Part shown: in pieces, positions 1-64,000 of the stretch | Position numbering within the stretch: the stretch's first letter is position 1 | Layout: every line of letters begins with the position of its first letter | Assembly (NCBI GenBank): GCA_903820745.1 | Contig: CAIJIT010000284.1 | Coordinates: forward strand, 1 to 64,000 | Direction of reading: 5' to 3' | Source of the DNA: an uncultured Burkholderiales bacterium | Lineage (GTDB): Bacteria; Pseudomonadota; Gammaproteobacteria; Burkholderiales; Burkholderiaceae_C | DNA length: 64,000 bases | Notes under the pieces: generated by a model | What the model was told of the DNA's origin: nothing | The model's database searches: none | Seen by the model: the letters and a program-made list of their open reading frames with translations, nothing else | Position numbers and translations under genes: made by a program

Positions 1-13
1 GCCCTTCGTCTGG

Positions 14-186
14 CAGTTGGACGCCCGCAATGGGCCTCCAACTGTCCGGACTCAGCCCCGACGCCGCAAGCACGCGGACGCCCTTCTCGTCCCTGCGCAA
101 GGCACGCAGGTGCCGCGGTCGGAGCGAGAACAAGCCCTGCGGCTTGTTCGACCCCGCCCGAGGGCCGCGACGCATGCTTGCGGCGT
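14..186. other. dense array of inverted repeats, no gene seen
   Basis: No convincing reading frame is seen in the first 210 bases. The stretch is instead full of perfect or near-perfect inverted repeats: arms at 14-21/37-44, 76-80/88-92, 92-97/105-110 and 128-136/141-149. The last three are enclosed by a perfect 12-bp pair at 61-72/175-186. It could be a structured RNA, a REP-like element or the edge of a mobile element next to the tRNA. The sequence alone does not decide between these. Confidence 0.45.
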
Positions 187-213
187 GGCCTTGCTTCCTG
201 ATCCCCAAACGCA

Positions 214-244
214 AATGGCCAGCATTTTTTACATGCTGGCCATT
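214..244 (-). terminator. hairpin downstream of tRNA-Leu
   Basis: A perfect 12-bp inverted repeat (214-225 and 233-244) with a 7-nt loop lies 6 nt beyond the tRNA 3' end. On the minus strand the tail after the stem is only weakly U-rich (TGCGTTTG). This makes it a plausible but not classical intrinsic terminator for the tRNA transcript. Confidence 0.5.
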
Positions 245-250
245 CTTGTT

Positions 251-335
<85 letters not shown>

Positions 336-431
336 AAGGTGTCTTCTTGTGAAGAGGCCGGACTATAGCATCAAGGCGGCAATTCAGGACATTGCGGGGC
401 CACTCGGCGATGCTGATCCAGACGCTTTAGC

Positions 432-1931
432 TCACAGAAATTTCACGCCCTGCGCCAGCGGCAAGGCGCCGGAATAGTTGACGGTGTTGGTGCTGCGCCG
501 CATGTAGTTGCGCCACGCATCACTGCCCGACTCACGGCCGCCGCCGGTTTCTTTTTCACCGCCGAATGCACCGCCGATTTCAGCCCCCGAGGTGCCGATA
601 TTGACATTGGCAATACCGCAGTCAGAGCCGCTGGCCGACATGAATCGCTCGGCCTCGCGCAAGTCGTTGGTGAAGATCGCCGAGCTCAGGCCTTGCGGCA
701 CATCGTTGTGGAGCGCGATCGCTTCGTCCAGGTGGCGGTACTTCAGCGCATAGAGGATCGGCGCAAAGGTTTCGGTCTTGACCACCACGGTCTGCGCCGG
801 CATCCGCACCAGCGCAGGCACGGCGTACCAGGCCTCGGGATAGCGCTGCGCCAGCGCCCGCTCGCCACCGCTGACGCTGCCGCCCTGCTCGCTGGCGTTG
901 ACCAGGGCGGTCTGCATGGCATCGAAGGCCGCGCGGTCGATCAGCGGGCCGACCAGAGTGGCGGGGTCGAGCGGGTTGCCGATGCTCAAGCTTGCACGGA
1001 TTCGGTCCAGCCGCGCCAGCAACTCGTCGTGAATGCTCTCGTGGATGATGACGCGGCGCGTCGTCGTGCAGCGCTGGCCGGCGGTGCCGTAGGCGCCAAA
1101 AAGGATGCCGCGAACCGCCAGTTCCAGATCAGCTGAAGGGGCGACGATGATCGCGTTGTTGCCACCAAGCTCGAGCAAACAACGGCCGAAGCGCGCCGCC
1201 ACCAGCGGCCCGACCGCGCGGCCCATGCGGGTCGACCCGGTCGCCGAAAGCAGGGCGACGCGGGGATCAAGCGCCAAGGCCCGGCCGAGCTCGGCACCGC
1301 CATTGAGCAACTGCGACAGATGGGCCGGCGCGCCTTCAAAACCCTGCAAAGCCTGTTCGAACAAGGCCTGGGTTGCCAGCGCCGTCAGCGGGGTTTTTTC
1401 CGATGGTTTCCAGATGCAGGCATTGCCGCAGACGATCGCCAGGCTGGCGTTCCAGGCCCAGACGGCGACGGGGAAGTTGAAGGCCGAGATGATGCCGACC
1501 ACGCCGAGCGGCAACCATTGCTCCATCATCCGGTGGCCGGGGCGCTCGGAGGCGATCGTCAACCCATGCAACTGGCGCGACAGACCAACGGCAAAGTCGC
1601 AGATGTCGATCATCTCCTGCACTTCGCCCAGGCCTTCGCTGCTGACCTTGCCGGCCTCGATGGCAACCAACTGCGCCAGTTCGGTCTTGTGCTGACGCAG
1701 CAAGTCGCCGAACTGGCGGATCAACTCGCCGCGGCGCGGCGCCGGCACATCGCGCCAGATCTCGAAAGCCTGTTTTGCGCGCCCAATTGCGGCCAGCATG
1801 TCAGCTTCGCTCGCTGGTTGAATGGCGCCGGTCGGCGCACCGTCGATCGGCGAGCGCAATTGCATGCGGCCACCTTGGCTGGCGCTGGCAGGAACACCGA
1901 GGGCGGCAAGAAGGTCTGAGACTTGGGTCAT
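432..1931 (-). CDS. amaB: ALDH7-type alpha-aminoadipate semialdehyde / piperideine-6-carboxylate dehydrogenase
   Basis: This 499-residue NAD(P)-dependent aldehyde dehydrogenase probably oxidises 2-aminoadipate 6-semialdehyde (in equilibrium with piperideine-6-carboxylate) to 2-aminoadipate in lysine catabolism. The sequence shows the ALDH7-type signature FNFPVAVWAWN, the Glu region ELGGNNAI, and the catalytic Cys in GQRCTTTRRV followed by HESIHDELL, all typical of the antiquitin/AmaB branch. Length is normal. It lies about 500 bp downstream of a lysine 6-dehydrogenase-like gene on the same strand, and an Lrp-type regulator is divergent from that gene, which supports the lysine assignment. The intervening repeats mean it may have its own promoter. 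Activity on other semialdehydes cannot be excluded. Confidence 0.85.
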   Translation of the reverse strand: MTQVSDLLAALGVPASASQGGRMQLRSPIDGAPTGAIQPASEADMLAAIGRAKQAFEIWRDVPAPRRGELIRQFGDLLRQHKTELAQLVAIEAGKVSSEGLGEVQEMIDICDFAVGLSRQLHGLTIASERPGHRMMEQWLPLGVVGIISAFNFPVAVWAWNASLAIVCGNACIWKPSEKTPLTALATQALFEQALQGFEGAPAHLSQLLNGGAELGRALALDPRVALLSATGSTRMGRAVGPLVAARFGRCLLELGGNNAIIVAPSADLELAVRGILFGAYGTAGQRCTTTRRVIIHESIHDELLARLDRIRASLSIGNPLDPATLVGPLIDRAAFDAMQTALVNASEQGGSVSGGERALAQRYPEAWYAVPALVRMPAQTVVVKTETFAPILYALKYRHLDEAIALHNDVPQGLSSAIFTNDLREAERFMSASGSDCGIANVNIGTSGAEIGGAFGGEKETGGGRESGSDAWRNYMRRSTNTVNYSGALPLAQGVKFL

Positions 1932-2030
1932 GGTGGTTCCAGAATTTGCAGGGCTTGGGCGGACGGGACTATCTTAAAAATTATTCCCGTTGGTGGCGTG
2001 GAAGGTGGTGGCATCCGGCAGTGGGCTGAG

Positions 2031-2200
2031 TCCTTCGACAGGCTCAGGACGAACGGGTGGGGGTGGGTATAGCGGGTATTTTTGACGGGATCAGGATATT
2101 CGGAAACTCAGGATCAGGGCGAATGGATTATTGGCGGGTTCGGTGCAAGTCACAGTTCGCTCAAAATCTACCCCGCTCGTCCTGGGCTTGTCGAAGGGCC
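2031..2200. repeat. inverted REP-like pair
   Basis: A TTCGACAGGCTCAGGACGAA-type element near 2034-2053 has a diverged inverted copy near 2175-2197 (CTCGTCCTGGGCTTGTCGAAGG). This core resembles a widespread extragenic repeat of beta- and gammaproteobacteria. The pair sits in the spacer between the two lysine genes. No gene is supported in 1932-2435. Confidence 0.6.
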
Positions 2201-2280
2201 TGGCCCAGCAAGTCTCAGCGCTGACCACAACCCGCAATCCGCTGCGCTTCTTGTCGGGCTACGCAGGAGACGGCTTGCCA

Positions 2281-2424
2281 ACCAGCCCGGCCGCTTGCAG
2301 GCGGCCGGTCCTTCGGCAGGCGTCGACGAGCAAGCCATTGTTGATCGGGGTCCGGCCGACCAGCCCGGCCGCTGGCAGGCGGCCGGTCCTTCGGCAGGCG
2401 TCGACGAGCAAGCAGTTGCTCGTC
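2281..2424. repeat. two tandem 55-bp copies (78-bp period) with strong hairpins
   Basis: Bases 2281-2335 are repeated at 2359-2413 with one mismatch (period 78 bp). Each copy contains a perfect 8-bp GC-rich hairpin (2287-2294/2301-2308 and 2365-2372/2379-2386). The second copy ends in a perfect 9-bp hairpin (2403-2411/2416-2424) that is degenerate in the first copy. On the minus strand the block lies just after the lysine dehydrogenase stop codon, so it may terminate or stabilise that transcript. No T-run supports a classical terminator. Confidence 0.75.
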
Positions 2425-2435
2425 TCGGGCCGGCC

Positions 2436-3530
2436 TCAGCCAATTGACTCGACCTGGCGGGATTGTTGGTAGGCTTGGCCGAAGCGGTTGGCGAGGAAGT
2501 CCGGCAGTTTGACTTGTTCCTGACGGATGAAACCGGCTTGCGGCAATTTCCCTTCACGGAACAGATCGAGCGCGGCGCAGACCCCGGCCGCGGTGGTGAT
2601 CTGGATCGCCGAGCGCGGCGCTGCACCATCGCGTTCGGCAAAGATCTTGCGGGCAAATACTTCCTGCAACAGGCTGCCGTCGCGCATGCCCGACACCGTC
2701 ACGAAGACCAGCACCAGGTCCTGCATCGTCGCGGGCATCGAGCGCCGCATGATGTCCTTCAAGGTCTGCTGGTCGTTTTTAAGTTGCAGGTCGTCAAGCA
2801 GCATCATCATCAGGTCGCGGTGACCGGGATAACGCACGGTCTTGTAATCGAGATTGCGTACCTGGCCCTGCAGCGTTTCGCACAAGGTGCCCAGACCGCC
2901 CGAGGTGTTGAACGCTTCGTATTCGGTGCCGTCGAGCGAGAAATGCTCGAGGCCTTCGAGCGGCAAGGCCTCGATCGCCCGGCCATCGTGGATCGCTTCG
3001 CAAGGGTGGCAATATTCATTGATCAGGCCATCGACGCTCCAGGTCAGGTTGTACTTCAAGGCATTGGTCGGGAAGGCCGGCAAGGCGCCGACGCGCATCT
3101 TGACATCGTGCAGGCTGTCGAAACTCCGGGCCAGATGGTGGGCGACGATGCCGATGAAGCCCGGCGCCAGTCCGCATTGCGGCATGAAGGCCGTGCTGGC
3201 GCCGGCCGCCAAGCGCTTGATTTCGCGGGTCGCGGCGATGTCTTCGGTCAGGTCGAAATAATGGCAGCCCGCCGCCTTCGCCGCCTGCGCGGCCGTGATC
3301 GCCAAATGGTAAGGCAGGGCGTTGACGACGCTGTCCTGGCCCTGCAAGGCCGCTGCCAGCGCCTGGCTGTCTGCGCTGTCGGCCAAGCGGCCTTCGATGC
3401 CTTCAGCCGCCAGCCTTGCCAGCGCGGCAGCGTTCTGGTCGATCACGGTGACCTGGTAATCGCCGCTGCCATGCAGCAAGCGCGCGATGGTCTGGCCGAT
3501 ATGGCCGGCGCCCAGCAATGCTGTTTTCAT
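2436..3530 (-). CDS. saccharopine dehydrogenase-family oxidoreductase, probable L-lysine 6-dehydrogenase
   Basis: This 364-residue NAD(P)-binding protein has a Rossmann start (LLGAGHIGQTIARLL, residues 4-18) and the motifs PYHLAI, DLTEDI and PQCGLAPGF typical of saccharopine dehydrogenase-like enzymes. The family includes bacterial lysine 6-dehydrogenase, which deaminates lysine to 2-aminoadipate 6-semialdehyde. That product is the substrate of the ALDH7 enzyme encoded downstream, so the pair would form a saccharopine-independent lysine degradation route. The start is supported by AGGAGAG 5 nt upstream of the ATG. A divergent Lrp/AsnC gene shares the promoter region. Function is inferred from family plus context; another amino-acid dehydrogenase activity is possible. 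Confidence 0.78.
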   Translation of the reverse strand: MKTALLGAGHIGQTIARLLHGSGDYQVTVIDQNAAALARLAAEGIEGRLADSADSQALAAALQGQDSVVNALPYHLAITAAQAAKAAGCHYFDLTEDIAATREIKRLAAGASTAFMPQCGLAPGFIGIVAHHLARSFDSLHDVKMRVGALPAFPTNALKYNLTWSVDGLINEYCHPCEAIHDGRAIEALPLEGLEHFSLDGTEYEAFNTSGGLGTLCETLQGQVRNLDYKTVRYPGHRDLMMMLLDDLQLKNDQQTLKDIMRRSMPATMQDLVLVFVTVSGMRDGSLLQEVFARKIFAERDGAAPRSAIQITTAAGVCAALDLFREGKLPQAGFIRQEQVKLPDFLANRFGQAYQQSRQVESIG

Positions 3531-3601
3531 CGATCTCTCCTGTTCGAATGCCTGCCAGCGAGTCTAGGCAGCATGCTTGACGAAAGAAAGCCTGAGTTCG
3601 A

Positions 3602-3611
3602 CGATTAATCG
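3602..3611. promoter_or_regulatory. palindrome in divergent lysine-gene/lrp promoter region
   Basis: CGATTAATCG is a perfect 10-bp palindrome in the 139-bp AT-richer spacer between the lysine dehydrogenase-like gene and the Lrp-type gene. Lrp/AsnC regulators usually bind AT-rich dyads in such divergent spacers and regulate both directions. This makes it a candidate operator, by position only. Confidence 0.35.
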
Positions 3612-3669
3612 CCGTAAAGTGTCATATCGTCCGATTTAAAATTCAATTCGTCGAAACAAAGGGTTTCCC

Positions 3670-4146
3670 ATGGGTAATGATCTGAAGCTCGATGCACAGC
3701 GCCTGGCGCCCAGCCGGGAGTTGGCCGATCGCCAGTTGCTGGCGCTGTTGCAGGTGAATGCGCGCGAAAGCACGGCCAATCTGGCCCGCAAGCTCGGGCT
3801 GGCACGCACCACCGTGGTCGCAAGATTGGCCAGACTCGAGGCCGAGGGCGTGATCAGCGGCTACACGGTCAAGCTTGGCAGCAAGGCCGGCCACGCAAGC
3901 GTGCAGGCTTTTGTCGGCATCACGGTCAGCCCCAAGGCCGGGCGCGATGTGGTCAAGAAACTCAGCGCCCTGCCAGAGCTGAACCAGCTCGCCTCGGTCA
4001 GCGGCGAATTCGACTATATGGCCTTGCTGCGCGCTGACTCGACGCTGCGACTCGATGCGCTGCTCGACGAGATCGGCGCCTTTGATGGCGTGACGCGGAC
4101 CACCACCTCGGTGGTGCTGGCAATTCGCGTTGATCGCAACGCCTGA
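3670..4146 (+). CDS. Lrp/AsnC-family transcriptional regulator
   Basis: This 158-residue protein has an N-terminal winged helix-turn-helix (around residues 17-65; NARESTANLARKLGLARTT then VVARLARLEAEGVISGYTV). A C-terminal RAM/effector domain follows (VQAFVGITVSPKAG, then a conserved VSGEFDYMALLRADS). Such proteins form octamers and sense amino acids. It is transcribed divergently from the lysine dehydrogenase-like gene, so lysine or aminoadipate is the likely effector and the lysine genes the likely target. The ATG lies at the end of the shared promoter spacer. Family assignment is certain; the effector is inferred. Confidence 0.9.
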   Translation: MGNDLKLDAQRLAPSRELADRQLLALLQVNARESTANLARKLGLARTTVVARLARLEAEGVISGYTVKLGSKAGHASVQAFVGITVSPKAGRDVVKKLSALPELNQLASVSGEFDYMALLRADSTLRLDALLDEIGAFDGVTRTTTSVVLAIRVDRNA

Positions 4147-4367
4147 ACACGCGAGTCAATGTGATAATGAAGCCCCCCAGCCACGGAGCCATTCTTGGAC
4201 AGTGACCATCGGTGACCGTCCACTCCCTCGCCCAATGCGGCATCGCTGAGCGCGTCAAGCGCTCGAGATAGCCCGCAGGTCCGGAGTGAGACGGTTAACA
4301 CCCATCCGCCCGGACGGCGCCAGCGCCTGTCCAGCCTTTAGACGGCGCAATTGCGCTGGAGATTTGC
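4147..4367 (+). promoter_or_regulatory. corA upstream leader with possible stem-loops
   Basis: This 221-bp gap precedes corA. It holds an imperfect 11-bp inverted repeat at about 4198-4222 and a 6-bp GTCCGG/CCGGAC pairing (4279-4284/4310-4315) about 50 nt before the start codon. No known Mg2+ riboswitch consensus (M-box, mgtA-type) could be recognised by eye. A structured leader is possible but unproven. Confidence 0.25.
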
Positions 4368-5342
4368 ATGCTGAATGTATTCACGCTGGACAACGGGCGC
4401 CTGAAGGGCGGCTTGTTCCAGGAAGAGATCGAATCCGCCGAGGACCTGGCATTGACCCGCCCGGTCTGGGTCGACATGGAAAGCCCGAGCGAAGTTGAAA
4501 AGGGCTGGATCCTCGACCGCTTCGGCTTGACCATCCCCGAAGACATCGTTGCCGAAGACCTCGAGTCTTCAGCGCGTTTCTACGAGGAAGACAACGGCGA
4601 GTTGCATATCCGCTCGGACTTCTTGATCGACGATGACGAAGCGCCGCGCAATGTGCGGGTCGCCTTCATCCTGCTGAACAATGTGCTGTTCTCGATCCAC
4701 AACGAGGATCTGCCGGTATTCAGGTTGCTGCGCCTGCGCGCAAGGCGCATTCCGGCCATGATCGAAGACGCCAAGGATGTGCTGCTCAAGCTCTATGACG
4801 CCGATGCAGAATATTCGGCCGACATCCTCGAAGGCATTTACGACAAGCTCGAAAAGGTCAGCGCGCGGGTGTTGAAGAAGGATGTCAACGACGCCGTGGC
4901 CAGCGAAGTGCTGTCGGCCATCGCCCGCGAGGAAGACTTGAACGGGCGCATCCGCCGCAATGTGATGGACACGCGCCGGGCGGTCAGCTTCATGATGCGC
5001 AGCCGCATGCTCAACGCCGAGCAGTTCGAGGAATCGCGGCAGATTCTGCGCGACATCGACTCGCTTGACTCCCACACGGCCTTCCTCTTCGACAAGATCA
5101 ACTTCCTGATGGACGCGACCGTCGGTTTCATCAATATCAATCAGAACAAGATCATCAAGATCTTCTCGGTGGCCAGCGTCGCGCTGCTGCCGCCAACGCT
5201 GATCGCCAGCATCTACGGCATGAATTTCAAATTCATGCCCGAACTTGATCAGACCTGGGGCTATCCCTTTGCCCTGGTCTTGATGCTGGCTTCGGTGGCT
5301 GCGCCCTTCATCTACTTCCGTCGCAAAGGCTGGCTGCGCTAG
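4368..5342 (+). CDS. corA: CorA-family Mg2+/Co2+ transport protein
   Basis: This 324-residue inner-membrane divalent-cation channel acts as a homopentamer. A large acidic cytoplasmic domain with long helices is followed by two C-terminal membrane segments (about residues 262-283 and 298-317). The signature YGMNF in the loop after TM1 is present (GMN, about residues 284-286), followed by acidic MPELDQ. Length and the basic C-terminal tail (FRRKGWLR) are typical. It is a monocistronic gene with a 221-bp upstream leader, convergent with the next gene after 8 bp. Mg2+ is the most likely substrate; Co2+ or Ni2+ uptake or Zn2+ export are known variants. Confidence 0.95.
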   Translation: MLNVFTLDNGRLKGGLFQEEIESAEDLALTRPVWVDMESPSEVEKGWILDRFGLTIPEDIVAEDLESSARFYEEDNGELHIRSDFLIDDDEAPRNVRVAFILLNNVLFSIHNEDLPVFRLLRLRARRIPAMIEDAKDVLLKLYDADAEYSADILEGIYDKLEKVSARVLKKDVNDAVASEVLSAIAREEDLNGRIRRNVMDTRRAVSFMMRSRMLNAEQFEESRQILRDIDSLDSHTAFLFDKINFLMDATVGFININQNKIIKIFSVASVALLPPTLIASIYGMNFKFMPELDQTWGYPFALVLMLASVAAPFIYFRRKGWLR

Positions 5343-5350
5343 GGCGCGTA

Positions 5351-5791
5351 CTAGGCCTTGATCCGGCGCTTGATCCAGCGCAGCAGGTTGCCGAGCAAAG
5401 GCAGCTTTTCATAGAGCTCCTCGGCCGCGTCCCAATAGTCGCGGTGGTAGGCAATGCGGTCGTCAGTGGCAAAGCGCAGATGGCTGCTGCCATGGATGCA
5501 ACGCTCGATCGCCTGGCCTTGGCGGCGGAAGTGGAAATCCCAGCTGAGGAAACATTGCTGACCTTGCACCAGCACATCGATGACTTCGAAGCGCGGCTCA
5601 TCCAGGGTATCGAACATATGGGCAAACACCCGTTGCACACCAGCGAGGTTGCGGACTTCGTTGAACGGATCCTTGAAGAAAGCCTGCTCGGTGTAGAACA
5701 GGCTGATCCGGTCGATGTCATTGGGCTGCAACTTCTCAAAGAAGGCGATGACTGCCACAGCGCGAGGATCGTCATGTCTTGCTTCACTCAT
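5351..5791 (-). CDS. NTF2/SnoaL-like protein, last gene of the light/lipid operon
   Basis: This 146-residue protein has a SnoaL-like/NTF2 fold pattern: an N-terminal helix, FFEKLQPNDIDRISLFYTEQAFFKDP, then mixed strands containing GSSHLRF and DYWDAAEELYEKLPLLG. Such proteins are cone-shaped and bind or isomerise small hydrophobic molecules, or act as scaffolds. The start was taken at 5791 because its ATG overlaps the stop of the upstream SDR gene (ATGA), implying translational coupling. It is the distal gene of a nine-gene operon with a Cfa-type methyltransferase and an FAD oxidase. Specific function is unknown. Confidence 0.8.
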   Translation of the reverse strand: MSEARHDDPRAVAVIAFFEKLQPNDIDRISLFYTEQAFFKDPFNEVRNLAGVQRVFAHMFDTLDEPRFEVIDVLVQGQQCFLSWDFHFRRQGQAIERCIHGSSHLRFATDDRIAYHRDYWDAAEELYEKLPLLGNLLRWIKRRIKA

Positions 5792-6573
5792 GAGCCTGTG
5801 GCGCGACGCACCATCCAAAAATAAAGACCATGGCCGAGGTGGCTCATCAGCTTCAACAGCAAGGTGAAGCGCTTGGGAAAATGGATTTCGAACCGGCCCT
5901 TGGCCCAGCCTTTGAGGATCTCCTGCGCGGCCTGATCGGCGCTGATCAACGCCGGCATATGGAAATCATTCTGCGCGGTCAGGGGGGTGGCGACAAAGCC
6001 GGGATGAATCACCGACACGCCGATCTTTGATGGCGACAGATCAAGATAGAGGGCTTCCGCCAGATGACTCAAGGCCGCTTTCGACGGTCCATAAGCCAGC
6101 GATCTGGGCAGGCCGCGAAAGCCCGCCACGCTCGAGACCAGGCTGAGATGGCCGCCCTGCCCGCGTTGGGCCTGCAAGAGCAATTGCGGCAGCATCGCCG
6201 CCAGCAGGTTCAGCGCGCCGACATAGTTGACATCGAGATGCCGCAGCGCCCCGGCAAGCGAAAAATCCTGCGCGCGCATCGGCTGGTAATGGCCGGCGCA
6301 ATAAAGCGCCAGGTCGATGCGACCGTGGTCGCTGACGATCTGCTGCACGGCCTGCTGCAGCGTTGCCGCTTCGAGCACGTCAAGCGAAATCGCTTCAGAG
6401 CCGGGATGCTCGCGAACAAAGTCGTCGAGCAGCGGCTTTTGGCGGGCCGACAAGATGACGGTGGCGCCGGCGCCATGCAGCGCCACGGCCAGCGCACGGC
6501 CGATACCGCTCGACGCGCCGACCAGCCAGACCACGCGGCCCTGCCAATCCTTCAATTCGGGATTCATGGCCAT
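5788..6573 (-). CDS. short-chain dehydrogenase/reductase (SDR)
   Basis: This 261-residue classical SDR binds NAD(P)H through GASSGIG (residues 19-25). It has the active-site Ser in LSLVSS (147/148) and the catalytic Tyr161-x3-Lys165 in AYGPSKAALSHL. The C-terminal KRFTLLLKLMSHLGHGLYFWMV is hydrophobic, suggesting membrane association as in lipid-metabolising SDRs. The start at 6573 is the first ATG downstream of the overlapping upstream frame; 6567 is an alternative. The stop overlaps the next gene by ATGA. It probably reduces or oxidises a lipid-derived carbonyl made by the operon; the substrate is unknown. Confidence 0.88.
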   Translation of the reverse strand: MAMNPELKDWQGRVVWLVGASSGIGRALAVALHGAGATVILSARQKPLLDDFVREHPGSEAISLDVLEAATLQQAVQQIVSDHGRIDLALYCAGHYQPMRAQDFSLAGALRHLDVNYVGALNLLAAMLPQLLLQAQRGQGGHLSLVSSVAGFRGLPRSLAYGPSKAALSHLAEALYLDLSPSKIGVSVIHPGFVATPLTAQNDFHMPALISADQAAQEILKGWAKGRFEIHFPKRFTLLLKLMSHLGHGLYFWMVRRATGS

Positions 6574-6577
6574 CGCG

Positions 6578-7120
6578 TCAAAGTTTCTGGAACGACAAGG
6601 TGACCTCGCCAAGCTTGATGCCGAACTTGCTCATCTGCGCTTTGTTGAGCATCACCCGTTCGTCAACCAGATACATCCAGTCGTCAAAATCAACTTCGTA
6701 GACCTGTCCGCCAACCGGTAGCTTGAGCGCATAGCGCCAGCGCAGGGCATTGCCTGAAGCCTGGCCCTGGGCTTGGCCGACGACGTCGCCCGCGGTGCCG
6801 CTGTAACGCCCGCCGCCCAGATCGGTGATGGTCCAGACGCGTCGCTCGCGCACGCCGTCGCTGTACTCGAAGTCCTCTTCCAGCACGCAGACCGCGGCAT
6901 TCCACGTGCCTTTGAGATTGACGACGAAGCGGCGTTGCACCTGGCCGCTGCGGTCGGTGAAGATGCCATGGGCAATCAGCTTGCCTGAAAAATAGCTGCG
7001 CAGATCGAGCACCGGCTTCTCGCTGGCATAGTCAGCCGGCCCCGGTGCCGCGCAGCCGGCCAGCAGGGCCGAACTGGCGCCCAGCAGGACGAGGCGGCGG
7101 TTCAACATCGATGGGTTCAT
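6578..7120 (-). CDS. DUF3833-family lipoprotein
   Basis: This 180-residue putative outer-membrane-associated lipoprotein has an N-terminal signal MNPSMLNRRLVLLGASSALL followed by the lipobox LAGC (lipidated Cys at residue 23). The rest looks like a beta-barrel/lipocalin-type ligand-binding domain (DUF3833: LRSYFSGKLIAHGIFTDRSG, then VWTITDLGGGRYSGTAGDVVG). The start was chosen at 7120 because this ATG overlaps the stop of the upstream MFS gene and gives a complete signal peptide. DUF3833 genes recur in Cfa/amine oxidase/DUF1365 clusters, where a role in lipid shuttling or sensing is plausible but unproven. Confidence 0.85.
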   Translation of the reverse strand: MNPSMLNRRLVLLGASSALLAGCAAPGPADYASEKPVLDLRSYFSGKLIAHGIFTDRSGQVQRRFVVNLKGTWNAAVCVLEEDFEYSDGVRERRVWTITDLGGGRYSGTAGDVVGQAQGQASGNALRWRYALKLPVGGQVYEVDFDDWMYLVDERVMLNKAQMSKFGIKLGEVTLSFQKL

Positions 7121-8385
7121 TTCATCTCCTTTTCGACAGGTCGGATCCAGAAGGCATAGAGCAGCAGCAGCGCTGCCAGTTTCAAGATCCAGGGCAAGAT
7201 GCAATAGGCAAGCGTCAACGCCTGCATGGCCTGGTCGTCGCGCCGATCCGGTTCATAGCCGAGCCATTGCAGCAGCGGCAGCGCCAAGCCAGCAGCCAAG
7301 GCCAGATTGAGCTTGTTGGCGGCATTCCACCAACCGAAGAAAGCCCCTTCAGCCCGGCCGCCCAGGCCGGCCTGCTGGATCACCAGGGCGAGCATCGCTC
7401 CGGGAATAGCCAGATCGGCCCCCAAGGCCACGCCAGTCGCGATGCATACGAGCGTGAAGGGCAGGCTGTCGCCGGCACCCAGGCAGGCCGCCCAGCCGAA
7501 AGCCAACAAGGCCAGCAGCATGGCCAAGGCCCAGGCGCGGGCCTGGCCAAGCCTTGCCACCACGCGCAGCCAGCAGGGCAAGGACAGCGCTGCAGCGATG
7601 AAATAAGCGGCCAGATAAGGCCCTTCAAACGAAGGCGTTTGCAAGCGATCGCGAACGAAGAAAAGCAGTAGGGTCGCAGGGATCGCCGCGGCGATGCCGT
7701 TCAAAAGAAACACCGCGAGCAAGCGCCTGAACCCCGGCGTGTGCCAGACTGCCACGGCGGGCGCCGTGGCCGCATCAGCCAAACGCAGCGGGGCCGGCGC
7801 CAGGCGCAGCAGCAACAAGCCGACAGCCAGGCTGATCGCCAGCAAGGCTGAAGTTGCTGCCAGTCCCACCAGCGATGGCAGCAGGCTGGCAGTGATCACA
7901 CCGATCAGCGCAAAGCCCTCGCGCCAGGCAACCACGCGGGTCTGGCGCAAGGCGTCGCCACCCAGCCTTGCGCCCCAGGCCTGATGCATCACGCTGAGCA
8001 GGCTGTAGCCAAGGTAGGTCAGGAGCAAAAAAACCAAGCACCAGACCAACAAGGCCTGTGGCTCACGCACCGGCGGGAAGAACAGACCAACGAAGCCGGC
8101 CGTCAACAGCAGCGCAGCCGCGGCCATCACCCCCAGGATTGCCGCCGGTCGGCGATTCAGCCAGCGATCGCATTGCCGGCCGATCCAGGGGTCGAGCAAG
8201 GCATCGAACATCCGGGCCAGCAGCAGCAAGGCACCGAGCCAGGCCAGCGGCATGCCGAACTGCGAGGCGTAATGCGCCGGCAGCGTGACATAGAGCGGCA
8301 AAGCCACGAAGGCCAAGGCGAAGCCGATCGACCCATAGTGCAGACCGGCAGCGGCGCCGAAACTGGCCGGATATTCAACCCGCAT
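7117..8385 (-). CDS. MFS transporter, GPH (glycoside-pentoside-hexuronide)-like family
   Basis: This 422-residue integral membrane protein has about 12 hydrophobic segments. The sequence LLLLARMFDALLDPWIGRQCDRW after TM2 matches the GPH/MelB-type loop containing RxxDAxxDPxxG. The start at 8385 (MRVEYPASF) is preferred; it overlaps the chalcone isomerase-like stop by 11 bp and removes a long low-quality N-terminal extension. It lies in the middle of the operon, and similar transporters occur in related Cfa/DUF1365/DUF3833 clusters. The cargo is unknown and could be a lipid precursor or flippase-type substrate rather than a sugar. Confidence 0.85.
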   Translation of the reverse strand: MRVEYPASFGAAAGLHYGSIGFALAFVALPLYVTLPAHYASQFGMPLAWLGALLLLARMFDALLDPWIGRQCDRWLNRRPAAILGVMAAAALLLTAGFVGLFFPPVREPQALLVWCLVFLLLTYLGYSLLSVMHQAWGARLGGDALRQTRVVAWREGFALIGVITASLLPSLVGLAATSALLAISLAVGLLLLRLAPAPLRLADAATAPAVAVWHTPGFRRLLAVFLLNGIAAAIPATLLLFFVRDRLQTPSFEGPYLAAYFIAAALSLPCWLRVVARLGQARAWALAMLLALLAFGWAACLGAGDSLPFTLVCIATGVALGADLAIPGAMLALVIQQAGLGGRAEGAFFGWWNAANKLNLALAAGLALPLLQWLGYEPDRRDDQAMQALTLAYCILPWILKLAALLLLYAFWIRPVEKEMK

Positions 8386-8896
8386 TGGCGCCTCCCAGCA
8401 GTTGCTGGCGCAACGCCGGCTCGGAGCTTTGTGGCGCCAGCCAGATGCCGAAAAAGAGCCGGCCAAACTCGGCGTCCGCGATACGCCGCTGCGGCCTGCC
8501 GTTGACAAAGAAGCGCACTGAGCTGCCGGGTTCCTGCAGGCCACTGATGCGGTCGCCAGCCTGCACATCCGGGAAAGCGGCCTCCATCTCAGCCAGCCAG
8601 AGATTGGCCTTGGCAGAGCTTATCTCCGCCTGCCTGCGCATTTCGACCAGCGAGCGTCGCGCGATGTCCTTGCCATTAAGGCTGCGTGCATATTCAAGCT
8701 CGAGCGCCAAGGTCTGCGAAGCCCAGTTCTGCGCATCGACCGGTTCGCGCACCCAAAGGCGTGCGGCATAGATCAGCAGGCCGAAATAGCGCAGCTGGCC
8801 TTGCCCTTGCAGGCGCAGATCGGCCAGCTCGGGCGCTGCAGCTTGCGCAGGCAGGGCCAAGCCCAGCAGACCGGCCAGACAGGCGCGGCGCTGCAT
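8375..8896 (-). CDS. chalcone isomerase-like periplasmic protein
   Basis: This 173-residue protein has a cleavable signal peptide (MQRRACLAGLLGLALPAQA, then APEL). The remainder resembles bacterial chalcone isomerase-like domains: LQGQGQLRYFGLLIYAARLW, ALELEYARSLNGKDIARRS, then FFVNGRPQRRIADAEFGRLFFGIWL. In plants this fold binds fatty acids (FAP) as well as flavanones, so lipid binding in the periplasm is a reasonable reading. The ATG follows the cfa stop by 1 nt (TGAGATG), indicating strong coupling. No flavonoid pathway is visible nearby. Confidence 0.85.
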   Translation of the reverse strand: MQRRACLAGLLGLALPAQAAAPELADLRLQGQGQLRYFGLLIYAARLWVREPVDAQNWASQTLALELEYARSLNGKDIARRSLVEMRRQAEISSAKANLWLAEMEAAFPDVQAGDRISGLQEPGSSVRFFVNGRPQRRIADAEFGRLFFGIWLAPQSSEPALRQQLLGGANAG

Positions 8897-8897
8897 C

Positions 8898-10133
8898 TCA
8901 GTCTCGCGTCAGGGTGAACTGCATCACATCGGTATTGCCGGCGTCGAAAGCCGCCTCGCAATAAGCCAGATAGAACTCCCACAAGCGCATGAACCGGGCG
9001 TCAAAGCCCTGCTCGAGCACCTGCCCCTCATGGCGCAAAAAGACTTCGCGCCAGCGCCTCAAGGTCTCGGCATAGTCGGCGCCGAAAGCCATCTCCTCGA
9101 CGATGCGCAGCCCGGCCCTTCTGGCATGGCGGCGAAACTCGCTCGGGCTGGGCAACATGCCGCCGGGGAAGATGTATTGCTGGATGAAATCCGTCGACCC
9201 TGCATAGCGCTCGAACAGGTCGTCGCGGATCGTGATGCTCTGGATGCAGGCCAAGCCACCTGGCTTCAGGCTGGTGTGGACGGCCTTGAAATAACCGTCC
9301 CAATATTCACGCCCGACCGCTTCGAACATCTCGATCGACAAGACCGCGTCAAACGGTGCATCGCTGATGTCGCGGTAATCCTGCAAGCGCAAATCGGTCT
9401 GTGCTGCCAAGCCGGCACTTTCCAGCCGCTGCCTTGCCCAGGCCAATTGCTCGGTAGACAAGGTCACCCCAGTCACATGGGCACCGAAGTCACGCGCCGC
9501 ACATTCGGCCACTGCGCCCCAGCCGCAACCGATTTCCAGCACGCGCGACCCCGGCCCGACCTGGCATTGCTGCAAGGCCCGGCGCATCTTGGCGGTTTGC
9601 GCTGCGGGCAGCGAGCGGGTCAGATCGCCGTCAAACCAGGCGCTCGAATAGTTCATGCTTTCGTCAAGCCAGAGCTTGTAGAACTCATTGCCGAGGTCGT
9701 AATGCGCCTCGATATTCTTGCGACTGCCCTTGCGGCTGTTGCGATTGAGCAGATGGCGCAGGCGATACAGCAGCGCACCCCACCAGCGGCCGTAGACAAC
9801 TTCGTCCAAGGCTTCGCGGTTGCGGATGAACAACTCGAGCAGCGCATGCAGGTCGGGCGAGCTCCAATGCCCGGCCATATAACTTTCGGCAAAGCCGATG
9901 TCGCCGCTGCGCAGCGCTGCCGCGCAGACCGCCCAGTCGCGGATGCGCAGCGCCGCACGCGGCGAATCGGCGTCGCTGCTGGCTGCCGCGCCGAAATGGG
10001 CTGAACTGCCGTCGGGCATCTGCACATCGAGGCTGCCAAAGCGCAATCGCTGCAGCAACTTGAAGACCGTGCGTGCCGCCGCCGGCGCGCCGCCGGGAAG
10101 GTTGATCGTGGAAGTGAGCGTGGTTGAATTCAT
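8898..10133 (-). CDS. cfa: Cfa-type SAM-dependent fatty-acyl-phospholipid methyltransferase
   Basis: This roughly 411-residue protein resembles cyclopropane-fatty-acyl-phospholipid synthase. An N-terminal lipid-binding region is followed by HYDLGNEFYKLWLDESMNYS, the SAM-binding motif VLEIGCGWG, and the active-site region IEMFEAVGREYW, then GGLACIQSITIRDD. It would methylenate or methylate cis-unsaturated acyl chains in membrane phospholipids using S-adenosylmethionine. Homologues clustered with amine oxidase and DUF1365 genes in other proteobacteria are tied to singlet-oxygen or light responses and, in alphaproteobacteria, to methylated or furan fatty acids. That product is therefore an alternative to cyclopropane. 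The start was set at the first ATG, 16 bp after the upstream stop. Confidence 0.9.
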   Translation of the reverse strand: MNSTTLTSTINLPGGAPAAARTVFKLLQRLRFGSLDVQMPDGSSAHFGAAASSDADSPRAALRIRDWAVCAAALRSGDIGFAESYMAGHWSSPDLHALLELFIRNREALDEVVYGRWWGALLYRLRHLLNRNSRKGSRKNIEAHYDLGNEFYKLWLDESMNYSSAWFDGDLTRSLPAAQTAKMRRALQQCQVGPGSRVLEIGCGWGAVAECAARDFGAHVTGVTLSTEQLAWARQRLESAGLAAQTDLRLQDYRDISDAPFDAVLSIEMFEAVGREYWDGYFKAVHTSLKPGGLACIQSITIRDDLFERYAGSTDFIQQYIFPGGMLPSPSEFRRHARRAGLRIVEEMAFGADYAETLRRWREVFLRHEGQVLEQGFDARFMRLWEFYLAYCEAAFDAGNTDVMQFTLTRD

Positions 10134-10149
10134 GGTCAAAATCGTTCAG

Positions 10150-10947
10150 TCAACGGGTAATGAATTTTTCCGGCGCTGCCGGTTTACCAAAAAAGGGCAG
10201 ACTTTTCAAAGCGAGTTTGATGGCCTGCCAATGGATGCGCGCGACCAGCATCAAGCTCAGGGCCGGCATGGCAAAAAATGCGGCCCGGGCGCTTGAATGG
10301 GTGAGGAGCTGCAAGCGGCCTGACACGCTGGTCTGCAGCAGCGTCCCGCCTTCGTCTTCATGGTCGATACGCGCCAGCGTGCGGCTGCTGCTGCTGTGCA
10401 TGAAACGGAAGCGATAGCTGCCGGCGACACGGCAAAACGGTGAGACATGGAAGACCTTGCGCGCCTGCAACTCGCGGCCATAGGACAGGGCCTCGGCGCC
10501 CTCGCCTTGCAGCAGATAGCAATGGCGCTCGCCGAAGGTGTTGTTGACTTCAACCAGGATGGCAGCCAGCGACCCATCGGCTCGCTGGCAATACCAAAAG
10601 CTGACCGGCTTGAAGGCAAAACCGAGCACGCGCGGAAAGCAATGCAGCCAGACCTCTCCATCCGCGTCGGCGATCCCTTCGCTCTGCAGCATGGAATCGA
10701 TCCAGGCGAGGCTGTCGGGGCCACCCGCGCCATGGTCAGCGTCGTGGAATGCGAGCCAATTCAAGCCACTGCGATTGCGGTGCAAGGCCGCGCAGGGCTC
10801 GCGCCGCAACCGGCGCATCGGCAACATCAAGAAATAGCTGCGGTAATCAAATTCATGCAGCTTGGGCCGCAGCCGCCTGTGCCTGACCAGACCGCGCCCG
10901 ATCAAAGCCTGTTGTGGCCAAGCGCCAGTGCCTAGCGCATTCATCAT
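10150..10947 (-). CDS. DUF1365 protein
   Basis: This 265-residue DUF1365-family protein contains the typical YRSYFLMLPMRRLRRE, NRSGLNWLAFHDADHG, CFPRVLGFAFKPVSFWYC, EVNNTFGERHCYLL and KVFHVSPFC blocks. Biochemical function is unknown. DUF1365 genes nearly always lie next to an FAD amine oxidase-like gene and a Cfa-type gene, exactly as here, which implies a shared lipid-modifying role. The ATG overlaps the amine oxidase stop (ATGA). A second in-frame ATG follows immediately. Confidence 0.92.
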   Translation of the reverse strand: MMNALGTGAWPQQALIGRGLVRHRRLRPKLHEFDYRSYFLMLPMRRLRREPCAALHRNRSGLNWLAFHDADHGAGGPDSLAWIDSMLQSEGIADADGEVWLHCFPRVLGFAFKPVSFWYCQRADGSLAAILVEVNNTFGERHCYLLQGEGAEALSYGRELQARKVFHVSPFCRVAGSYRFRFMHSSSSRTLARIDHEDEGGTLLQTSVSGRLQLLTHSSARAAFFAMPALSLMLVARIHWQAIKLALKSLPFFGKPAAPEKFITR

Positions 10948-12353
10948 GCCGCCAATTCCGGCTGCTGCTCCCAGCCATCGAGCAGCGCTTTGGCCACCGT
11001 CAGGCCCGACAGCAGCCCGTCCTCATGAAAACCGTAGCGGGTCCAGGCGCCGCAGAACCAGACATCGCCCTGCCCTTGCAACAGGCCCACCTTGGACTGT
11101 GCCGCCACCGCCGCCGCGTCAAAGACCGGATGCGCATAATCGAATTCACCCAGGATCTGGTGTTGCGCCGGTTCGCGCACCGGATTCAGCGAGACCAGCA
11201 AGGGCTGCTGCCAGGGCAAGGGTTGCAGGCGATTGAGCAGATAGTGCAGGCAGACCGCCTGCTCTTGCGCGCCTGGCTGACTGCCGCCATGCTCGTAGTT
11301 CCAGGCCGCCCAGGCACGACGACGGCGCGGCAACAAGCTGGCGTCGGTATGCAACACCGCGCGGTTACGGTGATAGCCAATAGCGCCCAGGACCAGGCGC
11401 TCCTGCAAACTGACATCGTCGAGCAAGCGCAGCGACTGGTCGCTGTGACTGGCCATCACGACCGCATCGAAGCGCTCGCTGCCCTGTGCAGTTCGCAGCA
11501 TCACGCCACCCTGCGGCATTCGCTGCACACCGGTCACCGGGGTCGACAGCCGCGCATCCTTGATGCCGGCCAGCAACTTGTCGACATAGCGCTTGGCCCC
11601 GCCAGCAACGGTGAACCATTGCGGCCGCTCGCTGATCTGCAACAGACCATGGTTATGGCAAAAACGAATCAAGGTGCTGACCGGAAAGCTCAGCATCTGC
11701 GCCGTCGGGCAGGACCAGATGCAAGCCACCATCGGCATCAAATACCAGTCACGGAAGGCATTGCCGAACCGCTGCTCGCGCAGGAATTCGCCGATCGGCT
11801 GCGCCATCGCGGCTTCTTCGCCGGAACTGGCCAACGCGTTGCACAAGGCATTGAAGCGCAGCAGGTCAGATAGCATGCCCCAGAAACCTGGCCGCAACAG
11901 GTTGCTGCGCTGTGCGAAAACACCGTTCAAATTGGTGCCGCTCCACTCCAGGCCTTGGTCGGGCAACTGGACTGAAAAGGACATCTCGCTGGCCGCGACC
12001 TCGACCGCCAATTGCTGGAACAACTGGATCAACAGCGGATAGGTGCGCTCGTTGAAGACCAGAAAACCGGTGTCGACGCCATGGTGATGGCCTTCGAGCT
12101 CGACCTCAACCGTATGCGTGTGGCCGCCGAAATAATCGCCTGACTCAAACAGGGTCACCTGCGCTTGCGAACTGATGGCCCAGGCGGCCGAAAGCCCCGA
12201 GATTCCCGATCCGATGACCGCCACGCGGCGGTGCGGCAGCGCCCGCCCCGGCAGCCCCAGTTGGCGCAGAAATGGCAGCAGCGCCGCAGCATGGCCAGCG
12301 GCAGCTACCAGGTCAGGCTGCGAGCGGATCAACGCTGCGGATTTGGCAGACAT
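10944..12353 (-). CDS. FAD-dependent amine oxidase-like / NAD(P)-binding oxidoreductase
   Basis: This 469-residue flavoprotein binds FAD through VAVIGSGISGLSAAW (dinucleotide motif at residues 48-53) followed by ESGDYFGGHTHTV. It ends in the typical WFCGAWTRYGFHEDGLLSG FAD-contact segment. The family covers amine oxidases and polyene/phytoene desaturase-like enzymes. Copies next to DUF1365 and Cfa are thought to dehydrogenate or oxidise modified acyl chains. The start at 12353 gives 16 bp spacing after the glutathione peroxidase stop; an upstream in-frame extension overlaps that gene and is unlikely. Conserved residues such as PMVACIWSCP and GGAKRYVDKL are intact. Confidence 0.9.
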   Translation of the reverse strand: MSAKSAALIRSQPDLVAAAGHAAALLPFLRQLGLPGRALPHRRVAVIGSGISGLSAAWAISSQAQVTLFESGDYFGGHTHTVEVELEGHHHGVDTGFLVFNERTYPLLIQLFQQLAVEVAASEMSFSVQLPDQGLEWSGTNLNGVFAQRSNLLRPGFWGMLSDLLRFNALCNALASSGEEAAMAQPIGEFLREQRFGNAFRDWYLMPMVACIWSCPTAQMLSFPVSTLIRFCHNHGLLQISERPQWFTVAGGAKRYVDKLLAGIKDARLSTPVTGVQRMPQGGVMLRTAQGSERFDAVVMASHSDQSLRLLDDVSLQERLVLGAIGYHRNRAVLHTDASLLPRRRRAWAAWNYEHGGSQPGAQEQAVCLHYLLNRLQPLPWQQPLLVSLNPVREPAQHQILGEFDYAHPVFDAAAVAAQSKVGLLQGQGDVWFCGAWTRYGFHEDGLLSGLTVAKALLDGWEQQPELAA

Positions 12354-12369
12354 GGCACAACCGTTGATT

Positions 12370-12954
12370 TCATGGCTTGGCCAGCAGGCGCTCGAGCTCC
12401 TGCGTGAAAGCCCGGCCGGCAGGATCAATGGCCGAGCCGAAGCTGCGGACTTCGCTGCCGTCACGAGAAATCAGATATTTGTGGAAGTTCCACTTCGGCA
12501 CCTGGTCGGTGCGCTTTGCGAGCTCGGCAAATAGCGGATTGGTCGATGGCATACCGGGCAGCACATGCGACTTGGTGAACATCGGGAACTTGACGTTGAA
12601 CGTGTTCTCGCAGAACTCGGCGATCTCCTTGTTGCTGCCGGGCTCCTGGCTGCCGAAGTCATTCGACGGGAAGCCGAGCACCACCAGACCCCGATCTGCA
12701 TAGCGGCTCGACAAGGCTTCCAGGGCCTTGTACTGCGGTGTGAAACCGCAAAAACTGGCGGTGTTGACGACCAGCACCACGCGCCCTGCATATTGGCAAA
12801 GGGGTTGTGGTTTTTCGTCCTGCAGGCGCAGCATGTCGCGCTGCAATAATGCCGGGCAATTACTGGTGGCGGCCCAGGCGGCGGGCCCGATGCTGATGGC
12901 GAGCAACAGGCCCAGGAGGTGCGGCAGCAATAGCCGTTGAGATTTCTTGCCCAT
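12370..12954 (-). CDS. glutathione peroxidase, secreted or membrane-anchored
   Basis: This 194-residue thiol peroxidase carries an N-terminal hydrophobic signal or anchor (residues 8-29, ending AAWAA). It has the Gpx signature NTASFCGFTPQY with peroxidatic Cys69, then GFPSNDFGSQEPGSN (catalytic Gln103) and the Trp-Asn pair at 155-156 in PKWNFHKYL. It reduces lipid or organic hydroperoxides with glutathione or thioredoxin. As the first gene of a lipid-modifying operon divergent from a light-sensing regulator, it probably protects membranes from photo-oxidative peroxides. Promoter and operator candidates lie in the 87 bp upstream. Confidence 0.93.
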   Translation of the reverse strand: MGKKSQRLLLPHLLGLLLAISIGPAAWAATSNCPALLQRDMLRLQDEKPQPLCQYAGRVVLVVNTASFCGFTPQYKALEALSSRYADRGLVVLGFPSNDFGSQEPGSNKEIAEFCENTFNVKFPMFTKSHVLPGMPSTNPLFAELAKRTDQVPKWNFHKYLISRDGSEVRSFGSAIDPAGRAFTQELERLLAKP

Positions 12955-12956
12955 TA

Positions 12957-12971
12957 TTTGTCCTAGTCAAA
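12957..12971. promoter_or_regulatory. operator candidate 1 (TTTGTCCTAGTCAAA)
   Basis: This 15-bp near-palindrome differs from operator 2 by one base pair in the right arm (GTCAAA instead of GACAAA). It overlaps a -35-like hexamer (TAGTCA, 12964-12969) of the putative litR promoter. Position and duplication suggest binding by the divergent MerR-type LitR/CarH protein. No footprint data can be inferred from sequence alone. Confidence 0.55.
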
Positions 12972-12992
12972 CTCGGATTCGACCTATATATT
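12964..12992 (+). promoter_or_regulatory. candidate litR promoter
   Basis: A -35-like TAGTCA (12964-12969) and a -10-like TATATT (12987-12992) are separated by 17 bp. Operator candidate 1 covers the -35 element, consistent with dark repression of the regulator's own gene. Reading the other way, CATAAT at 12995-12990 is a candidate -10 for the gpx operon. Confidence 0.4.
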
Positions 12993-13019
12993 ATGCCAAT
13001 TCGACATTTATGTCTCACT

Positions 13020-13034
13020 TTTGTCCTAGACAAA
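13020..13034. promoter_or_regulatory. operator candidate 2 (TTTGTCCTAGACAAA)
   Basis: This is a perfect palindrome: two 6-bp arms, TTTGTC and GACAAA, around CTA. It lies 7 bp before the litR start codon and about 65 bp upstream of the gpx start on the other strand. The near-identical copy at 12957-12971, 63 bp away, suggests cooperative occupancy by a dimeric or tetrameric MerR-type repressor covering both promoters. No recognisable Shine-Dalgarno precedes litR, as the operator fills that space. Confidence 0.6.
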
Positions 13035-13041
13035 TAAATTA

Positions 13042-14019
13042 ATGACCTCGACCAGCCCAGGCACTGCGGAGTTCCAACCGGATACAGCCAATGAGCTGCT
13101 GCAAGGTCTGCCGGGCATTTCGGCGGTCGAACGGGATACCGGTATCAGCAAGGACTTGCTGCGAGTCTGGGAGCGCCGCTATGGCTTCCCGGCCCCATTG
13201 CGCGACCTTTCAGGCGAGCGCGTCTACCCGGCCGAGCAGGTGCAGCGCCTGCGCCTGTTGAAACGTCTGCTCGACGCCGGCCATCGACCGGGCCGGGTAG
13301 TGGCCGCCAGCCACGATGCACTTGAGGCCTTGATACGGGTCCAAGCCAGCGCCAAGCAGACCGCAGCGGCGGATGCCTGGCTGACGCAGGAGCAGGCCAG
13401 GTGCATCGAGATGCTGGTCGCCCATGACGTCGATGGCGTGCGGCGCTTGCTGTCACAGGCGATGCTGCGCATGGGGCTCGGGCAATGCGTAACCGAGCTG
13501 ATCGCGCCGCTGACAGGCCTGGTCGGTGAAAAATGGCTGAACGGCGAACTGGCGATTTTTGAAGAACATATCTTTACCGAATCGCTACAGCAGTTACTGC
13601 GCCAGGCCCTGCAGGCGATCCCTCGCGATGCCCTGGCCGAGGGGCCCCGGGTCGTCTTGACCACCCTGCCGGGCGAGCAGCATGGTCTGGGCCTGCTGAT
13701 GGTCGAAACCATGCTGGCCTTGGCGGGCTGCCAATGCCTGTCGCTCGGGGTGCAGACGCCCTTGGACGAACTGATCCGCGCAGCCAACTCGCACAAGGCC
13801 GACATCGTCGCCTTGAGCTTCAGCGGCATCCTGTCAACCGGCATGGTGCAACGAAGCCTGGGTGAATTGCGAGCGCAATTGCCGGCCGGCGTCGCGCTTT
13901 GGGCTGGAGGCAGCTCGCAGGCCTTGCAGCGAAGTTCCGGCCTTGATGGCATCCGCCGTATCACCGCGCTGAGCGAAATCGCCGCCGAGGTATCCCGCTG
14001 GCGCGCTGCACAGACCTGA
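13042..14019 (+). CDS. litR: B12-dependent MerR-family photoreceptor repressor (CarH/LitR type)
   Basis: This 325-residue regulator has an N-terminal MerR winged helix (GISAVERDTGISKDLLRVWERRYGF, about residues 25-49) and a C-terminal cobalamin-binding module. The helical B12-cap motif W-x9-EH is intact (W165, E175-H176). The E/D-x-H cobalt-ligand motif is intact (E212-Q213-H214 in PGEQHGLGL), followed by the Rossmann B12 domain. Characterised homologues bind adenosylcobalamin in the dark, repress DNA, and release it when light breaks the Co-C bond. The divergent lipid/peroxidase operon and the diiron gene downstream (30 bp) are the likely targets. Target assignment is inferred from the twin operators. 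Confidence 0.92.
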   Translation: MTSTSPGTAEFQPDTANELLQGLPGISAVERDTGISKDLLRVWERRYGFPAPLRDLSGERVYPAEQVQRLRLLKRLLDAGHRPGRVVAASHDALEALIRVQASAKQTAAADAWLTQEQARCIEMLVAHDVDGVRRLLSQAMLRMGLGQCVTELIAPLTGLVGEKWLNGELAIFEEHIFTESLQQLLRQALQAIPRDALAEGPRVVLTTLPGEQHGLGLLMVETMLALAGCQCLSLGVQTPLDELIRAANSHKADIVALSFSGILSTGMVQRSLGELRAQLPAGVALWAGGSSQALQRSSGLDGIRRITALSEIAAEVSRWRAAQT

Positions 14020-14049
14020 GACGAAATTTTCAAATTAACAGGACGACCA

Positions 14050-14913
14050 ATGCTTTACCCGGAACTTTTCAAACAACTGGAAGCCGTACGCTGGAATATG
14101 GACACCGACATCCCTTGGGACAAGTTCGATGTCAGCCAGCTGACCGATGCCCAGGCTCAGACGATCAAGATGAATGCGATCACCGAATGGTCGGCATTGC
14201 CGGCCACCGAGATGTTCCTGCGCGACAACAAGGACGACAGCGATTTTTCGGCCTTCATGAGCGTCTGGTTTTTCGAGGAACAAAAGCATTCGCTGGTGCT
14301 GATGGAGTACCTGCGCCGCTTCCGGCCTGATCTGGCCCCCACCGAAGCCGAGCTGCACGAAGTGCGTTTCGACTTCGACCCGGCCCCGGCGCTGGAAACC
14401 TTGATGCTGCATTTCTGCGGCGAAATCAGGCTCAATCACTGGTACCGGCGGGCTGCTGAATGGCATACCGAGCCGGTCATCAAAGCGATCTACGAAACCC
14501 TGGCACGCGACGAAGCACGCCATGGCGGCGCCTATCTGCGCTATATGAAGCGGGCGCTGGTCAAGTTCGGCGACGAAGCCCGCGCTGCCTTCGCCAAGGT
14601 CGGCGTGCTGATGGCCAGTGCGCGCCGCACTGCGCAGGCGCTGCATCCGACCAACCTGCATGTCAACGCCTTGCTGTTCCCGCGCGACACCATCCAGAGC
14701 CGGATTCCTGACCCCGATTGGCTCGAGCATTGGCTGGACAAGCAAATTCAGTTCGACGCCGTCTGGGAGGGCAAGGTGGTCGAGCGCATCCTGCACAACA
14801 TGAGCTTGCTGATGGAGCGCAGCTTCGCCAATGTCCAGGAGTTGAACCGGTTCCGCAAGGAAGTCACCGCCCGGGTGGCGGCAATCGCCGCAGCCCGGAC
14901 CTCGCCGGCCTGA
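14050..14913 (+). CDS. ferritin-like diiron protein, acyl-ACP desaturase/AurF-like
   Basis: This 287-residue, mainly helical protein has a full six-ligand diiron pattern: E46 (ITEWSALPATEMF), E77-x-x-H80 (FFEEQKH), E125 (CGEIRLNHWYR) and E155-x-x-H158 (RDEARHG). This spacing matches ferritin-like oxygenases such as soluble acyl-ACP desaturases and N-oxygenases. It lies 30 bp downstream of litR and probably shares its transcript, so light-induced O2-dependent modification of a fatty acyl group is a reasonable hypothesis. No signal peptide or membrane segment is seen. A reaction cannot be assigned; oxygenase or desaturase are both possible. Confidence 0.82.
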   Translation: MLYPELFKQLEAVRWNMDTDIPWDKFDVSQLTDAQAQTIKMNAITEWSALPATEMFLRDNKDDSDFSAFMSVWFFEEQKHSLVLMEYLRRFRPDLAPTEAELHEVRFDFDPAPALETLMLHFCGEIRLNHWYRRAAEWHTEPVIKAIYETLARDEARHGGAYLRYMKRALVKFGDEARAAFAKVGVLMASARRTAQALHPTNLHVNALLFPRDTIQSRIPDPDWLEHWLDKQIQFDAVWEGKVVERILHNMSLLMERSFANVQELNRFRKEVTARVAAIAAARTSPA

Positions 14914-14916
14914 CGA

Positions 14917-16272
14917 TCAGTCGGCCCAAAGCCTGGCAAAGCTGGCCGTCGCAGCCAGCGCAGCGAAGCCTGCTCCCAGAGCAAGCGCCAGCACCGGCCC
15001 CTGCGTCGCTACCAGCCCGAAACACAGCGCCACCAGGGCAGCACCCGTGGTCTGGCCAATCAACCTGGCCATGGCGATCACGCCGCTGGCACCACCGCTG
15101 CGCTCGCGCGGCGCGCTCGACATCATGGCGCGCAAATTGGGCGCCTGGAACAAGCCGAAGCCCGCGCCGCAGAGTGCCATGCGCAGCGCGATGTTCAGCG
15201 CCGAGGGATCAGCAGGCAATAGCGCCAGCGCGACCATGCCGGCGCTGAGGATGGCCAGCCCCACGCCGCCCAGCAGGCCTGGCGGATAACGATCGGACAG
15301 CCGGCCGGCGATCGGCGCCGACAGCGCGACGATGATCGCCCAAGGCAGCATCAAGAAACCGGTCTCGACCGGATTGCGGTGCAGGACCAATTCAAAATAG
15401 AAAGGCAGCCCGACAAAGGCCAGCCCCTGTGTCGTGAACGAGGCCATCGAGGTCAGGGTCGAAAGCGCGAACATCGGACGGCGCAACAGGTCGACCGGCA
15501 GCATCGGCGCCGGATGACCCGCCTGACGCCGCAACAGGAAGAAAGCGGCAAGCGCGGCAATGCCGAGCAGGCCGAGCACGATGCCCAGCGGCTCACGCTG
15601 GGTGGCGGTGCTCAGCCCCAGGATCAGCGCAGTAAAAGTCAGCGCGGTCAGCAGCGCCGTCAAGGCATCGAAATGATGATTTCGACGCGGCGCATGAGGC
15701 AGGCCCGGCAGGCCGAAGGCGATCGCGACGAGGCCAAGGGGCACATTGATCGCAAACAGCCAGGGCCAGGCGGCCACCGACAGGACCAGCGAGGCAATCG
15801 TCGGGCCGAGCGCGAACGAAACGCCGACCACCAGGGCATTCAGTCCAACGCCGCGGCCCATCCGCGCAGGCGGATAGATCATCCGGATCAATGCCAGGTT
15901 GACGCTCATGACGCCGCTGGCTCCAATGCCTTGCAGGGCACGCGCGACGGCCAGTTCGGGCAAGGTGCTGGCGCAAGCGCAAGCCAGCGATGCCAGCGTG
16001 AAAAAGATCAATCCGCCGAGAAAAACGCGACGCGGCCCGAACAAATCGCCGAGCGCAGCAAAAGGCAGCAAGGTCGCCATGATCGCCAACTGGTAGGCGT
16101 TGATGACCCAGACCGAGGCGGCCGGTGAGGCCTGCAGATCAGCCGCGATCGCCGGCAGGGCGGTGTTGGCGATCGCCGTGTCGAGCGACGCCAGCGCCAC
16201 GCCCAGCAGCACCGCGACGAGGGCGCGCAAGTCAAGCGCAGCGGCATCCTTCGACGTTGTGGAAAAGTGCAT
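14917..16272 (-). CDS. MFS drug-efflux transporter, DHA2 (EmrB/QacA)-like
   Basis: This 451-residue membrane protein has about 12-14 hydrophobic segments. It carries the DHA2 hallmarks LASLDTAIANTALPAIAADL in TM1 and motif A-like GDLFGPRRVFLGG, then GIGASGVMSVNLALIRMIYPPARMGRGVG. It would expel hydrophobic compounds by proton antiport. The start was set at the first ATG (16272); the longer frame begins with TTG. It converges on the diiron gene with only 3 bp between stop codons. The 3'-neighbouring litR regulon does not obviously include it. Confidence 0.9.
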   Translation of the reverse strand: MHFSTTSKDAAALDLRALVAVLLGVALASLDTAIANTALPAIAADLQASPAASVWVINAYQLAIMATLLPFAALGDLFGPRRVFLGGLIFFTLASLACACASTLPELAVARALQGIGASGVMSVNLALIRMIYPPARMGRGVGLNALVVGVSFALGPTIASLVLSVAAWPWLFAINVPLGLVAIAFGLPGLPHAPRRNHHFDALTALLTALTFTALILGLSTATQREPLGIVLGLLGIAALAAFFLLRRQAGHPAPMLPVDLLRRPMFALSTLTSMASFTTQGLAFVGLPFYFELVLHRNPVETGFLMLPWAIIVALSAPIAGRLSDRYPPGLLGGVGLAILSAGMVALALLPADPSALNIALRMALCGAGFGLFQAPNLRAMMSSAPRERSGGASGVIAMARLIGQTTGAALVALCFGLVATQGPVLALALGAGFAALAATASFARLWAD

Positions 16273-16337
16273 AAAGTCAGAAATTCTACCGTCAAGCCAT
16301 CGAGCCAATCACCGGCCACCTTAAAGCGGATCATCGG

Positions 16338-16574
16338 ATGGACCGCTGCCATCTGGAGGGTGAACTGGGCGACCGCTTGCACGCGGTGCTGTGCGCGGCA
16401 GGCTACAACATTCGCTGGCTGCTGAGGATGATCGCCCTGAAAGGCCTACTGGCTTTTTTGCGCCTGCTGCAGTCGGCCAGGCTGCCGAACTTTGGGCGCG
16501 TATTCGGCGCTTTGATTTCGAAATTCGCCCGATTCACAAAACTGCCGGCGGCAACGCCAGCGCTAGTGAGATGA
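16338..16574 (+). pseudogene. IS5-family transposase remnant (C-terminal part)
   Basis: A 78-residue frame reads MDRCHLEGELGDRLHAV, LCAAGYNIRWLLRMI, then a basic hydrophobic tail. This matches the C-terminal portion of IS5/IS1182-like transposases, where the segment follows the catalytic Glu region. The catalytic N-terminal two-thirds is absent, and no terminal inverted repeat could be paired. It is a decayed insertion between the exporter and the toxin-antitoxin genes. The rest of 16575-16730 shows no gene. Confidence 0.7.
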
Positions 16575-16730
16575 AATTGGACTTTTCACTACCGATCTTC
16601 ACGCGTGTGCCACAGCCGCAGTGAGCGTCTGTATTGCGCGGGCAGCGGCCGGTTGGTTCATCGGCGCCAAGGGGGCGGTACGACTTGCGACAAATCTTTC
16701 CCCCATCAAATCACCGCCATCCCCTGCTGC

Positions 16731-17144
16731 TCAGACCAACTCGACCTTCAGCCCAGCTTTTCCTGCAGCTTCGCGCTGTCGTACATCGGCAGATACAAAG
16801 ACGTCCGCCTGCAATGCCACGGCGCTACCGATATGGATGGCGTCCATGCCGCGTAGCACGTTGGCTTCCAGACTGGTGATCGACCGTGCCAGCACCGTTG
16901 GGGTCAGGTCGCATATCGCGGCATCCTCGATATCGGCCAGAAGCAAGTTTTTCATTTGCCGATACTGGATATCATCGATCTTGCCCTCACGACGTAAGCG
17001 ACAGAACGCGGAAATGATTTCCGGCAGAGCTATCGCGGACAGGCCGATTTCCGTTGCCTGGTCGCACCACGCCAGGACTTTGTCGGTGCCAGGCTCACTG
17101 ATGTAGCGCTTGGCGAAGGCCGAACTATCGAAGAAGACGCGCAC
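16731..17144 (-). CDS. PIN-domain toxin (VapC-like)
   Basis: This 137-residue PIN-domain ribonuclease begins with a GTG codon. The four acidic metal ligands are in place: D6 (FFDSSAFAKRY), E42 (ALPEIISAF), D101 (RGMDAIHIGSAV) and D120 (VSADVRQ). VapC toxins cleave tRNA or rRNA and are held inactive by the cognate antitoxin. It lies 11 bp downstream of a PhD/YefM-type antitoxin gene, forming a type II toxin-antitoxin operon next to an IS remnant. Confidence 0.92.
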   Translation of the reverse strand: MRVFFDSSAFAKRYISEPGTDKVLAWCDQATEIGLSAIALPEIISAFCRLRREGKIDDIQYRQMKNLLLADIEDAAICDLTPTVLARSITSLEANVLRGMDAIHIGSAVALQADVFVSADVRQREAAGKAGLKVELV

Positions 17145-17155
17145 TCTGATCGTCC

Positions 17156-17374
17156 TCAGGCACGCTCTTCGAGAATCATGCGGCTGATAGAAACGCCATC
17201 CAACACCAAGGGCTGGGCTTTACGGCGTTTCCACGAAGGCAGATCGGCCGCTACAGGAACGATGTCAGCAATGGGTTTGCCGTTACGTAAGACGCGAACG
17301 GTTTCTCCCGACTCGACAATATCAAAATAAGCCTTGGCGTGGCTGCGGACTTCAGTGAAGGTGGCCTGTTTCAT
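17156..17374 (-). CDS. PhD/YefM-type antitoxin
   Basis: This 72-residue antitoxin has an N-terminal DNA-binding fold (MKQATFTEVRSHAKAYFDIV, then SGETVRVLRNGKPIADIVP), the PhD/YefM hallmark. A short C-terminal tail would wrap the toxin. It is the first gene of the two-gene operon. An inverted repeat at 17387-17418 just upstream of the ATG is a likely autoregulatory operator. Pairing of PhD-type antitoxins with PIN toxins is common. Confidence 0.88.
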   Translation of the reverse strand: MKQATFTEVRSHAKAYFDIVESGETVRVLRNGKPIADIVPVAADLPSWKRRKAQPLVLDGVSISRMILEERA

Positions 17375-17386
17375 TCTGGTCTCCTA

Positions 17387-17418
17387 ATGTACAGAATGAC
17401 GCAATTATGCGCGTACAT
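17387..17418. promoter_or_regulatory. toxin-antitoxin operator candidate
   Basis: Nested inverted repeats lie 12 bp upstream of the antitoxin start codon: ATGTAC (17387-17392) with GTACAT (17413-17418), and inside them CGCA (17400-17403) with TGCG (17408-17411). This is the usual position of a conditional-cooperativity operator. The remaining 17419-17615 shows no supported gene. Confidence 0.45.
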
Positions 17419-17615
17419 CTCTCGTTTCACCACACATAGCATTCAAGCCAAAACCCTGAATTCGGTCGCCCTGCGCCGCATGGCCGAGGTAGTCGACGGC
17501 GGTTTGCACAAACGCGCCGCCGCGTCGGCAGCCTGGTCACTGCTGCCGGACCCCCACCCAGTTACAGGCCGCAAATCGCCTGCCGAATCAGTTCGGTCCG
17601 GCCAGGCGTCAGCGC

Positions 17616-18464
17616 CTATTGCCTCAAGGTTTGCAGGAAGGGCAGCAGACGGTCGCGCCAGATGCGGTAGCCCGCCTGATTGGGGTGCAAGCCATCGGTG
17701 AATAGCCCAGCCACCTGCTGGCCCTGGGCATCGACAAAGCCGGGCGTCAGATCAAGCCAGTTGGTGAAGGCTGACCATTCCGGACTGCGTGCCAGCGCCA
17801 GCAGACGCTGGTTCACCACCTGCACCACCTCGCGGTTCTTCTGCGGGTCATTGGTGGGCAGGATGGATTGCAGCACGATACGCGCCTGCGGTTGCCGCTG
17901 ATGCGCCGCCACCAGCACCGCTCGCACGCCCTCGAAGACGCTGTCGGCGACCGGCGACTCGGCAGCCCAGGTGTTGTTGATGCCGAGCATCACCACCAGA
18001 AACTCCGGCTTCAGGCCTTGCGCATCGAGATGCCCCAGACCACCGGCCGCGCGCGGCTTGAGGCGATGCAGCACATGCTCGGTGCGGTCACCCGAGATGC
18101 CGATGTTCAGCGCCAGGTTCTGCGGGGTGCTGCCGGTGAAGCTTTCGTTCCAGAGCTGCCGGCCATATTTCTGCCCGCTGACCCAGGGGTTGTCGTCGAA
18201 CAGCCAGAAGTCGGTGATGGAGTCGCCCACAAACACCAGCCTTGTGGCTTGCATGCGCTTGCGGTCCTGCAACTCTTGTTCGATGGCCAACTGCCGGATT
18301 TGCCAATGCTCCACACGCGCGGTCGGCTGAGTGGATACAAAGGCGGCCGCCTGCGCAGGGGTCGCCAGCGCTGCCACCATGGCCAGGCTCAATGCCAGGA
18401 CGATTCCGCTGCGGCGCCAGGCGATGCCGCAAGGCTTGTCAAAGGTCAGATTCGAAGGGGTCAA
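17616..18464 (-). CDS. secreted SGNH/GDSL-type hydrolase
   Basis: This 282-residue esterase-like protein has a signal peptide ending near AQAA (residue 40). Block I is GDSIT with nucleophile Ser82, followed by Gly-rich NIGISGDR (block II), LGINNT (block III, Asn163/164), and DGLHPN with Asp257 and His260 (block V). It resembles platelet-activating-factor acetylhydrolase-like and sugar-ester deacetylases. The start is a TTG preceded by AGGAG at 8 nt; the first ATG would truncate the signal peptide. Substrate unknown, probably an acetyl or acyl ester in the periplasm. Confidence 0.85.
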   Translation of the reverse strand: MTPSNLTFDKPCGIAWRRSGIVLALSLAMVAALATPAQAAAFVSTQPTARVEHWQIRQLAIEQELQDRKRMQATRLVFVGDSITDFWLFDDNPWVSGQKYGRQLWNESFTGSTPQNLALNIGISGDRTEHVLHRLKPRAAGGLGHLDAQGLKPEFLVVMLGINNTWAAESPVADSVFEGVRAVLVAAHQRQPQARIVLQSILPTNDPQKNREVVQVVNQRLLALARSPEWSAFTNWLDLTPGFVDAQGQQVAGLFTDGLHPNQAGYRIWRDRLLPFLQTLRQ

Positions 18465-18497
18465 GGGATGCTCCTGTTTGTGCCGTAATGCCAGCGG

Positions 18498-18650
18498 TTA
18501 GATGGATAGCGCAATGCGCTCAATGAACCAGAACACTCCGACCATCATCGCAGCGATATTGGCGAATCGGCCGATCCGCTTTAACGCCGCCGGCCGCATC
18601 CGGCCTTTCAGCGCCAACCCGGGCAGCGCGGCATGGCGCCAGCCTGTTGC
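18498..18650 (-). pseudogene. possible HupE/UreJ-type membrane protein C-terminal fragment
   Basis: Directly after the YHYH gene stop, the minus strand reads about 50 residues ending GRFANIAAMMVGVFWFIERIAL. This resembles the last membrane helix of HupE/UreJ-like proteins. There is no start codon suited to a complete gene and no upstream part of the protein. It may be a truncated remnant; the resemblance was judged by eye and is weak. Confidence 0.3.
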
Positions 18651-18658
18651 TGTTGCGT

Positions 18659-19635
18659 TCAAATCTGGCCCTTCACGCAGCGTTGCAGATAAGGGTAGCT
18701 CTCGGTCGCGTAGTAATGGTAGATGCCCTTGGGGAACTCGGGCGTCACGCCGCTGCGGCCGTTGCATTCATCCAGGTCTCCGAGGCCCGCCAGGTACTCG
18801 AAGTCCTGCGTGAAGGTGCCCATCGGGAGCAGGCTGATGGCCGGCCGTTTGGCATCCGGCACCGACTTGATGCGGTAGCTGGACTTGATGACCTTCAATG
18901 CCGAAGTCGCGTCGGTGGCGACGCTGTAGCCATAACGTGCATAGACGGGAAAACCGTCGGCCGCCCACCCGACAAGGGTCATGGCCTGACCCTTGTTCAA
19001 CTTCGCGACGAAGCCCTCAGGGATGCCGTGATAGTGGTAAGCCCCGTCAGGCTGAACATGCGCATTGTTGACATCGGTGCGAAAGCGAAGGCTCCACCAA
19101 TACCTTCGAGGTTCCACGCACCGACGGTGCGTCCCGGGTCACAGTTGTTGCCGGTATCGTCGCAGGTGCCGGCCGTACCGGGGTCGAGCTTGATGCCATT
19201 CAGGACATACCCCATCGGCACGCCGGGTCCGCTTTGCGCCGTGATGGCCGAGGTGAGCGTCGGGGTCAGCTTGCCAGACACTGAGGTAGTCCTGGCTGCA
19301 ATGGTGTTGGGGTTATTGGCGTTCGGGAACATGCCCACGGCGTGATCCGGCAAGCCATTGGTCGTCAACGACCGCAAGGTGCTGCTGCAGGACCAAGCGG
19401 CGGTGGCGGTGGCATTCACCGACGGGCTGCTGTTGAACAGGCTGCTGCTGTAGTCGCACAGCACGCCGGCGGTGCTGGTGCCGGTGCCGGTGCCGCTGCT
19501 GGTGGTGCTGGTGGTGCTGGCGGTGCTGCTGCCACCACCGCAGGCGGTCAGCACAAAACATCCCAGCAAGGCGACGACGGGCATCGGCACTGGTATGCGG
19601 CCCCGGTCGAATGCCGGCGTCTTGAAATAATTCAT
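18659..19635 (-). pseudogene. YHYH-domain lipoprotein, frameshifted
   Basis: The first part (about 19635-19081) encodes a lipoprotein signal with lipobox LTAC followed by a Ser/Thr/Gly linker. It continues into a YHYH-domain start (GYVLNGIKLDPG, VGAWNLEGIGGAFAF). The reading then shifts: TDVNNAHVQPDGAYHYHG, WAADGFPVYARYGY and the second YHY element GIYHYYATESYPY continue in another frame to 18659. Inserting a single G between 19081 and 19080 would restore one continuous frame (FAFGTDVNNAH), so this is either a one-base deletion or a sequencing error. The YHYH family has no established function. It lies next to EF-hand and TonB receptor genes. Confidence 0.82.
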
Positions 19636-19739
19636 TGTTTGTCCATTCAGGAGTGGATCGGAGTTGGCGCGGCTTGGCACGCGGACGGGTCAACCGGCTG
19701 GAGACCCGCCAGCGAGTTGTTCGTCAACACATCAGTGGT

Positions 19740-20249
19740 CTACGCACGCCAACTGTTTGTCGCCTCGCTGGGGCTGCTGTTTGCAACATAGGCTGCAGAA
19801 ACCTGATAGTGCCTGTTGTAGGTCATGCGTTCCAGGTCACTCACCGTCCCGTCACTGTTGCGATCGGCCGGATCAAAACTTTGGCTGGAAGCGGCCTTGT
19901 CAACACCCTTGGCCGCTGCAGGCCCGCCGCCTGGTGGCATGCCTGCAGGCGGTCCGGGCGGCTGACCAGGCGGCGGGCCGCCATTGGGTGAATTCTGCGG
20001 GGCTGCCGCCTTGAATTCAATCTGGCTGACCTGACCATTCCCATCGGCATCCATCTTGGCGAAGACTTCTTTGGCCTGCGCCTCGGCCTGCGAGCGGCTG
20101 ACGCCCTGAGGCGAAATCTTGACGATGGCAGAAGCCAATTCAGACTCGACGAAGTAGCCCTTGTTGGCGCCATCGATTTTCTTGAAAACTTCTTCAAGCT
20201 GCATCGGCGGTGCTGCTGTGACTCTGCTGCTGGAGATCGGTGAAATCAT
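19740..20249 (-). CDS. EF-hand calcium-binding protein
   Basis: This 169-residue protein has three EF-hand loops. Two are canonical: D67-A-D-G-N-G-Q, ending at E78, and D129-R-N-S-D-G-T, ending at E140. One degenerate loop lies at D26-E37. A Pro/Gly-rich linker separates the second and third. No signal peptide is visible from the ATG used; a TTG 18 bp upstream is an alternative start. It sits between a YHYH lipoprotein and a small secreted Cys-containing protein, and a Ca2+-dependent surface or signalling role is plausible. Binding of Ca2+ is inferred from the loop residues only. Confidence 0.85.
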   Translation of the reverse strand: MISPISSSRVTAAPPMQLEEVFKKIDGANKGYFVESELASAIVKISPQGVSRSQAEAQAKEVFAKMDADGNGQVSQIEFKAAAPQNSPNGGPPPGQPPGPPAGMPPGGGPAAAKGVDKAASSQSFDPADRNSDGTVSDLERMTYNRHYQVSAAYVANSSPSEATNSWRA

Positions 20250-20334
20250 GATTTGTAGGTCTTTCAACTAGCGATTGAACGGTGCCGGGAAACAGCTGTG
20301 GAAATTTTTGACTGGGCGACCCGCTGCCCTGCCC

Positions 20335-20619
20335 TCATGGCTTGGGTGCGCTGGTAGCGCCAGCGGGCGCGCTTTTGGGCTTGCAGGCCAGCGGCTTGCC
20401 TTCGGGAGCCCAGCAACTCCCACTGACCATGCCCTGCGGCGCGCTGAAGCTGCAGGCCGCGCCGGCTGGGGCCGCCTTGCAAGCGGCAAAGGCTTCGGCG
20501 GGAGGAGGAGGCGGCGGAGGCGGGCGGTCATTGGGTTGGGCGCAGGCGCAGGCCGAAAGCAGGGCCGTGGCGATGGCGACCAAGCCCGCTTGTCCCCGGG
20601 CGAAAAGGCTGATGGTCAT
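20335..20619 (-). CDS. small secreted Cys-containing protein
   Basis: This 94-residue protein has a signal peptide (MTISLFARGQAGLVAIATAL, then LSACACA), an eight-proline run and a compact C-terminal domain. Four Cys follow the pattern AACKAAPAGAACSF, SGSCWA, LACKP, likely forming two disulphides. A clear AAGGAGAACTTTC precedes the ATG. Similar small proteins with a CxxxxxGxxC motif occur next to EF-hand and YHYH genes in other proteobacteria, but no function is known. The tail is Ala/Pro/Lys-rich. Confidence 0.75.
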   Translation of the reverse strand: MTISLFARGQAGLVAIATALLSACACAQPNDRPPPPPPPPAEAFAACKAAPAGAACSFSAPQGMVSGSCWAPEGKPLACKPKSAPAGATSAPKP

Positions 20620-20748
20620 GAAAGTTCTCCTTGGTGAAAACAGCTTCGATCAGGCGGTAACGAAGCCTCACTGTGGGCGACCAATGCGGAGCCAATATGG
20701 CAACTTCCCCACAATTTGCACATAGTTGCATCGGTGTTCGGGGCGAAC

Positions 20749-23118
20749 TCAGAACTCCAGACTCAGGCCCACTGTCGGCAGGCGCGGCATGGTGGTGTTA
20801 CGAGTGACCAGCACCGTCTTCTGCGCGCCAGCCGCGGGATAGACATAGTCGTAGTAGCGCCAGTTGTCATGCCCGAGCAGGTTGGCGATCTCGGCCTTCA
20901 AGGTCAGCTTGTAGCGAGCGTCGTAGATGACCTTGTTGACTCGCAAGTCGACCCGCTGATAAGAGCCCATGCGCTGTGTGTTGCGGCCTGAAGCCAGGTC
21001 ATAGCTCACACGAGTTTCGCCCTGCGAACCCGCCGGCATGCCGGCAGCGCCCAGATAACCCGGCAGCGGCGTGCCGCTGCCATAGCGGCCGGTGGCGCTG
21101 AAGCTCAACGAGTCGTTCCAACGGTAGCTGCCATAGGCGGTCAGCGCGGTGCGCTGGTCCTGGTCGCCCCAGTAGGACAGCTCGCCGTCGCCGGGCGTGT
21201 AGCGGTTGAAACTGCGGCTCACTGACAACCAGCCCGAGAAGCCGTTCGCGCTCTGGCGCTGCAGCATCAGTTCAACGCCACGCGCGTAGCCCTTGAGCTG
21301 GTTCGTCAGCAAGGCACCAGCTTGCGGTACGGCGTAGCGGCCATCGGCGGTGAGCCTGAAATGGGTGGCCGGCGAGTCGATCACATCGGACTCGCGGCGC
21401 TCGTACAACTCCGCCCGCAAACCCCATCGATCGCCGAGTTGTTGTTCCAGCGCCAAGGCCGCCGTGGTGGCGCGCTCGGCCTTCAGGCCGGCATTGCCGA
21501 ACTTGCCATGCAACTGGTCCATCGTCGGGAACTGCGCGGTCTGTCCGACTGCTGCCGACAGCTGGGTGCCGGGCTGCAAGGCCAGGATGGCGTCCAGCCG
21601 GGGCAGAAATACCGACTGCCCGGTGGCGCCGGAACGATCCAGGCGCGCACCCGCCTTCAGCTTGAGCCGTTCATCCAGTGCGCTGAAGTTGTCCTGCAAG
21701 TAGACGCTGGTCTCCATCGCGCTGCTGGCGAAATCTGCCGCGCGCACCAGCGAGGTCGACATGGTCCCGGCCTGGTAATTCCACAGCGAGTTCTCCTGCA
21801 AGGTCGTGCTGCGGCGGGCCAGGCTGAAACCGGCCTCCAGCAGATGTTGGTCGGACAGGCGGTAGGTCAGCTCCTCGCGCACGCCAAGCTGGCTGGCTCG
21901 CCTTGCCTGCAGCAGGTCACTGTCCTGATTGCACTGCGTCTGGTCGTCCATGGTCCAGAAGACCTGGGCGCGCGAGGTGGTCTGCGGGTTGAGCACCGAG
22001 GTCCAGCGCAGCGAGGAAAAAGCCTGGGTACCCTGGCCCTGGGTCAGGAAATCCCGGCTTTGCGCCATGCCCGTCCGGGCGGTGCGCGAGATCTCGGAGT
22101 TGCCCAGTACCGTGGTCAGGCTGATCTTGTCGGTGGCCGTGAGCGAATAGTCCACCTTCAAATCCAGATCGCCATAGCCCAAGGTGCTGGAGCCGACCTT
22201 CAGGTTCGACATCAGGTACTGCAGAAAGCTCTTGCGCGCCGACAACAGGTAAGAGCCGCGTCTTTCTGCGCCAATCGGGCCTTCGGTCGTCACCGAGGCA
22301 CTGAGCGAATCGAGGTCGATGCGCGTGAAGCGCCCGTCGCGGCTGCCTTCGCGAGTCTCAAGTTGCAAGGTGCCACCGAGCCGGCCGCCAAAGCGAGCCG
22401 GGGCCACTCCGCTGTACAAGGTGATCGAGTCGACCATTGTCCCATTCGCCAGGGAGACCGAACCCAGGTCGCCCTGATCGGTAAAACCATGAAAGGCGTT
22501 GTCCAGCAGCACGCCGTCGATCTGCACGCCGACCTTGCTGCTCGGGGCACCGCGAACCGCGAACTGGCCATAGAAGTCCTGGTTGGCGGTGACGCCGGGA
22601 AGGTTATGGACGGCGCGCAAGGGGTCATTGGCCAGCACCGTCGACAGGTTCTGCAAGTCGGTGTTGCCGATGTCGTGCACCGATGCCTGGGCTACCGTGG
22701 CGCGAGCAAGGCGCTGACCCGTGACGTTGACGATGTCGAGTTGGGCCATGTCCGAGGCCGCCGGTTTGACCGCCTCGGCACCGAGCGCCACTTTCAACAC
22801 CAGCAACTCGTTGGCCCGCAGCGTGACGGTCTGGCTTGACCGACCGTAACCCACGGTCGTGACGAGCAGCTCCACTTCACCCTCGGCCACCTGGGTCAGT
22901 TCGAACCGTCCCTGATCGTCGGTGATGGCCTCGCGGTTGAGTCCAGGCAAGATCACCTTGACCCGACTCAGCGCTTCCCCGGTCTTGAAATCGACGACGG
23001 TGCCGCGCAAGGTAGCGGAAGGGCCGGCCTGTGCGATTGCGACGGCCGCCGCGCACAGCAGGCCGAGCGTCAGCATCAGTCGGGTTGCGAGAATCAGTAA
23101 TATCCGGGGATAGCGCAT
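20749..23118 (-). CDS. TonB-dependent outer-membrane receptor with N-terminal CarboxypepD_reg-like domain
   Basis: This 789-residue protein has a signal peptide (about residues 1-30). A carboxypeptidase-regulatory-like beta-sandwich follows (ATLRGTVVDFKTGEALSRVKV, about 34-120), then a plug domain (PGVTANQDFYGQFAVRGAPSSKVGVQIDGV) and a 22-strand-type barrel ending in a terminal aromatic, SLEF. Such receptors import metal chelates, cofactors or peptides using the TonB motor. It is divergent from a BaeSR-like two-component system with a candidate response-regulator site between them, and co-oriented with the EF-hand and YHYH genes. The ligand is unknown; context hints at a metal-linked substrate. 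Confidence 0.92.
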   Translation of the reverse strand: MRYPRILLILATRLMLTLGLLCAAAVAIAQAGPSATLRGTVVDFKTGEALSRVKVILPGLNREAITDDQGRFELTQVAEGEVELLVTTVGYGRSSQTVTLRANELLVLKVALGAEAVKPAASDMAQLDIVNVTGQRLARATVAQASVHDIGNTDLQNLSTVLANDPLRAVHNLPGVTANQDFYGQFAVRGAPSSKVGVQIDGVLLDNAFHGFTDQGDLGSVSLANGTMVDSITLYSGVAPARFGGRLGGTLQLETREGSRDGRFTRIDLDSLSASVTTEGPIGAERRGSYLLSARKSFLQYLMSNLKVGSSTLGYGDLDLKVDYSLTATDKISLTTVLGNSEISRTARTGMAQSRDFLTQGQGTQAFSSLRWTSVLNPQTTSRAQVFWTMDDQTQCNQDSDLLQARRASQLGVREELTYRLSDQHLLEAGFSLARRSTTLQENSLWNYQAGTMSTSLVRAADFASSAMETSVYLQDNFSALDERLKLKAGARLDRSGATGQSVFLPRLDAILALQPGTQLSAAVGQTAQFPTMDQLHGKFGNAGLKAERATTAALALEQQLGDRWGLRAELYERRESDVIDSPATHFRLTADGRYAVPQAGALLTNQLKGYARGVELMLQRQSANGFSGWLSVSRSFNRYTPGDGELSYWGDQDQRTALTAYGSYRWNDSLSFSATGRYGSGTPLPGYLGAAGMPAGSQGETRVSYDLASGRNTQRMGSYQRVDLRVNKVIYDARYKLTLKAEIANLLGHDNWRYYDYVYPAAGAQKTVLVTRNTTMPRLPTVGLSLEF

Positions 23119-23187
23119 TGCGAGGCCGTTGAAGTGATCGATGCCCGGCAGCTTGGCCTGGCAAGATGGGGCAACGATGTGCGGCCG

Positions 23188-23204
23188 CTCACAATTGCCT
23201 CACA
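23188..23204. promoter_or_regulatory. tandem response-regulator site candidate
   Basis: CTCACA occurs twice with an 11-bp period (23188-23193 and 23199-23204) in the 127-bp spacer between the TonB receptor and the sensor kinase. OmpR/BaeR-type regulators bind such 10-11 bp direct repeats as tandem dimers. Control of both divergent transcripts is plausible but not shown. Confidence 0.4.
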
Positions 23205-23245
23205 GTCCTCTGGCTTGATGTGCTTCCTGTCACCCTAAATACAAC

Positions 23246-24724
23246 ATGCGGCTGCGCCTCGTTCACACCCTGTCCCTGACCTTGCTGGCCTTTGCCGGCT
23301 TGGCCGTGCTGGCCCTGGGCGGCCTGACAGCCTGGAATTTGCGCAACGGCTTCGGCAACTACTTGGCGGCGCGCGACGTGGAGCACCTTGAGCGCTTTGC
23401 AGAAGTCGTCGCCGCCGCCGTCGCCCGCGAAGGTGGCTTGCAGGTCTTGCAACAGGGCAAACTCGACATGCGCGCCTTGATGGGCGAACTGGATCGGGCG
23501 GCCAGCTTGCCAGGTCTGCCCGGCAGACCGCCTCCCCGGGAAATGCGCCAACCCGGGCCTGATCCCTTTCCCGAACGCGTGCAGGTGCTGGGGATGGACG
23601 GCAGCTTGCTGACCGGTGCATTGCTGCTTGCCGGTAGCGGCGACTCCGGGCCGATCGTCGAGCGGCCGGTGCGGCTGAACGATGTGGTGGTGGCCATGGT
23701 CCGCATGAAGCCAGCGCCGAAATTGCCTGAAGGCGGAGAGGCGCGTTTCCTGCACGACCAGTACCGCGTCATCGCCGCCAGCTCTGCGGGCCTGATGTTG
23801 CTGGCCTTGCTCACTGCCGCATTGCTGGCCCGCCGCTGGACGCGCCCGCTGCTGGCCGTGCAGGAGGCGACCCAGCGCCTGGCAAGGGGTGAACTGGCGG
23901 TGCGCTTGGCCGCGGGTCCCGATCTGGCGGATCGCTCCGACGAGATCGGTGATCTGGTTCGCAACGTCAACCGCATGGCCGCAGGGCTGCAGCGCATGGA
24001 AGGCGCAAGGCGGCGCTGGCTGGCCGACATCTCGCATGAATTGCGCACGCCGCTGACCGTGCTGCGCGGCGACATCGAGGCGCTGCAAGACGGCATCAGG
24101 CCGCTGCGGCAAGAAGCGATTGCGGTGTTGCACGAAGAAGTGCTGCGCATCGCCAAGCTGGTCGACGACCTGCACCTGCTGGCCACCTCTGACCTGCAGG
24201 CCCTGCCCTGCCACTTTGCGGCTTGCGATGCGTCGGCCTTGTTGCACAGTTTGATCCGCCGCTTCGAGGGCCGCGCCTGCGCAGCCGGGCTGACGCTCGA
24301 TCTGCAACTGCCGGATCATTTGGCGACACTGGCGGTGCAATGGGATGCCGACCGCATCGAACAACTGCTGGCCAACCTGATCGAAAACAGCCTGCGTTAC
24401 ACCGACGCGCCCGGCCAGGTGAGGATCGGGCTGCAGCATGCGGGCGACAAGGTGAGCATGGTGGTGGAAGACAGCTCACCCGGCGTGCCGGCGGCGCAAC
24501 TGGCGCAACTTTGCGAGCCCTTGTACCGCAGCGACAAGGCGCGCGCCCGTCAGCATGGTGGCAGCGGCTTGGGTCTGGCCATCTGCGAGGCGATCGCGCA
24601 AGCGCATGGCGGCCACCTGGACGTCGCGGCATCGGCGCTGGGTGGCCTGCGCATTAGCGTCAGCCTGCCGCAGCGCGCACAAGCTCAGGCCTCACAACAA
24701 CCCGCTGCGGGCAACAGCGCATGA
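23246..24724 (+). CDS. sensor histidine kinase, BaeS-like
   Basis: This 492-residue inner-membrane kinase has TM1 (about residues 8-30), a roughly 140-residue periplasmic sensor, and TM2 (about 176-196). HAMP (about 197-250), HisKA with H264 in DISHELRTPLTVL, and HATPase_c follow. The N box is LIENSLRYT, the G1 region is the BaeS-type variant EDSSPGVP, and G2 is GGSGLGLAI. It transfers phosphate to the response regulator encoded immediately downstream (ATGA overlap). The stimulus is unknown. BaeS responds to envelope stress and metals, and here the genes are divergent from a TonB receptor. Confidence 0.93.
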   Translation: MRLRLVHTLSLTLLAFAGLAVLALGGLTAWNLRNGFGNYLAARDVEHLERFAEVVAAAVAREGGLQVLQQGKLDMRALMGELDRAASLPGLPGRPPPREMRQPGPDPFPERVQVLGMDGSLLTGALLLAGSGDSGPIVERPVRLNDVVVAMVRMKPAPKLPEGGEARFLHDQYRVIAASSAGLMLLALLTAALLARRWTRPLLAVQEATQRLARGELAVRLAAGPDLADRSDEIGDLVRNVNRMAAGLQRMEGARRRWLADISHELRTPLTVLRGDIEALQDGIRPLRQEAIAVLHEEVLRIAKLVDDLHLLATSDLQALPCHFAACDASALLHSLIRRFEGRACAAGLTLDLQLPDHLATLAVQWDADRIEQLLANLIENSLRYTDAPGQVRIGLQHAGDKVSMVVEDSSPGVPAAQLAQLCEPLYRSDKARARQHGGSGLGLAICEAIAQAHGGHLDVAASALGGLRISVSLPQRAQAQASQQPAAGNSA

Positions 24725-25404
24725 GCGCGGCACGCCGCATTCTGGTGGTGGAAGACGATACGCGCATCGCACAGTTGCTGGTCGACTACCTGCGCAACGA
24801 CGGCCACCAGGCGCAGGCACTGGCCGATGGCGAATTGGCCCTGTCCGAGATTCGCCATGCGCCGCCTGACCTGCTGATCCTGGACCTGATGCTGCCCGGG
24901 CTGGACGGCGTGAGCCTGTGCCGCGAAGTTCGCAAATTCAGTGCCATGCCGATCTTGATGCTGACCGCAAGGGTTGATGAACTCGACCGCCTGCTAGGTC
25001 TGAACAGTGGCGCCGACGACTATGTCTGCAAACCCTTCAGTCCGCGCGAGGTGATGGCCCGGGTGAAAGCGCTGCTGCGCCGCGCCGAAGGTCATCTTGC
25101 CGCGCCCGAGCGAGTCTGGAACATCGACGATTCGGGTTTGCGAATTGCCTGGCGTGGCCATTGGCTGTCGCTGACGCCGCTGGAGTTCCGCATGCTGCGC
25201 CATTTGCTCAAGCAACCAGGCCGGGTGTTCTCAAGGGGGCAATTGCTCGAAAGCGCACATGCGGACCTGCGTGACGTCAGCGACCGGGCGATTGACACCC
25301 ATGTGAAAAATCTCCGGCGCAAGTTGCAGGCCATCCACGCCAAAGACGATTGCATCGCTTCGATCTATGGCGTGGGCTACCGCTTTGACGCGCCGGTCGC
25401 TTGA
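24721..25404 (+). CDS. OmpR/BaeR-like response regulator
   Basis: This 227-residue protein has a receiver domain with phospho-acceptor D55 (LLILDLMLPG), an acidic pocket in VVEDDTR and a conserved Lys in ICKP-like VCKPFSPREV. A winged-helix OmpR domain follows (SLTPLEFRMLRHLL, VFSRGQLL, RAIDTHVKNLRRKL, IYGVGYRF). The start codon overlaps the kinase stop (ATGA). Sequence blocks match BaeR more closely than PhoB or OmpR. Tandem CTCACA repeats in the upstream divergent region are candidate binding sites. Confidence 0.93.
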   Translation: MSAARRILVVEDDTRIAQLLVDYLRNDGHQAQALADGELALSEIRHAPPDLLILDLMLPGLDGVSLCREVRKFSAMPILMLTARVDELDRLLGLNSGADDYVCKPFSPREVMARVKALLRRAEGHLAAPERVWNIDDSGLRIAWRGHWLSLTPLEFRMLRHLLKQPGRVFSRGQLLESAHADLRDVSDRAIDTHVKNLRRKLQAIHAKDDCIASIYGVGYRFDAPVA

Positions 25405-25456
25405 GTTCAGATTACAGCTGAGCTCGGCTGGCCAGGAGCCGCGTCGATCAACGTCA

Positions 25457-28078
<2,622 letters not shown>

Positions 28079-28080
28079 TC

Positions 28081-28110
28081 AGCGGGCCAGTCTGGCCCGC
28101 TGCGTTTTTT
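28081..28110 (+). terminator. hairpin plus T-run between gyrB and dnaN
   Basis: A perfect 10-bp inverted repeat (28081-28090/28092-28101) is followed by GCG and six T on the plus strand. Both flanking genes run on the minus strand, so as a terminator it would stop antisense transcription. For the dnaN-gyrB transcript it is only a hairpin with a weak tail that might attenuate or process the mRNA. Confidence 0.45.
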
Positions 28111-28126
28111 CAGGATGCCGTCGGGC

Positions 28127-29248
28127 TCAAATGCGCATTGGCATCACGACATACTTGAAGCCGGTTTGCCCGGGGATGGTGATCAAGGCGCTGGCCGAAC
28201 TGTCGTTCAGGTCGATGCTGACCATGTCCTGGCTCATGTTCGACAAAGCGTCCATCAGATAGGTCACGTTGAAGCCGGTTTCGATCAGGTCGCCGCCGTA
28301 GTCGATCTCGATCTCTTCCTTGGCTTCTTCCTGCTCGGCATTGCTCGACGCGATCGACAACAGACCCGGCTCGAAGGACAGGCGCACGGCCTTGAACTTT
28401 TCGCTGGTCAGAATCGCAGCGCGCTGCAGCGATGACAGCAGCGTCACGCGGCCCAGCGTCACATTGAACTTGTGCGACTTGGGGATGACGCGGTTGTAGT
28501 CCGGGAACTTGCCCTCGACCAATTTGGTCACAAACTCCATGCCGGAGAAGCTGAACTTGGCCTGGTTGCCGGCAAAGCGCATCTCGATCGGCTGCTCTTC
28601 GCTTTCGCCCTTGCCGTCCTTCAGCAAACGCATCAATTCCAGCACCGTCTTGCGCGGCAGGATCACTTCCTGCTTGGGAATGTCGGTCTCAAGTGTGGCT
28701 TGCGCCAGCGCCAGGCGATGCCCGTCGGTAGCCACCAGCGTCAGGCTGTTGCCTTCGGCAACGAACAGGATGCCATTCAGGTAATAGCGGATGTCATGCA
28801 CCGCCATCGCGAAGTGCACCTGGTTGATCAGCATCTTCAGCGTCTTCTGAGGCACCGAGAACACCGGTCCGAAATCGGCGGCTTCCTGCACCAGCGGGAA
28901 GTCGTCGGCGGGCAAGGTCTGCAGCGTGAACCGGCTCTTGCCGCCTTGCAGTGTCAGCTTGGCGGCATTCGCCGTCAGCGATACGGTCTGATCGGCTGGC
29001 ATCGAGCGCAGGATGTCGATCAGCTTGCGCGCTCCAACGGTGGTGGCGAAATCGCCCACATCCCCGCCCAGCTCGGCCGTCGTACGCACCTGGATCTCCA
29101 GATCGCTGGTGGTCAGCTCGAGGTTTCCGCCTTGCTTGCGGATCAGCACATTGGCGAGTATGGGCAAGGTGTGGCGGCGCTCCACGATGCCGGCGACCGC
29201 TTGCAGGGCGCCAAGCACCTTGTCCTGGGTGGCTTTCAACACAATCAT
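28127..29248 (-). CDS. dnaN: DNA polymerase III beta sliding clamp
   Basis: This 373-residue beta clamp encircles DNA and tethers replicative polymerase. Three repeated clamp domains are evident (starts near residues 1, 130 and 250). Conserved ends are MIVLKATQDKVLGALQAVAG at the N terminus and YVVMPMRI at the C terminus. It lies between dnaA and gyrB on the same strand, 110 bp after dnaA, in the standard origin order. Length is typical. Confidence 0.99.
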   Translation of the reverse strand: MIVLKATQDKVLGALQAVAGIVERRHTLPILANVLIRKQGGNLELTTSDLEIQVRTTAELGGDVGDFATTVGARKLIDILRSMPADQTVSLTANAAKLTLQGGKSRFTLQTLPADDFPLVQEAADFGPVFSVPQKTLKMLINQVHFAMAVHDIRYYLNGILFVAEGNSLTLVATDGHRLALAQATLETDIPKQEVILPRKTVLELMRLLKDGKGESEEQPIEMRFAGNQAKFSFSGMEFVTKLVEGKFPDYNRVIPKSHKFNVTLGRVTLLSSLQRAAILTSEKFKAVRLSFEPGLLSIASSNAEQEEAKEEIEIDYGGDLIETGFNVTYLMDALSNMSQDMVSIDLNDSSASALITIPGQTGFKYVVMPMRI

Positions 29249-29358
29249 GTCAACCTCTTTCCGCTTGTTTTGATCGGGATGGCGTAATCACGCCAGCACC
29301 GCGCATTTTGACTTACTCCGAAGCCAATTCCCGCCCGAATTAACCATTGCCAGTTGAA

Positions 29359-30822
29359 TCAGCCTTTTAAAGTCTGTTCCAGCACATGCAATTGCTGATT
29401 CAGTTCGGTATTTTTCTGTCTTTCGCCGCCGATCTTGCGCACCGCATGCAGCACGGTCGTGTGATCGCGGCCGCCGAACAGCTCGCCGATTTCCGGCAAA
29501 CTCTTCTGCGTCAACTCCTTGGCGATATACATGGCGATCTGGCGCGGCCTGGCAATCGAGGCCGGGCGCTTCTTCGAATACATGTCACCGATCTTGATCT
29601 TGTAGAAGTCGGCCACCGTCTTCTGGATGTTTTCCACCGAAATCTGCCGGTTCTGGATCGACAGCAGATCCTTCAGCGCTTCGCGCGCCAACTGGATATT
29701 GATTTCCTTGTGGCTGAAGCGGCTGTAGGCCAGCACCTTGCGCAGCGCACCTTCGAGCTCACGCACATTCGCGCGCACATTCTTGGCGATGAAGAAGGCC
29801 ACATCCTCGGGCATCGGCGTGGCCTCGGCCTCGGCCTTCTTGATCAGGATCGCCACCCGCATCTCGAGCTCGGGCGGCTCGATCGCCACGGTCAAGCCGG
29901 CATCGAAGCGACTGGTCAAGCGCTCGTCGATGTCCACCAGGCCCTTCGGGTAGGTGTCGCTGGTCATGATGATGTGAGCCCGCTTGGCCAGCAACGCTTC
30001 GAAGGCGTTGAAAAACTCCTCCTGCGTGCGCTCCTTGCCGGCGAAGAACTGCACATCGTCAATCAGCAGCAGGTCGAGCGAATGGTATTTGGCCTTCAAC
30101 TCATCAAAGGTCTTGCGCTGGTAGTTCTTCACCACATCGGAGATGAACTGCTCGGCATGCAGATAGAGCACGCGAGCGTCCGGCTTGTCCTTCAGCAAGG
30201 CATTGCCGACCGCATGGATCAAATGCGTCTTGCCCAGCCCCACGCCACCATAGATGAACAGCGGGTTGTACATCTGCCCTGGCGCGCCGGCGACATGCAA
30301 GGCCGCAGTGCGCGCCATCTGGTTGGCGCGTCCCGGCACCAGGTTGTCAAAGGTCAGCGCGCTGTTGATGCGGTGGCGCGTGGAACTCGGAGCCGGGCTT
30401 TGCTGCGCGATCTGGTTGGGCGATGAACTGGACTGAACGTTAGCAGCGCCATTGATCGATACCGGCCGCAAGCCGTTGTGCAAAACCTGCCCGACCGCAA
30501 TCGGCTGGTTGGCAGGCAACGCTTGCGGCGGTTGCCCGGCATTGTCCCGGGCGGCCAAGGCCAACTCGAGCTTGGCCGGCTTGCCGGCCAGTTCGGACAG
30601 GATCGACTCGATCCGGGTTGAATATTGGTTGCGGATCCAGTCGAGCTTGAAACGATTGGGCACGCGCAAGCAAAACACCAGGCCATCCGCGCCAGCGCCG
30701 TCAGCCAGAACGGCAGGCGGCAAGGGACGAATCCAAGTATTGAATTGTTGTTCGGGCAGTTCAGCGGCCAATCGATCACAACCGCGCTGCCACAGGTCTG
30801 CGCCACTCATCTCTGCGCTCAT
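29359..30822 (-). CDS. dnaA: chromosomal replication initiator DnaA
   Basis: This roughly 487-residue AAA+ initiator has an N-terminal interaction domain ([23 protein letters not shown]). It carries Walker A in [18 protein letters not shown], Walker [15 protein letters not shown], sensor regions, and domain IV with the DnaA-box-binding signature [15 protein letters not shown]. The start was set at 30822 (30810 is also possible). The longest frame from 30870 would begin upstream of a good -10 element and lacks family support. DnaA-box-like sequences flank the start, consistent with autoregulation. Confidence 0.98.
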
Positions 30823-31303
30823 TGTGGAAAACTTGTTCAGGAGGGGGCCGATTGTACGGACTGAAAACATAAAAACCAGAGGTTATCCACAGATTTTTGG
30901 CAAGCTTTCAGCCGTCCTGGCTGCGGGTATTCCCGAGAATTGCATTGACCTGGGGCCAAAAGTTTGTTGTAATCGCGGGTTTTCCGGACGCTGGGTAGCG
31001 CAATCGGCATGACCATGCCAGAATGCTCGACTTGCACAGCGTTGACCGAACCCGGCGATTGTCTGGTCTATCCATCGAGGACGGGCTACGCAACCCGAGG
31101 GATTTGGGCAACCTTGTGAACGCCAAGCGCACCGGCGCGGGGCTGATCAGTGACCATTGATTCGAGGCTGTCTACAGCCGAAGACCGATGACCGGGTTGC
31201 AAACCGCAGGTCCGTTTGTATCCCGGCGACTGATAGCCACCACCAGCCAAGGCGTCATCTGACGACCTTGGACCTTACCGAATTACCCCACTGGGCCATC
31301 ATC
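30823..31303. other. dnaA-rpmH intergenic region, probable part of oriC
   Basis: This holds one perfect DnaA box TTATCCACA (30883-30891) in an AT-richer patch and a one-mismatch box at 30823-30831 (minus strand). The divergent dnaA/rpmH spacer is the usual oriC place in this lineage. No cluster of several perfect boxes or clear AT-rich 13-mers is present in 30900-31303. Box-like sequences inside rnpA may complete the origin. No other gene is seen in this spacer. Confidence 0.6.
30851..30856 (-). promoter_or_regulatory. candidate dnaA -10 element
   Basis: On the minus strand TACAAT lies about 29 bp upstream of the dnaA ATG at 30822. A perfect DnaA box lies a further 26 bp upstream. A convincing -35 hexamer was not found, so the promoter call rests on the -10 and position. 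Confidence 0.35.
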
Positions 31304-31438
31304 ATGAAACGCACTTACCAAGCCTCAAAGACTCGCCGCGCCCGTACCCACGGCTTCCTGGTCCGCATGAAGACACGCGGCGGCCGCGCCGTGATCGCCG
31401 CGCGCCGCGCCAAGGGTCGCAAGCGCCTGGCTGTCTGA
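31304..31438 (+). CDS. rpmH: 50S ribosomal protein L34
   Basis: This 44-residue basic ribosomal protein starts [20 protein letters not shown] and continues [20 protein letters not shown], matching the L34 family throughout its length. It is the first gene of the conserved rpmH-rnpA-yidD-yidC-mnmE string transcribed away from the origin on the plus strand, divergent from dnaA. It is too short to be missed only because its family is so conserved. Confidence 0.99.
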
Positions 31439-31455
31439 GTCAGGACAACAGGCCT

Positions 31456-31908
31456 GTGATGGGCCGCATCGTGCGATCTGCAGACTTCGTCCGCGTCCTG
31501 GGAACGTCCAGTCGCGTTCGCAGCAGCCATTTCGCCGTGCACCATCTGGCCGCCAGTCCAAGCCGGGCCGGCAAGGTCTTGTGCACCGGAAACAGCAAGT
31601 TATCAACAGGCGACGCACAGATGATCCACAGCCCTGTGGATGAAACGCCTCCTGAAGGCTGCTGGCTCGGTGTTGTCGTTCCCAAACGTCATGCCAAGCG
31701 CTCTGTGACCCGCTCCTTGCTGAAACGCCAGATTCGCGCTGCATTCGCCGACCAAGCTCAACTGCCACCCGGCATGTGGGTGGTGCGCTTGCGTTCGCCT
31801 TTTGACCGCAAACTGTTCCCGAGCGCCGCATCCGACGCCCTGCGCCTGGCCGCTCATGGCGAATTGGCTCAGTTGGCCGGCCGCGTGCGAGTTCGCGCCG
31901 CCGCTTGA
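31456..31908 (+). CDS. rnpA: ribonuclease P protein component with an extra internal segment
   Basis: This roughly 150-residue basic protein binds the M1 RNA and positions precursor tRNAs. The conserved core is present: an N-terminal FVRVLG-containing region, LGVVVPKRHAKRSVTRSLLKRQIRAAF (the RNR region) and WVVRLRSPF. Compared with about 120 residues in E. coli it has an additional segment around residues 40-68 (SKLSTGDAQMIHSPVDETPP). The DNA of that segment contains three DnaA-box-like 9-mers. The start is GTG at 31456 or the adjacent ATG at 31459. It is followed by yidD after 7 bp. Confidence 0.95.
   Translation: MMGRIVRSADFVRVLGTSSRVRSSHFAVHHLAASPSRAGKVLCTGNSKLSTGDAQMIHSPVDETPPEGCWLGVVVPKRHAKRSVTRSLLKRQIRAAFADQAQLPPGMWVVRLRSPFDRKLFPSAASDALRLAAHGELAQLAGRVRVRAAA
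31600..31643. promoter_or_regulatory. cluster of DnaA-box-like 9-mers inside rnpA
   Basis: TTATCAACA (31600-31608), TGATCCACA (31622-31630) and, inverted, TGTGGATGA (31635-31643) each differ from TTATCCACA by one base. The last two form a perfect palindrome, ATCCACAG-cc-CTGTGGAT. Three near-consensus boxes in 44 bp are unlikely to arise from coding constraint alone and may belong to the origin. Confidence 0.5.
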
Positions 31909-31915
31909 TCCGGAC

Positions 31916-32224
31916 ATGAACAAGCCGCCATCGATCGCTCAGCGAGCGCTGATCGGCGCCGTGCGCTTCTATCGGATGATGCTGAGTCCATGGCTCGGTG
32001 CCTCCTGCCGCTTCGAGCCAACCTGTTCGATCTATGCCATTGAAGCCTTGCAGCGCCATGGCGCTTTAGCTGGAAGCTATCTGGCCGGCAGCAGAATCTT
32101 GCGTTGCAATCCCTTTTGCCAAGGCGGCCATGACGGCGTGCCTGACAATGCGCCTGCCTTGTTTGCCCACCTGGGCATCAAGTCAGCCTCTCCCCGAACC
32201 AACAATCCAGAAACCTCCTCATGA
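31916..32224 (+). CDS. yidD: YidD membrane-protein insertion efficiency factor
   Basis: This 102-residue protein has the YidD signature FYRMMLSPWLGASCRFEPTCSIYAIEAL and RILRCNPFCQGGHDGVP, including the conserved Cys residues and amphipathic N terminus. It is thought to help YidC-dependent insertion at the membrane. The start at 31916 follows rnpA by 7 bp. Its TGA overlaps the yidC ATG (ATGA), the usual coupling. Confidence 0.97.
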   Translation: MNKPPSIAQRALIGAVRFYRMMLSPWLGASCRFEPTCSIYAIEALQRHGALAGSYLAGSRILRCNPFCQGGHDGVPDNAPALFAHLGIKSASPRTNNPETSS

Positions 32225-33945
32225 CTGATATTCGCCGCACCGTGCTGTGGGTGGTGTTCACCATGTCCCTCGTCCTGCTCTGGGACGGCTGGCAAAAAGA
32301 ACATGGGCAGCTTTCGATGTTCAGCCCGCCTGCAGCAAAACCGGTCGCTGCCGCCTCGGCGCCCGGCGCTGCCGGCGTGGCCGCGCCCGGTTTGTCACCG
32401 ACAACATTGCCAGGCACAACTGCAGGCACGGTGCCAGCAGGGACTGTTGCCCCGCAAGCCAGCGAACAGGTCATCGTCAAGACCGATGTCATGAACGTCA
32501 CGCTGGAGTCACTTGGCGGCGACGTCAGCCGGGTCGAACTGTTGCAATACCTGACTTCCCCGGAAACAGCCTTGTTCGACCCCTTGCTGCAAGCCCTGCA
32601 TATCCAGGACAAGAAACCGCATCAAGCCACGCCGGTGCTGCTGCTTGATGCTGCAAGGCAGAGCTACAAGGCGCAATCAGGCCTGCTGGGCAGCAAGGGC
32701 GAGTCCCTGCCCAACCATGGCACGTTGATGGCCTTTTTGCCTGGCGAGCGGACCTTGAAGGATGGTGTCAACGAACTCATCGTCAAGCTCGAGTCGCCCG
32801 AAATCAGCGGCGTCAAGCTGGTCAAGACCTTTACCTTCAAGCGCGGCGACTATGTCATCGGCGTCAAGCATGACATCGTCAATGTCGGCCCGAATGCCTT
32901 GACCCCGCAGGTCTATGTGCAATTGGTGCGCGATGGCATCGCTGGCCCCGGCGGCTCAAGCTTTTATTCGACCTTCACCGGCCCGGCCGTCTATACCGAC
33001 AAGACCAAGTTCCGCAAGGTCGCATTCACCGACATCGACAAGGGCAAGGTCGACATCGAGAAGACCGCCAGTGACGGCTGGGTCGCCATGGTGCAGCATT
33101 ATTTCGCCAGCGCCTGGCTCAACAATGAAGCCGGTCCGCGCGAATTCTTCGCCAAAAAGGTCGACAGCAACAATTACTCGGTCGGCATGGTTTACACCCT
33201 GGCGCCACTCGCCCCGGGGGCGACAGCGACCCGATCGGACCAGCTCTTCGTTGGTCCGCAGGAAGAGAACAAGCTCGCCGCCCTGGCACCAGGATTGGAA
33301 CTGGTGAAGGACTACGGCATGTTCAAGATGCTGTCGCAACCGTTGTTCTGGCTGCTCGACCAGTTGCACAGCCTGCTCGGCAATTGGGGTTGGGCCATCA
33401 TCGCGTTGGTCGTGCTGCTGAAAATCGCTTTTTACTGGCTCAATGCCAGCGCCTACCGCAGCATGGCCAAGATGAAGGCTGTCGGCCCCAAGGTGCAGGC
33501 CATGCGCGAGCGGTTGAAGGACAAACCGCAGGAGATGCAGCAGGAAATGATGCGCATCTACCGCGAGGAAAAGGTCAACCCGATCGGGGGCTGCCTGCCG
33601 ATCTTCCTGCAGATGCCCTTCTTCATGGGCTTGTACTGGGTCTTGCTGTCGACCGTCGAAATGCGCGGCGCGCCCTGGCTGGGTTGGATCGTGGACCTGG
33701 CTGACAAGGATCCCTATTTCATCCTGCCGCTGTTGATGACGGCTTCGAGCCTGTTCCAGGTCTGGTTGAATCCGACACCGCCTGATCCGATGCAAGCCAA
33801 GATGATGTGGTTCATGCCGCTGGCTTTCAGCTTCATGTTCTTCGTCTTCCCTTCGGGTCTGGTGCTTTACTGGTTGACCAACAACATCTTGTCGATCACC
33901 CAGCAGTGGCTGATCAACAAGCAACTCGGCGTGCAGAACAGTTAG
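32221..33945 (+). CDS. yidC: membrane protein insertase YidC
   Basis: This 574-residue insertase has an N-terminal membrane segment (about residues 9-24) and an Ala/Pro/Thr-rich linker. A large periplasmic domain follows (about 70-340, with KTFTFKRGDYVIGVKHDIVN), then the conserved 5-TM insertase core beginning YGMFKMLSQPLFWLL. The core has RMKA-like YRSMAKMKAVGPKVQAMRE and EEKVNPIGGCLPIFLQMP. It inserts inner-membrane proteins with or without SecYEG. It is coupled to yidD and followed by a strong intrinsic terminator. Confidence 0.98.
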   Translation: MTDIRRTVLWVVFTMSLVLLWDGWQKEHGQLSMFSPPAAKPVAAASAPGAAGVAAPGLSPTTLPGTTAGTVPAGTVAPQASEQVIVKTDVMNVTLESLGGDVSRVELLQYLTSPETALFDPLLQALHIQDKKPHQATPVLLLDAARQSYKAQSGLLGSKGESLPNHGTLMAFLPGERTLKDGVNELIVKLESPEISGVKLVKTFTFKRGDYVIGVKHDIVNVGPNALTPQVYVQLVRDGIAGPGGSSFYSTFTGPAVYTDKTKFRKVAFTDIDKGKVDIEKTASDGWVAMVQHYFASAWLNNEAGPREFFAKKVDSNNYSVGMVYTLAPLAPGATATRSDQLFVGPQEENKLAALAPGLELVKDYGMFKMLSQPLFWLLDQLHSLLGNWGWAIIALVVLLKIAFYWLNASAYRSMAKMKAVGPKVQAMRERLKDKPQEMQQEMMRIYREEKVNPIGGCLPIFLQMPFFMGLYWVLLSTVEMRGAPWLGWIVDLADKDPYFILPLLMTASSLFQVWLNPTPPDPMQAKMMWFMPLAFSFMFFVFPSGLVLYWLTNNILSITQQWLINKQLGVQNS

Positions 33946-33980
33946 CCCGACTCGACGACCAAGCCGTCAGCAAATCACGA

Positions 33981-34014
33981 AACCCCCGGCCGCCCCTGGT
34001 CCGGGGGTTTTTTT
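33981..34014 (+). terminator. intrinsic terminator after yidC
   Basis: A perfect 9-bp inverted repeat, AACCCCCGG (33981-33989) with CCGGGGGTT (34001-34009), runs into a T-run at 34008-34014. It ends the rpmH-rnpA-yidD-yidC transcript about 35 bp after the yidC stop. mnmE therefore probably has its own promoter in the remaining 180 bp. Confidence 0.9.
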
Positions 34015-34195
34015 ATGGGTTGGGTTCGATTCAAATCCCTTACGCGGGGTAGCGCTTCGAAGCCGGCCAGAGATTTGATCGGGAATGAGAACAGGGCAGG
34101 ACTCAAGCTTCACGAGAACGCTTGAGCCTGCCTCCCCCGCACCAATCATTCGCCCGCTGCGGGTTTGCAGGCTTCGATGCCGATAAGATCCGCCG

Positions 34196-35572
34196 ATGCT
34201 GTCGCGCCATCAAGATCCTATCGCCGCCATCGCCACTGCCCCGGGACGCGGAGCGGTCGGCATCTTGCGGATTTCCTCCAGATCAGACCTGCAGCCCCTG
34301 ATCGCTGCGATCTGCGCACGCGACTTGCGGCCGCGCGAGGCGACTTACCTGCCCTTTCTCGACGTCAAGGGCGAAGCGATTGACCAGGGCCTTGCGCTGT
34401 TCTTCCCCAGCCCGCATTCCTATACCGGCGAGCATGTGCTGGAACTGCAAGCCCATGGCGGCCCGGTCGTGCTGCAACTGCTGCTCGCGCGCTGCTTGGA
34501 CGCCGGCCGCGAGCTGCGACTGCGTTTGGCGCTGCCCGGTGAGTTCACCCAACGCGCCTATCTGAACGGCAAGCTCGACCTCGCGCAGGCCGAGGCCGTC
34601 AGCGACCTCATCGACGCCAGCACCGAAGCCGCAGCTCGGAGCGCCAGCCGGGCGCTGGCCGGCGCCTTGTCGAGCGAGGTCAGCGAACTGCGCGATGCGC
34701 TGATCAAGCTGCGCATGCTGGTCGAGGCGACGCTCGACTTCCCCGAGGAAGAGCTCGATTTCCTGCAGCAAGCCGATGCGCTGGGTCAGTTGGCGCGCTT
34801 GCAAACCCGGGTAAGCGGCGTCCTGCAGCGCACACGCCAGGGTGCGATCCTGCGGGAAGGTATCAAGGTCGTGCTGGCAGGCCAACCCAATGTGGGCAAG
34901 AGCTCGTTGCTGAACGCCTTGGCCGGCGCTGAACTGGCCATCGTCACGCCGGTGCCAGGTACCACCCGCGACAAGGTCAGCCAGACCATACAAATCGAAG
35001 GCGTGCCGCTGCATATCAGCGACACCGCCGGTTTGCGTGACACCGACGACGAAGTCGAACGGATCGGCGTGGCACGCAGCTGGGACGCGATCAACGATGC
35101 CGACATGCTGATCTTCATGCATGACCTGACCCGCATCGGCCGGCCTGACTATCAGGCCGGCGATTCGCTCATCCAATCCCGCCTGGCCGGCATCGCGCCG
35201 CAGCGGATTTTGCAGGTCTACAACAAGGCCGATGCGGCCAGCAGCGGGCCCTTGCCGGCAGGCGCGCTGAGCCTGTCAGCCAAGTCAGGCCAAGGGCTGA
35301 ACGAGTTGCGGCGCCGGTTGCTGGAGCAGGTCGGCTGGCAGTCGACGCCCGAAGGCCTGTACATCGCCCGCGAACGCCATGTCCAGGCGCTGCAGCGCAC
35401 GCGCGAGCATCTGCTGCTGGCAATGGCTGTGGTCGGTCAGACGCCGCCGGCCCTCGACCTGCTCGCCGAAGAATTACGCCTGGGTCACGATGCCTTGGGC
35501 GAGATCACCGGCCAATTCTCTGCGGACGACCTGCTCGGCGAGATTTTCAGCAAGTTCTGTATCGGCAAGTGA
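34196..35572 (+). CDS. mnmE: tRNA modification GTPase MnmE
   Basis: This 458-residue GTPase works with MnmG to add carboxymethylaminomethyl to U34 of certain tRNAs. The N-terminal domain ([18 protein letters not shown]) binds a formyl-folate. A helical region with [15 protein letters not shown], a G domain (G1 at about residue 224, [15 protein letters not shown]; then GTTRDKV and [17 protein letters not shown]) and the C-terminal redox motif CIGK are all intact. Length is typical. It is convergent with a DUF2805 gene after 15 bp. Confidence 0.98.
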
Positions 35573-35587
35573 AGCTTTGCTAAGCGC

Positions 35588-35821
35588 TCAGCGCCCATGC
35601 GGGAAAGTCGACTTGGCGGTCGGCTTCTTGACACCCTTGCCCTGCGCAACCCAGAGCTTGTAGGCCGGCGATGTCAGCTCACGCTTCATCAGTTGCACCA
35701 GTTCGCCTTGGGTGATCGCGAACTCCTGCAACACCTTGTTATAGGGCGGCAGATCGTCAAACGCTGTGGCGATCACGCGCTTGATTTGATCGGGGCTGAG
35801 ACGGGGGATTGGTTTGGCCAT
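35588..35821 (-). CDS. DUF2805 / TIGR03643-family protein
   Basis: This 77-residue protein matches the small DUF2805 family: LSPDQIKRVIATAFDDLPPYN, then VLQEFAITQGELVQLMKREL, and SPAYKLWVAQGKG. Function is unknown; a winged-helix-like fold is plausible. The ATG at 35821 lies 65 bp inside the 3' end of the upstream DTW-domain gene in another frame, so the two genes overlap and are probably translated from one mRNA. A longer N-terminal extension is possible but reads like a shadow of the overlapping gene. Confidence 0.8.
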   Translation of the reverse strand: MAKPIPRLSPDQIKRVIATAFDDLPPYNKVLQEFAITQGELVQLMKRELTSPAYKLWVAQGKGVKKPTAKSTFPHGR

Positions 35822-36440
35822 GGGCCGATTGTCGCTGCTGCGTCTGCACAAAGCCATCGAAGGCCTGCAGCAAGGGGTGATAGCGCTCGGCATCACCTTC
35901 GATCCGGCCGATGGCCAGCAGGCTGGCTTCAAGCGTCGAGAGTTGATGGGTATGCTGAGCGCGTCTGATCAAGTAGCGAGATGGCGGCGGGTCGGGCAAT
36001 GAATAGCGGAGCAGGTCTTGCAGCCAAGGGTTCAAATGGATCATCTTGCGGCTCTTGCGCCAGGTGGCATCGAGGACGATCAAACGCAATGCACTGCAGC
36101 CGATGGCCGGATCCAGCAGCAATTCGGGCGCCGACTCTTTGGCTCCTGGATAAAGCAGCAGCGTGCGGCGATCGGGCGGCGCCACCAATGCCGCATCGAA
36201 AACCTCGCCGACCAGCAAGCGACTGCGCGCCAGGCTCAGGTGCAGCAGCCTCGCCGTGCCCTTGGCATGCTGCTGCTCCAGCGGGTGTTGCAGCAAAAGC
36301 AGTTCAACCCGGTTGCTGACCGGCCTGATCCATTCACACAGGCAGGCGACGCGCGGACGCAGGCATGCGGGGCAGGTCGACCGCCGGGTCGCGTCTTGTT
36401 CCAGGGTCGGCGGGATGTTCGTGGTCATGGCTTGCGCCAT
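35757..36440 (-). CDS. DTW-domain tRNA-uridine aminocarboxypropyltransferase
   Basis: This roughly 227-residue protein has four N-terminal Cys in STCPACLRPRVACLCEW (zinc-type) and the DTW motif as DATW in RLIVLDATWRKSRKM, with LNPW and PPPSRYLIRRA following. Characterised homologues (TapT/YfiP) add the aminocarboxypropyl group of SAM to U47 of tRNA, making acp3U. The C-terminal 21 residues overlap the next gene. The start is 36440 or an in-frame ATG at 36428. Confidence 0.92.
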   Translation of the reverse strand: MAQAMTTNIPPTLEQDATRRSTCPACLRPRVACLCEWIRPVSNRVELLLLQHPLEQQHAKGTARLLHLSLARSRLLVGEVFDAALVAPPDRRTLLLYPGAKESAPELLLDPAIGCSALRLIVLDATWRKSRKMIHLNPWLQDLLRYSLPDPPPSRYLIRRAQHTHQLSTLEASLLAIGRIEGDAERYHPLLQAFDGFVQTQQRQSAHGQTNPPSQPRSNQARDRHSV

Positions 36441-36449
36441 GAGAACACA

Positions 36450-36989
36450 TCAGGCGACTCTGAGCATAGCTAGGGGCTTGGCGCGGGCTTGCGTCAGACC
36501 GCCGGCAAAGACAGCACCTGCCAGGATCGCCGCGTTGTTGATCAGGCCCCACAGGGGCGGTGCCGTCGAGAACAGCAGCAGCCTTGTCAAGGACAGTTGC
36601 TGCGCTGATGGGTTCACGGAGAGTTCGAAGATGCCGTAAACGATCCAGGCAAACCAGGCCAGGCCCAACCCGCTGACACACCAGACAGTGGTGGAGCGAC
36701 GACCCGACCTTTGCGGATACCGGTTCGCATAGCTCCAGGCGGTCGCGGGGCGCCGACTCGACCTTGCTGGATACATGGTGGCGTAGCTCCAGGCGAAGGC
36801 CAACATGAAGAGCGGCAGCGCCAGCAAGATCGACTCGATCATGGCGACAGTCCAACTATCCGGGCCGCCAAGCGTCGCGGTGAAATTGAAGGGCAGATGC
36901 CGATCAGCAAGCAATTTACTCAGGCAGATGGCCGCGCTATAAAGCGCGAATCCGGAGACAAATGCTGCCAGGCGCCGCGTACCCCTCAT
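36450..36989 (-). CDS. hypothetical four-helix membrane protein with an 18-residue tandem repeat
   Basis: This 179-residue protein is not recognised. Hydrophobic segments lie near residues 8-28, 48-68, 103-123 and 137-165. Between the second and third is a basic, presumably cytoplasmic loop made of two copies of AWSYATMYPARSSRRPAT / AWSYANRYPQRSGRRSTT (18 residues each, 54-bp DNA repeat). GAGG 7 nt before the ATG supports the start. It lies 9 bp upstream of the DTW gene and may be cotranscribed. No function can be given. Confidence 0.6.
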   Translation of the reverse strand: MRGTRRLAAFVSGFALYSAAICLSKLLADRHLPFNFTATLGGPDSWTVAMIESILLALPLFMLAFAWSYATMYPARSSRRPATAWSYANRYPQRSGRRSTTVWCVSGLGLAWFAWIVYGIFELSVNPSAQQLSLTRLLLFSTAPPLWGLINNAAILAGAVFAGGLTQARAKPLAMLRVA

Positions 36990-37142
36990 GATCGATCCTC
37001 ATTCCTTGAACTTGCTGCGATTCTGGGGCTTGACAGGTTTGAATGACAGCCTTTGGACCCCCTTGATCGTGGGGTAGCAAAGTTGTCGGCTGATCCGGCT
37101 CAATCGAAACCTTGCCTTTAGCACCCTGAGACAATCAGCGCG

Positions 37143-39995
37143 ATGTCCGACCCCGCAGCTTCAACCCGAGTCTGGCCGCCCGAACTGCCGCAGTTGCTGC
37201 GATTGTTCGAACGCGCCAGGCTGCAGCGCGGTCGGGCCTTGCAGGCGCAGATCATTGAGCTGCGCCAAGACACCCATGGCGCCAGCGCTGCAGTTGCTGG
37301 CGCCCGCGAACAGGTCTTTGAACTGGTGCTGCAAGGCTTTGCCAAGGCCGATGGCAGCCTGCATTACAGCGCGCTGTGCAGTTGCAAGACCCGGCGGTTT
37401 TGCGAGCATGCGGCGGCGGTGATGCTGCGCTTGCAGGTGGAAGCCGATGCACCGCTGCGCGCCAACCTGTTGAATCAATGGGTCGAGGCGCTGCGGCGCA
37501 AGGCCAGCCGCGAAGAATTGGGCCGCCTACCGAGGCTGCCCGATGCCGATGCCGGCAAGTTGATCGACCAATTGCTCAGCGAAGCTGCGGCGCCCGCCCC
37601 ATTGCCCAAGCCCCAACTGGCGCCACCCGCCGAACTGGCTGCAGAGACGGCGCATTTTCGTCCGCGTTTGACGCTGCGCACGCTGGGCCGAGGCCAGGGT
37701 TTGCTGGGGATGGCGCCTAGCGCCAAGCTGGGCCCGCGCGCCGACTCGGTCACGATCGCGCAGATCGACTGGACCTATGAGGGGTCCGCTGGCTTGAGCT
37801 GGGAGGCTCCGGCACCTCGGTCGCTCTTGAATAGTCGGCCGCCCATCGCCCAGGCCGTTGGCAACCGGCGGTTCGCACGCGACCTGGCTGCCGAGGCGGA
37901 TGCCAGGGATCAGCAATGGAGTCTGGGCCTGATCCCGCTGGACCTGGATCTGCTGCAATGGCGCAGCCCGGACAACGCGCTGGCTGCGGCCCTCACCCAG
38001 TCCTGGACCTTGGCGCAGGAAGAATTCTTCGGCGCCTTCTGGCTCGAACAGGTCCCGCAATTGCAAGCCCAGGGCTGGGCCATTGCCGTGTTGCCGGGGT
38101 TTGCCCACCGGCCGGTCGCTGCAGAAGGCTGGCAAGTCAAGATTGACCGCCTGGCTCTGCCGGCTCGCCAAGGCTCATGGTTGCTGAGCCTGGGGGTCGA
38201 GGTCGAGGGCGAAAGCCTCGACCTGGCGCCGATGATCGCCGACCTGCTGCGCCGGGATTCACGCTGGCTGAAACGCGAGACAATTGACGAAATCGACAAT
38301 GAATCATTGATTCTGCTGCATGAACCGGGCGGACGCCGCATCGAGGCCCCGGCAGCGATGCTGAAGGCCATCATCGGTGCCATGGTCGACCTGCTGACCG
38401 ATCCCAAGCTGCCTCCGGGGCCCTTGAAGCTGACCGACTGGGATGCCACGCGCCTGGCGATGTTCGACGATTTGAACAAGTCCGCGGGCTGGCAGATCGT
38501 CGGCGACGCCGGCTTGCGCCAACTGGCGCTGCGGCTGCTCGCGGCAGGCTCGCCTCAGCCAGTAGCGGCGCCGATCGGTCTCGGGCTGACCCTGCGACCC
38601 TATCAGCTGAGCGGGCTGGCCTGGCTGCAATATCTGCGGGCGCAGGGTCTGGCCGGCATCTTGGCCGACGACATGGGGCTGGGCAAGACGGCCCAGGCGC
38701 TGGCGCATCTGCTGCTGGAAAAGCAAGCCGGCCGCCTCGATCTCCCGGCATTGGCGGTGTTGCCCACGTCGCTGCTGTTCAACTGGCTGGCTGAAGCCCG
38801 CCGCATAACCCCCGACTTGTCGGTGTTGCTACTGCAAGGCCCGCAGCGCGCCCAGGATTTCTCTCGTCTGGCCGAATACGACCTGGTGCTGACCACCTAT
38901 CCGCTGCTCTGGCGCGACATCACGCCCTTGGCGGCGCAACGCTGGCATCTGCTGATCCTCGACGAGGCCCAGACGGTGAAAAACGCCGCCAGCCGTGCCG
39001 CCAACGCGGCGCGTCGCCTGAATGCGCGCCACCGGCTTTGCCTGACCGGCACTCCGCTGGAAAACCATCTGGGCGAGTTGTGGGCGCAGTTCGACTTCCT
39101 GATGCCGGGCTTCCTGGGCGATGCGCGAAGCTTTGCGCGTCTCTGGCGCAAACCGATCGAGGTCGGCGGCGAGAGCTTGCGGGCACAGTTACTGGCGCAA
39201 CGGGTGCGCCCGTTCATCCTGCGCCGCCGCAAGGAAGAGGTCGCCGCCGAGTTGCCACCCTTGACTCTGATGACGCGGCGGGTACAGCTCTATGGCCAGC
39301 AGCGCGATCTGTACGAGAGCGTGCGGGTGGCGGCTGACAAGCAGGTGCGCCGCGTGCTGCAACGCAAGGGTTTTGCCGGGGCCCAGATCTCGGTGCTGGA
39401 CGCCTTGCTGAAACTGCGCCAGGTCTGCTGTGACCCCCGCCTCGTCAAGGGCGCCGAGCTGCCGGCAGAAATGGAGCGGGCCAAACTGGAGTTGCTCGGC
39501 GAAATGCTCCCGGAACTGCTGGCGGAGGGCCGGCGGGTGCTGGTTTTTTCGCAGTTTGCAGAGATGCTGGCCTTGATCGCCGAAGATCTGCAGCGTCTGG
39601 ATCTGCCTTTTCTGACCCTCACCGGGTCGACACCGGTCAGCCAGCGCGCCGACATCGTGCGACGCTTCCAGGCGCTTGAATCACCGTTGATGTTGATCAG
39701 CTTGAAGGCCGGCGGGGTCGGTCTGAACCTGACCGCAGCCGACACGGTCATCCATGTCGACCCCTGGTGGAACCCGGCAGTCGAGGCGCAGGCCAGCGCA
39801 AGAGCGCACCGGATCGGCCAGGACAAGCCTGTCTTTGTCTACAAATTGGTGGTGACGGGCAGCATCGAGGAGAGGATGCTGGATCTGCAAGCCCGCAAAC
39901 AAGCCTTGGCAGATGGAATTCTGGGCAGCGACCCGGCCGAATTGACCAAGTTCACACCGCAGGATCTGGAACTATTGCTGGCGCCCCTGACTTGA
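37143..39995 (+). CDS. SWIM zinc-finger plus SNF2-type ATPase/helicase
   Basis: This 950-residue protein has an N-terminal SWIM zinc finger (Cys79-x-Cys81 ... Cys87-x-His89). A roughly 400-residue middle region is followed by SNF2_N with Walker A in DDMGLGKTAQALA (about residue 505) and the DEAH-like box DEAQTVKN (about 606). Helicase C contains LTGSTPVSQRADIVRRF, SLKAGGVGLNL and ARAHRIGQDKPV. SNF2 proteins translocate on double-stranded DNA and remodel bound proteins. Bacterial SWIM-SNF2 fusions are common but little studied. It is monocistronic, with 153 bp upstream. Confidence 0.94.
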   Translation: MSDPAASTRVWPPELPQLLRLFERARLQRGRALQAQIIELRQDTHGASAAVAGAREQVFELVLQGFAKADGSLHYSALCSCKTRRFCEHAAAVMLRLQVEADAPLRANLLNQWVEALRRKASREELGRLPRLPDADAGKLIDQLLSEAAAPAPLPKPQLAPPAELAAETAHFRPRLTLRTLGRGQGLLGMAPSAKLGPRADSVTIAQIDWTYEGSAGLSWEAPAPRSLLNSRPPIAQAVGNRRFARDLAAEADARDQQWSLGLIPLDLDLLQWRSPDNALAAALTQSWTLAQEEFFGAFWLEQVPQLQAQGWAIAVLPGFAHRPVAAEGWQVKIDRLALPARQGSWLLSLGVEVEGESLDLAPMIADLLRRDSRWLKRETIDEIDNESLILLHEPGGRRIEAPAAMLKAIIGAMVDLLTDPKLPPGPLKLTDWDATRLAMFDDLNKSAGWQIVGDAGLRQLALRLLAAGSPQPVAAPIGLGLTLRPYQLSGLAWLQYLRAQGLAGILADDMGLGKTAQALAHLLLEKQAGRLDLPALAVLPTSLLFNWLAEARRITPDLSVLLLQGPQRAQDFSRLAEYDLVLTTYPLLWRDITPLAAQRWHLLILDEAQTVKNAASRAANAARRLNARHRLCLTGTPLENHLGELWAQFDFLMPGFLGDARSFARLWRKPIEVGGESLRAQLLAQRVRPFILRRRKEEVAAELPPLTLMTRRVQLYGQQRDLYESVRVAADKQVRRVLQRKGFAGAQISVLDALLKLRQVCCDPRLVKGAELPAEMERAKLELLGEMLPELLAEGRRVLVFSQFAEMLALIAEDLQRLDLPFLTLTGSTPVSQRADIVRRFQALESPLMLISLKAGGVGLNLTAADTVIHVDPWWNPAVEAQASARAHRIGQDKPVFVYKLVVTGSIEERMLDLQARKQALADGILGSDPAELTKFTPQDLELLLAPLT

Positions 39996-40019
39996 CTGAG
40001 GGCGCTTTCCTTGCATCGA

Positions 40020-40178
40020 TCAGCGCTTGCGATCCAGGCGCATTGCACGCGCCAGACTGCGACGGTCGCAACCGAAATTACCGAGCTCGAAAGCCTCATG
40101 CTTGCGACCTTTGTCGCCATTCAACTCGGGCATCGGAATGCGCCGGGTCTGGGTTTCACTGCGTTGCTGAACCTTCAT
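40020..40178 (-). CDS. possible 52-residue basic protein
   Basis: In the 373-bp gap between the SNF2 and peptidase genes the minus strand holds a frame starting MKVQQRSETQTRRIPMPELN and ending RSLARAMRLDRKR. A GAAAGG lies about 9 nt before the ATG. It is highly charged, with no membrane or signal segment. Coding status is uncertain; similarity to any family was not recognised. The rest of the gap (40179-40368) shows no other gene. Confidence 0.35.
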   Translation of the reverse strand: MKVQQRSETQTRRIPMPELNGDKGRKHEAFELGNFGCDRRSLARAMRLDRKR

Positions 40179-40368
40179 GGCTGGATGCCTTTCTGTCTCA
40201 ATCTTCAGATCACCGGACCGATACTTCGATCCAACTGCAGTCACAACGCGCCCGGGTCCGGGCCGGTTGACACGATGATGAAGATTTTCTTTACAAATCG
40301 TTGGCGCCTGCCCGTCTGGAGCCCTCAGGCGACAATCATGTTTTTCCGCAAGCTGCAACGGAGCCGCA

Positions 40369-41748
40369 ATGACTGTTGAACTGAAGAAATCCGCACCCGC
40401 TGGCGCGATCGCCATCACCGTGGTCGACCGTACCGCCTTCCAGGCCATCGCTGCAAAGCTGCCCGAACCGACCCGCAATTGGCTGGCCGCCAACGGTTTT
40501 GTCGGCGCACCCGACAGCCATGCGCTGGTGCCGGATGCCGAAGGCCGGCTCGGCCGGGTCTTTGCCGGCGTTGCCCACGCAAGGCATCCGTTTGCGCTGG
40601 CCTCGCTACCGCAGGCCTTGCCTGAAGGCAATTACACATTGTCGAACGACGGGATCAGCCTTGATGCCGAGCAAGCCGCCTTGTCTTGGGAGCTCGGCGC
40701 CTATCAGTTCGACCTCTACAAAAAACGCCGCCGCACGCCAGCCATTCTGATACTGCCACCCGGACCCTTGGCGCAACGCGGCTTGGCTCTGGCCACGGCG
40801 GTAACCGCCACCCGCGACCTGGTCAACACCCCAGCCGAACATATGGGACCGGAAGAGTTGGCCATGGCCGCCCGCATGGTGGCTCAGCAGCATGGCGCCA
40901 AATTCAGTCAGGTGGTCGGTGCAGCGCTGCTGAAGAAAGGTTTCCCTGCCATCCACGCGGTGGGCAGAGCAAGCTCGCGCGAGCCGCGCCTGATCGAGCT
41001 GAACTGGGGCAACCCGAAAGCACCGCGCATCAGCATCGTCGGCAAAGGTGTTTGCTTCGACACCGGCGGCCTCGACATCAAGGGCGCCGACGGCATGCGC
41101 CAGATGAAAAAGGACATGGGCGGCGCCGCCAATGCGTTGGGGCTGGCGGCACTGGTGATGGCCTTCAAGCTGCCGGTCTGTCTGCAGGTGCTGATTCCTG
41201 CGGTGGAAAATTCGATCTCGGGCAATGCCTACCGCCCCGGCGATGTGATCAAGACGCGCAAAGGCCTGCAGATCGAAATCGGCAATACCGATGCCGAGGG
41301 CCGGGTCGTACTGAGCGATGCCCTGGCCTATGCCTCTGAATCAAAGCCCGAGCTGATCATCGACCTGGCCACCTTGACCGGTGCCGCAAGGGTGGCGCTC
41401 GGCGCGCATCTGCCGGCCTTGTTCAGCAAGCATTTCGATACTGCGCGCGACTTGGTCGACCTCGGCATGAAGCTCGACGATCCGCTCTGGCATATGCCGC
41501 TGTGGGAGCCCTACAAGGTCAATATCGACAGCTCGGTCGGCGACATCGTCAACACCGGCAGGACAGCCTTGGGGGGCGCGATCACCGCCGCATTGTTCCT
41601 GGAATATTTTGTCGCCGCCAACCAGGACTGGCTGCATATCGACCTGTTTGCCTGGAATGACGCGGCCCGCCCTGGCCGGCCGATCGGCGGCGAGGCGCAG
41701 ACGATTCGCACGCTGCTGGCTTATCTGGAGCAGCGTTTCAAGGCCTGA
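40369..41748 (+). CDS. M17 leucyl aminopeptidase-family protein
   Basis: This 459-residue dizinc or manganese aminopeptidase has a C-terminal catalytic domain: GKGVCFDTGGLDIKGADGM, KKDMGGAANALG, ENSISGNAYRPGDV and the signature NTDAEGRVVLSDALAY, then GARVALGAHLPALF. The metal ligands and catalytic Arg are therefore in place. The N-terminal domain is shorter than in PepA, closer to the PepB/LAP subgroup. It removes N-terminal residues from peptides in the cytoplasm. It converges on the GMC gene with 3 bp between stop codons. Confidence 0.95.
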   Translation: MTVELKKSAPAGAIAITVVDRTAFQAIAAKLPEPTRNWLAANGFVGAPDSHALVPDAEGRLGRVFAGVAHARHPFALASLPQALPEGNYTLSNDGISLDAEQAALSWELGAYQFDLYKKRRRTPAILILPPGPLAQRGLALATAVTATRDLVNTPAEHMGPEELAMAARMVAQQHGAKFSQVVGAALLKKGFPAIHAVGRASSREPRLIELNWGNPKAPRISIVGKGVCFDTGGLDIKGADGMRQMKKDMGGAANALGLAALVMAFKLPVCLQVLIPAVENSISGNAYRPGDVIKTRKGLQIEIGNTDAEGRVVLSDALAYASESKPELIIDLATLTGAARVALGAHLPALFSKHFDTARDLVDLGMKLDDPLWHMPLWEPYKVNIDSSVGDIVNTGRTALGGAITAALFLEYFVAANQDWLHIDLFAWNDAARPGRPIGGEAQTIRTLLAYLEQRFKA

Positions 41749-41751
41749 GGT

Positions 41752-43392
41752 CTATTCGCCGGCCTTGATCCAGCTGGCGGCGCGCTCGGCAATCATCAGC
41801 GTCGGTGAATTGGTATTGCCGCTGGTGATTGACGGCATCACGCTGGCGTCGATCACCCGCAGACCCGCCACGCCGCGCACCCGCAGGTGGCTGTCGACAA
41901 CGGCCATCGGATCGTCGCTGCGACCCATCTTGCAAGTACCCACCGGGTGGAAGATCGTGGTCGCGATGTCGCCGGCCAAGCGCGCCAGTTCCGCATCGGT
42001 CTGGAACTGCACGCCGGGTTTGAACTCCTCGGGCTGATAGCGCGCCAGCGCCGGCTGCGCCACGATGCGCCGCGTCAGGCGCAGACTTTCGGCGGCGATG
42101 CGCCGGTCCTCGTCGGTACTCAGATAGTTCGGTGCAATCGCCGGCGCTGCCGAAGCATCGGCCGAGCGAATCTGGACCGTACCGCGGCTGGTCGGATTCA
42201 GGTTGCAGACGCTGGCGGTGAAAGCGTTGAACTTGTGCAGCGGTTCACCGAAGGCATCGAGCGACAACGGTTGCACGTGATATTCCAGGTCGGGCCAGAC
42301 CTTGTCGGGGCCGCTGCGCGTGAAAGCACCGAGCTGCGACGGCGCCATGCTCATCGGTCCGGTGCGCTTGAGTGCATATTCCAGCCCGATCATCGCCTTG
42401 CCCCACCAACTGCTGGCCAGCGTATTCAAGGTCTTGGCCCCCTGCACCTTGAAGACCGTGCGGATCTGCAAATGGTCTTGCAGATTCGCGCCGACTCCGG
42501 GCGAATCCCGCCGCACCTCGATTCCATGCTGACGCAACAAGGCCTTCGGCCCCAGGCCCGACAGCTGGAGAATTTGCGGCGAGCCGATGGCGCCGGCGGC
42601 GAGCACAACCTCGCCACCCGGATTGAGCTGCGGGCGTTCGATGCCATGCGGCGTGAGCACCTCGAGGCCGCTGCAGCGCAACTGGCCTTCGGTTGGATCG
42701 AACAGCAAACGCTGCACCTGCGAGCCGGTCCACTGCTCGAAATTCGGCCGTCCATAGCAGGTCGGGCGCAAGAACGCCTTGGCCGTATTCCAGCGCCATC
42801 CGGAGCGCTGATTGACTTCGAAATAGCCGACCCCTTCGTTGTTGCCGCCATTGAAATCGTCGGTGGCCGGAATACCGGCCTGCTGCGCTGCGGAGGCAAA
42901 GGCATCGAGGATGTCCCAGCGCAGACGCTGGCGTTCGACCCGCCATTCGCCGCCATGGCCGTGGCGGGACTTGAACAGGTCCGAGGCGCCCTCGCCATCG
43001 AGCCGCCAATGGTCTTCATGCTGCTTGAAATGGGTCAACGTCTCGTCCCAGCACCAACTGGGATCGGCTACGGCCTCGGCCCAGCCGTCGTAGTCACGCT
43101 GCTGGCCGCGCATATAGATCATGCCGTTGATGCTCGAACTGCCGCCCAGCACGCGGCCGCGGGGGTAACGCAGGCTGCGCCCGTTCAACCCCGCTTGGGC
43201 CTCGGTCTGGTACAGCCAGTCGGTGCGCGGATTACCGATGCAATAGAGGTAACCGACGGGGATATGGATCCAGTGATAGTCGTCACGCCCGCCGGCTTCC
43301 AGCAGCAGGACCCGCTTGGCCGGGTCGGCGCTGAGTCGATTGGCCAGCAGACAACCGGCGGTTCCCGCACCCACAATGATGTAGTCGAACAT
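41752..43392 (-). CDS. GMC-family FAD oxidoreductase (choline/alcohol dehydrogenase-like)
   Basis: This 546-residue flavoprotein binds FAD through FDYIIVGAGTAGCLLANRL (residues 2-20). GMC signature 1 follows as YPRGRVLGGSSSINGMIY and signature 2 as VVLAAGAIGSPQILQLSGLG. The C-terminal catalytic segment is FHPVGTCKMG with ASVMPSITSGNTNSPTLMI. It oxidises a primary alcohol or choline-like substrate. No betaine genes lie nearby, so choline is not supported. It is followed on the same strand by MarC on its upstream side, 9 bp away, suggesting cotranscription. Confidence 0.93.
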   Translation of the reverse strand: MFDYIIVGAGTAGCLLANRLSADPAKRVLLLEAGGRDDYHWIHIPVGYLYCIGNPRTDWLYQTEAQAGLNGRSLRYPRGRVLGGSSSINGMIYMRGQQRDYDGWAEAVADPSWCWDETLTHFKQHEDHWRLDGEGASDLFKSRHGHGGEWRVERQRLRWDILDAFASAAQQAGIPATDDFNGGNNEGVGYFEVNQRSGWRWNTAKAFLRPTCYGRPNFEQWTGSQVQRLLFDPTEGQLRCSGLEVLTPHGIERPQLNPGGEVVLAAGAIGSPQILQLSGLGPKALLRQHGIEVRRDSPGVGANLQDHLQIRTVFKVQGAKTLNTLASSWWGKAMIGLEYALKRTGPMSMAPSQLGAFTRSGPDKVWPDLEYHVQPLSLDAFGEPLHKFNAFTASVCNLNPTSRGTVQIRSADASAAPAIAPNYLSTDEDRRIAAESLRLTRRIVAQPALARYQPEEFKPGVQFQTDAELARLAGDIATTIFHPVGTCKMGRSDDPMAVVDSHLRVRGVAGLRVIDASVMPSITSGNTNSPTLMIAERAASWIKAGE

Positions 43393-43401
43393 AGATACCG
43401 A

Positions 43402-44052
43402 TCAGTTTGAAAGATGCGAAGCGAGGACCGGGAACAACTTGATCAGACCATCGGCCAACAGTTCAACTGCAAGCGCTGCCAGGATCAAACCCATCAACCT
43501 TGTCATGATGTTGATACCGGTCTGGCCGAGCACGCGGGCAATCCGGCCTGAAGTCGAGAACACCGCATAAGTGACCAGGGCGACCACCACGCCGTAGCCG
43601 ACCAGCACAGCCAGCTCCCACCAATGACGGGTTTTTTCGGCATAGATCACCATCGTCGAGATCGTCGCCGGGCCGGTCAGCAAGGGGATCGTCAGTGGCA
43701 CAACGGCGATGCTGGCGCCGGCATCGGCCTTGTTGGCGGCTTCGCTGACATCGTCCTTGCGCGCCTCAGCCGGCTGGGCGTTGAGCATCTGGAGTGAGCT
43801 GATCAAAAGCAGCGTGCCGCCGCCGACCTGGAACGAAGCAAGAGAAATGCCAAAAAACTCGATCACCTGCAGCCCTGCCAAGGCGCTGATCGCGATCACC
43901 AAAAATGCGGTGAATGCACTGACACCAATCGTATGCCGACGTTGTTCCGGCGACAGGCTGCTGGTGAAATGGATGAAGAAAGGAACGACGCCAATCGGAT
44001 TGACGATGGCCAGCAGAGCGACCAGGGGCTTGTAGATGTCCATGTTGCGCAT
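43402..44052 (-). CDS. MarC-family integral membrane protein
   Basis: This 216-residue protein has six hydrophobic segments. It shows the MarC/UPF0056 hallmarks VALLAIVNPIGVVPFF in TM1 and AVVPLTIPLLTGPATISTMV in the middle, with an internal two-fold repeat. MarC proteins were once tied to multiple antibiotic resistance but their substrate is unknown. The start is 44052, with 44043 as an in-frame alternative. It sits between a GMC oxidoreductase and a BtuF-like gene on the same strand. Confidence 0.92.
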   Translation of the reverse strand: MRNMDIYKPLVALLAIVNPIGVVPFFIHFTSSLSPEQRRHTIGVSAFTAFLVIAISALAGLQVIEFFGISLASFQVGGGTLLLISSLQMLNAQPAEARKDDVSEAANKADAGASIAVVPLTIPLLTGPATISTMVIYAEKTRHWWELAVLVGYGVVVALVTYAVFSTSGRIARVLGQTGINIMTRLMGLILAALAVELLADGLIKLFPVLASHLSN

Positions 44053-44107
44053 TGTCAGGCGCGAAACAGCGCCCGCAGCCTGGCACCGGCCAGAAAAATT
44101 TGCGTCC

Positions 44108-44929
44108 TCAGCCGCTCGCCAGCAAGCGCAGATAGTCGAGGCCTTGCGCCGCTCGGGGGCCGTACCAACTGAGCAACTCGCCGTCGACCAGTTGCACCTG
44201 CGCTCGCGGGCACAGCGCCTGTGCCTGTTGCAGATGGGATGCGTTGAAGCTGTAGGGTTCGGAGCTGAGCAAAATGCGCTCGACGTCGGCCAGCCAAGCT
44301 TCGGCGCCCTGCAGCACCGGATAACGCGCGGCGCCGGTCTCGCCGCCCTCGACCGCCGGCCAGCTTTGCCAGCCGACCTCGGCCAGCATCCTTGCGATAT
44401 AGGTATCTCGGGCGATCGCCATCCAGGGCTCACGCCAGATCAGGTAGAGCACCCGCTGCTGCGGCCAGGACGAAGCGCGGCAGCGCGCCAGGGCCCGCTG
44501 CAGTTCGTCAGCCAGCGCATCGCAATGCAAGGACACCTGCGGTATATCGCCAAATTCCTGCCGCATCTGCTCGAACAGCAACAAGTTGTCGGCCGGCCCC
44601 TGCGGATGGGTCACGATGACATGGGGCACGAACTCGCGCAGCGCTTGCACCGTCTCCAGCCGGTTTTCATCCTGGTTGACGATCACGTGGCTGGGCGCAA
44701 GCCGCCGCAACTTGGCCAGATTCACATCCTTGGTGCCCCCGACCTTGGGGACATTGACCAAGGCCAGTTTGGGATGAATGCAATAACCGGTGCGCGCCAC
44801 CAACTGCGAGCCCAGGCCGAGGGCAACCAGCAATTCGGTAATGCTGGGCACCAAACTGGCAATCCGGGGTATGGAATACCCGTAGGAATCCTGTCTCAAT
44901 ATGTCATTTTTCACCATGTCGGTCATCAT
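44108..44929 (-). CDS. BtuF-like cobalamin/metal-chelate-binding protein without signal peptide
   Basis: This 273-residue protein has the helical-backbone metal-receptor fold of periplasmic B12 and siderophore binders: RIASLVPSITELLVALGLG, ARTGYCIHP, VPKVGGTKDVNLAKLRRLAPSHVIVNQDENR, and IWREPWMAIARDTYIARML. No signal peptide is visible from the ATG used (44929; nearby ATGs at 44926 and 44917). Cytoplasmic homologues of this kind are common but of unknown role. No ABC partner genes and no B12 riboswitch box are seen. Confidence 0.85.
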   Translation of the reverse strand: MMTDMVKNDILRQDSYGYSIPRIASLVPSITELLVALGLGSQLVARTGYCIHPKLALVNVPKVGGTKDVNLAKLRRLAPSHVIVNQDENRLETVQALREFVPHVIVTHPQGPADNLLLFEQMRQEFGDIPQVSLHCDALADELQRALARCRASSWPQQRVLYLIWREPWMAIARDTYIARMLAEVGWQSWPAVEGGETGAARYPVLQGAEAWLADVERILLSSEPYSFNASHLQQAQALCPRAQVQLVDGELLSWYGPRAAQGLDYLRLLASG

Positions 44930-44934
44930 ATAAA

Positions 44935-44948
44935 AGAGCTGCAGCTCT
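44935..44948. promoter_or_regulatory. palindrome upstream of BtuF-like and RRM genes
   Basis: AGAGCTGCAGCTCT is a perfect 14-bp palindrome 6 bp upstream of the BtuF-like start, in the 201-bp spacer to the divergent RRM gene. It could be an operator or a small hairpin. No B12-box sequence accompanies it. The AT-rich 44990-45050 portion probably holds the RRM promoter. Confidence 0.3.
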
Positions 44949-45130
44949 CTTGCGTCAAGGCCACATTTATCTGTAACCGCAAAAAAACAACACCTTTGAC
45001 CCTTGCTTTGCTTTATACCATTCCGTTACATCATAATTATTACCTGTGTTTGGAAGCCGCACCTTCGCTTGAATGGGTCACGACGGGTTGAAGCTCCATA
45101 TGTTTTTTAGGTATTGAAAGGGCTTCCCCC

Positions 45131-45682
45131 ATGGGAAACAAGCTTTACGTCGGCAACCTCGCTTACAGCGTGCGTGACGAGACGCTGCAAGAGGCGTTCG
45201 GGCAATTTGGCACTGTGACTTCCGCAAAAGTCATGATGGATCGTGACACCGGCCGTTCCAAGGGCTTCGGCTTCGTGGAAATGAGCTCCGATGCCGAAGC
45301 GCAATCTGCAGTCAATGGCATGAATGGCCAGGCCCTCGACGGCCGCGCCATCGTTGTCAATGAGGCACGTCCGCGCGAAGAGCGTCCAGGCGGCTTCGGC
45401 GGTGGCGGCGGTCGCTCAGGCGGCGGCGGCTTCGGTGGCGGCAGCGGCGGCGGTGGTGGCGGCTACGGTGGTGGCGGCGGTAGCCGTTCCGGCGGTGGCG
45501 GCTTCGGCGGCGGCGGTGCTGGTGGTGGCGGTGGCGGACGCTCCGGCGGCGGCGGCTTTGGTGGCGGCGGCAGCGGTGGTGGTGGCGGCTACGGTGGTGG
45601 CGGCGGCGGTCGCTCCGGCGGCGGCGGCGGTGGCGGCTACGGCGGTGGTGGTGGCGGTCGCTCCGGCGGCGGCGGCTACTGA
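45131..45682 (+). CDS. glycine-rich RRM RNA-binding protein
   Basis: This 183-residue protein has one RRM at residues 1-80: RNP2 KLYVGNLAYSV and RNP1 KGFGFVEM. A roughly 95-residue tail made of Gly with regularly spaced Arg-Ser, Phe and Tyr (GGGRSGGGG, GGGGYGGGG) follows. Such cold- or stress-inducible proteins act as RNA chaperones, and the Gly/Arg/Tyr tail is of the phase-separating type. The tail is encoded by a GGC/GGT trinucleotide-rich tract at 45390-45680. A strong terminator follows. The long AT-rich 5' region suggests cold or stress regulation. Confidence 0.95.
   Translation: MGNKLYVGNLAYSVRDETLQEAFGQFGTVTSAKVMMDRDTGRSKGFGFVEMSSDAEAQSAVNGMNGQALDGRAIVVNEARPREERPGGFGGGGGRSGGGGFGGGSGGGGGGYGGGGGSRSGGGGFGGGGAGGGGGGRSGGGGFGGGGSGGGGGYGGGGGGRSGGGGGGGYGGGGGGRSGGGGY
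45390..45680 (+). repeat. GGC/GGT-rich glycine repeat tract in the RRM gene
   Basis: About 290 bp consist almost only of Gly codons with interspersed Arg-Ser, Phe and Tyr codons in recurring GGCGGCGGCTTCGGTGGC-type units. Such tracts vary in length between strains by slippage and are prone to assembly error. Confidence 0.85.
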
Positions 45683-45699
45683 GCCCTGCAATGATTGCT

Positions 45700-45726
45700 A
45701 AAAAGCGCCTCCGGGCGCTTTTTTAT
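45700..45726. terminator. bidirectional terminator between RRM gene and lptC
   Basis: A stem AAGCGCC (45703-45709) with GGCGCTT (45714-45720) and loop TCCG has A and T runs on both sides. It terminates the RRM transcript on the plus strand and the kdsD-kdsC-lptC transcript on the minus strand. Confidence 0.9.
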
Positions 45727-45758
45727 TGCCCGCACATGATCCGGCCAATCAAGGTTGT

Positions 45759-46427
45759 TTATCTTTTTGCGGAAGCGTTGAAACGCGCGCTCGTCGGCCC
45801 GTCGAAACTCAAATGCGCGCGCAAATGGTCGTAATCGAAACTCCGGGCATGCAACTCGCTACCGGCATGAATCAAAGTCACCGGCAAATGCGAACGCAGT
45901 TGTTCGGTATTCGCCAGCAACTGCAAAAACTCCCCGCGCACCTCCAGCCTTGGCGCAGACAGGGCCGCCCCTTGCTGCTTGCTGTCGAAACGCCGCAAAT
46001 TCACTTTGCCCAGCAATTGAATTTCACTCGCATTGCCGTTCGAGATCGCCCGGCCGGCTGTGGCCAAGGTCTGGCTGCCGTCAGCAGCGATCGCGCGCAG
46101 TCGCACCCCGTCAATTTCAAGCGTATCGGTATCCGGAAAATGCCGCAACTCGCTACCTTCAATCCGGATGCGCAGCCGCCCATCGGCACCGATGCGCTGT
46201 AGGTCGAAGTTTTTCATGCTGTAGTCGGGCAGGTGCCGAGGGGCGATTGCCTCGGTCGGCCCTTCGAGCAAAGGCGTGTTTTTCACCAACCACCAGGTCC
46301 CGCTGGCCAGCACGGCCATCACCACCAAGGGCAGATAAGCCGCAAGCAGGGCCTGGACCCGCCAGACCAGCGGCTGCACCGGGCTCGGAGCCAGACCGAA
46401 CGAGGATGGCGCCAGCACCGCCATCAA
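45759..46427 (-). CDS. lptC: LPS export protein LptC
   Basis: This 222-residue bitopic protein has one N-terminal membrane anchor (about residues 27-48) and a periplasmic beta-jellyroll containing PDYSMKNFDLQRIGADGRLRI and ELRHFPDTDTLEIDGV. LptC passes LPS from the LptBFG ABC transporter to LptA. The ATG overlaps the kdsC stop by 4 bp. Unusually for betaproteobacteria the usual lptA-lptB genes do not follow; the operon ends at a terminator. Confidence 0.92.
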   Translation of the reverse strand: MMAVLAPSSFGLAPSPVQPLVWRVQALLAAYLPLVVMAVLASGTWWLVKNTPLLEGPTEAIAPRHLPDYSMKNFDLQRIGADGRLRIRIEGSELRHFPDTDTLEIDGVRLRAIAADGSQTLATAGRAISNGNASEIQLLGKVNLRRFDSKQQGAALSAPRLEVRGEFLQLLANTEQLRSHLPVTLIHAGSELHARSFDYDHLRAHLSFDGPTSARFNASAKR

Positions 46428-46999
46428 GCCCCTCCGTCGAGGGTGTCGAGGTGACCGTTCAACAACTGTACATAGCGCCCATTGGCCTGCAGCAGCAAGT
46501 CACAGCATTCGCGTGCAGCGCCGCGCCCGCCTTCCGCCTGCGTCACGTAATGCGCGATGGCTTTGACCTCGGCATGGGCTTGCGCTGGCACACAGGCAAA
46601 ACCAGCGCGGGTCAACAAGGGCAGATCGGGCCAGTCATCCCCCATCACCGCCACTTCGGCCCATTGCAGGCCAAGCTGATCAAGCAGCGGCTGCGCCACA
46701 GCCAGTTTGTCACGCGCACCGTAAGCGGCAAATGGCAAGCCCAGATCGGCAACGCGGCGGCGCACTGCAGGTGAATCCCGCCCGGTGATGATGATTGGCG
46801 TGATGCCGCCCTGCACCAGCAACTTCAAGCCATGCCCATCGAGGCTTGAAAAAGCCTTGAAGCTTTCGCCCTGCTCGCCAATGTAGATGCTGCCATCGGT
46901 CAACACGCCGTCAACGTCGAAAATCGCCGCTTTCAGTCCGAGACCGGTGCCTTGCGCCAGCAATAGCAGCTCGGGTGCGAAATGCAATGAAGCCTTCAT
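46424..46999 (-). CDS. kdsC: 3-deoxy-D-manno-octulosonate-8-phosphate phosphatase
   Basis: This 191-residue HAD-superfamily (C0-type) phosphatase has motif I in AIFDVDGVLTDGSIY (nucleophile Asp), motif II in IIITGRDS, and Lys plus DD motif in VMGDDWPDLPLL. It hydrolyses Kdo-8-phosphate to Kdo for lipopolysaccharide. Its stop/start contacts kdsD by TGATG and lptC by ATGA, forming a coupled three-gene operon. Confidence 0.96.
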   Translation of the reverse strand: MKASLHFAPELLLLAQGTGLGLKAAIFDVDGVLTDGSIYIGEQGESFKAFSSLDGHGLKLLVQGGITPIIITGRDSPAVRRRVADLGLPFAAYGARDKLAVAQPLLDQLGLQWAEVAVMGDDWPDLPLLTRAGFACVPAQAHAEVKAIAHYVTQAEGGRGAARECCDLLLQANGRYVQLLNGHLDTLDGGA

Positions 47000-47988
47000 C
47001 AGATCACCTTGGCCCGCATCAGATCGTTGATGGTAATGGCGCCGAGCAAATGCCGCTCTGCATCGACCACCAGCACAACCGTGATCCGCGCCGCCTCCAT
47101 CATGTCAGCCGCATCAACCGCCAGCGCATCAGGGGCCACCGTGCGCGGCGCGCCTGAAGCAACGTCGCCGGCAGTCAGGCTGCGCAAGTCGCTGCCGCGT
47201 TCAACCAAGCGACGCAAGTCACCATCGGTGAAGATGCCCTGCACATGGTCCTGGCCATCGACGACGATCGCCACGCCCAAGGCCTTGGCTGACATTTCGC
47301 GCATCATCTCGGTGAAAGGCAGCTCAGGGGCAACGCGCGGCAAATCCGCACCGCTACGCATCAGATCACGCACATGGGTCAGCAGCTTTCGACCCAGCGC
47401 GCCACCCGGATGCGAGCGTGCAAAGTCTTCGGCCTTGAAGCCGCGCGCATCGAGCAAAGCCACCGCCAAGGCATCGCCCAAGGCCATCTGCGCGGTGGTG
47501 CTGGCAGTTGGTGCCAGATTCAGTGGGCAGGCTTCTTCGGCCACCGCACAGTCGAGGACGATGTCGGCATGTCGGGCAAGGCTCGAATCGTCCCTGCCGG
47601 TCATCGCGACGATGCGCACGCCAAGGCGTTTGAGCACGGGCAGGACCGCGTTCAACTCATCGCTCTCGCCCGAGTTGGAAAGCGCCAGCACCACATCCTT
47701 GGGCGTCACCATGCCCAGATCGCCATGGCTGGCCTCGGCCGGGTGCACGAACAAGGCCGGCGTGCCGGTCGAAGCGAGCGTCGCAACGATCTTTCGCCCG
47801 ACATGCCCGCTCTTGCCCATACCCATCACCGCCACGCGACCCGAACAGGCGAGCATCGCCTTCACCGCAGCGGCGAATGCTGCACCCTGGCGCGGCGCCA
47901 GATCGGTCAGTGCCGCAGCTTCGATCAGCAGCGCTTTGCGGGCAATCGAGACCGCACGGTCGGGATCGAAGACATTGGTTTGACTCAT
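46999..47988 (-). CDS. kdsD: arabinose-5-phosphate isomerase
   Basis: This 329-residue enzyme interconverts ribulose-5-phosphate and arabinose-5-phosphate for Kdo synthesis. It has an N-terminal SIS domain (GRVAVMGMGKSGHVGRKIVATLASTGTPALFVHPAEASHGDLG, 51-93, and LALSNSGESDEL) and two C-terminal CBS domains (about 205-325). Conserved active-site Lys and His residues of KpsF/KdsD proteins are present. It is the first gene of the kdsD-kdsC-lptC operon. Confidence 0.97.
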   Translation of the reverse strand: MSQTNVFDPDRAVSIARKALLIEAAALTDLAPRQGAAFAAAVKAMLACSGRVAVMGMGKSGHVGRKIVATLASTGTPALFVHPAEASHGDLGMVTPKDVVLALSNSGESDELNAVLPVLKRLGVRIVAMTGRDDSSLARHADIVLDCAVAEEACPLNLAPTASTTAQMALGDALAVALLDARGFKAEDFARSHPGGALGRKLLTHVRDLMRSGADLPRVAPELPFTEMMREMSAKALGVAIVVDGQDHVQGIFTDGDLRRLVERGSDLRSLTAGDVASGAPRTVAPDALAVDAADMMEAARITVVLVVDAERHLLGAITINDLMRAKVI

Positions 47989-48051
47989 GCCGCGGAGTAT
48001 ATCGACGGGGCCGGCCCGTCCGTACGACTCAGCCGCGCTCGCACCCTGCAG

Positions 48052-49323
48052 TCATGGGTAGAGCCCCCGCTCTTGGCGGGCTTGCAGGACGCGGCTGCAA
48101 GCGACCACGAAAGCTGCTGTCCGCAGTGGGATCTGATGCTGTTCTGCGGTGTCGCAGATATGCTTGAAGGCGCCGATGATGATCTTGTCGAGGCGCACAT
48201 TGATCTCGTCCTCGGTCCAGAAAAAGCTGCTGAAGTCCTGCACCCATTCGAAGTAGGAGACCGTCACGCCGCCCGCATTGGCGATCACATCAGGCACGAC
48301 GGTGATTCCCCGGTCTGCCAGCACCGCATCGCCATCGGGTGTGGTCGGACCGTTCGCGCCCTCCAGCACCAGTTTTGTCTGCAAGCCCAAGGCACGCGCT
48401 GCGGTGATCTGCCCTTCCAATGCGGCTGGAATCAGCACATCGGTCTTGACCTTCCAGAAGTCTTCATCGGCGAGGGTGTCGGCACCAGCAAAGCCACCAA
48501 CGCCGCCGCTGCTGGCCAGATGCTGGAGCAGGTCAGCCATGTCCAGCCCGGCCTCGTTGAGGATCGTTCCGCTATGGTCCTGCACCGCGACGATCCTGGC
48601 GCCGGCATGAGCGAACAGCTTGGCGGCTACCGAGCCGACATTGCCGAACCCCTGCACCGCAACCCGCGCGCCGTCCATCGGCAGGCCAAGCCGGCGCATG
48701 GCCTCGCGGCCGATCACGAACACCCCGCGTCCGGTCGCTGCGACCCGGCCCAATGAGCCACCGAGCGGAATCGGCTTGCCGGTGACCACACCAGTGGCGG
48801 TCGAGCCGGTATTCATCGAATAGGTATCCATCATCCAGGCCATGATCTGGCCATTGGTGTTGACATCGGGGGCCGGGATGTCCTGCTGCGGGCCGATGAC
48901 GATGCCGATTTCGCTGGTGTAGCGGCGTGTGACTTTTTCCAGCTCTTTCAGCGACAGGGCTTTGGGCTCGAGCCTGATGCCTCCCTTGGCACCGCCAAAG
49001 GGCAAGTTCATCGCAGCATTCTTGATTGTCATCCAGGCTGCCAGCGCCATCACTTCTTCCAAGGTCACATCGGGGTGATAGCGCACACCGCCCTTGCCCG
49101 GTCCGCGCGTCAGACTGTGCTGGACCCGATAACCTTCGTAATGGGCCACCGTGCCATTGTCGAGTTCGATCGGCACATCGACGATCAGGATGCGCTTGGG
49201 CCGGCGCAGGGTCTCGACCCAGCGAGCCAGCGGGCCCAGATAGGGCTCCACCGCATCGATCTGGGACAGATAGGTACCCCAGGGACTATTGCGGGTCGGG
49301 GAAACAAAAGACAGTTTCGACAT
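48052..49323 (-). CDS. glutamate dehydrogenase (Glu/Leu/Phe/Val family)
   Basis: This 423-residue enzyme catalyses the reversible oxidative deamination of glutamate. The catalytic segment is intact ([12 protein letters not shown], with the active Lys in KGGVRYHP and [20 protein letters not shown]). The NAD(P)-binding domain has [17 protein letters not shown]. Length and blocks match the NAD-dependent GudB/RocG type rather than the 450-residue NADP GdhA. The start at 49323 is preferred because GGAG lies 7 nt upstream; ATG at 49335 overlaps that site. The nitrogen-metabolism gene glnE is nearby. Confidence 0.95.
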
Positions 49324-49463
49324 GCGGGACTCCATTGCTTTCAGGTGCAGTCAACGGTAGCGCGAACCCGCAGCACTTGGGCGGCAATTCAAAGCCTTGT
49401 GAGCATGCCGCCATGCTCTGAACGCATAGTGGGAAGTTCAGGGGGCTGACCGACCCAGCGAAG

Positions 49464-50291
49464 TCAGAGCCGGCAATGCTGCAGCGCCGGCAATTGCCTG
49501 CGCACCTGCGCCAACCTGGCCCGGTCGAGTTCGGCCAGCACCAGGCCCTCGCCTTCCGGCAGGCAGGCCAGCACCTCGCCCCAGGGGTCGATGATCATCG
49601 TATGGCCCCAGGTCCGCCGGCCGTTTTCATGCAAGCCACCCTGAGCCGGCGCGATCACATAAGCCTGGTTCTCGACCGCACGGGCGCGCAGCAGCAAGTC
49701 CCAATGTTTCTCGCCAGTCGTGTAAGTGAATGCAGAAGGCACGCTGATCAGGTCACAAGCGGGCTGACCCGGCTCGAAGCTCATGCGCCGGTACAACTCG
49801 GGGAAACGCAAGTCGTAGCAGACGCTCAAGCCCACCCTGATCGGCCCGGCCTGCACGGCCACCGGTTCGCTACCGGCTTCCAGCACGCGGCCCTCGTCAT
49901 AGCTTTCGCGGCCATCGTCGAAACGAAACAGGTGGATCTTGTCGTAGCGCGCGGCTTGACGGCCATCAGGCGCATAGACGCAGCAGGCATTGCGCACCAG
50001 ACCAGTCGAGGCCGTGCGCAGCGGCAGCGTACCGCCGATGATCCACACACCCAACTGCGCCGCTGTCTCGCTCAACATGCGCTGGATCGGCGCGCGAAGG
50101 TCACCCGGCGTCTCGGCAATCGCCAACTTGTCAGCGTCAGCCCGGCCGATCAGGCAGAAATACTCGGGCAAGGCGACCAGTTCAGCGCCCTGCGCCGCAG
50201 CTTCAGCCAGCCAATGGCGGGCACGCGCCAGATTCGTTGCCAGATCGGGTGTGGAAACCATCTGGATCGCGGCAATTTTTACATTCTTCAT
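49464..50291 (-). CDS. carbon-nitrogen hydrolase of the nitrilase superfamily (Nit1/Nit2-like)
   Basis: This 275-residue hydrolase has the catalytic triad Glu in VALPEYFC, Lys in DKIHLF, and Cys in SVCYDLRFPELYRR. Nit1/Nit2 homologues are repair or omega-amidases acting on deaminated glutathione or alpha-ketoglutaramate. Its ATG overlaps the yhdP stop by ATGA, as in many betaproteobacteria, so the two are cotranscribed. Substrate is inferred from the family. Confidence 0.92.
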   Translation of the reverse strand: MKNVKIAAIQMVSTPDLATNLARARHWLAEAAAQGAELVALPEYFCLIGRADADKLAIAETPGDLRAPIQRMLSETAAQLGVWIIGGTLPLRTASTGLVRNACCVYAPDGRQAARYDKIHLFRFDDGRESYDEGRVLEAGSEPVAVQAGPIRVGLSVCYDLRFPELYRRMSFEPGQPACDLISVPSAFTYTTGEKHWDLLLRARAVENQAYVIAPAQGGLHENGRRTWGHTMIIDPWGEVLACLPEGEGLVLAELDRARLAQVRRQLPALQHCRL

Positions 50292-53200
50292 GGTGCGCTC
50301 GCCCCTTTGCTCGGTACTTCAATCCGGTGCTCAACCCGCTCGACTTTCGGGTCGTCCCAATTGCCGGTGATGTGGAATTCATGCGTATTCGCTGCTGCCA
50401 TGGGCCGGCTCAGCACCAACTGCGCCAGAAAGGCGCCCAAGCCTATCGCCGGGTTGATCGCGGCATAGGCCAGCGCGGCGCCACCGGCGCTGACCTCGGG
50501 CACCACCAGCACGCGCAGGTTCTGGGTTTCCGCCGCCAGGTCAGCGCGACCTTCGAGAAGGATCGCCGCCTGAACGCCGCGCATGCGCAGATTGCTGCTG
50601 CTGGCCATGCCTCGCTCCACCGTCACATCACCGGTCACACCGTCGAAGGCAAAGCCTTCAGCAAACACATCGCGGAAATCGAGCAAGAAACGCCGCGGCA
50701 GTGATTGAAGGCTCAACACGCCCAACAGTCGACCGACGCCGGGTTCGGCTTTCAGAAACTGTCCGGCATCGAGCAGCAGATTCAACTTGCCGGTCATGCT
50801 GGGATAGTCGGGCGACAAAGGCGAGCCACTCCAGCCAATCTGGCCGTTCAGCTGGCCGCGTCCGCCGCGCAGCACCCGGCCCTGACCCATGCGTTCGAGA
50901 AAATTACCGGCGTCTGCCACATCGAGCTTCCAATCGAGCTTGGTGCGGCGCGGGCCCGCTGCTGCCTCGCTCGCCCAATTGCCAGTGGCATTCAGGACGG
51001 CATCGGCATTCTTCAACTGCAGCTTGGAAAGCCGCCAGTCGCGCGCCGCACCGCTGGCCTGAGCTTCCACTTCCAAGCGCCCGAGATGCTTGCCGCGCAA
51101 CTCGAAATCATCGATCACGATGTCCAGTGCCGGCACGTTGACCGGCTGATTTTCCAGCAATTGGCTGACCGAGTCAGCATCCTGTTTGGGCAAGGCCAGC
51201 CTTGCCAGCCGCGCAAAGACACGCCCGGCGTTGGTCGCGGTCGCAGCGCGCCATTCCAGGTAACCACTCAACTGTTGCGCATCGAGCGTGATGCGCCAGT
51301 TGCCCTGCTCGGGCGCCCGCGTGATGCCCGCCACCACCTGGGTCAGAGGCCGACCGGACAACTGCAGGCTTTGCGCCCGCAAGGCGATCTGGTTCGGTGC
51401 ATAGCCGCTGTCGAGCGTTTCGCCGCCGAAAAATCGCTGCGCCGTTGTTGACCACTCATCCAGATTGACGCTGGCCAGATTAGCCTGGAACTGCACCCCG
51501 GAAGCCGGTAACGGTGGCAAATTCTCCTGCACGCTGACGGCGCCGCGCAGCACCCGCGCCGGCTCGCTGCTCAGATCGCGCTGGTACTGCAGATGCAAGG
51601 CATTGCCCAGATCGATACGCAACTCGTCACGCGCGAGGCCTTGCAAGCTCGATTGAAGACGCAGCGGCAACAGGCTTTCGGCATCCTTGCGCAGCGGCGC
51701 GGGCAGGTCAAGCGCAATCCCGGCCAGGTTGCTCGTCAGCGTGTACTCGGCCTGCCCCTGCACGAATCCCAGTTGCAGGCGGTAGGTCGATTGCCCGCTC
51801 GCCGCCTGTGCCAGCTTCGCAGCCAGCCCCAGTTCAGGCGTGCGGCGCAGGCCTTCGGCCGTGGCCAGACCCTGCGCGGTAAAACGCAGACTGCCATCGC
51901 GTTGACTGCCGCCTTCAACCGTTGTATCGCCGCCAGCCAGCCTGGCCTGACCCGCCTGCACCGTCACGCCATTGCGGTCAAACAAGACCTTGCCGCGGGC
52001 ATTGCCCAGCAGCGGCATATCCGGGCGAATGCGCAGATCATTGCCGGACAATTGGACACTACCCTTGATGGCAGTCTTGTTCAGATCAGCCAGCGGCAAC
52101 TGCAGCCCCAGGCTGAGCAAGGCCGGGCCGGTGCTGCTGGACTGGGCCAGCGCGGCACCGGTCCAATCATTGACTGGCGAGGCCTTCATGAAACGCAGCA
52201 ACTCGGCTGCCGGGCCGCGCCCGGTGCCCTCGATCTCGAGCACAGGCTTGTCAAGCAGGTTTTTGATGTCGCCATTGACCGTCAACAGCTCATAGCCCAG
52301 TACCTTCGCTCGGCCATTGCGGATTTGCATGCTGCCGCGGTCGAACAGCAGTTCGGCATCGATATGCTCCAGAATAGGCCATGCCAGCGGCTGCCCGGCA
52401 ACTGGCGGCACATAGGCCAGCGTCACATCGCGCGCCTGGGCCGTGATCCGGAACTGCCCGGCATGACCTGCGTTGAAGGGAAAATCCACCAACTCGCCGC
52501 GCAGCTTGATTGCCACAGCGCGGACCTCGCCGCTGCGGATCGCGTCTTTCAGGTAGCTGTGAACCGACTCGCCAAGGCTCAGCGGAAGGTAGGCTTGCAC
52601 CTTGTTGGCAACGATGCGGTCGATGCGCCCGGTCAAATCGAGGTTGCCAGCAGCACTGCGACCACTGCGCCAGACCGCATCGAATTCGCCACGCAGATCG
52701 GCGTTGTTGAACTGCAATCCGCTGACCTTCAACTCGATTTGCTTGTTGCCCGGCTCGATGCGCCAATCCAGATTGGCCGCCAGCCGCTGCAAGGGCAGCA
52801 GTCGCTGTTCAAGCAGCCCCGGCCAGTCCAGCACGCCATCGGCCAAGGTCAGTTGTGCCGTTCCGCCATGCTCATTGGCCTCGAGTTGCAGCGCCACACC
52901 CGCCAAGCCAGGATGGCCGAGGCTTTGATGCGCAGCCGCTGGCAGACTGGCCAAGCGCAAGCCATCGATCCTGGCCTTCACCCGGTAACTGCGCGGCGCG
53001 TCTAGCGGTCCATCCCAGAGCGCGATGAAGTCAGTCAGTAGCCCCTGAGGCGCCAGCTTGCCAAGCCGGGCTCGGGGTTCGGCTCCGATCGGCAGGCGCT
53101 GAGCGATCTGGGCCATCAACGCCAGATCAAGGCGCTGTGCCCTGAACTCGCCGCCTAGCAATCGGTATTGCCGCCCATCCAGACCGACGTCGACACCCGC

Positions 53201-54310
53201 ACCAAGCTCCTTGCCCGAAGGCTCGGCAATCCGCAACTGGACATCCCAATCGCTGCGTGGCCAGACAACGCCGTCGCCACTGACGAACCCGAGTTGAGTG
53301 GCCTGCAGTTTCAAGCGCTGAGGGTCCCTCTGCAACTGCAAGCGGCCTTCGATATGCGCCAGGTCGAGCATCTCCGCACTCGGATTCAGACGCAATTTGA
53401 CTGCGCGCAGCCCCATGTCAACCGTCACGCCCTCGGGCTTGCCGTTCTTGACGTCAAGCCAAGCGCGCAGCGCGCCATCGCCCTCGCTGAGCTCGAACGG
53501 CAGATCGACATGGCGCCGCAACTGACCCAGGTCGGTGCGCGGCAGGCTGGCATAAAACTGCCCGGTCCATTGGCTCAGATCACCAGGCCGCTTCAGTAAC
53601 TTCTGGGTGAATTTTCCCTGCAGACTGAAGCGCTCGCCCCAGTCGGACGGGGGGGTGGCGTCAAGCCGCAGATCGTGTTGGCGCAGCCCATTGCGCAACA
53701 CCAGGTTCAGGTCGGAGAGTTCGAGTGGGGGTGCAATTCGTAGCTCATCGATCCAACGCACGCGGCCGTTCAGGATCACCAGTTCATGCTGCGAAAACAG
53801 CCAGTCAGCCACTTCATCGGCCAGACCGCTGGTCTGGGCCTGCTCGGCGGCGTCAACGCTGAGTCCTCCGACAAAGAACTTGCCCAGTGCATCGCGCCGG
53901 ACTTCGAGTTGCGGCGCCTCGATCAAGAGCTGGGAAAAGCGCAGTTCAAAGGCCAGCAAAGAGCGCACCGACAACGCTGCCTTGACCCCGGGCAAGCGCA
54001 GCGTTTCGCGTCCCTGGGGATCCAGCAGCCGAACTTCGCGCAGATCCAGCGCCGGAATCCAGGCCCCCGTATTGACCACAATGCTGCCGATGCGCAGCTG
54101 TATTCCCAGGCTGCGCGAGGCTTGCTGTTCGAGTGCCGGACGCCATTCGTCGATGTGCGGCAGAATCAGCCCGTGCAAGACCAGCAATATCAACAAAACC
54201 AACGTCCAGGCCAGCAGCAGCAAGCCGAACACCCAGCGGCCCATCCGCCAGAGCAGGCGGGCCGGTGTTCTCAGCCATTGTTGGACGGCGGCAGTAGCAG
54301 TTGCAAGCAC
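50288..54310 (-). CDS. yhdP: YhdP-family AsmA-like envelope protein
   Basis: This protein of about 1,340 residues has one N-terminal membrane anchor (FGLLLLAWTLVLLILLVLHGLIL). A very long, mostly beta repeat region typical of AsmA/YhdP/TamB lipid-transfer proteins follows, and the DUF3971/AsmA_2 C-terminal part contains GRVLRGGRGQLNGQIGWSG and LLGVLSLQSLPRRF. YhdP is implicated in anterograde phospholipid transport to the outer membrane. The true start is uncertain: GTG near 54310, or the ATG at 54244 just before the anchor. The longest frame (to 54469) overlaps the glnE start and is unlikely. It is coupled to the nitrilase gene. Confidence 0.9.
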   Translation of the reverse strand: MLATATAAVQQWLRTPARLLWRMGRWVFGLLLLAWTLVLLILLVLHGLILPHIDEWRPALEQQASRSLGIQLRIGSIVVNTGAWIPALDLREVRLLDPQGRETLRLPGVKAALSVRSLLAFELRFSQLLIEAPQLEVRRDALGKFFVGGLSVDAAEQAQTSGLADEVADWLFSQHELVILNGRVRWIDELRIAPPLELSDLNLVLRNGLRQHDLRLDATPPSDWGERFSLQGKFTQKLLKRPGDLSQWTGQFYASLPRTDLGQLRRHVDLPFELSEGDGALRAWLDVKNGKPEGVTVDMGLRAVKLRLNPSAEMLDLAHIEGRLQLQRDPQRLKLQATQLGFVSGDGVVWPRSDWDVQLRIAEPSGKELGAGVDVGLDGRQYRLLGGEFRAQRLDLALMAQIAQRLPIGAEPRARLGKLAPQGLLTDFIALWDGPLDAPRSYRVKARIDGLRLASLPAAAHQSLGHPGLAGVALQLEANEHGGTAQLTLADGVLDWPGLLEQRLLPLQRLAANLDWRIEPGNKQIELKVSGLQFNNADLRGEFDAVWRSGRSAAGNLDLTGRIDRIVANKVQAYLPLSLGESVHSYLKDAIRSGEVRAVAIKLRGELVDFPFNAGHAGQFRITAQARDVTLAYVPPVAGQPLAWPILEHIDAELLFDRGSMQIRNGRAKVLGYELLTVNGDIKNLLDKPVLEIEGTGRGPAAELLRFMKASPVNDWTGAALAQSSSTGPALLSLGLQLPLADLNKTAIKGSVQLSGNDLRIRPDMPLLGNARGKVLFDRNGVTVQAGQARLAGGDTTVEGGSQRDGSLRFTAQGLATAEGLRRTPELGLAAKLAQAASGQSTYRLQLGFVQGQAEYTLTSNLAGIALDLPAPLRKDAESLLPLRLQSSLQGLARDELRIDLGNALHLQYQRDLSSEPARVLRGAVSVQENLPPLPASGVQFQANLASVNLDEWSTTAQRFFGGETLDSGYAPNQIALRAQSLQLSGRPLTQVVAGITRAPEQGNWRITLDAQQLSGYLEWRAATATNAGRVFARLARLALPKQDADSVSQLLENQPVNVPALDIVIDDFELRGKHLGRLEVEAQASGAARDWRLSKLQLKNADAVLNATGNWASEAAAGPRRTKLDWKLDVADAGNFLERMGQGRVLRGGRGQLNGQIGWSGSPLSPDYPSMTGKLNLLLDAGQFLKAEPGVGRLLGVLSLQSLPRRFLLDFRDVFAEGFAFDGVTGDVTVERGMASSSNLRMRGVQAAILLEGRADLAAETQNLRVLVVPEVSAGGAALAYAAINPAIGLGAFLAQLVLSRPMAAANTHEFHITGNWDDPKVERVEHRIEVPSKGASAP

Positions 54311-54454
54311 GTTGATGAGGGGTGCTCGCCGTGGAGCCAGTAAATTGTGAATCGATGACCTCGGTTCGGAGATTTGGCGCAGGCCTGGCGGATGCCGGCC
54401 TGTTGCGTTTCTCCGCGGCGGTGTCGGAGCGAATCTAGCACAGCGCAGCGACCT

Positions 54455-57199
54455 ATGACCGAGGCTCAACCAACTTCAAATGCCAAACTGCCGGCGATTG
54501 CGGATGCTGGGTACAGCCGATTTGTCCAGCGCGTGCGACGCCGCTATGCCAACCTGCTTGATCTGCTGCCGTCAGGCCTGCCAGATCGGGCCGCCATCGA
54601 GGTGCTGATTTCCTGCTTGCAAGAGGCTGGAAGTCCACTGACCAGGGCGCTACGGGTCGCGCGCCATCTGGTACTTGAACGCCTTGCAGTACTCGACATC
54701 GAGGCCGGCGCCGAGATGCATGAAGTCACCGGCGTGATGACCGACCTGGCCGAAGTCAGTTTATGCCTGGCGCTGGCGCAGGCGCGCTCTGATCAGGACG
54801 CAAGCTCGGGCTGTGCCCGCAATCAGGCCGGCGAAGTGATCGATTTCTGGGTGGTCGGCATGGGCAAGCTCGGCGCCCGCGAATTGAATGTCTCATCCGA
54901 CATCGACCTGATCTATGTCTACGAAGAAGATGGGCAGACCGACGGCAGTCATTCGATCAGCGCACATGAGTATTTCAGCCGGGTCGCACATCGGCTCTAC
55001 GCGCTGATCGGCGATGTCACCGACGACGGACAGGTCTTCCGAGTCGATCTGGCGTTGCGGCCGAACGGCAATTCGGGTCCGGCCGCAGTCAGCATGGCGA
55101 TGCTGGAAGAATATTTCTTCGTCCAGGGGCGTGAGTGGGAACGCTTTGCCTGGCTGAAAAGCCGTGTGGTGGCGCCAATGGAAAGCACGCAAAACGGCCG
55201 TGCGCTGGCCTTGCGCTCGCTGGTCACCCCGTTCGTTTACCGGCGCTATCTCGACTATGGCGTCTTCGAAGGCCTGCGGCAGCTGCACCGCAAGATCCGC
55301 GACGAAGCGCAGCGCCGCGCTGCCGGCAGACCCGAGCGTGCCAATGATGTGAAGCTGTCACGCGGTGGCATCCGCGAGATCGAGTTCACCGTGCAACTGC
55401 TGCAAGTGGTGCGTGGCGGCCAATTTCCAGAAATCCGCACCCGTTCAACCGTCAAGGCGCTGGGCCGTCTGGCCGAGAGTGGCTTGATGAAGCCGGCGAC
55501 GGCCGCCAAGCTGGTCGACTGCTATGTCTTCCTGCGCCGGGTCGAACACCGGATCCAGTTTCTCGACGACCAGCAAACCCATTGCCTGCCAGGCCAGGAC
55601 TCGGATCTGGCCTGGATCGCCCGCAGCCTGGGCATGAGCTGCCATGTCGACGCCTGCGAACTACTCGATCGGCTCTGCGAAGTGCGTGAAATTGTCGCCA
55701 CCGAATTCGATTCACTTCTGCATGACGGCCAGGCGCCGGCCGGCAATGGTTGTCGAAGTTGCGGCGGCCCGGCATTGACCGTCGACACCGAAGAATTCCT
55801 GGCCAAATTGCCGTCGGAACTGGCCACCGCGGTCAGACGACTGGCCGGCCAGCAGCGCGTACAGGCATTGCGCGACGAATCACGCCTGCGCCTGGCCAAA
55901 TTGATCGGTCGTGCAGCCGATGCCGTCAAGGACGGCGGCTGCACGATGGACGCGGCACTGCGTTTTGTCGATTGGATCGAGCCGCTGCTGCGGCGCGAAA
56001 GCTATCTGGCCTTGCTGGTCGAACGCCCGGCAGTACAGACCCGCTTGCTGCGCTTGCTGGGGTTGGCGCGCTGGCCGATGCGCTACTTGATGCTGCATCC
56101 CGGCGTCATTGATGAACTGGCAGACGAGCGCTTGTTGCACGACCGATTCAGTGGCGACGACTTCATCAAGGAATTGCACAACCGGCATGATGCCTGGGCA
56201 AGATCGGGTGAGGCGGATGAAGAGGCCTTGCTCGACACCTTACGCCGAGCCCATCAGGCCGAAGTATTCCGCACCCTGGTGCGCGACGTGGAAGGCGAAA
56301 TCAGCGTCGAGCAGGTGGCCGACGAGTTGTCGGCGCTGGCCGATGCGGTGCTGCAATGCACGATTGCATGGGTCTGGGCCCGGTTGAAACAAGCGCATCG
56401 GCCACAGCCGCGCTTTGCCGTGATCGCCTATGGCAAATTGGGCGGCAAGGAACTCGGTTATGGCGGCGACCTCGATGTGGTCTTCCTGTTCGACGATGAG
56501 GACGAGAACGCCGCCGAAATCTATGCCGCTTTCGTTCGCAAGCTGATCACTTGGCTGACGGTGAGAACTTCTGCAGGCGAGCTGTTCGACATCGACACTG
56601 CGCTGCGTCCGAACGGCAATTCAGGCCTGCTGGTGACTTCGCTGGCCTCGTTCGAAAAATACCAGTCCGGCCGCGGCAGCAATACCGCCTGGACCTGGGA
56701 GCATCAGGCGATCACCCGGGCGCGCTTTTGCGCTGGCGATCCCTCGCTGGCCGAGCCCTTCGAGGCGGTGCGGCGCCGCGTGATGACCGCGCCCCGTGAC
56801 CACGCTGCCTTGCGTGCCGAAGTGCAGGCGATGCGCACTAAAGTACGTGCATCCAGGCCGGTGAAAGTCGGGCATTTCGACGTCAAGCACAGCCCCGGCG
56901 GCATGATGGATGCCGAATTCGCACTGCAATACCTGACTCTCGCTCACGCCGGCAAGCACCCGGCATTGATCGCCAACGCCGGCGTCATTGCCCTGCTCGG
57001 GCACGCTGAAGAAGCCGGTTTGCTGGCTGAAGGTATTGGTTTTTCCGCCGCCAACGCCTACCGCGAGTTGCGCCGGGCCCAGCATCGGGCGCGGCTCGAT
57101 GAACAGCCGACATCGTTCGACGAAACCAGGTTGGTCGAGACCGGGCTGGACCATCATCGCGATGCCGTGCTGGCGCTGTGGCAAGCCGTTTTTTCTTGA
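54455..57199 (+). CDS. glnE: bifunctional glutamine synthetase adenylyltransferase/adenylyl-removing enzyme
   Basis: This 914-residue enzyme adenylylates and deadenylylates glutamine synthetase in response to PII and glutamine. The N-terminal removing domain has GMGKLGARELNVSSDIDLIYVY (about residue 134). The C-terminal transferase domain has AYGKLGGKELGYGGDLDVVFLFD (about residue 657), each with the nucleotidyltransferase G-x-x-x-x-D-x-D pattern. The start at 54455 (MTEAQPT) was chosen over an upstream in-frame Met whose extension looks non-coding. The 3' end overlaps the rhombosortase-like gene by about 22 bp. Confidence 0.97.
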   Translation: MTEAQPTSNAKLPAIADAGYSRFVQRVRRRYANLLDLLPSGLPDRAAIEVLISCLQEAGSPLTRALRVARHLVLERLAVLDIEAGAEMHEVTGVMTDLAEVSLCLALAQARSDQDASSGCARNQAGEVIDFWVVGMGKLGARELNVSSDIDLIYVYEEDGQTDGSHSISAHEYFSRVAHRLYALIGDVTDDGQVFRVDLALRPNGNSGPAAVSMAMLEEYFFVQGREWERFAWLKSRVVAPMESTQNGRALALRSLVTPFVYRRYLDYGVFEGLRQLHRKIRDEAQRRAAGRPERANDVKLSRGGIREIEFTVQLLQVVRGGQFPEIRTRSTVKALGRLAESGLMKPATAAKLVDCYVFLRRVEHRIQFLDDQQTHCLPGQDSDLAWIARSLGMSCHVDACELLDRLCEVREIVATEFDSLLHDGQAPAGNGCRSCGGPALTVDTEEFLAKLPSELATAVRRLAGQQRVQALRDESRLRLAKLIGRAADAVKDGGCTMDAALRFVDWIEPLLRRESYLALLVERPAVQTRLLRLLGLARWPMRYLMLHPGVIDELADERLLHDRFSGDDFIKELHNRHDAWARSGEADEEALLDTLRRAHQAEVFRTLVRDVEGEISVEQVADELSALADAVLQCTIAWVWARLKQAHRPQPRFAVIAYGKLGGKELGYGGDLDVVFLFDDEDENAAEIYAAFVRKLITWLTVRTSAGELFDIDTALRPNGNSGLLVTSLASFEKYQSGRGSNTAWTWEHQAITRARFCAGDPSLAEPFEAVRRRVMTAPRDHAALRAEVQAMRTKVRASRPVKVGHFDVKHSPGGMMDAEFALQYLTLAHAGKHPALIANAGVIALLGHAEEAGLLAEGIGFSAANAYRELRRAQHRARLDEQPTSFDETRLVETGLDHHRDAVLALWQAVFS

Positions 57200-57768
57200 G
57201 CCCCTGGGCCCTGCTGGCGGCTATATTCGCAGCTGGCGCCATGCTGGCTTGGCCCCTGGCAACCGATGGGCTTGACTGGCAAGCCCACATGCTTGCCGCT
57301 GAACCGTGGCGTGCCTTCAGCGCTGCCTTTGTGCATTGGAGTGTCAGGCATCTGCTGGCCAATCTGGCCGGCTGCGCTGTACTTGCCTGGCTCGGGCTGG
57401 CGGCGACCTTGCCAGCACGCTGCGCCTGGGCCTGGCTGCTGGCATGGCCGCTGACGCAGATAGGGCTGCTGTTGCTATCCGACCTGCAGCATTACGGCGG
57501 CCTGTCCGGCGTCTTGCATGCCGGCGTGGCGATTGCCGTGGTGGAACTGCTGTTCAGGCAAGGCCGCGATCGCCTGCTCGGCGCAGCCATCGCTGCCGGG
57601 CTGCTGATCAAGCTCTTGCTGGAACAACCACTTGGCGCGGCAATGCGTCAGGTGCCGGGATGGGACATCGCAGTCGTGCCCTTTGCCCATCTGAGCGGAG
57701 CGATAGCCGGGCTGACCTGCGCATTGCTGTTTTCAATCAACGGGCAGAACCGGAGCGTCAATCAATGA
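57178..57768 (+). CDS. rhombosortase-like intramembrane serine protease
   Basis: This 196-residue membrane protein has about six hydrophobic segments and rhomboid features: FVHWSVRHLLANL after the first helices, the nucleophile in GLSGVLHAGVAI, and the catalytic His in FAHLSGAIAG. Size and GLSGxLH pattern match rhombosortase (RrtA), which processes proteins with a GlyGly-CTERM sorting signal. The start is GTG 57178, inside glnE, with TTG at 57196 as an alternative. The TGA overlaps the next gene's ATG. No GlyGly-CTERM protein is encoded in this window. Confidence 0.82.
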   Translation: MASRFFLSPWALLAAIFAAGAMLAWPLATDGLDWQAHMLAAEPWRAFSAAFVHWSVRHLLANLAGCAVLAWLGLAATLPARCAWAWLLAWPLTQIGLLLLSDLQHYGGLSGVLHAGVAIAVVELLFRQGRDRLLGAAIAAGLLIKLLLEQPLGAAMRQVPGWDIAVVPFAHLSGAIAGLTCALLFSINGQNRSVNQ

Positions 57769-58658
57769 GTCACACAAGAAAATCAAAACTGGATCGCGTC
57801 GCCCTACTCGGCTTGTTGCTGTGCTGTTCGATCTGGGGGCTCAACCAGGTCGCAGCCAAGGCCGGCCTGAGTGAGATCGGACCGCTCTGGCAGGCCGGGC
57901 TGCGCTCGCTGGGCTCGGCCTTGCTGGTCTGGGTCTGGGCAGGCTGGCGCGGCATTGCCTTGTTCGAGCGCGACGGCAGTCTCGCCGGCGGATTGCTGGC
58001 CGGAAGCCTGTTCGCAGCCGAGTTCGCCTGCATCTTCCTAGGTCTACAGTTCACGACCGCCTCGCGCATGGTTGTCTTCATTTACCTGAGCCCGTTTGTA
58101 GTCGCCCTTGGCATGCCCTTCATCGCCCGCTCCGAGCGGTTGAACCTGCGCCAAGTGGCGGGTCTGGCGCTGGCTTTCGGCGCGGTTGCCTGGGCTTTTG
58201 CCGAAAACTTCAGCCATTCCAGCGGCTCGTCGCTGCAATGGCTAGGAGACAGCCTAGGCGTGCTTTCAGCCTTGCTGTGGGGCGGCACCACTCTGGCAAT
58301 ACGCGGCTCAAGACTGGCCAGCAGCAGCGCCGAGAAGACCCTGCTTTACCAACTCGGCATAGCGGGTCTGGCCCTTTGCCTGGCAGCCCTTTTCAGCTCT
58401 GAGGCGCTGCCCCTGAACTGGTCTTTCCGGCTCGCTGGCCTGATGTTGTTCCAGACGGTCGTTGTCAGCTTTGCCAGCTATCTGCTCTGGTTCTGGATGG
58501 TGCGCCATTACCCGGCGACGCGACTGGCCAGCTTCACCTTGGCCACACCATTGTTCGGACTGGTTGCAGGTGCCTTGATTCTGGGCGATACGATCACCCT
58601 GCGGCTCTGGATGGCCCTGGTGGCGCTCGCTGTAGGCATCTTTTTCGTCAACCGATAG
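57765..58658 (+). CDS. EamA/RhaT-family (DMT) transporter
   Basis: This 297-residue drug/metabolite transporter has ten hydrophobic segments in two EamA repeats. The typical SIWGLNQVAAKAG appears in TM1 and FLGLQFTTASRMVVFIYLSPFVVAL in the first repeat. The second repeat starts near GDSLGVLSALLWGGTTLAIR. These proteins export metabolites or amino acids; the substrate is unknown. The ATG overlaps the rhombosortase stop (ATGA), so glnE, rhombosortase and this gene form a string. Confidence 0.92.
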   Translation: MSHTRKSKLDRVALLGLLLCCSIWGLNQVAAKAGLSEIGPLWQAGLRSLGSALLVWVWAGWRGIALFERDGSLAGGLLAGSLFAAEFACIFLGLQFTTASRMVVFIYLSPFVVALGMPFIARSERLNLRQVAGLALAFGAVAWAFAENFSHSSGSSLQWLGDSLGVLSALLWGGTTLAIRGSRLASSSAEKTLLYQLGIAGLALCLAALFSSEALPLNWSFRLAGLMLFQTVVVSFASYLLWFWMVRHYPATRLASFTLATPLFGLVAGALILGDTITLRLWMALVALAVGIFFVNR

Positions 58659-58727
58659 TTGTCGCCTCGGCGGCAAGCGGCGGGACGGGCCAGGCTTAGA
58701 CTGGCCGACCCCCATCCGGAGAATTCC

Positions 58728-59393
58728 ATGATCACGCTCTGCGGCTTTGCAATTTCAAATTACTACAACAAGGTCAAGCTGGCCTTGCTGGAAAAAGGCA
58801 TCCCCTTCGAGGAATCGCTGGTGATGACGCACTCCAAGGATGAGGCGGTGCTGAGCGCCTCGCCGCTGGCCAAGGTGCCGTTCATCCGGACAGCGCAAGG
58901 GTCGCTGTGCGAAAGCCAGGTGATTCTTGATTATCTGGAAGCGATTCAACCCAGCCCGGCGTTGCTGCCCGCCGATCCATTTGATGCCGCCAAGGTGCAT
59001 GAATTGATCACCTTCATCGAGTTGCATCTGGAACTGGTGGCGCGCGAGTTGTATGGCCAGGCCTTCTTCGGTGGCACGGTCAGCGAGAGCACCAAGGAGC
59101 GGGTACGCAAGACGCTGCTGAAGAACATCGCGGCTTTCAAACGCCTGGCCCGCTTCGCCCCTTATGTCGCCGGCGCTACCTTCACCCAGGCTGATTGTTC
59201 TGCCTGGGCCAGCCTGGCGCTGATCGCGATGTCCTGCAAGTCGGTTCTGGGCGAAGACCTCTTAACGACGGGTGGGGTCGACTGGAAACCCTATGCCAAG
59301 CTGATCGGCGAGCGTCCGAGCGCGGTCAGAGTCGCAGCCGACCGCAAAGCCGCGCAGGGTCAGATGGCCGCATTGACAAGTCAGGGCGGCTGA
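58728..59393 (+). CDS. glutathione S-transferase family protein
   Basis: This 221-residue protein has an N-terminal thioredoxin-like domain (ITLCGFAISNYYNKVKLALLEKGIPFEE, with the SPLAKVPF cis-Pro turn and LCESQVILDYLE). A C-terminal helical domain with FTQADCSAWASLALIAM follows. It would conjugate or reduce electrophiles with glutathione. The start at 58728 follows the EamA stop after 69 bp. It converges on the lipoprotein gene after 8 bp. Subclass and substrate are not assignable. Confidence 0.93.
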   Translation: MITLCGFAISNYYNKVKLALLEKGIPFEESLVMTHSKDEAVLSASPLAKVPFIRTAQGSLCESQVILDYLEAIQPSPALLPADPFDAAKVHELITFIELHLELVARELYGQAFFGGTVSESTKERVRKTLLKNIAAFKRLARFAPYVAGATFTQADCSAWASLALIAMSCKSVLGEDLLTTGGVDWKPYAKLIGERPSAVRVAADRKAAQGQMAALTSQGG

Positions 59394-59401
59394 TCAACTC
59401 C

Positions 59402-60337
59402 TCAATTGACGGCCAGAAAATTCTGTCCCGTCACATTGGCATCGTTCACGACAGCAGTCCTTGACGGCGGGTCGAAGGTCTTTCCTCCGTGATAGATATT
59501 GATGGCGTAACTGCCGTTTTTCCCGACCTGAAAACTGTAATTCCCACTGCTGTCAGTCGTTTGAATGGCCGTCAAACCGATGGTCGTGAGGGTGACCGGG
59601 GTGAAGGTTGAACTCAGCATCACACCGGCAAGACCTGTACCGTTGCTGGCCGTCACCTTGCCCGAAATCGTGTAGGTCAGCCCGGTATTTACGGCTGGCA
59701 AATTGGCACCTCCGCCGGTGATCTTGACGTCTGGCAAGACGATTTTTCCACCCGTTGCAATGGCGCTGATGCTGGCTGCCAGATGGCCCAGGGCATCGGC
59801 GGCACCGGTCACAGTCCTGTTGCCGGAATTCTTGGCCACCTCGTTGATCAGCGTGGCAAAGTTCGCCGCCGCCGCCGTGGGAAGATCAAGATTCTGGTTG
59901 AAACATGCGGCGGTGACCGCCGGGTCAATCTTCATACCGGTTGGGGTCAGGCTGCTTGACGTCAGCAGGAACTGGGCGATCTGGACCACCGACGGCATGT
60001 CAACCGTCACCGACGTGCCTGGATGTGCTGCCTTTACCAGGTCCATCGGCGTGATGACAGCGGCCCCGGGCGCATTCCCGACGACCACGCCGCCAACCGA
60101 AAACGTCACTGACTTCCCGACCTCATAACTGAACTCACCATTGGCTCCGGTCAGTCCGGTCTGCCCGCCGGAGAGAAATTTCATTCCTTGCACCGGAGCG
60201 TCAATGAAATTGCCGTTCGCGATAAGGATCGATGCATTGCTGCTGCTGCCGCCGCCACCACCGCCACCGCAGCCGTTCAACAGCAGTGCCAAGGCAAGCA
60301 AGGCCCAAACGATCGGCTTGGAAAATATTCTGTTCAT
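59402..60337 (-). CDS. lipoprotein with repeat-like and CarboxypepD_reg-like domain
   Basis: This roughly 311-residue lipoprotein has a signal peptide, lipobox LLNGC and a poly-Gly/Ser linker. The middle part (about 70-220) alternates beta strands and small residues (GLTGANGEFSYEVGKSVTFSVGGVVVG). The C-terminal part (about 225-311) resembles a carboxypeptidase-regulatory or SdrD B-like domain, containing YTISGKVTASNGTGLAGV and SGNYSFQVGKNGSYAINI. AAGGAG precedes the ATG at 60337. It would be displayed on the outer membrane; function unknown. It is not clearly part of the upstream ALDH operon (80-bp gap). Confidence 0.85.
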   Translation of the reverse strand: MNRIFSKPIVWALLALALLLNGCGGGGGGGSSSNASILIANGNFIDAPVQGMKFLSGGQTGLTGANGEFSYEVGKSVTFSVGGVVVGNAPGAAVITPMDLVKAAHPGTSVTVDMPSVVQIAQFLLTSSSLTPTGMKIDPAVTAACFNQNLDLPTAAAANFATLINEVAKNSGNRTVTGAADALGHLAASISAIATGGKIVLPDVKITGGGANLPAVNTGLTYTISGKVTASNGTGLAGVMLSSTFTPVTLTTIGLTAIQTTDSSGNYSFQVGKNGSYAINIYHGGKTFDPPSRTAVVNDANVTGQNFLAVN

Positions 60338-60416
60338 CATCACTCCTTGTCCTGTTTCACACCTCGGCTGACTCCGACGGAAGACTGCCACCGTTCAACG
60401 AATAACCCCCAACCAC

Positions 60417-61883
60417 TCAGGATTCAATCCCGATCAGCACATTCTTTGTCTCAGTGTATTGCTCGAGCCCCTGTCGTCCGAGTTCCCTGCCGATACCTGA
60501 TTGCTTGAATCCTCCGAAGGGCATAAATGCACCTATTTGACTCGCGCTTGGATGCGCGTTGATGTTGATGCTCCCCACCCGAAGCCCTTTCGCCACCTTC
60601 AATGCGCGCGTCAAGTCCTTGGTCCAAATCGAAGCTGACAAGCCAAAGGCCGAATCATTCGCCAGATCAATGGCATCGGACGCATCCATGCAAGCCACAG
60701 CCACGACTGGACCAAAAATCTCCTCCTCCACAATCCTCATGCCAGCTTTCGTTTCAGAAAAAATTGTCGGCTGGAAATAGTTGCCGTCTTCCAAACCAAC
60801 CGGCCTTCCGCCGCCGCAAATCAAACGGGCGCCGTCTTTTGTGCCACTGCGTACGAGTTCGTCGACCCGTTGCCAATGCTCCCTGGCAATCAACGGGCCC
60901 AAATCTGTCGTTTCATCAAGCACCGCCCCGATCTTCAGCAAGGCTGTTTCAGCCTCAAGCCTTGCAACAAACTCCTGGTACACCGCCGACTCCACATAGA
61001 TCCTGGACCTGGCCGAACAACTCTGCCCCGAGTTGCCGAAGACAGCCCGCACGGATGCGCTGGCTGCCGCGGCCAGATCAGCGTCGGCAAAAACCAAGGT
61101 CGGACTCTTGCCTCCCAGTTCCAGTGCGACTCGCTTGATACCGGCGGCTGCCGACTGCATCACTGCAGCACCCGTGCTCGTCGAGCCGGTAAACGAAATC
61201 ATGTCTATGCCCGGATGCGCCACCAGCGCCGATCCGGCCATTTGTCCCCCTGAAAGGATATTGGCAACACCCTTCGGTAGATCGATCGATCGGAGAATTT
61301 CAGCAAGAACCAGCGCCGACAACGGTGTAAACGGCGAAGTCTTCAAAACGACCGTGCAACCCGCCGCGAGTGCAGGCGCAAGTTTCCAGGCAGCGGCCAG
61401 AAATGGAAAGTTCCAGGGAACTAGCTGCCCTACAACCCCGACCGGCTCCCGGCTGGTGAATGCAAAATTCTGGCTACCAAGCGGGATCGTGCTACCCGTC
61501 AGATCGGGGGCCAGGCCCGCATAATAGGAAAATACCCTGGCTGCACCGAGAACCTCTCGTCGCGCACCTTTGATCGGCTTTCCCGAACTGATCGCATCAA
61601 TTCGGGCAATATCTTCGCAACGTGCCTCAATCGCTTGCGCAATCCTGCTCAAATATTGACCACGCTCGAATGGAACAAGATTCGGCCAAGGGCCCTGAGT
61701 AAAGGCCACCCGCGCGGCGGCTACTGCGGCATCAACTTGCAGTTTTCCGGCCGACCGTACCGTTGTCAGTTGTAGATTGTTGCTGGGGTTGCAGACAATA
61801 ATCTCTTCGCCGGTGCCAGCGACGAACTGCCCGTTGATAAACAGAGCCTCTGGGTGATTCACAGAAATATCAACATCGGTCAT
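60417..61883 (-). CDS. NAD(P)-dependent aldehyde dehydrogenase of the accessory nucleotide-like operon
   Basis: This 488-residue class 1/2-type ALDH has NAD-binding PWNFPFLAAAWKLAPALAAG, the Glu region ELGGKSP, and catalytic Cys in GNSGQSCSARSRIYV. The C terminus is FGGFKQSGIGRELGRQGLEQYTETKNV. It resembles betaine-aldehyde or amino-aldehyde dehydrogenases. It lies 12 bp downstream of a HisI-like gene and is the last of four co-oriented genes whose neighbours look like NadC, OMPDC and HisI paralogues. It probably oxidises an aldehyde intermediate of that pathway; the substrate is unknown. Confidence 0.9.
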   Translation of the reverse strand: MTDVDISVNHPEALFINGQFVAGTGEEIIVCNPSNNLQLTTVRSAGKLQVDAAVAAARVAFTQGPWPNLVPFERGQYLSRIAQAIEARCEDIARIDAISSGKPIKGARREVLGAARVFSYYAGLAPDLTGSTIPLGSQNFAFTSREPVGVVGQLVPWNFPFLAAAWKLAPALAAGCTVVLKTSPFTPLSALVLAEILRSIDLPKGVANILSGGQMAGSALVAHPGIDMISFTGSTSTGAAVMQSAAAGIKRVALELGGKSPTLVFADADLAAAASASVRAVFGNSGQSCSARSRIYVESAVYQEFVARLEAETALLKIGAVLDETTDLGPLIAREHWQRVDELVRSGTKDGARLICGGGRPVGLEDGNYFQPTIFSETKAGMRIVEEEIFGPVVAVACMDASDAIDLANDSAFGLSASIWTKDLTRALKVAKGLRVGSININAHPSASQIGAFMPFGGFKQSGIGRELGRQGLEQYTETKNVLIGIES

Positions 61884-61895
61884 TGCAAGCCTTGC

Positions 61896-62306
61896 CTACC
61901 CGTGGTTTGCTGGAATTTCGCGACAAAAACAGGTCAAAAATCCATGCCCGCAAATATGCCGCTCAGGTACCGTCTCGAACAATACCGTGTCATCATCACA
62001 ATCGACAATAACGCGGGTTATTTCGACAAAATTACCGTCATCCTCGCCCATAGCCCAGAGCCGCTGGAGGGTTCGCCTGTACATGGTTAAAATTCCAGTT
62101 CGACATGAAACATTCCAGGCTTCTGGATTAAGAAAACCTACCATCAAGACTTGCCCCGTATAGGCATGCTGCAAGACAAAGGGCAACAATCCGCCCATTT
62201 TGTCAAAATTCAAGGCTACCGGCTCAAAGCTGAACCGACCCTTCGGCGACTTGAATACTGTTGCGCTCGTTGCTACGTCGGATCTTTCACTGCTGGCATC
62301 GTTCAT
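61896..62306 (-). CDS. HisI (phosphoribosyl-AMP cyclohydrolase)-like protein
   Basis: This 136-residue HisI paralogue contains LPFVLQHAYTGQVLMVGFLNPEAW, the arc RTLQRLWAMGEDDGNF (canonical GEtSGN) and the metal motif D102-C103-D-D-D106. The final motif C119-G-H-G-F-L-T-C126-F replaces the canonical C-H-T-G-x-x-S-C-F, so the zinc Cys are kept but the His is moved by one. A ring-opening hydrolase is likely. No other his genes are present, so histidine synthesis is not supported. It is 10 bp after the OMPDC-like gene. Confidence 0.85.
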   Translation of the reverse strand: MNDASSERSDVATSATVFKSPKGRFSFEPVALNFDKMGGLLPFVLQHAYTGQVLMVGFLNPEAWNVSCRTGILTMYRRTLQRLWAMGEDDGNFVEITRVIVDCDDDTVLFETVPERHICGHGFLTCFCREIPANHG

Positions 62307-62316
62307 TTTAAACCTA

Positions 62317-63087
62317 TCAATCCAAAACGGCTTGCATCATTGCGTCGACAAATCTCTGCGCTGATTCGGTTGGCGATTTACTAGCAGCGACCGCTCGGCC
62401 GACGATCGCGTATTTTCTAGGCGCAGCCTTTGCCGCCAGAAATGCCTTCGAAATATCTCCACCGAGGCTACCGAAGCCGGTGAGAAAGACGATGGGCTGC
62501 TCGACATTATTCGTCATCCAGTCGATTTTTTGTCGAAGCGCATCGGTATTATTTGCAGGCAAGACGAAGCTGTTGGCACCCACATCACCAGCAATCTCCA
62601 AGATGCGTTCGAGCACATCATCGACCAAGAATCCACCACCCGAGATGCAATAATCCGGAACCGGTATATGGCCACCGACAACCGGAACCATACCGTGTCG
62701 TATCGTTTCGCCAACGAAACTCCGAACGGCTTGTGGCCCGGCGACAGGGAACAAAATCAACGCATCTGCACCCGCTTCACTGCAGAACTTGGCAAACTTG
62801 GCTGCCATATCCGGCATATCAGGCCCCGCCTTCTGATGGTCATAGATCAGCGGCAGGTCCGTGATATTCCTCAAGACGCTGATCGCATGCGGCAAGCCTC
62901 GCGGCAAAACTCCCGTCAAGCCCAGTTTATAGCCGACGACCCCTTGCACGTTCGTCGTCTGTTCGACGAGACGCAGCATTTCATCCCAGGAATCAACATC
63001 AAGCGCAGGCACCAATCCGATCGGCGCAGCGAACAACCCAAGCGCCTTTTCTACGGTGACCTTGGGGTCCAATTCCGCCATCTTCAC
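62317..63087 (-). CDS. OMP decarboxylase/HUMPS-family (alpha/beta)8 protein with altered active site
   Basis: This roughly 256-residue barrel has the family's strand ends ALD30, GYK54 and phosphate-binding VGR231AV. The canonical D-x-K-x-x-D is replaced by D83-H-Q-K86-A-G-P-D90, so the key acidic residues are spaced differently. This type resembles archaeal proteins labelled OMPDC-like/HUMPS. It may decarboxylate or process a phosphoribosylated substrate, but true OMP decarboxylation is doubtful. The start is GTG 63087 overlapping the upstream stop by GTGA, or ATG 63081 with GGGG 8 nt upstream. Confidence 0.82.
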   Translation of the reverse strand: MKMAELDPKVTVEKALGLFAAPIGLVPALDVDSWDEMLRLVEQTTNVQGVVGYKLGLTGVLPRGLPHAISVLRNITDLPLIYDHQKAGPDMPDMAAKFAKFCSEAGADALILFPVAGPQAVRSFVGETIRHGMVPVVGGHIPVPDYCISGGGFLVDDVLERILEIAGDVGANSFVLPANNTDALRQKIDWMTNNVEQPIVFLTGFGSLGGDISKAFLAAKAAPRKYAIVGRAVAASKSPTESAQRFVDAMMQAVLD

Positions 63088-63971
63088 TGCCCCTTCTGGG
63101 CAAGAGCGATGTCGCGCAACGCACTCGCTTTCAATTGCCCGATGTCGATACTAATGTCGACAACCTTGGCACTGTGTACGATGCCGCCGATTGCGATCTG
63201 CTTGACACCGGTCTTGGCGATTGGCACCACCGTCTCTTCATTGACGCCCCCGGTGCCAACGGTCCAGGCTTTGTCCCCGACTATTTTTACCGCCTCAGCC
63301 AATACATCTATATCCATATTATCGAACATAATACATTCGACACCACAGGCAAGCGCCTCCCTGGTATCTTCAAGGGTTTCGCACTCGCATTCAATCTTGA
63401 GCGTGTGTTGGCCACGTTCGCGCAACTGGGCGACTGCAGGGCTAATGCCACCGGCCATCTTGATATGGTTATCCTTGAGCAGCACTGCATTGTGCAGACT
63501 GTACATGTGCGGAATTGCTCCGCCTTTTCGCACAGCATATTTTTGCAGCACCCGGATCGGTGGTATACCCTTCCTTGCATCGGAAATTTTGGTGCCATAG
63601 GGCTTGACCAAATCAACATATTTTCGCGCTTCGGTGGCGATGCCAGAAAGATGCTGTAGGTAATCCAAAGCCAGCCGCTCGCCGGCCGCAAATATCCAAG
63701 CCGGCGCCTTGATCGTCATGACGACATCACCGGGCCTGCAAAATTCGCCATCCTGTTTGAGAATTGAAATCTCACTCTCTGGGGCCAGAATTTCGAATGT
63801 CATTTTCGCAACCGGGATTCCACATAGAATACCCGGCTTCTTCATATATATATTGGCGGTCATTATCTGCTTATGACCATCCAGGAATTGAGACGTATGA
63901 TCGCCATGCATCAACTCCTCGCGAATTCCCCACTCGATGATCGGGCGAATTATGCTTGGTATCAAATCCAT
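63084..63971 (-). CDS. NadC-like (quinolinate phosphoribosyltransferase-family) protein
   Basis: This 295-residue type II phosphoribosyltransferase has ERLALDYLQHLSGIAT (98-113), AR133-K134 (canonical T-R-K-T), EKYAVRxGG-like QKYAVRKGG, and LKDNH (165-169). In the substrate pocket the canonical His-Arg pair is His155-Met156, so one quinolinate-carboxylate Arg is lost. GIPP replaces the usual TLPG after Arg-Lys. PRPP chemistry looks intact but the ring substrate is probably not quinolinate. AGGA precedes the ATG. No nadA or nadB accompany it. Upstream genes lie outside the window. Confidence 0.88.
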   Translation of the reverse strand: MDLIPSIIRPIIEWGIREELMHGDHTSQFLDGHKQIMTANIYMKKPGILCGIPVAKMTFEILAPESEISILKQDGEFCRPGDVVMTIKAPAWIFAAGERLALDYLQHLSGIATEARKYVDLVKPYGTKISDARKGIPPIRVLQKYAVRKGGAIPHMYSLHNAVLLKDNHIKMAGGISPAVAQLRERGQHTLKIECECETLEDTREALACGVECIMFDNMDIDVLAEAVKIVGDKAWTVGTGGVNEETVVPIAKTGVKQIAIGGIVHSAKVVDISIDIGQLKASALRDIALAQKGQ

Positions 63972-64000
63972 TTGCTTTTCCTTTGCTTATCTACCATCCC

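Follow-up and report, generated by a model that had tools for sequence, protein, structure and literature searches.

A recurrent seven-gene run with diverged NadC-, OMPDC-, HisI- and PsuG-like proteins and its possible role in the PRPP-dependent breakdown of an N-heteroaromatic acid

Organization of the gene run

The stretch of DNA analyzed here, referred to below as the window, consists of 64,000 nucleotides (positions 1-64,000 of contig CAIJIT010000284.1) from an uncultured Burkholderiales bacterium. A first-pass annotation had described four co-oriented genes at its end, with junctions of 4, 10 and 12 bp, and had suggested that more genes might lie past position 64,000. The open reading frames agree with this description: all four are carried on the minus strand, with a 4-base overlap between the NadC-like and OMPDC-like genes, 10 bases between the OMPDC-like and HisI-like genes and 12 bases between the HisI-like and aldehyde dehydrogenase (ALDH) genes. 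They form the end of a run of seven genes, three of which start past base 64,000 and had been missed because the window ends there. From the first gene to the last, the run is organized as follows:

Contig 65922-67124, minus strand: Peripla_BP_6 binding protein, first gene of the run (Peripla_BP_6, 2.3e-96)
Contig 64975-65886, minus strand: PsuG-like glycosidase of the PsuG/Indigoidine_A type (Indigoidine_A, 1.7e-85)
Contig 63962-64978 (3' end at window 63962..64000), minus strand: alpha/beta hydrolase, HSL type (Abhydrolase_3, 1.3e-62)
Window 63084..63971, minus strand: NadC-like phosphoribosyltransferase with QRPTase domains (Pfam QRPTase_C, 1.4e-44)
Window 62317..63087, minus strand: OMPDC-like decarboxylase (Pfam OMPdecase, 4.5e-11)
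Window 61896..62306, minus strand: HisI-like cyclohydrolase (Pfam PRA-CH, 2.4e-16)
Window 60417..61883, minus strand: ALDH, last gene of the run (Pfam Aldedh, 7.7e-164)

The GC content of the seven genes ranges from 0.49 to 0.58, as compared with 0.62 in the window, which suggests that the set was acquired horizontally. Nine promoter-like sites (5.7 in shuffled sequences) and nine terminator-like sites (7.7 in shuffled sequences) were counted in the run.

Distribution of the cluster types

The conservation of this neighborhood, for which the first-pass annotation had proposed a search of other genomes, was borne out: an Afipia MAG (locus L042) carries all seven genes in the same order, its nadC being split over two frames, and variants of the set are present in other genomes. 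A chance neighborhood was ruled out by this recurrence. The clusters can be classified into three types: type A is that of the window, type B occurs in eight genomes and includes an amidohydrolase gene, and type C occurs in a Corynebacterium and a cyanobacterium. The locus scan required near-exact motifs and will have missed some loci, and these genome counts are lower bounds. In type B, the NadC-like, OMPDC-like and amidohydrolase genes are present in all eight genomes (two of which are near-copies), ALDH in seven genomes and PncC in seven of the eight regions. At L115 and L116, PncC and the OMPDC-like gene are separated by about 1.8 kb; the stretch available for L120 stops inside its own NadC-like gene. 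No HisI or PsuG genes were found beside the NadC-like and OMPDC-like genes of these eight genomes: the HisI-like gene was seen in the window and Afipia only, and PsuG occurs within the cluster only in type A. In both type C clusters, the OMPDC-like gene adjoins NAMPT-like and PncC genes. The NadC-like and OMPDC-like genes share a cluster at 10 of the 11 NadC-type loci, where they are directly adjacent in five cases, and the eleventh locus (L043) stops at a contig edge. Since the partner of the OMPDC-like gene is NadC-like in types A and B and NAMPT-like in type C, every cluster seen whole has the altered OMPDC in the vicinity of a pyridine-type phosphoribosyltransferase from one of these two families. 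Genes for HAD phosphatases were also noted at L042, L115, L116, L119 and L120. UbiD, amidohydrolase and transporter-like genes occur near related clusters, the transporter-like genes having been recognized by eye near the type B clusters L115 and L120.

The gene set is rare and scattered over the bacteria. No close homolog of the OMPDC-like protein was found in 369 genomes of the class and 398 of the phylum, including its own (two matches, with E values of 7e-4 and 1e-3, were set aside), and no plasmid match was obtained either with this protein or with the L118 copy as the query. Among the relatives of the Corynebacterium and cyanobacterial carriers, the gene was detected only in the center genome (1/221 and 1/214, respectively). 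The HisI-like protein had no relative in the genome contig collection when used as the query; HisI is present in 142 of 148 relatives, and none except its own copy exceeds 38% identity to the HisI-like protein. The Afipia copies are 76% (HisI-like) and 69% (ALDH) identical to those in the run, and the identity of ALDH to the type B copies amounts to 49-52%. The ALDH scored below the cut-off of every NCBIfam family among those listed (25 of 43).

Conserved and altered residues

The NadC-like protein passes the NCBIfam TIGR00078 model (248 bits, cut-off 198). The possibility that it might nest inside the canonical clade, which the first-pass annotation had proposed checking, was not confirmed: the cluster sequences form a group of their own, apart from canonical NadC, with a support of 100/100. 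In the alignment, the equivalent of Arg162 (M. tuberculosis numbering) is replaced by Ile or Met in all 10 cluster sequences (Met in the window), as compared with Arg in 18/18 canonical-type sequences, and the changes from RKT to RKG, ALN to ALD and LxD to LxN are likewise present in 10/10. The equivalents of Arg105, Arg139, Lys140 and Lys172 are conserved. These counts exclude three NadC-like places without a locus, L151 (not returned by tblastn) and the two-frame Afipia nadC, also left out of the tree, the intact part of which shows RKG and PHM as well. In the excerpts from the report on M. tuberculosis NadC (PMC4065032), the 3-carboxylate is held by the side chains of Arg162 and Arg139, the 2-carboxylate is held by Arg105', Lys172 and the main chain of Arg139, and the activity of R162A was not detectable. 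The porcine residue Lys171, which corresponds to Lys172, is also directed at the 3-carboxyl in the NaMN complex (PMC3633916), and the two carboxylate sites are therefore not cleanly separate. A second, canonical-type nadC is present in the bacterium's own genome (G000:C283:20507-21307). A further NadC was identified in 10 of the 11 genomes carrying the NadC-like gene, and was not found in G881.

The OMPDC-like protein falls below the NCBIfam equivalog cut-off (52 versus 208 bits). The catalytic Lys-Asp-Lys-Asp tetrad and the phosphate-binding Arg are conserved in 11/11 cluster sequences. The Ser127 site is occupied by Pro (Pro142 in the window) and the Gln185 site in loop 7 by Leu (Leu208) in all 11, versus Thr/Ser in 56/57 and Gln in 57/57 of the other family sequences; L066 retains the Gln185 residue. 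The backbone NH of Ser127 bonds the pyrimidine O4, according to the excerpted text of PMC12395307, a bond that Pro cannot make. A fold search with a structure model ranked M. thermautotrophicus OMPDC chains at the top (TM 0.74), the loop carrying Pro142 being modeled with a pLDDT below 50. In a tree that covered 28 of the 56 non-cluster sequences other than L066, the cluster sequences group together inside the wider OMPDC family.

The HisI-like protein likewise lies below its equivalog cut-off (81 versus 126 bits). Both cluster sequences (window and Afipia) keep the residues that bind the metal (DCDxD and two Cys further on), but read WAMGEDD instead of WxKGExS, RRT instead of an SRS-type motif, and CGH in place of CH, so that the His sits one position later after the second Cys. 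The equivalents of Lys109 and Ser113, which belong to one phosphoribosyl site, are Met and Asp in 2/2, versus Lys and Ser in the 30 sequences taken as canonical; the two phosphoribosyl sites of HisI have been assigned oppositely by different authors (PMC8102479). In the PsuG-like protein, Lys166 and Glu31 are conserved in 3/3 cluster sequences. Judging from the alignment, Asn289, the uracil contact of PsuG, is lost, since Arg replaces it in 3/3; the comparison at this site is with E. coli only, as two other PsuG sequences end before it.

Across the NadC-, OMPDC-, HisI- and PsuG-like proteins, the catalytic and phosphoribosyl residues are mostly kept and the base-recognition residues are lost. 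The earlier description of these genes as paralogs with altered motifs holds for NadC, HisI and OMPDC upon alignment with canonical-type sequences. Ordinary NAD and histidine genes were rejected as identities for the NadC-like and HisI-like genes because both lack the recognition residues and the genome carries nadC and hisI genes of the canonical type at other places; for the OMPDC-like gene, an ordinary pyrimidine function was ruled out by residues only.

Possible pathway and comparison with known systems

The best explanation, to which we give a probability of about 45%, is the PRPP-dependent activation of a small imported N-heteroaromatic acid, followed by its decarboxylation and breakdown. 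Starting from what is established (the gene set, its recurrence, the kept and lost residues and the OMPDC fold of the model), we infer the substrate, the order and direction (breakdown) of the steps and every reaction. The substrate is probably a small non-pyrimidine azine acid with a carboxylate adjoining the ring nitrogen. A picolinate-type acid would be the best guess, since the protein retains the residues to which binding of a carboxylate next to the ring nitrogen has been assigned, and has lost one 3-carboxylate Arg. The NadC-like enzyme would convert PRPP and the azine acid into an N-phosphoribosyl azinium, from which the OMPDC-like enzyme would take off the carboxylate next to the phosphoribosylated nitrogen, as OMPDC does with OMP. 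In type A, metal-activated water on the HisI-like enzyme might then attack the ring carbon adjoining this nitrogen and open the ring, as in PR-AMP but without a second ribosyl group, and the PsuG-like enzyme might free ribose 5-phosphate via a Lys iminium. The alpha/beta hydrolase and ALDH would complete the chain, the latter by oxidizing an aldehyde. As the HisI-like gene is confined to the window and Afipia, and clustered PsuG to type A, the ring-opening and deglycosylation steps are not general. The chemistry proposed in the first-pass annotation (phosphoribosylation of a ring acid, decarboxylation, ring hydrolysis and aldehyde oxidation) fits these findings, with the addition of a PsuG step, and its picture of diverged paralogs with changed base sites in a conserved neighborhood stands; the "unknown metabolite or cofactor" that it gave as the product is less supported.

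The binding protein as the first gene may point rather to uptake and breakdown than to biosynthesis, and so may the genes for UbiD, amidohydrolase and transporter-like proteins in the surroundings of related clusters. A novel nucleotide-derived metabolite or cofactor, with an unusual nucleotide made by the transferase/decarboxylase pair and a synthetic role for the PsuG-like enzyme, is an unlikely product: it would suit the HAD phosphatase genes, the fact that AlnA is one of six relatives of the PsuG-like protein in the PDB and the reversal of PsuG (YeiN) in vitro mentioned in the excerpts of PMC7722734, but the run opens with a Peripla_BP_6 protein, transporter-like genes lie near L115 and L120, and no ligase, NRPS or exporter was found among the seven genes by domain content. 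PncC and NAMPT count against the picolinate reading, since beside an OMPDC-like gene they suit picolinate no better than nicotinamide nucleotides, and perhaps less well. A side route to NaMN and NAD, in which the NadC-like or NAMPT-like enzyme would use a pyridine precursor of an unusual kind, the OMPDC-like enzyme would strip an extra carboxylate beside the ring nitrogen and PncC would deamidate the nucleotide to NaMN, would account for PncC in seven type B regions and both type C clusters and for the NAMPT-like genes. We nevertheless regard it as quite improbable, given the further NadC in all but one of the genomes concerned, the rarity of the OMPDC-like gene and the lack of any place for HisI, PsuG and ALDH in NAD synthesis. 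The sporadic distribution and low GC content would also fit the phosphoribosylation and subsequent destruction of a heteroaromatic antimetabolite; the binding protein and ALDH suggest use rather than removal alone, and such a detoxification seems very unlikely.

Further points weigh against PRPP-dependent breakdown as the explanation: a catabolism that costs PRPP would be unusual, and QPRT itself decarboxylates the 2-carboxylate, so that the pathway could in principle do without a decarboxylase of its own. The same holds for the overlap of the two carboxylate sites of NadC, the conflicting site assignments and displaced His of HisI, the Gln185 residue of L066, the low pLDDT around Pro142 and the two-frame nadC of Afipia. 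To our knowledge, the bacterial routes of pyridine-acid breakdown begin with hydroxylation or reduction, and a literature search judged by titles or the start of abstracts yielded no description of a pathway of this kind. Tentatively, the run might represent a new catabolic class, in which an aromatic N-heterocycle is cleaved independently of O2 by PRPP N-quaternization, decarboxylation by a re-tooled OMPDC and hydrolysis by an equally re-tooled HisI-type cyclohydrolase, the sugar phosphate being recovered by a re-tooled pseudouridine glycosidase. If so, activation at the nucleotide level would solve the breakdown of heteroaromatic acids by a different chemistry, and the OMPDC scaffold would gain a second decarboxylation, of a base without the O4 contact. 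The four diverged subfamilies have defined residue changes, which makes these proposals directly testable. Annotation can give genes of this kind the wrong name (nadC, pyrF or hisI), as the NadC-like protein clears the NCBIfam nadC cut-off.

Among the closest known systems, the UMP synthase pair (PyrE and PyrF) may share the logic of the cluster, in that PRPP transfer to a ring acid is followed by decarboxylation beside the nitrogen; in the cluster, the transferase is NadC-like or NAMPT-like instead, and the contacts made with a pyrimidinedione are not possible for its base. The OMPDC-like protein shares the fold, tetrad and phosphate Arg of the "DHQK" subgroup of PyrF (orotidine 5'-phosphate decarboxylase), from which it differs by Pro for Thr/Ser127 and Leu for Gln185 throughout. 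The NadC-like protein belongs to the same family as quinolinate phosphoribosyltransferase (EC 2.4.2.19) and keeps four of its Arg and Lys residues, but lacks the Arg162 equivalent, lies in a cluster with a decarboxylase gene and forms a separate group in the tree. The metal ligands of PR-AMP cyclohydrolase (HisI) are shared by the HisI-like protein, whereas the Lys and Ser of KGExS and the SRS-type motif are lost and the catalytic His is shifted by one position; the seven genes include no further his gene. Lastly, the PsuG-like protein has Lys166 and Glu31 in common with pseudouridine-5'-phosphate glycosidase, but differs from it in the substitution at Asn289, in a P[VA]G loop replacing the HGxP type and in a gene context where none of the seven genes encodes a kinase.

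The seven-gene run and its architectures

The four genes that the first-pass annotation had placed at 60417-63971 as a co-oriented operon with junctions of 4, 10 and 12 bp were found at exactly these positions, with these junctions, when checked in the sequence; they belong to the families Aldedh, PRA-CH, OMPdecase and QRPTase (ALDH, HisI-like, OMPDC-like and NadC-like, respectively). The contig holding the window (bases 1-64000) comprises 92,132 bases, and the same-strand run extends upstream, past the four genes.

Genes upstream of nadC
Minus strand, upstream of nadC: alpha/beta hydrolase gene, 10-base overlap with nadC
Minus strand, upstream of the hydrolase gene: PsuG-like gene, 4-base overlap with the hydrolase gene
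Minus strand, upstream of the PsuG-like gene: periplasmic binding protein gene, 35 bases before the PsuG-like gene

The low GC content of the seven genes (0.49-0.58, versus 0.62 in the window) suggests that the run was gained horizontally. A lipoprotein-like gene encoding an extended stretch of Gly (59402-60391, minus strand) lies 25 bases after the ALDH gene; its CarboxypepD_reg match is weak and below the cut-off, and its slot is occupied in Afipia by a nucleotidase.

The related gene sets can be classified into three types, the names of which were coined in this analysis.

Carriers of the three types
Type A, window: full seven-gene run
Type A, L042 (Afipia MAG): all seven genes, ordered as in the window, plus a TIGR01993 nucleotidase
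Type A, L043 (Paucibacter MAG): contig stops after the NadC-like gene
Type B, eight genomes: L044, L045, L115, L116 (L115 and L116 being near-copies), L117, L118, L119 and L120 (the L046 genome)
Type C, L066 (Corynebacterium): NAMPT-like, OMPDC-like and PncC genes consecutive
Type C, L047 (the cyanobacterium Elainella): OMPDC-like and PncC genes consecutive, adjacent NAMPT-like gene divergent

In the Afipia MAG, nadC (L042, 6678-7485) is split over two frames, owing to an assembly error or decay. The Paucibacter NadC-like protein (L043, 7701-8588) is 99% identical to that of the window, versus 90-92% for the adjoining hydrolase and PsuG and 95% for the binding protein, which may reflect strong constraint or recombination. 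The amidohydrolase, NadC-like and OMPDC-like genes are present in all eight type-B genomes, ALDH in seven, PncC also in seven (about 1.8 kb away in L115 and L116; the L120 stretch stops within its NadC-like gene), and HAD and UbiD in four each. UbiD decarboxylase genes adjoin the clusters at L118 6940-8424, L119 10815-12299 and L120 8472-9992, the first two products being 90-91% identical to the third, and the UbiD of L045 is distinct (30% identical); the pathway may include a further decarboxylation step. Among six carrier genomes examined, PsuG was identified in three, within a cluster in type A only. The Corynebacterium NAMPT-like protein has Asn versus the Asp of "TDT" in the aligned PDB relative, an Asp which contacts the nicotinamide amide. 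Given what is present across types A to C, the common core therefore consists of a pyridine-type phosphoribosyltransferase and the altered OMPDC, and the later genes vary.

Distribution of the altered OMPDC

The altered OMPDC is rare: among 369 genomes of the class and among 398 of the phylum, a convincing match was found in its own genome only. When the species-genome collection was scanned with the peptide patterns KGGA[IVL]PHM and [PN][LP][IG]YDHQK, which are blind to loci lacking these near-exact motifs, 98 stretches matched, and 61 of them encode a relative. Six loci stand out (L042-L047, 49-100% identity); the others, at about 26-42%, are part of a wide "DHQK" family occurring in archaea and bacteria. 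This family was taken to consist of true OMPDCs because on a viral contig of 252,876 bases (L037, 3588-5693) such a gene follows pyrE-like and pyrD-like genes, as read by eye, possibly a phage-borne late pyrimidine pathway. Profile searches yielded, besides the central genome, two more carriers (near-copies of each other) among 200 relatives of the Afipia genome, one among 192 relatives of the L045 genome, and two among 199 relatives of the L046 genome.

Substrate sites of the NadC-, HisI- and PsuG-like proteins

Ten NadC-like cluster sequences were aligned with 18 canonical-type ones (1x1o, ten encoded by the carrier genomes and seven by further members of the order). All ten carry RKG, Ile/Met at the Arg162 site and ALD, versus RKT, Arg and ALN in all 18, and LxN versus LxD in 17 of the 18; the equivalents of Arg105, Arg139, Lys140 and Lys172 are retained. 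In the unrooted tree of these 28 sequences, the cluster proteins form a single group (100/100, branch 0.92). In the M. tuberculosis QAPRTase, the side chains of Arg162 and Arg139 are described as binding the 3-carboxylate, whereas Arg105', Lys172 and the main chain of Arg139 bind the 2-carboxylate; no activity was detectable for R162A (PMC4065032). For the Lys, this assignment is ambiguous, since in the porcine NaMN complex Arg161 (the Arg162 equivalent) but Lys171 as well is reported at the 3-carboxyl (PMC3633916). We read the NadC-like proteins, from their sequences, as probably keeping the site for a carboxylate adjacent to the ring N, with weakening or loss of the 3-carboxylate site; the pattern would likewise be compatible with a 3-substituent that bears no charge, for instance a carboxamide. 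Of the 11 genomes carrying the NadC-like gene, 10 also have a second NadC of canonical type, which was not found in the other carrier genome, G881.

The two HisI-like cluster sequences (window and Afipia) were compared with 30 taken as canonical (the 29 best HisI matches of relatives, and 6j22). Both have WAMGE[DE]D in place of WxKGExS, RRT in place of the SRS-type stretch and CGH in place of CH, and DCDxD and the two later Cys are unchanged. HisI is known for the cyclohydrolysis of PR-AMP (PMC10242683). In the plant HISN2 complex, the AMP phosphate is reported to be held by the WTKGETS stretch, of which Lys109 also holds N7, and the N1-phosphoribosyl probably by SRS, the water being activated by His143 with zinc; the same source notes that earlier docking gave the opposite assignment of the phosphate sites (PMC8102479). 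Whichever assignment holds, the HisI-like proteins appear to lack one phosphoribosyl site, so their substrate probably has one ribosyl group, and the displaced His could alter catalysis.

The PsuG-like cluster proteins retain Lys166 and Glu31, and all three have Arg at the Asn289 site. In PsuG, Asn289 is described as bonding uracil O2 (PMC7722734); the Arg could hold a carboxylate.

The proposed pathway and its decarboxylase

The tetrad Lys42-Asp70-Lys72-Asp75 and the phosphate-binding Arg203 are retained in all 11 OMPDC-like cluster sequences, site equivalence being based on the GGEMTH/EMSH motif and on alignments. The Ser127 site is Pro in all 11, versus Thr/Ser in 56 of the 57 other family members (Pro in L066), and the Gln185 site is Leu in all 11, versus Gln in all 57; Q185 is reported to assist loop 7 closure over the phosphate (PMC12395307). 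The model of the protein (pLDDT 84, six sequences), in which the Pro142 loop is poorly predicted, has as its best PDB match the M. thermautotrophicus OMPDC (TM 0.74, E 1.2e-15). In a tree of 40 sequences, which comprised the 11, L066 and half (28) of the 56 others, the cluster proteins and L066 form one group (99/94); the 11 without L066 are grouped at 60/86.

Across the enzymes, the catalytic and phosphoribosyl sites are mostly kept while the base sites differ, and we therefore favour a pathway in which a substrate would be phosphoribosylated and then decarboxylated. The NadC and OMPDC base-site changes are common to all the cluster sequences, as a shared new substrate would produce. In type A, hydrolytic opening and then removal of ribose 5-phosphate would follow, and an aldehyde would be taken up by the ALDH. 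The binding protein, the UbiD genes, and genes near two type-B clusters judged transporter-like by eye are the basis for proposing breakdown as the direction. Weak points of this phosphoribosylation-decarboxylation reading are the PncC and NAMPT genes, which point towards nicotinamide nucleotides, and the possibility that types A and B lead to different end products. Searches of an open-licence paper library listed no such pathway. As regards the known decarboxylase, the backbone NH of Ser127 in OMPDC is reported to bond O4 of the pyrimidine-derived intermediate (PMC12395307), whereas the proline at this site in the OMPDC-like proteins has no NH.
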